13,174 bases of DNA from Actinomycetota bacterium (GTDB lineage Bacteria > Actinomycetota > Actinomycetes > Actinomycetales > Microbacteriaceae), in the NCBI GenBank assembly GCA_027728145.1, contig JAQBZV010000008.1:1-13174 (forward strand), given 5' to 3'. The position numbers and the translations under genes were made by a program. Every line of letters starts with the position of its first letter. The first letter of the stretch is position 1. This document shows positions 1-13,174 of the stretch, piece after piece. The notes under the pieces are model-generated. The model worked only from the letters and a program-made list of their open reading frames with translations, was not told the DNA's origin and did no database searches.

Positions 1-1
1 T

Positions 2-1033
2 GAGCGTCATGTACACACCGGTGACTGGCGCTACGCAATCGAGGAGGGATACTCCTCGGCAGCACGTGTGGTCACTGCCGCGGCACTCATTATGTTCTTC
101 GTATTTATTGCTTTTGTGCCCCACGGGAGCAACACTCTCAAGCCGATCGCCTTGGGACTTGCGGTGGGTATCGCACTCGATGCTTTTGTCGTTCGCATGA
201 CCCTTGTCCCTGCGTTGATGGCGCTGTTCAAAGAGCGAGCCTGGTGGTTCCCGAAATTCCTCCATCGCACCATCCCCCACGCCGACGTTGAAGGCGAAAA
301 GCTGGGCGAGCACATCCGCAACAGCACTTGGGCGCAGGAACACTCGTCCTCCATCGTTCACGCGCACTATCTGGTACTCGACGGTGATGCTTCCCGCCAC
401 CCCCTCACCCTGGAATGGCGGCCCGGCGATCGTCTCGACCTGGTGGCAGAACCCCATCTGGCACGAGTCTTAGCGGCCACTGTGGCGGGTGCTCTTCCCC
501 CAGCCTCCGGGTCACTTCACGTTGCGGGCCACCCACTTCCCAGTGAAATCAGGAGTGCTCGCTCCAAGGTCTCGGTATGGAGCCCCCAAGACTCTGATGC
601 TCTCACCCCCCTGGGCGAGGCGCTCCGGGAAAGAATGGAATGGTCCGCGGCACTCCGCACTCTGTCCACGTCAGAACGCAAACACAGAGTCCGCGCAACA
701 CTTAATACCCTTGGTGCCCTCAGTGACGAGTTGGCCCCCGGTCAGCCCTTGACTGAGACCTCGGTCTCGGGTCTGCTCAACCCGGGGCAACAGGTCCTGG
801 TCTGGGCAGCACTCGCTGTTGCGGATGGGTCCCCCGTGTGCCTGGTGTCCCCCGCCGAGCCCCTCTATGACGAGGGACACCGTGAACTGTGGTGGCGAGC
901 CCTCGATGCCCTGGCGACAGCAGAGCAAACGATTGCCCTCTTCAGCCTGCCTCCCGCTCGCGCTCTCAGCAGAGTCAGCGTCTCCACGACCATCCTCGAC
1001 TTGTCTCAGCCAGAAGCGGCGGTGATTGCATGA
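2..1033 (+). CDS. MMPL/RND-type transporter, C-terminal part, fused to a degenerate ABC ATPase-like domain (5' truncated by window edge)
   Basis: The frame is open from the left edge, so the N-terminus is missing; 343 residues are visible. Residues 1-100 look like the end of an MMPL exporter: a soluble stretch, the motif AIEEGYSSAARVV, a helix (about 24-40), then SNTLKPIALGLAVGIALDAF and VRMTLVPALMAL, typical of the last MMPL helices. Such proteins export lipids or other envelope substrates by proton motive force. After a short charged linker, residues 122-343 follow the layout of an ABC nucleotide-binding domain (beta strands, a 'PPASGSLHVAGHPL' stretch, a signature-like LNPGQQ at about 259-264). 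However, the Walker A lysine, the Walker B Asp-Glu and the switch His are all replaced, so it should not hydrolyse ATP. I see no ATG, GTG or TTG in frame in the linker, which argues for a true fusion. The stop overlaps the next start (ATGA). The MMPL call is firm; the ABC call is inference from pattern. Confidence 0.8.
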   Translation, partial: ERHVHTGDWRYAIEEGYSSAARVVTAAALIMFFVFIAFVPHGSNTLKPIALGLAVGIALDAFVVRMTLVPALMALFKERAWWFPKFLHRTIPHADVEGEKLGEHIRNSTWAQEHSSSIVHAHYLVLDGDASRHPLTLEWRPGDRLDLVAEPHLARVLAATVAGALPPASGSLHVAGHPLPSEIRSARSKVSVWSPQDSDALTPLGEALRERMEWSAALRTLSTSERKHRVRATLNTLGALSDELAPGQPLTETSVSGLLNPGQQVLVWAALAVADGSPVCLVSPAEPLYDEGHRELWWRALDALATAEQTIALFSLPPARALSRVSVSTTILDLSQPEAAVIA

Positions 1034-2853
1034 AGACTCGCTCCCCTCTGAGTCTCTGGATCATTGCCGGACTCCTCACCCCGCTGGTCATCATCGGAGG
1101 ACTGCTGGGCGCCCTCTCCTCGGGAGAAAACGCCCTGGAGCGGGTGCCAGTCGCGTTGGTCAACAACGATGAGCTCATCACCGAGACCGATGACGCCGGG
1201 GAAGAGACCTTTATTTTTGCCAGTAAGCCCCTCGTGACTGAGTTGGTCACGTCCGATGATTTCGCCGTGGACTGGCTGGTCACCAGTTCTGAACAAGCGA
1301 GAGCCCTGCTCGCCTCCGGCGATGTTTATGCGATCGTCGAAATCCCCGAGGATTTCTCCTATGCCGTCACGACTCTTGAGACTGACAATCCCGAACAAGC
1401 AACGTTCACCATCATCACGGATGCCTCCCACAGCTATCTTGCGGGGCTGCTGTCTGACCAAATTGGTGACGCTCTTGCCTCTGGCGTCAGTGACGAATTT
1501 GGCTCGGGGATCATGGAAGGGCTCTTCACCGCGATTGTGGAAATCGCGGACGGATTCGACGAGATTGCCGAGGGTGCCGACACCCTCGCCGACGGGGTAG
1601 AGGAAGTGTCCGAAGGAGTCACAGAACTCAACGACGGTGTCGAAGATCTTGCCTCGGGCTATACCGAGTTTGACGATGGCCTTGGCACCTTCAGCGAGGG
1701 TGTCACCTCGCTCTCCGACGGACTTGACGCCCTGGGCGAGGGAACGTCGGGGCTCACCGCCCTGTCAACCGGTGTCAAGACGTACACCGACAGTATCTCA
1801 ACCCTGTCCGCTGGGCTGTCTGGGGTGAAAGCGTCCGGGGCGCTCAGTGGAAACCCGGCAGAAGCGAGCCTCAACGCGCTAATTGACGGTCTCGCCACTG
1901 CTGCTTCGGGAGGTGGGACTCTGTCGACCCAGACCTCCACCGCGCTCAGCGGTGTCACCAAGGGAATCATCGAGCTCGACAAGGGTGCAGACGCACTCGA
2001 TGACGCCGGTCAAGATATTGCTGAAGGATCCGGAGAGATTCGCGAGGGCCTCACAGACCTCGCGGAGGGAACGGGTGAGCTCGACGAAGGCATGGTCGAA
2101 TTGGCCGACGGCGCACGTGAATTTGCGGACGGTGTGGCCGAGGGCGCTGCTGATCTCCGCGAGGGCGCAGGGACAATGCCCAGTGACGAAGCGCTCGAGG
2201 TATTGAATAACCCGGTGGTCTTTGATGGCAGCAATATTTCGGAGACCATTGGGTTCCAGGAGACTCTCTCCAGCGTTCTCGTTCCGGTGGGAATGTGGCT
2301 GGTGGCTCTGGCCTATTTCCTGGCGTTACCCAGTTATTCCTCAAGAATTTTGGGCAGCACCGCCAGGACCCAAGCCCTCCTGGGGCGGGCAACGAGGCCC
2401 ATCCTGGTCATGGTGGGGACCTGGAGCGCGATTGTCATCACACTCCTCCACACCTTGGGTGGTGTCGCCTGGTCGGCGCTGGGATTCACCGGACCCATCG
2501 TTGTGCTGAGTGCGCTGGCCATGGCAGCTGTGCACTTTGCCGTGTGGGCATGGAACCCCCGTTGGTTGGCTCCCCTATCTCTCGGTGCGCTGATTGTGCA
2601 GATTGTGAGTCTCGGCAGCGTCGTTCCGATCGAAATTCTCCCCAGCATCTACCAAGCCATCTCGGGCGCAACACCGCTCGGCTGGACAACCGATGCCTTG
2701 ATTGCGTCCCTGGCAGGAGGAGACATCTCCCGAACTATCAGCGCGCTGGTGTCACTTGCTGTGTTGACCACGGTCGCCTACATTCTCTCCGCCCTCATTC
2801 TTCGCTCGAAGAGGACGCTGGCAACCCAGACCCAGGTGGGCCTACAGGCCTAA
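1030..2853 (+). CDS. YhgE/Pip family membrane protein
   Basis: This encodes 607 residues. An upstream GTG at 889 is in frame, but ATG 1030 is preferred because it forms an ATGA overlap with the previous gene and is followed at once by a typical start: a short basic end and a helix at about 8-30. Next comes the extracytoplasmic YhgE N-domain (ERVPVALVNNDELI..., AIVEIPEDFSYAVTT). Two long blocks of seven-residue repeats with the pattern x-D/E-G follow at about 170-240 and 310-400 (EGADTLADGVEEVSEG, LDEGMVELADG). About five helices lie between 430 and 600 (ABC-2/Pip type). The family is named after a lactococcal phage-infection protein and is thought to be part of envelope export machinery. Overlap with an MMPL gene suggests a shared complex or substrate. 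No conventional ATPase gene is in view; the pseudo-ABC domain upstream is the only candidate partner. Family call strong, substrate unknown. Confidence 0.88.
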   Translation: MKTRSPLSLWIIAGLLTPLVIIGGLLGALSSGENALERVPVALVNNDELITETDDAGEETFIFASKPLVTELVTSDDFAVDWLVTSSEQARALLASGDVYAIVEIPEDFSYAVTTLETDNPEQATFTIITDASHSYLAGLLSDQIGDALASGVSDEFGSGIMEGLFTAIVEIADGFDEIAEGADTLADGVEEVSEGVTELNDGVEDLASGYTEFDDGLGTFSEGVTSLSDGLDALGEGTSGLTALSTGVKTYTDSISTLSAGLSGVKASGALSGNPAEASLNALIDGLATAASGGGTLSTQTSTALSGVTKGIIELDKGADALDDAGQDIAEGSGEIREGLTDLAEGTGELDEGMVELADGAREFADGVAEGAADLREGAGTMPSDEALEVLNNPVVFDGSNISETIGFQETLSSVLVPVGMWLVALAYFLALPSYSSRILGSTARTQALLGRATRPILVMVGTWSAIVITLLHTLGGVAWSALGFTGPIVVLSALAMAAVHFAVWAWNPRWLAPLSLGALIVQIVSLGSVVPIEILPSIYQAISGATPLGWTTDALIASLAGGDISRTISALVSLAVLTTVAYILSALILRSKRTLATQTQVGLQA

Positions 2854-3353
2854 CCGACTCGGTGGAGCCAGACCACAGAGCGTTCGTCTCCCGCGTGGCG
2901 GAAAGCTTCGAGCTCGTCATCCCAGGCGCCCCCGAGGGCAACCCGCAGCTCCCGCGAAATCTCCTCAGCATTGCCCTGCGCCACCTCGAGGGCATACCGG
3001 ATGCGATCCTCGGGAACCACAATGTTGCCACTCGAGTCGGTCTGGGCGAAGAAGACCCCCAAATCAGGGGTGTGCATCCAGCGACCGCCGTCTGAGCCCG
3101 GTGTGGGCTCCTCGGTCACTTCGTAGCGAAGATGCTCCCAACCCCGCAAAGAACTGGCGATGGCAGCCCCCGAGCCGACCGGACCCATCCACTCCATTTC
3201 CGCCCGCAAGGTTCCCGGCAAAACGGGTTGCTCCTCCCACCGGCAGTTCACCGGGTACCCCAGCGCGCTACCAATAGCCCACTCGAGGTGGGGACAGAGA
3301 GCACGCGGTGAGGAGTGCACAAAAAGCACACCGCGAGCACGGGTGGTTGTCAT
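2850..3353 (-). CDS. DUF3145 domain protein
   Basis: A 167-residue soluble protein beginning MTTTRARGVLFVHSSPRAL and containing CPHLEWAIGSALG, RAEMEWMGPVGSGA and a HTPDLGVFFAQTDSSGN segment. These match my memory of DUF3145, a family largely confined to Actinobacteria and without a known function. Length and full-span similarity suggest an intact gene. The ATG start is preceded by GGAG about nine bases upstream (TAGGAGTAGACG before ATG on the minus strand), supporting this start. The gene converges on the YhgE gene and the two stop codons overlap in the four bases CTAA at 2850-2853, so there is no room for a terminator between them. No signal peptide or membrane segment is visible. Function unknown. 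Confidence 0.85.
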   Translation of the reverse strand: MTTTRARGVLFVHSSPRALCPHLEWAIGSALGYPVNCRWEEQPVLPGTLRAEMEWMGPVGSGAAIASSLRGWEHLRYEVTEEPTPGSDGGRWMHTPDLGVFFAQTDSSGNIVVPEDRIRYALEVAQGNAEEISRELRVALGGAWDDELEAFRHAGDERSVVWLHRVG

Positions 3354-3479
3354 CGTCTACTCCTATTCCGTTGGTTCGACTTCCCCATCGACCGCGGAAT
3401 AACGCGAGTAGTGCATGATTTGGTCGCAAGACCGGGTCCCAGTATGCGCTATCAACCCTAAGAATTACAAGTGTGGTAC
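3354..3479 (-). promoter_or_regulatory. Leader and possible promoter of the DUF3145 gene
   Basis: This is the 126-base gap between the DUF1684 stop and the DUF3145 start, both on the minus strand. On the minus strand a TTGTAA, 18 bases, CATACT pair (about 3439-3468) is a fair sigma-70-like match, which would give a leader of roughly 75 bases. There is a small GGTC-GCAA-GACC hairpin near 3422-3433 but no clear intrinsic terminator for the upstream operon. Read-through from heliorhodopsin/DUF1684 into DUF3145 is therefore possible. The promoter call rests on hexamer similarity only. Confidence 0.25.
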
Positions 3480-4292
3480 TTATCCGTGCAGCAGGGAACC
3501 ATCTTTTGCGAGCACGTTCTTCTCCCCTGCCTCAATAGCGAAGGGGAACCTGTTTTGTGCCGGCGGGAGCGGACAGTTGAAGGCATAGGAGAACGCACAC
3601 GGCGGCAGGATGGCGTAGTTGAAGTCCAGGGTGATGGATCCATCGGGGTTCGGGGCAAGAAACAAGAACCGTCCGACACTGTACGTGGAGCCACCGTTAG
3701 TAGCGTCAGCAAACACCAGCTGGAGTGCCCGACCCGCTTTGAACGCGGCAATGCTGTAGTCCGCTCCGTCGTGGCTGAAGGTAATCTCGCCGGGAACTAC
3801 CTCATCCCGTGCCACACCCTCGTCCTTCAGGTGCTCAAACCCCACACTTGTCCCACCGGGTATCTCTTTCCACGTTCCGGTGATAACCCACTGGGGCGCA
3901 TACGGGTAAGCGTCTACTTCACCAAAGTTCTGGATGCCCTCCGATTGGGAGTCCCACACCCGCAGAGCGTAGGTGCCCTCGGCGGCGATGACGTGTCCGC
4001 TCACGGTGTCGCTAAACACGACTGTGGAGGGAGATTCATCATCTTTGCCCCGAACACTGACCTGGCCATCCACAGTCACACCGTCCACGACGATGCTCTC
4101 GGAGGCCTCCGCGGTCACCAGTAGGCCCGAACCGCCATCAGTGCGTGGCCCCCAGGTGCCTGGAACCCCCCAAATGGGTTGTTCCATATCCACCCACTGG
4201 GTGTTGGTGAGCGCCAGAGGACCCTCGGGTTGAATCGCTGCCAGGTTTCGGCGCTCGCGAAACGTCGCGAGCTTGTCCTCTGCTTCCGACAT
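3480..4292 (-). CDS. DUF1684 domain protein, second gene of the heliorhodopsin operon
   Basis: A 270-residue soluble protein with no signal peptide or membrane helix. The C-terminal third carries the DUF1684 signature as I know it: VGRFLFLAPNPDG (about 206-218), then DFNYAILPPCAF (223-234), a second Cys at 240 in NCPLPPAQN, and FAIEAGEK (251-258). The two cysteines (232, 240) and the PP/CPLPP motifs are the conserved core. The asparagine usually seen before PPC appears as I-L-P-P-C here. The N-terminal part has an all-beta look with aromatic-Gly-Pro turns. DUF1684 proteins are widespread and, to my knowledge, have no assigned biochemical role. The ATG lies four bases after the heliorhodopsin stop with only a weak Shine-Dalgarno, pointing to translational coupling. 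It may modify, bind or signal from the rhodopsin, but this is inference from position. Confidence 0.85.
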   Translation of the reverse strand: MSEAEDKLATFRERRNLAAIQPEGPLALTNTQWVDMEQPIWGVPGTWGPRTDGGSGLLVTAEASESIVVDGVTVDGQVSVRGKDDESPSTVVFSDTVSGHVIAAEGTYALRVWDSQSEGIQNFGEVDAYPYAPQWVITGTWKEIPGGTSVGFEHLKDEGVARDEVVPGEITFSHDGADYSIAAFKAGRALQLVFADATNGGSTYSVGRFLFLAPNPDGSITLDFNYAILPPCAFSYAFNCPLPPAQNRFPFAIEAGEKNVLAKDGSLLHG

Positions 4293-4296
4293 TGAG

Positions 4297-5100
4297 CTAG
4301 TCAGTCAGAGCGGGAATGATTGCGCCGGCAAACACCTGGTAGGCGAGGACTGTCTTGGCAATCAGGCTCAGTGTGATGTACATCCGCTCACCACGGAGGT
4401 AGTCCTTCCAACCACCGACGCGGTGGTACTGCAGCGCCTGATTGATGGCGAAGGTGTTGAAGAAGAAGAACAGCGAAATGATGATTCCCAGCACAAAGTC
4501 GGGAGCCTCGACACCGGAGGTGGAGCCGGGTGCGATGAAGTAAATCAGGATGACAATCCAGGGAACGACCCCGGTCATCGACCCAAACACAAAGGGCAAA
4601 AAGCCACCCGAGCCAGGCTGCTCGTACTTCTCCTGGAGCGCTCCGAACATGATCATGGACGCGTTGACAGCAAAGATCGAGAACAAAGCCGCAACATCGG
4701 TGATTCCGGTGATTTGGGCAATCAGCCAAATCATGACGGAGGAGCTCAGAGAGTACTCAGTCCAGCGGAAGTAGTTGCGGTTGAGCTTGAGTCCTGCTGC
4801 GTAACGCTTGAAGAACAACGGCGAGGAGATCAGGTAGTGGAAGAACGCGGACATGGCCAAGAAGGCGACGACACCGATTCCCACATTGATGTCAAAAAGC
4901 TCCACTCGTTCCGGAGGAAGGGGAACGCCGGGAGGGCCCGCCAAGTAGTCAGCGGTCACCGCATAGGTGACCTGGTCTTCCAGGAGAAACAACACGTAGC
5001 CCAAACCCACTGCTTGAAGAAGGTGCAGGGTCCCTGCAACAACGTTGTAGGTCCTCAGCCGGGTAATTTTCTGGTCGAGGGTTCTTACGTGTTTTGCCAT
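4297..5100 (-). CDS. heR: Heliorhodopsin
   Basis: A 267-residue, seven-helix protein. I chose ATG 5100 (MAKHVRTLDQ) over an in-frame GTG 24 bases upstream, because AAGGAG sits seven bases before it. Heliorhodopsins are retinal proteins only distantly related to type-1 rhodopsins, lie inverted in the membrane with the N-terminus inside, and have a slow photocycle suggesting sensing rather than pumping. Residues seen: Schiff-base lysine K249 in LSLIAKTVLAYQVFAG (helix 7); counterion E115 in FRWTEYSLSSSVMIWL (helix 3); His26 and His88 at the places of the retinal-pocket histidines; FVFGSMTGVVPWIVI (helix 5); the long helix A-B loop (about 42-70). K249 and E115 are each offset by eight from K241/E107 of the founding protein 48C12, as expected for true alignment. 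The basic N-terminus fits the inverted topology. No retinal synthesis gene is in view. Role and signalling partner unknown; DUF1684 is the nearest candidate. Confidence 0.95.
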   Translation of the reverse strand: MAKHVRTLDQKITRLRTYNVVAGTLHLLQAVGLGYVLFLLEDQVTYAVTADYLAGPPGVPLPPERVELFDINVGIGVVAFLAMSAFFHYLISSPLFFKRYAAGLKLNRNYFRWTEYSLSSSVMIWLIAQITGITDVAALFSIFAVNASMIMFGALQEKYEQPGSGGFLPFVFGSMTGVVPWIVILIYFIAPGSTSGVEAPDFVLGIIISLFFFFNTFAINQALQYHRVGGWKDYLRGERMYITLSLIAKTVLAYQVFAGAIIPALTD

Positions 5101-5202
5101 ATCTGTTCTCCTTGGGGTTACCACTACGGTACTCCCCTCAGAAAGGATTCAGAGTGCAGCGAGTCAGAATTTTGGACCTTAGCTAGCAAGGATTGCGGTT
5201 TG
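5101..5202 (-). promoter_or_regulatory. Gap between vapC and heliorhodopsin, possible heliorhodopsin promoter
   Basis: This 102-base gap between the toxin stop and the heliorhodopsin start is long enough for a separate promoter. On the minus strand it contains TTGCTAGCTAAGGT and a TACCGT hexamer nearer the gene, but I find no convincing pair of -35 and -10 boxes and no intrinsic terminator. Co-transcription with the toxin-antitoxin genes cannot be ruled out. Confidence 0.2.
5108..5113 (-). promoter_or_regulatory. Ribosome binding site deciding the heliorhodopsin start
   Basis: On the minus strand AAGGAG lies seven bases before ATG 5100. The longer in-frame alternative beginning at GTG 5124 would place this site inside the coding region and add eight polar residues (MVTPRRTD) not expected at a heliorhodopsin N-terminus. 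This fixes the start with good confidence. Confidence 0.75.
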
Positions 5203-5607
5203 CTAACGAGAGGGAATCCAGTTCTCCAGCCGGATACCACCCACCAGCTCGAAGTGCCGTGTGTTGCCGGTAACGAGTGTCACCCCAAGAGAGCGAGCGT
5301 GTCCGGCAATCAGATAGTCCATCTGCCCTGAGGGCCGACCCAGTTTCTCCAACTCAGAGCGAACCATGGCGGCCTCAACCGCAGCGGGAGTGCCGAAGGA
5401 GACACACGGCGCAGAGCCCAAAAACTTCTGAAGGGAGTCCCTGGAGCGAGGCAAAAGTTTCCCTCTTTCCAGCCCGTACTGGAGCTCCGCATAGACAAGC
5501 GAGCTGATACACCACGCGTCTCGGTCGAGCTCATCTACTCGAGAAAAAACCTCGGCGTTGCCCATCACCAGTTCGCTGCAGGTATCCGTGTCGAGGAGAT
5601 ACATCAC
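5203..5607 (-). CDS. vapC: VapC/FitB-type PIN-domain ribonuclease toxin
   Basis: A 134-residue PIN-domain protein, the usual length for VapC toxins, which are metal-dependent endoribonucleases that cut tRNA or rRNA when their antitoxin is lost. The PIN acidic set is visible: D6 in MMYLLDTDTCSELV, E41 in YAELQYGLERG, D97 in GQMDYLIAGHA, and the C-terminal LVTGNTRHF motif with N115 where many relatives have Asp (Asn is common in FitB-like proteins). The start is either GTG 5607, giving a GTGA overlap with the antitoxin stop and a GAGG seven bases upstream, or ATG 5604, giving a TGATG overlap; the first has the better spaced ribosome site. Direct overlap with the antitoxin gene is classic for the type II layout. 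Its target RNA cannot be told from sequence. Confidence 0.9.
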   Translation of the reverse strand: MMYLLDTDTCSELVMGNAEVFSRVDELDRDAWCISSLVYAELQYGLERGKLLPRSRDSLQKFLGSAPCVSFGTPAAVEAAMVRSELEKLGRPSGQMDYLIAGHARSLGVTLVTGNTRHFELVGGIRLENWIPSR

Positions 5608-5879
5608 GCAGAATCCTCGGAGTCCCAGGCTGAGGGCCGGGGAGGATCATCACGCCGTGACAACTCCTCCAGAGCGGGGTCTCGGACATAAGGAGCGTCT
5701 CGCATGAAGTCAAAGAAATCTTCGGGGTCAAAGGCGTCACCCTGGGTCACATAGACCCTTCCCGTTCGCTGGTCTCTCACTAGGGTGACATCTTGCTCAG
5801 CGTCGAACCAGCCTGCGGGTATCCGCAGGGCAACACTGCCGCCGTTGCGAAAAAACCGTGTCCTCACCACATCGGACAT
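5604..5879 (-). CDS. vapB: VapB-type antitoxin (AbrB-like DNA-binding N-terminus)
   Basis: A 91-residue protein starting MSDVVRTRFFRNGGSVALRIP. An in-frame ATG 60 bases upstream (5939) would add a segment translated from the AT-rich dyad and is rejected; AGAGG about six bases before ATG 5879 supports the shorter form. Residues 5-45 (TRFFRNGGSVALRIPAGW..., GRVYVTQGDAF) resemble the swapped-hairpin fold of AbrB/MazE/VapB antitoxins, which bind DNA. The acidic, Pro- and Asp-rich tail (DPEDFFDFMRDAPYVRD, DDPPRPSAWDSEDSA) is the usual flexible toxin-neutralising part. It overlaps vapC. It probably represses its own promoter through the AT-rich dyad just upstream. Confidence 0.82.
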   Translation of the reverse strand: MSDVVRTRFFRNGGSVALRIPAGWFDAEQDVTLVRDQRTGRVYVTQGDAFDPEDFFDFMRDAPYVRDPALEELSRRDDPPRPSAWDSEDSA

Positions 5880-5895
5880 TGTCGCCTCTTTCTCG

Positions 5896-5919
5896 TTATA
5901 TATACATAATATATATGTT
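5896..5919. promoter_or_regulatory. AT-rich dyad upstream of vapBC: candidate operator and promoter
   Basis: A 24-base all-but-GC-free stretch in an otherwise GC-rich sequence, sitting 17 bases before the vapB start. It contains TATATAT at 5897-5903 and its complement ATATATA at 5909-5915 around a five-base centre. On the minus strand it offers TATATT and TATAAC as -10 boxes. Position and symmetry fit a VapB/VapBC operator over the core promoter. Binding is inferred from how such operons are usually controlled. Confidence 0.5.
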
Positions 5920-5924
5920 GGGGC

Positions 5925-5933
5925 TGTGGATAA
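5925..5933 (-). promoter_or_regulatory. Perfect DnaA box (TTATCCACA on the minus strand)
   Basis: The nonamer is an exact match to the classical DnaA box and lies next to the AT-rich dyad at 5896-5919. I found no other perfect box close by, so a replication origin is unlikely. It may be a chance match or may link vapBC or desaturase transcription to DnaA. Confidence 0.35.
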
Positions 5934-6055
5934 GTTCACCTCGCGTCACGATGGCGTTCAGCCTCCCGAAAGGCTCCAGCTGGTACGGTCAGAGCATCTA
6001 GGGGCCAACACTGTGGTTCTTCATCGACTGAGAAGTCAGCGCAAGCAGGAACCCC

Positions 6056-7132
6056 ATGTCGAACGCGGTATTGGATCATCCACTCCCCCGCCCCCACTCC
6101 TACACATCAGAGTTCGCTGAGCTCTTGGCCCGAATCAAGGATGAGGGCCTCCTGGGTCGCTCTCGCACCTACTACATCACCCTCATCGTGATTCTGTCGG
6201 TGTCTCTCCTGGCCACTCTCACCGGGATGTATTTCCTCGGCAATACCTGGATTCAGATTGCTCTAGCACCAGCAATGGCGATCATCATGACCCAGTTCTC
6301 CTTCGTAACTCACGAAGCGGCTCACCGTCAGGTGTTCAGCTCGGGGAAAGCCAACGACAACACCGCGAGGATCCTTGCCAACGCTGTGGTCGGCATCAGC
6401 TACTCCTGGTGGATGGGCAAGCACACTCGCCACCACGCGAACCCCAACACAGTGGGCAAAGACCCCGACATCGAGTCTGACTTCATTATGTTCCAGGAAG
6501 AAAAAGCAGCTAAGACTTCGGGATTCACCAAAGCATTCGTCAAACGACAGGGCTGGCTGTTCTTTCCCATTCTGACGCTCGAGGGCCTCAACCTCCACGT
6601 TCAAGCATTCAAGCGAGTGTTCAGCAGAGAGCCACTCAAGCACCGCGGAACAGAAATCACTCTGCTGCTCGCCCGCAACATCGGGTATCCCCTCATCCTG
6701 GTGGCTCTCATGCCCTGGTATATCGCGGCAGTCTTTCTCGTCGTCCACATGGCCCTCTTTGGTGTTTATATGGGGGCCTCCTTTGCCCCCAACCACAAGG
6801 GCATGCCTCAGATCGCTGCGGGCATCAAGGTCGACTTCCTGCGTCGCCAGGTTCTGACCAGTCGCAACATCCGTGGGGGCCTGTTTATGGACCACTTCAT
6901 GGGTGGGCTCAACTACCAGGTGGAGCACCACCTGTTCCCCAGCATGGCCAGACCCAAACTTGCCAAAGCCGCTCGCATTGTTCGAGCGTTCTGTGCAGAA
7001 AAGAAGATCTCGTACACGGAGACCGGGCTCTTCCAGTCTTACGGCATCGTGGTGGCGTATTTGAACCGGGTCGGACTCGCTGCTCGCGATCCTTTTGACT
7101 GCCCCCCGGCTCAGGTTCTCGGCCGGGCTTAG
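6056..7132 (+). CDS. Membrane acyl-lipid/acyl-CoA fatty acid desaturase
   Basis: A 358-residue integral membrane di-iron enzyme that introduces a double bond into fatty acyl chains. All three histidine boxes are present: HEAAH (86-90), HTRHH (123-127) and QVEHH (288-292), the last followed by LFPSM as in the linoleoyl-CoA/DesA3-like and front-end branches. Hydrophobic helices lie at about 41-62, 64-84, 207-227 and 225-245, giving the usual four-helix roof with the boxes facing the cytoplasm. No cytochrome b5 domain is fused, so electrons must come from separate ferredoxin or reductase proteins not seen here. The start has AGGA five bases upstream. Chain position cannot be predicted; Glu in the third box is compatible with several specificities. 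It is divergent from vapBC and not in an operon with its flanks. Desaturases of this kind commonly adjust membrane fluidity at low temperature. Confidence 0.92.
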   Translation: MSNAVLDHPLPRPHSYTSEFAELLARIKDEGLLGRSRTYYITLIVILSVSLLATLTGMYFLGNTWIQIALAPAMAIIMTQFSFVTHEAAHRQVFSSGKANDNTARILANAVVGISYSWWMGKHTRHHANPNTVGKDPDIESDFIMFQEEKAAKTSGFTKAFVKRQGWLFFPILTLEGLNLHVQAFKRVFSREPLKHRGTEITLLLARNIGYPLILVALMPWYIAAVFLVVHMALFGVYMGASFAPNHKGMPQIAAGIKVDFLRRQVLTSRNIRGGLFMDHFMGGLNYQVEHHLFPSMARPKLAKAARIVRAFCAEKKISYTETGLFQSYGIVVAYLNRVGLAARDPFDCPPAQVLGRA

Positions 7133-7171
7133 GTTTTCTCTGAGGAACTGCGCTACGCTTGGGCTACCGGT

Positions 7172-7187
7172 GAACGAAACTTCGTTC
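7172..7187. repeat. Short perfect inverted repeat after the desaturase gene
   Basis: GAACGAA and TTCGTTC face each other with two bases between them, about 40 bases after the desaturase stop. There is no T-rich run after it on either strand, so an intrinsic terminator is doubtful. It could be a protein-binding dyad or a transcript-end hairpin. Confidence 0.3.
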
Positions 7188-7224
7188 CCTGCGTCGTAGA
7201 ACGCTCCCTCACCACCTATCGTGG

Positions 7225-7256
7225 TTGACAATTTTCTTGCGGCGAACGACTACATC
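7225..7256 (+). promoter_or_regulatory. Candidate promoter of the DEAD-box helicase gene
   Basis: A perfect -35 hexamer TTGACA at 7225-7230 stands out in the 200-base gap before the helicase. The best downstream candidates for -10 are GACTAC (17-base spacer) or TACATC (20-base spacer), both imperfect. Transcription from here would give a leader of roughly 70 bases. Confidence 0.35.
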
Positions 7257-7278
7257 ACTCGATGTGCTCGCCCCTAGT

Positions 7279-7332
7279 CAGGCTCCGCCTGTCACAACGT
7301 GATGATCATCATCACCAGAAAGCACCACACCT
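7279..7332 (+). promoter_or_regulatory. Structured 5' leader of the helicase gene
   Basis: Two small self-complementary elements lie just before the start: CAGGC-TCC-GCCTG at 7279-7291 and the perfect 12-base palindrome TGATGATCATCA at 7300-7311. Only a weak ribosome site (AGAAAG about 11 bases before ATG) follows. DEAD-box helicase genes are often controlled at the leader in response to cold or by their own product; that role here is inference. Confidence 0.3.
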
Positions 7333-8724
7333 ATGAACACGCATACTTTTTCGCAGCTTGGCGTGCCCGCCAGCATTGTGACAGCCCTCACCAGGGCTGG
7401 CATTGATTCCCCCTTTCCCATCCAGGTCGACACTCTTCCCGACACCCTTGCCGGCAAGGATGTGCTGGGTCGAGGAAAGACGGGCTCGGGTAAAACCCTT
7501 GCCTTTTGTATTCCCATGGTCTCAAGGCTCGGCGGCGAGCTCTCCGGGGGTGCCCGGCGAAAGGGCCACCCACTGGGCCTCGTGCTCGCTCCGACTCGAG
7601 AACTTGCGACTCAAATCACAGTCGCAATGCGTCCCCTCGCAGAAGCCATGAACCTCCGAGTCACCACCATCTTTGGTGGGGTGTCACAAACCCGCCAGGT
7701 TCAAGCACTCCGCGATGGCGTCGAGATCGTCGTGGCAACGCCAGGACGCCTCGAGGACCTGATGAAGCAGGGCCTGCTGCACCTTGACGCCATTGAAATC
7801 ACCGTGCTGGATGAAGCAGACCACATGGCGGACCTGGGCTTCTTGCCTGTCGTCACCAAAATTCTCCAGGCGACCCCGTCCTCGGGCCAGCGTCTGCTGT
7901 TCTCGGCAACTCTGGACAACGGCGTCAACAAGCTGGTGGACCGTTTCCTCCACAACGAGGTTATGCACGCCGTGGACGAGGAGAACTCTCCCGTCACCCA
8001 GATGACCCACCACGTCTTCGAAACCCCGAGCGTTGAGGCCAAGAAAGACCTGCTCTATACGCTGGCCTCCGGGACTGGGCGCAGGATTCTTTTCATGCGC
8101 ACCAAGCATCACGCCAAGAAACTAGCGAAAGCTCTCACCCAAGCGGGTATTCCCTCTGTTGATTTGCACGGAAACTTGTCGCAACCAGCCAGGGATCGAA
8201 ACCTGGCTGCGTTTAGTGATGGATCAGTCAAGGTCTTGGTTGCCACAGATGTGGCAGCCCGTGGTGTTCACGTCGACAACGTCGACCTCGTCATTCACGT
8301 GGATCCCCCTATGGAACACAAGGCTTACCTGCACCGCTCAGGGCGCACTGCCCGGGCTGGCGCCGAAGGCAACGTCATCACCCTGTGTTTGCCCACCCAA
8401 AAGGGTGACCTCGCGTCATTGCTGCGCAAAGCCGGCATCACTGTCACCCCCCGCGGTGTCACGTCCACGTCACCCGAGGTTGTGGCACTCGTCGGTGAAG
8501 TGGCCGCGTATGTAAAGCCGGCACCTGCGGAACACCACCAGCACGGTGGCGGAGGCCGCAGCCGAGGAACCTCGACCGGCGCCAATGCGCAGCGCAAGCG
8601 AGCTCAACGGCATCCCGGTAGTTCTTCCCGGCGTGACGGAGTGGGGCAATCTGGTCGTCCAGCTCGGACCGCCAGCGGGGCGTCCAGCACGAGCACTCGT
8701 CGCTCGCAGCAACGCTCGCGCTAA
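7333..8724 (+). CDS. DEAD-box ATP-dependent RNA helicase, RhlE/SrmB type
   Basis: A 463-residue helicase with the full motif set: Q motif (F6 to Q31), motif I GRGKTGSGKT (46-55), Ia PTREL (87-91), GG (115-116), Ib TPGRL (136-140), II DEAD (160-163), III SAT (191-193), IV ILFMRT (252-257), V VATDVAARGVHV (303-314) and VI HRSGRTARAG (334-343). It unwinds short RNA duplexes with ATP, typically in ribosome assembly or RNA decay. The tail after about residue 400 is low-complexity and basic (HHQHGGGGRSRG, repeated S/R/G) as in RhlE and CsdA relatives, and should bind RNA non-specifically. The motif I leading residues are GK-TGSGKT rather than the common AxTGSGKT, a mild variant. ATG 7333 precedes the Q motif correctly. 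It is monocistronic: its own candidate promoter and a terminator follow. Confidence 0.94.
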   Translation: MNTHTFSQLGVPASIVTALTRAGIDSPFPIQVDTLPDTLAGKDVLGRGKTGSGKTLAFCIPMVSRLGGELSGGARRKGHPLGLVLAPTRELATQITVAMRPLAEAMNLRVTTIFGGVSQTRQVQALRDGVEIVVATPGRLEDLMKQGLLHLDAIEITVLDEADHMADLGFLPVVTKILQATPSSGQRLLFSATLDNGVNKLVDRFLHNEVMHAVDEENSPVTQMTHHVFETPSVEAKKDLLYTLASGTGRRILFMRTKHHAKKLAKALTQAGIPSVDLHGNLSQPARDRNLAAFSDGSVKVLVATDVAARGVHVDNVDLVIHVDPPMEHKAYLHRSGRTARAGAEGNVITLCLPTQKGDLASLLRKAGITVTPRGVTSTSPEVVALVGEVAAYVKPAPAEHHQHGGGGRSRGTSTGANAQRKRAQRHPGSSSRRDGVGQSGRPARTASGASSTSTRRSQQRSR

Positions 8725-8729
8725 ACCGA

Positions 8730-8760
8730 GGGTTCCTGGCGGCCCAGAACCCATTTGTTG
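8730..8760 (+). terminator. Intrinsic terminator after the helicase gene
   Basis: Six bases after the stop, GGGTTC (8730-8735) pairs with GAACCC (8747-8752), and TGG with CCA inside, separated by a one-base bulge and a CGGC loop, giving nine pairs. The sequence ATTTGTTG follows. The T-run is short but the stem is strong and well placed. Confidence 0.55.
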
Positions 8761-8845
8761 AGCGGAAACAAACGTCCCCGCCACAATGACGTTTGCTCCG
8801 CAGCTTTGCCCGCTAAATCAGCGACTAATCAAGGGTCCAACCCAT

Positions 8846-8857
8846 TACCTTTGGGGC
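8846..8857 (+). promoter_or_regulatory. Possible leaderless promoter for the five-helix membrane protein
   Basis: TACCTT at 8846-8851 fits the TANNNT -10 pattern of actinobacteria and would place transcription start at the A of ATG 8858. No ribosome site of proper spacing precedes that ATG. No good -35 is seen. Suggestive only. Confidence 0.25.
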
Positions 8858-9442
8858 ATGGGTTTCAACGAGATTGCCTGGGTTCTCAATTTATTCGCCG
8901 TACCGCTGTGGGTGATTCTGTGGTGGTCGCTGGGTGGCTTCAAGAGTTCACGATCGACCCCGTGGTTGTGGCTCCCCTTCACCCTGTCACTCCTCTATCT
9001 CCTAGGTAATGGCTCGCTCGGATTCTTCTTCAACGACATCGGCGATGCTCCCTACGAAGAGAGCAGATTTGGATTCATTGACTCCCGAGCCAGGCTCGGT
9101 GTCGACGCCGCGGCTGCCGCGGTCGTCGTGGCGACCATTGTCTACGGGCTGACGATCAAAAGACTGCCCAAGGCCTTTCTCAAGTTTGTCATCGCCGCAT
9201 TTGTCGCGTTTCTGGGGATCGCATCTCCAATCCTCTGGGTGCCGATTGAACTCCCCGAACTGTTTTTTCTTCTCCGCCATCTTCAAACCATCGGAATGAA
9301 CTTCGCACTTTTCTGGGTAGTGGCAGCACTCATCGTGATGCTCAAAGACATGTTTGATCACAATGAGTTTGTGGTGCAACACAAGGGGCATGATGGTGCT
9401 GAGTTCTCACCAGAAGACCTCGACAGCAACCGGTCTTCGTAG
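8858..9442 (+). CDS. Unrecognised five-helix membrane protein
   Basis: I do not recognise the family. From ATG 8858 the product has 194 residues and starts directly before its first helix (MGFNEIAWVLN...); an in-frame ATG at 8786 would add 24 residues of poor quality (MTFAPQLCPLNQRL) overlapping the likely promoter, so I prefer 8858. Helices lie at about 5-26, 36-57, 82-100, 108-128 and 137-162. Between helices 2 and 3 is a conserved-looking loop with charged and aromatic residues (FNDIGDAPYEESRFGFIDSRARLG), and the tail is hydrophilic and acidic (HDGAEFSPEDLDSNRSS). Helix 5 contains LRHLQTIGMN. There are no cysteines in the preferred form and no catalytic motif I can name. It follows the helicase terminator and ends in its own hairpin, so it is probably transcribed alone. 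Either start remains possible. Confidence 0.7.
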   Translation: MGFNEIAWVLNLFAVPLWVILWWSLGGFKSSRSTPWLWLPFTLSLLYLLGNGSLGFFFNDIGDAPYEESRFGFIDSRARLGVDAAAAAVVVATIVYGLTIKRLPKAFLKFVIAAFVAFLGIASPILWVPIELPELFFLLRHLQTIGMNFALFWVVAALIVMLKDMFDHNEFVVQHKGHDGAEFSPEDLDSNRSS

Positions 9443-9446
9443 ATTT

Positions 9447-9512
9447 CAGTCGCTCCGCGCGGGAGATTCCCTTAATCCAGGGACGCGGTCTCTCGACTGA
9501 TTTATTTGGTTG
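9447..9512 (+). terminator. Nested hairpin and T-rich run: terminator of the membrane-protein gene
   Basis: CAGTCG (9447-9452) pairs with CGACTG (9494-9499), CCGCG (9455-9459) with CGCGG (9484-9488), and TCCCT (9468-9472) with AGGGA (9479-9483), forming one stacked, interrupted stem. ATTTATTTGGTTGGT follows on the plus strand. It starts four bases after the stop codon. The downstream edge abuts the CCA of the tRNA-like remnant on the other strand. Confidence 0.5.
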
Positions 9513-9560
9513 GTAGGGCGGACGGGACTTGAACCCGTGACCGACGGATTATGAGTCAGT
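9511..9560 (-). pseudogene. 3' half of a CAT-anticodon tRNA (remnant, attachment-site-like)
   Basis: Read on the minus strand, this gives an anticodon loop CTCATAA, 3' anticodon stem TCCGT, variable bases, a perfect five-pair T arm ACGGG-TTCAAGT-CCCGT, acceptor strand CCGCCCT, discriminator A and encoded CCA (CCA at 9511-9513). This is clearly the 3' half of an elongator Met or Ile2 type tRNA. The 5' half is not found at the right distance: ACTGA pairs with four of five bases of the anticodon stem and a GGCGG lies further up, but the interval is about six bases too long and no D arm fits. I therefore call it a remnant. It shares a 32-base repeat with 11551-11582. Confidence 0.65.
9525..9556. 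repeat. Direct repeat, left copy (tRNA T-arm/anticodon segment)
   Basis: 32 bases matching 11551-11582 at 31 of 32 positions (a T/G difference at the 26th base, beside the anticodon). The repeats lie in the same orientation and bracket the propeller gene, as attL/attR sites would. Confidence 0.75.
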
Positions 9561-9612
9561 CACCGACCCCGCTAAACACGTGATTTTCCGCCAGCTTACT
9601 GGTTTGAGGGAA

Positions 9613-9687
9613 TGTCAGAGTGTGACACGTTGTGTCAGGATGACCGCCAGGTTTACTGACATATCGACCGACGTCTACCGAATGACA
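9613..9687. repeat. Cluster of TGTCA/TGACA motifs with a perfect dyad
   Basis: TGTCA or its complement occurs at 9613, 9623, 9633, 9657 and 9683 (the last inside the propeller gene's end). The pair at 9623-9637 forms TGACAC-GTT-GTGTCA. It sits between the tRNA-like remnant and the propeller gene. It might be an integrase arm-site array or a terminator-like dyad; there is no further evidence. Confidence 0.3.
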
Positions 9688-11396
9688 GGAATGTTCGCCC
9701 CAATAGACGTGAACACACCAGAACCAACAGTTACTTGGGACGTCAACTGCAAGGTTGCCCCGTTCGTGTGAGTACCCGACATGCGCACGTTATACGTTCC
9801 TGGAGCCAACTCCGGGAGACGAACCATCGACGAGAATGACCCATCCGCACCAATTGTTCCCTCCGCCAGGGTTACCACCGAGGGGGCTACATTCGACACC
9901 TTCGTCACCGTCAACACATACGTCGATGTCACCGCAACACGATCAGCACCGTAATACACAGGAGAACCCTGCACCTGTTTACCCAACAACACACCATTCA
10001 CCGACAAGTAAATCCCCGGAACACCAGCCGAGGCAGAACTGCTCCCACCCGAGCTCACGGAAGGTTCGGAAAATTTTGCGAACTTAATCCCCTCTCCCGA
10101 ACTTGACCAAGTTGCAAAGGTGGAAGACCCATCCCGCGCCGCGACAAGATCTGGCGAATACTGGTTCACACCAGAACTGACGACGGTCTGGACAGAAAAT
10201 GATGAGCCGGAATCTGAGGAAATCGCTGCCTGGACCGTATCGTTAGCCCCGTCTGGACGAACCCACGCGACCGCGATTGTTGAACCATCTCCAGAGCTAG
10301 TCAGGACGGGAGCTTCGACAGTTTGTCCCGCTTCGGAAAGGGTAAAAGAGGTTGGGCTGCCTGAAGCGTAAACGGCAACTCGTGCGAGAAACTTAGAGCC
10401 ATCGGTTTCGCTCCAAGAAACTGCAGCAATACTCCCGCCTTCTGAAACCACGACCGAAGGACTCAGTTGTTGCCTTGAACCAGTCCCCGGAGTATCCGAT
10501 GCTCCCCAACTCACCCCCGAGTCTGAGCTCTGCTGGACAGTCACCTCTGTGGTGCTGCCCTCTAACCAAGTTGCATAGACCACAGTCCCATCGGAAGAAC
10601 TTGCAATTCGTGGCTCAAAGACATGTGTGCGAATGGCAGTGTCTGAGTGAATCTGTGGGGTCGACCACGAACTGCCAGAGTTGGTGGAGGAGGTTGATTC
10701 AGTTTGATATTTACTTGAGACCAGTCTTCTCCAAATGACGTGAACGGTGGCACCGTCATCCGAAACTGCGATTCCCCCTCTCGCGTCCACGCCCGCGTCC
10801 GACAGTGTTGTCGCTGCCGACCAGGAAACTCCCGAATTAGAGGACTTCGCTATTTTTACATACCAACCACTGCCGTTCCATTCATTCCAGGAAACGTATT
10901 GAATGGTGCCGTTCGAAGACCCGTCAATTATTTGAGCACCAGAACTGTAGGAACTGTTGGAAAGCCGAACTGGTGACGTCCATGTGGCGCCCGAATCGTT
11001 GCTACTGGCAACATAAATATCCCTGTTGAATGATGGGCCAGTCATAGTCCAGGTCAGGGTCACCGTTGACCCGTCATGCGATGAAAAAATTCTCGCGTCA
11101 TAAGCGCTCACAGAACCCGAGGTATGGGTTGTCACATCCGACCACGTGGCAGAACTGTATCGCGCGGACTGAATCTGATAGCCGCCGCCGACATTAGCCC
11201 TCCATACGGAATGGACTAGCGACCCATCCGTTGACACAGCAAGGTCACCTTCCTCCGGAGAGTTCGCTGTCGCTATGTCAGTCAGAACGGTCCATGTCGG
11301 AACACCGTGGGCAGACTTATTTTCCCCGATCGGAAAGCCGACCATCAGCGCACCCAACAGTGCGACAACAGGAAAAGCACGAAGGATGCGACCCAC
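9675..11396 (-). CDS. Secreted Asp-box (BNR) beta-propeller protein
   Basis: A 573-residue exported protein. The frame can be read back to ATG 11480, but GTG 11396 has GGAG five bases upstream and begins a proper signal peptide (MGRILRAFPVVALLGALMVGF), so I use it. Asp boxes of the form S-x-D/N-S-G-x-x-W are seen at 132-139, 185-192, 237-244, 290-297 and 393-400 (last with F). Degenerate versions at about 80 and 342 complete a regular 52-residue period, i.e. seven units. A Ser-rich linker near 444-458 leads to an all-beta C-terminal domain (about 460-573, GIYLSVNGVLLG..., LPELAPGTYNVRMSGTH) of Ig-like appearance. The sialidase FRIP motif and arginine triad are not seen, so catalytic sialidase activity is unlikely; a carbohydrate- or protein-binding surface role is more plausible. 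The gene stands alone between two tRNA-like remnants. Confidence 0.85.
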   Translation of the reverse strand: MGRILRAFPVVALLGALMVGFPIGENKSAHGVPTWTVLTDIATANSPEEGDLAVSTDGSLVHSVWRANVGGGYQIQSARYSSATWSDVTTHTSGSVSAYDARIFSSHDGSTVTLTWTMTGPSFNRDIYVASSNDSGATWTSPVRLSNSSYSSGAQIIDGSSNGTIQYVSWNEWNGSGWYVKIAKSSNSGVSWSAATTLSDAGVDARGGIAVSDDGATVHVIWRRLVSSKYQTESTSSTNSGSSWSTPQIHSDTAIRTHVFEPRIASSSDGTVVYATWLEGSTTEVTVQQSSDSGVSWGASDTPGTGSRQQLSPSVVVSEGGSIAAVSWSETDGSKFLARVAVYASGSPTSFTLSEAGQTVEAPVLTSSGDGSTIAVAWVRPDGANDTVQAAISSDSGSSFSVQTVVSSGVNQYSPDLVAARDGSSTFATWSSSGEGIKFAKFSEPSVSSGGSSSASAGVPGIYLSVNGVLLGKQVQGSPVYYGADRVAVTSTYVLTVTKVSNVAPSVVTLAEGTIGADGSFSSMVRLPELAPGTYNVRMSGTHTNGATLQLTSQVTVGSGVFTSIGANIPVIR

Positions 11397-11536
11397 TGGT
11401 TCTCCAAATCTCAGACTGACGGGACACCGAGAAGCTAACCGAGGGTTGTCACACGCTAAACAGCATTCCTCGGACATCACAACGCTACCCTTTGGGAAAC
11501 AGCATGAGCAACCAAGTAATCAGGCGGACTTCAGAC
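11397..11536 (-). promoter_or_regulatory. Upstream region of the propeller gene
   Basis: 140 bases between the GTG start and the right tRNA-like remnant. The clear element is the ribosome site GGAG at 11402-11405 (minus strand), five bases before GTG 11396, within TTGGAGAACCA. I find no convincing -35/-10 pair. The upstream in-frame ATG at 11480 has no good ribosome site. Confidence 0.5.
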
Positions 11537-11615
11537 TGGTGCACTCTCCCGGACTTGAACCCGTGACCGACGGATGATGAGTTCGATGCCTACGTAGTAG
11601 CTGGTCTTAGAGCGT
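11537..11615 (-). pseudogene. Degenerate full-length tRNA-like sequence (CAT anticodon loop)
   Basis: On the minus strand the element is 79 bases long. The 5' acceptor ACGCTCT (11615-11609) can pair with 3' AGAGTGC (11547-11541) at six of seven positions including one G-U. The loop is CTCATCA with anticodon CAT, the T loop is TTCAAGT, and an encoded CCA (11539-11537) falls exactly at the expected distance. However, the T stem pairs only three of five bases, the anticodon stem three of five, and no regular D arm forms. It looks like a decayed or hybrid copy whose middle is nearly identical to the remnant at 9511-9560. It is unlikely to make a normal tRNA. Confidence 0.45.
11551..11582. repeat. 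Direct repeat, right copy (tRNA T-arm/anticodon segment)
   Basis: Right partner of the repeat at 9525-9556 (31 of 32 identical, same orientation), 2026 bases apart start to start. The sequences beyond the repeat differ on both sides, as expected for a site-specific exchange boundary. Confidence 0.75.
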
Positions 11616-11746
11616 GTTAGCTGACGTTGCGGATGCCAGTAAACAGGTGAGGTTTGGCGTGGCTGGCGTTGGAGTGTGTGAGCTGACGATGTGCACTGAA
11701 TGTGCACTGACCGCTTAGCTGCAGGACGCGCGTAATTGGAGTGTGC
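11611..11746. repeat. Non-coding region with several short direct repeats
   Basis: Between the tRNA-like remnant and the lipoprotein stop there is no credible gene. An 11-base unit ATGTGCACTGA is tandemly repeated exactly at 11689-11699 and 11700-11710. A 19-base near-repeat around AGCTGACG occurs at 11611-11629 and 11673-11691 (16 of 19). TTGGAGTGTG occurs at 11669 and 11736. Such repeat sets near tRNA-type attachment sites can be recombinase binding sites; this is inference. Confidence 0.5.
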
Positions 11747-11764
11747 CGAATCAGAACGCTCCTT

Positions 11765-12829
11765 TCATTCATTTATCGCTATGCCTGGGCTCCCAACTAG
11801 GCCTGATTTGAAAGGGAGCGCTGCGCCGCTCAATGCCTCGGTGAAACTGCGAAGCGGGGAGAGCCCGTCGACTGACTCAGCCGTGAGTATGGTCCCCTCT
11901 TGCCCGTTGGAGACATAGGTGAGAACGGTGTTGCGCTCCGGATCCCAAATTCCGGCCGGAACACCACCCGAGTTATCTGAAACTCTAGAGGCGTAGTCAA
12001 AAGGACCGTTGACGTCTTCGCTTATAAAGGCGTCAGTGCTCCTTCCGCGAGAAATGTAGAGAACCCAGCTCTTGCCATTGAAGAAAATGTCGGGGTCGCT
12101 GAAGAAACAATCGCCACCTCGACACGACTGATCAATCGTTACGCTGACATGAGCAACCGGATTAACTGCGAACTGGCCACCTTGTGACTGAGGAATCTCG
12201 AGCGCACTTCGAATTTCCCGCGTACATGATGGTTGAGCTCCGCAACTGGCCGGGTCACCACCCGGTTGACCGGGGAGAAAGAAAAGAGTCAACTCACCGG
12301 TGGGCAAGAGCGCGAGCGAAGGATCGACAAAGCCAAACAGGTCGGATCCAACAAGCTCGACTCGATCTTCGTAAACATCCCCAGAGACCATGTCGATTCT
12401 TCGCAGACCGCTGGTGGATATTACGTACAGAACGTCGTCTCGCCTCAGCACGTCGGGAACCGATCCTGGGTACGCTCGCCACCCTTCGACGAGAGTCCAA
12501 GTGATGCCATCTGGGCTCTCGGCCAGTTGCACCTCATGTTGCGCAGGGTTGTTGCAGTCTGGAGAACCAACCACGCAACTATGAAAAGCCATCAGGTATT
12601 TCTCGACAGGCGGGGTGATATTTCCCACAAGCCGACCTGCTATCGCTGCTGTGTCTGGTTCTGCCTCCTCCGCCACCGAATATTCTTCTGACTCAGGAGA
12701 ACTCCCGCTCACTTCGACCTCAGAACTGGCGTCCGGTTTAGAGACTTCAGCAGTCCTCTCCGACGCACACCCACCCGAAACTAGGACGACTAGCGCAAGC
12801 ACAGCCCCAATGTGTGACCGCTTCATCAT
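11765..12829 (-). CDS. Lipoprotein with a GH43/GH32-like beta-propeller domain
   Basis: A 354-residue protein with a basic N-end, a hydrophobic stretch and Cys21 in LVSGGC. This is a plausible although not ideal lipobox, so it is probably anchored on the outer face of the membrane. An acidic, Ser/Glu-rich spacer (22-60) follows. The rest has propeller-blade motifs: an Asp-box-like SPDGITW (105-111), VPDVLRRDDVLYVIS (124-138), VDPSLALLPTGELTLFF (168-184) and SDPDIFFNGKSWVLYIS (244-260). These resemble five-bladed glycosidase-type propellers, but I cannot place a catalytic triad. Six other cysteines come in close pairs (85/92, 196/202, 236/241), fitting disulfides outside the cell. ATG 12829 and ATG 12826 are both possible, with no clear ribosome site; the upstream gene ends 11 bases before, suggesting coupled translation. 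Enzyme or binding protein is open. Confidence 0.75.
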   Translation of the reverse strand: MMKRSHIGAVLALVVLVSGGCASERTAEVSKPDASSEVEVSGSSPESEEYSVAEEAEPDTAAIAGRLVGNITPPVEKYLMAFHSCVVGSPDCNNPAQHEVQLAESPDGITWTLVEGWRAYPGSVPDVLRRDDVLYVISTSGLRRIDMVSGDVYEDRVELVGSDLFGFVDPSLALLPTGELTLFFLPGQPGGDPASCGAQPSCTREIRSALEIPQSQGGQFAVNPVAHVSVTIDQSCRGGDCFFSDPDIFFNGKSWVLYISRGRSTDAFISEDVNGPFDYASRVSDNSGGVPAGIWDPERNTVLTYVSNGQEGTILTAESVDGLSPLRSFTEALSGAALPFKSGLVGSPGIAINE

Positions 12830-12840
12830 GATGCGACCGT

Positions 12841-13174
12841 TTAGGTGAGAGCCTCGGAGTCACCAATTAGGAGAAAGACGCAACTTGTACTCCCCGGTCC
12901 CTCGGCATCCGATTGGTACAAAACCCGCAGAAAATCATCGTCCTCGTTGATTTCAAGGTTGGCAGTCTCGTCGACATCTCTGCAGAGGTTCCGGGCTTGA
13001 ATTTCGGCGGGGTCCGCTCCCAGGATTCGCCATTCGACGCTGTCGAAAGTCTCCGAACGAGAGGCCGAGTAGGAAGTCTCAACCTGCTCAGCGAGGGCGA
13101 GAAGTCCCCCAGCGCGTTGGTCGAAGCCCCCGAAAGCGAGGAGCTTGCGGCCATTCGAGAGGTCCAAGCGATCG
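12841..13174 (-). CDS. Protein of unknown function, partial (N-terminus beyond window edge)
   Basis: The frame is open to the right edge; a TTG at 13167 could start a 108-residue product, but the frame continues upstream (D-R before it) and I treat the gene as truncated by the window. The visible part is acidic and soluble-looking (LLALAEQVETSYSASRSETFDSVEW, EINEDDDFLRVLYQSDAEG), with cysteines in NLCRDV and STSCVFLL. I recognise no family. It is followed after 11 bases by the lipoprotein gene, so the two are probably in one operon and may act together at the cell surface. Confidence 0.55.
   Translation of the reverse strand, partial: DRLDLSNGRKLLAFGGFDQRAGGLLALAEQVETSYSASRSETFDSVEWRILGADPAEIQARNLCRDVDETANLEINEDDDFLRVLYQSDAEGPGSTSCVFLLIGDSEALT

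Follow-up and report, generated by a model that had tools for sequence, protein, structure and literature searches.

The analysed window, by which the whole stretch of 13,174 nt is meant, belongs to genome G000 (79% complete) of Pontimonas, an aquatic group in the family Microbacteriaceae. A heliorhodopsin (HeR) gene and a DUF1684 gene follow each other on its reverse strand (Table 1), with the HeR stop codon at 4297–4299 and the DUF1684 ATG at 4290–4292. The initial annotation placed the two genes four bases apart on one strand, with a weak ribosome site for the second; the coordinates confirm the spacing, and the anti-SD duplex of DUF1684 is +0.7 kcal/mol. The next gene after DUF1684, on the same strand, codes for DUF3145. 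On the 5′ side of HeR there are a PIN-domain gene, a short gene before PIN, and then a divergent desaturase. The PIN gene and the short gene, located at 5203–5939 (−) between HeR and the desaturase, are probably a toxin-antitoxin pair of the VapBC type. In the HeR-less Pontimonas loci L055 and L056, it is DUF1684 that the PIN gene immediately precedes. Two proteins coded at 9675–11480 (−) and 11765–12829 (−) are without any Pfam match; by the look of their N-termini both are probably exported, and the second is probably lipoprotein-like.

Table 1. Features of the heliorhodopsin–DUF1684 locus in the window.
Feature	Position	Strand	Description
Heliorhodopsin (HeR) gene	4297–5100	−	267 aa; Pfam PF18761 and NF038020 profile matches
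DUF1684 gene	3480–4292	−	270 aa; PF07920 match over residues 122–258
Intergenic gap HeR/DUF1684	4293–4296	−	4 nt; without ribosome site for DUF1684
Leader upstream of HeR	5101–5136	−	TACCGTAG element at 5124–5131, AAGGAG at 5108–5113; putative promoter role
Cx7C codons (Cys232 to Cys240 of DUF1684)	3573–3599	−	from alignment; motif named in the accessible part of PMC9426492
DUF3145 gene	2850–3353	−	frequent DUF1684 neighbour in Microbacteriaceae; background gene order, outside the operon claim

The two proteins

The HeR of the window scored 308.8 bits with PF18761 (cut-off 26.7) and 334.4 bits with NF038020 (cut-off 100). Its closest solved relative is the 48C12 heliorhodopsin (6su3, 6uh3), with 288 bits over residues 10–265. 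Both have the TM7 lysine and the TM3 glutamate, represented in the window protein by Lys249, the retinal lysine in SLIAK of the SxxxK pattern, and by the Glu of WTEYS. The start ATG at 5100 is preceded by AAGGAG, a good ribosome site. The retinal lysine is kept in all nine DUF1684-linked HeRs of Pontimonas, and HeR is under purifying selection in this genus (dN/dS 0.04–0.10 in six pairs).

The DUF1684 protein matched PF07920 with 127.7 bits (cut-off 25) and agrees with the solved fold of this family. It has an N-terminal helix, an FHA-like beta domain at about residues 21–118 (suggestive only), and the DUF1684 domain; its solved haloarchaeal relatives (2lnu, 2lok) have 190–197 residues versus 270 here. 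The Cys/Pro core seen in the initial annotation was found again as C232-x7-C240 together with PP and PLPP, and neither cysteine varies among the 42 orthologues aligned, i.e., the window protein and 41 of the best 80 of 110 DUF1684 loci. Purifying selection was recorded here too, with dN/dS of 0.03–0.07 in five Pontimonas pairs and 0.24 in the widest of the six. No functional name occurs among the best 120 of 2170 matches of a protein search, all of them PF07920, and no enzyme family was prominent beside the haloarchaeal relatives in fold comparison, an absence that excludes nothing.

Contrary to the initial annotation, the family is not quite without a known role. According to the accessible part of PMC9426492, the Haloferax volcanii DUF1684 protein HVO_1043 is placed, on account of Cx7C, among thiol-relay proteins and is an OxsR target. 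The same motif is present in the DUF1684 of the window; HVO_1043 differs from it by its archaeal origin and its link to the OxsR regulator.

Conservation and expression signals of the pair

HeR is present in nine of the 19 Pontimonas genomes searched, and each of the nine has DUF1684 immediately behind it in the same orientation, with identity to the window DUF1684 going down to 63%. The DUF1684 copy of one of them, G403, looks broken or badly assembled. Genomes G104 and G406 carry an additional HeR, without DUF1684 in the flanks examined. A long DUF1684 is also found in four HeR-less Pontimonas (G030, G294, G326, and G378).

In the family sample of 398 genomes, HeR was found in 79 and DUF1684 in 348, and 65 of the 79 HeR-positive genomes have DUF1684. 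Adjacency was judged by visual comparison of two coordinate lists, in which some contigs are short and pairs at contig ends may have been missed; a HeR-type gene directly adjoins DUF1684 in 11 of the 79, namely in four Pontimonas and in seven Microcella, the latter all with a lysine-less HeR relative. In a further two Microcella, a single gene separates the pair. The class sample has HeR in 77 of 394 genomes, 75 of which are outside Microbacteriaceae. DUF1684, sought outside the family in just these 75, occurs in four of them and lies beside HeR in none. Among the genera sampled, a lysine-bearing HeR beside DUF1684 occurs in Pontimonas only. The pair is therefore lineage-specific and DUF1684 is not a general HeR partner. 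The count across actinobacteria proposed in the initial annotation thus does not support a class-wide association, and a general association was rejected as a candidate (0/75 adjacent outside the family, 11/79 in the family sample). Adjacency confined to the closest strains, named there as the outcome that would speak against a functional pair, is narrowly not what was found: the pair extends across HeR-positive Pontimonas as divergent as given above, but with a lysine-bearing HeR it stays within one genus.

The junction between HeR and DUF1684 measures 2–6 nt in all nine HeR-positive Pontimonas; in G399 the two genes would overlap by 1 nt if DUF1684 started at an alternative GTG. Before DUF1684, a ribosome site of −4 kcal/mol or stronger was calculated for none of these nine, for three of the four HeR-less Pontimonas, for all 10 Microcella, and for 49 of 57 loci of other genera (of 60 such loci, three were without a start in the search range). 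The difference between 0/9 and 59/67 (Microcella plus other genera) has a Fisher p of 1.7e-7 with rows that are not independent and uncorrected for kinship, and that within Pontimonas a p of 0.014, also uncorrected for kinship. The arrangement as an operon of two genes with indications of translational coupling, as initially annotated, is thus supported, and it is genus-wide in HeR-positive Pontimonas.

Close counterparts of the leader of the window HeR (TACCGTAG followed by AAGGAG) precede HeR in L053 (TACGGTAG), L054, and L088, and a counterpart stands directly before DUF1684 in the HeR-less Pontimonas L055 and L056. HeR accordingly sits between leader and DUF1684 in some Pontimonas and is absent from that spot in others. 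The HeR leaders of L057, L059, and L111 align poorly with the shared leader. A sigma-70 consensus scan of positions 2800–6100 gave no match, with 0.9 expected by shuffles.

The far side of HeR is variable. A desaturase is located upstream in L053, L054, and L111, and behind the PIN gene in the window; it was not found in the examined flanks of L057, L059, L060, and L088. DUF3145 stays near DUF1684 across Microbacteriaceae, and local gene order is therefore conserved anyway. HeR could have landed before DUF1684, with the old start signals decaying afterwards and the two genes remaining as neighbours by ordinary conservation of gene order, with no functional link. The persistence of DUF1684 in HeR-less Pontimonas agrees with such an origin, and by a rough estimate one chance adjacency among 23 HeR-positive genera would not be very unlikely. 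We nevertheless regard this passive origin as unlikely: the short junction is kept in all nine genomes while the far side of HeR varies, the ribosome site is missing in nine of nine, and a second, distinct HeR branch precedes the same gene in Microcella.

The SigH/SigR-type promoter motif GRAAY-N17-19-GTT (GGAAY/GRAAY; SigH consensus from the accessible part of PMC10012870) was scanned for, with expectations taken from dinucleotide shuffles. It precedes DUF1684 in 28 of 60 Microbacteriaceae loci of other genera (0.97 expected) and in seven of 10 Microcella (0.04 expected) among L061–L132; 32 of the 60 are without it. As a control, the motif was found before the neighbouring DUF3145 in 0/49 loci of other genera and 0/8 of Microcella, these being the loci among the 60 and 10 with a usable upstream stretch. 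In the window it is absent from the 4 nt before DUF1684 and from the 250 nt before HeR. Counted from the real start with one locus per genome, the motif lies at most 250 nt from the HeR start in two of the nine HeR-positive Pontimonas, at distances of 182 and 249 nt; an alternative count with the extended frame, on 10 loci of eight genomes, gave one of 10. The motif is also missing before DUF1684 in all four HeR-less Pontimonas, and so its loss need not stem from HeR. SigH itself was above cut-off in three of nine HeR-positive versus nine of 10 HeR-less Pontimonas (p 0.02), the genome of the window having it; those without SigH include G104 and G256, which are 97% and 95% complete. Loss of SigH is thus a rival cause of motif absence in HeR-positive Pontimonas.

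DUF1684 is a soluble protein, and because the motif often precedes its gene in HeR-less relatives, it is probably a redox or thiol-stress protein. The genes of the window are themselves without the motif, and the stress role is therefore taken from the relatives. Existing evidence on DUF1684 favours a part in thiol or oxidative stress over that of a dedicated light effector.

Lysine-less heliorhodopsin relatives in Microcella

A HeR homologue without the retinal lysine is present in 23 of the 26 Microcella genomes, and a true HeR is present elsewhere in 14 of the 26. In the 22 Microcella with both the lysine-less relative and a long DUF1684, the latter follows immediately in 19 and after one intervening gene in three. 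The inserted gene codes for a choice-of-anchor protein in G074 and for a GH6 protein in G340, and an ORF of G799 resembles that of G074. The gap to DUF1684, taken by ATG, is 46–116 nt where measured. The HeR-like frame of G789 lacks the stop at its customary position and reads on, out of frame, into DUF1684.

The TM7 column has lysine in none of 21 Microcella proteins (one of them cut off there), and the remaining two of the 23 are also without it. The wider lysine-less set (L037–L052, L157–L178, and L183–L192) consists of these 21 and of 15 proteins from nine other genera, 36 of 36 without TM7 Lys with one cut off; the sub-threshold matches of G004, G201, and G246 and a fragment of G094 were left out. 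By sequence the Microcella proteins are HeR homologues, L062 matching solved HeRs at E 5e-15. The Microcella lysine-less proteins are under selection (dN/dS 0.22–0.29 in eight of nine pairs and 0.56 in one), less strict than that on the true HeRs of the genus (0.07–0.15). No description of lysine-less HeRs was found in the accessible part of PMC9601134 or in a brief literature search, a thin check.

In the HeR tree, computed without pieces shorter than 170 residues and with identical sequences entered once, the Microcella lysine-less set forms one clade (99/94) apart from the true HeR clade (100/100), with long branches and unusual composition flagged by the tree program. A topology grouping this set with Pontimonas HeRs was rejected (p-AU 0.007, with the long-branch caveat), as was one grouping it with the true HeRs of Microcella. 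In BLAST, all 21 scored higher against lysine-less proteins from other genera (best 89–179 bits) than against any of 52 true HeRs (best 36–103 bits). Descent of the Microcella proteins from Pontimonas-type HeRs by decay is unlikely by the tree, the p-AU value, and the BLAST scores, with long branches and odd composition to be borne in mind. The DUF1684 proteins of Pontimonas and Microcella form one clade (SH-aLRT 98 in a quick tree), and hence two separate HeR branches precede orthologous DUF1684 in sister genera. A single ancestral insertion before DUF1684 in the clade of Pontimonas and Microcella, with later replacement, may explain this.

It is very improbable that a membrane protein of HeR fold partners DUF1684 irrespective of retinal, with light sensing as an addition in Pontimonas. 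The frequency of the lysine-less relative in Microcella, its position directly before DUF1684 in 19 of 22 genomes, its dN/dS in eight of nine pairs, and its probable independence from Pontimonas-type HeRs would all fit such a partnership. Against it, the Microcella gap is wide, all 10 Microcella DUF1684 loci have a separate ribosome site and seven of them a SigH-type motif, unrelated genes were inserted at least twice, the G789 frame overruns into DUF1684, and selection is weaker than on true HeRs. Also, none of the 15 lysine-less proteins of other genera was beside DUF1684 in the flanks examined, the one of G282 being about 3 kb away. A related proposal, that DUF1684 is the cytoplasmic partner of HeR-fold proteins, passing light to thiol redox in Pontimonas and serving a light-blind branch with another stimulus in Microcella, is quite improbable; if true, the rhodopsin fold would be an interchangeable receptor for one redox effector.

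The three Microcella loci without the SigH motif (L063, L072, and L075) share CGTCGATTGGCGCGCATCC before DUF1684, and others such as L043 have GGCGCGCC nearby. These sequences are a possible operator.

Possible function of the pair

The HeR/DUF1684 pair resembles the operon partners defined in the accessible part of PMC8612252 in being on the same strand with a spacing below 10 bp, 4 nt here. In spacing, strand, and redox theme it is similar to the glutaredoxin and GSHPx pairs with HeR described there. It also shares spacing below 10 bp, strand, a soluble product, and redox theme with HeR operon partners such as glutamine synthetase, photolyase, ABC transporter, and other classes in the accessible part of PMC11109279. 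DUF1684 is not among the ten frequent HeR neighbour classes in that part of PMC11109279, and DUF1684 or PF07920 is not named in the main text of PMC8612252 as accessible; the supplementary tables of both may list it. The accessible part of PMC12422013 mentions rhodopsin genes of Microcella and Pontimonas, and the HeR–DUF1684 pair was not seen there. No paper joining heliorhodopsin with DUF1684 was found in the open-access literature.

We give about an even chance to the explanation that HeR and DUF1684 form a coupled operon in Pontimonas, by which a likely thiol-stress protein is tied to the leader of a photoreceptor and photo-oxidative protection is obtained. Both genes would be transcribed together, and the leader with its ribosome site before HeR would serve both. 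DUF1684 would probably be translated by ribosomes that finish HeR 2–6 nt upstream and re-initiate. In HeR-positive Pontimonas, DUF1684 lacks a stress promoter directly before it and would be produced jointly with HeR. The most likely use would be to provide sunlit bacteria of small genome size with a thiol-stress protein at the same time as the membrane photoreceptor, which may be of benefit in light.

This explanation is based on the arrangement, its genus-wide keeping, the missing ribosome site, the stress-type motifs in relatives, and the Cx7C motif; the shared transcript, the re-initiation, the redox function, and the benefit in light are what we infer from them. Redox genes are also reported as enriched near HeRs in the accessible part of PMC8612252. 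Against it, HeR is dispensable for DUF1684, as four HeR-less Pontimonas keep the latter, 32 of 60 relatives are without the motif, SigH was above cut-off in three of nine HeR-positive genomes, the leaders of L057, L059, and L111 match the shared one poorly, and the retinal-synthesis family BCD was not found in eight of nine.

Direct light signalling, in which illuminated HeR would change its cytoplasmic face and bind or release DUF1684 and so alter its activity, is possible but rather unlikely. Tight coupling would give matched amounts of both proteins. Only three residues are shared by all nine Pontimonas HeRs while occurring in no more than 10% of 43 other lysine-bearing HeRs, and two of them, K11 and H226, are in stretches that are cytoplasmic in the HeR topology; three are too few to weigh much, and no interface is claimed from them. 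Light signalling has precedents in other HeRs, with glutamine synthetase or ABC transporter, in the accessible parts of PMC9529153 and PMC11109279. Pairing with a lysine-bearing HeR in one genus only argues against direct signalling here, and so does the location of DUF1684 elsewhere, or its absence, in most HeR-bearing relatives of the family sample. The interpretation in the initial annotation, a light-responsive pair, is on the whole partly supported.

Under the coupled-operon explanation, DUF1684, as a coupled neighbour that probably acts in thiol stress, would offer a direct and cheap test of the proposed HeR role against light-induced oxidative damage. That the second gene has neither promoter nor ribosome site points to coupling in a way invisible to plain neighbour counts, and such signs could serve to rank other HeR neighbours.

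BCD, the sole oxygenase family tried, was present in 18 of the 50 genomes searched for it. Among the nine HeR-positive Pontimonas it was not found in eight and is partial in the ninth (G399). The HeR-less Pontimonas G030 has BCD about 3.5 kb from DUF1684 (G030:C1:858631-859413 and 862893-863693, L180), with DivIVA, mechanosensitive-channel, and PsiE genes between them.
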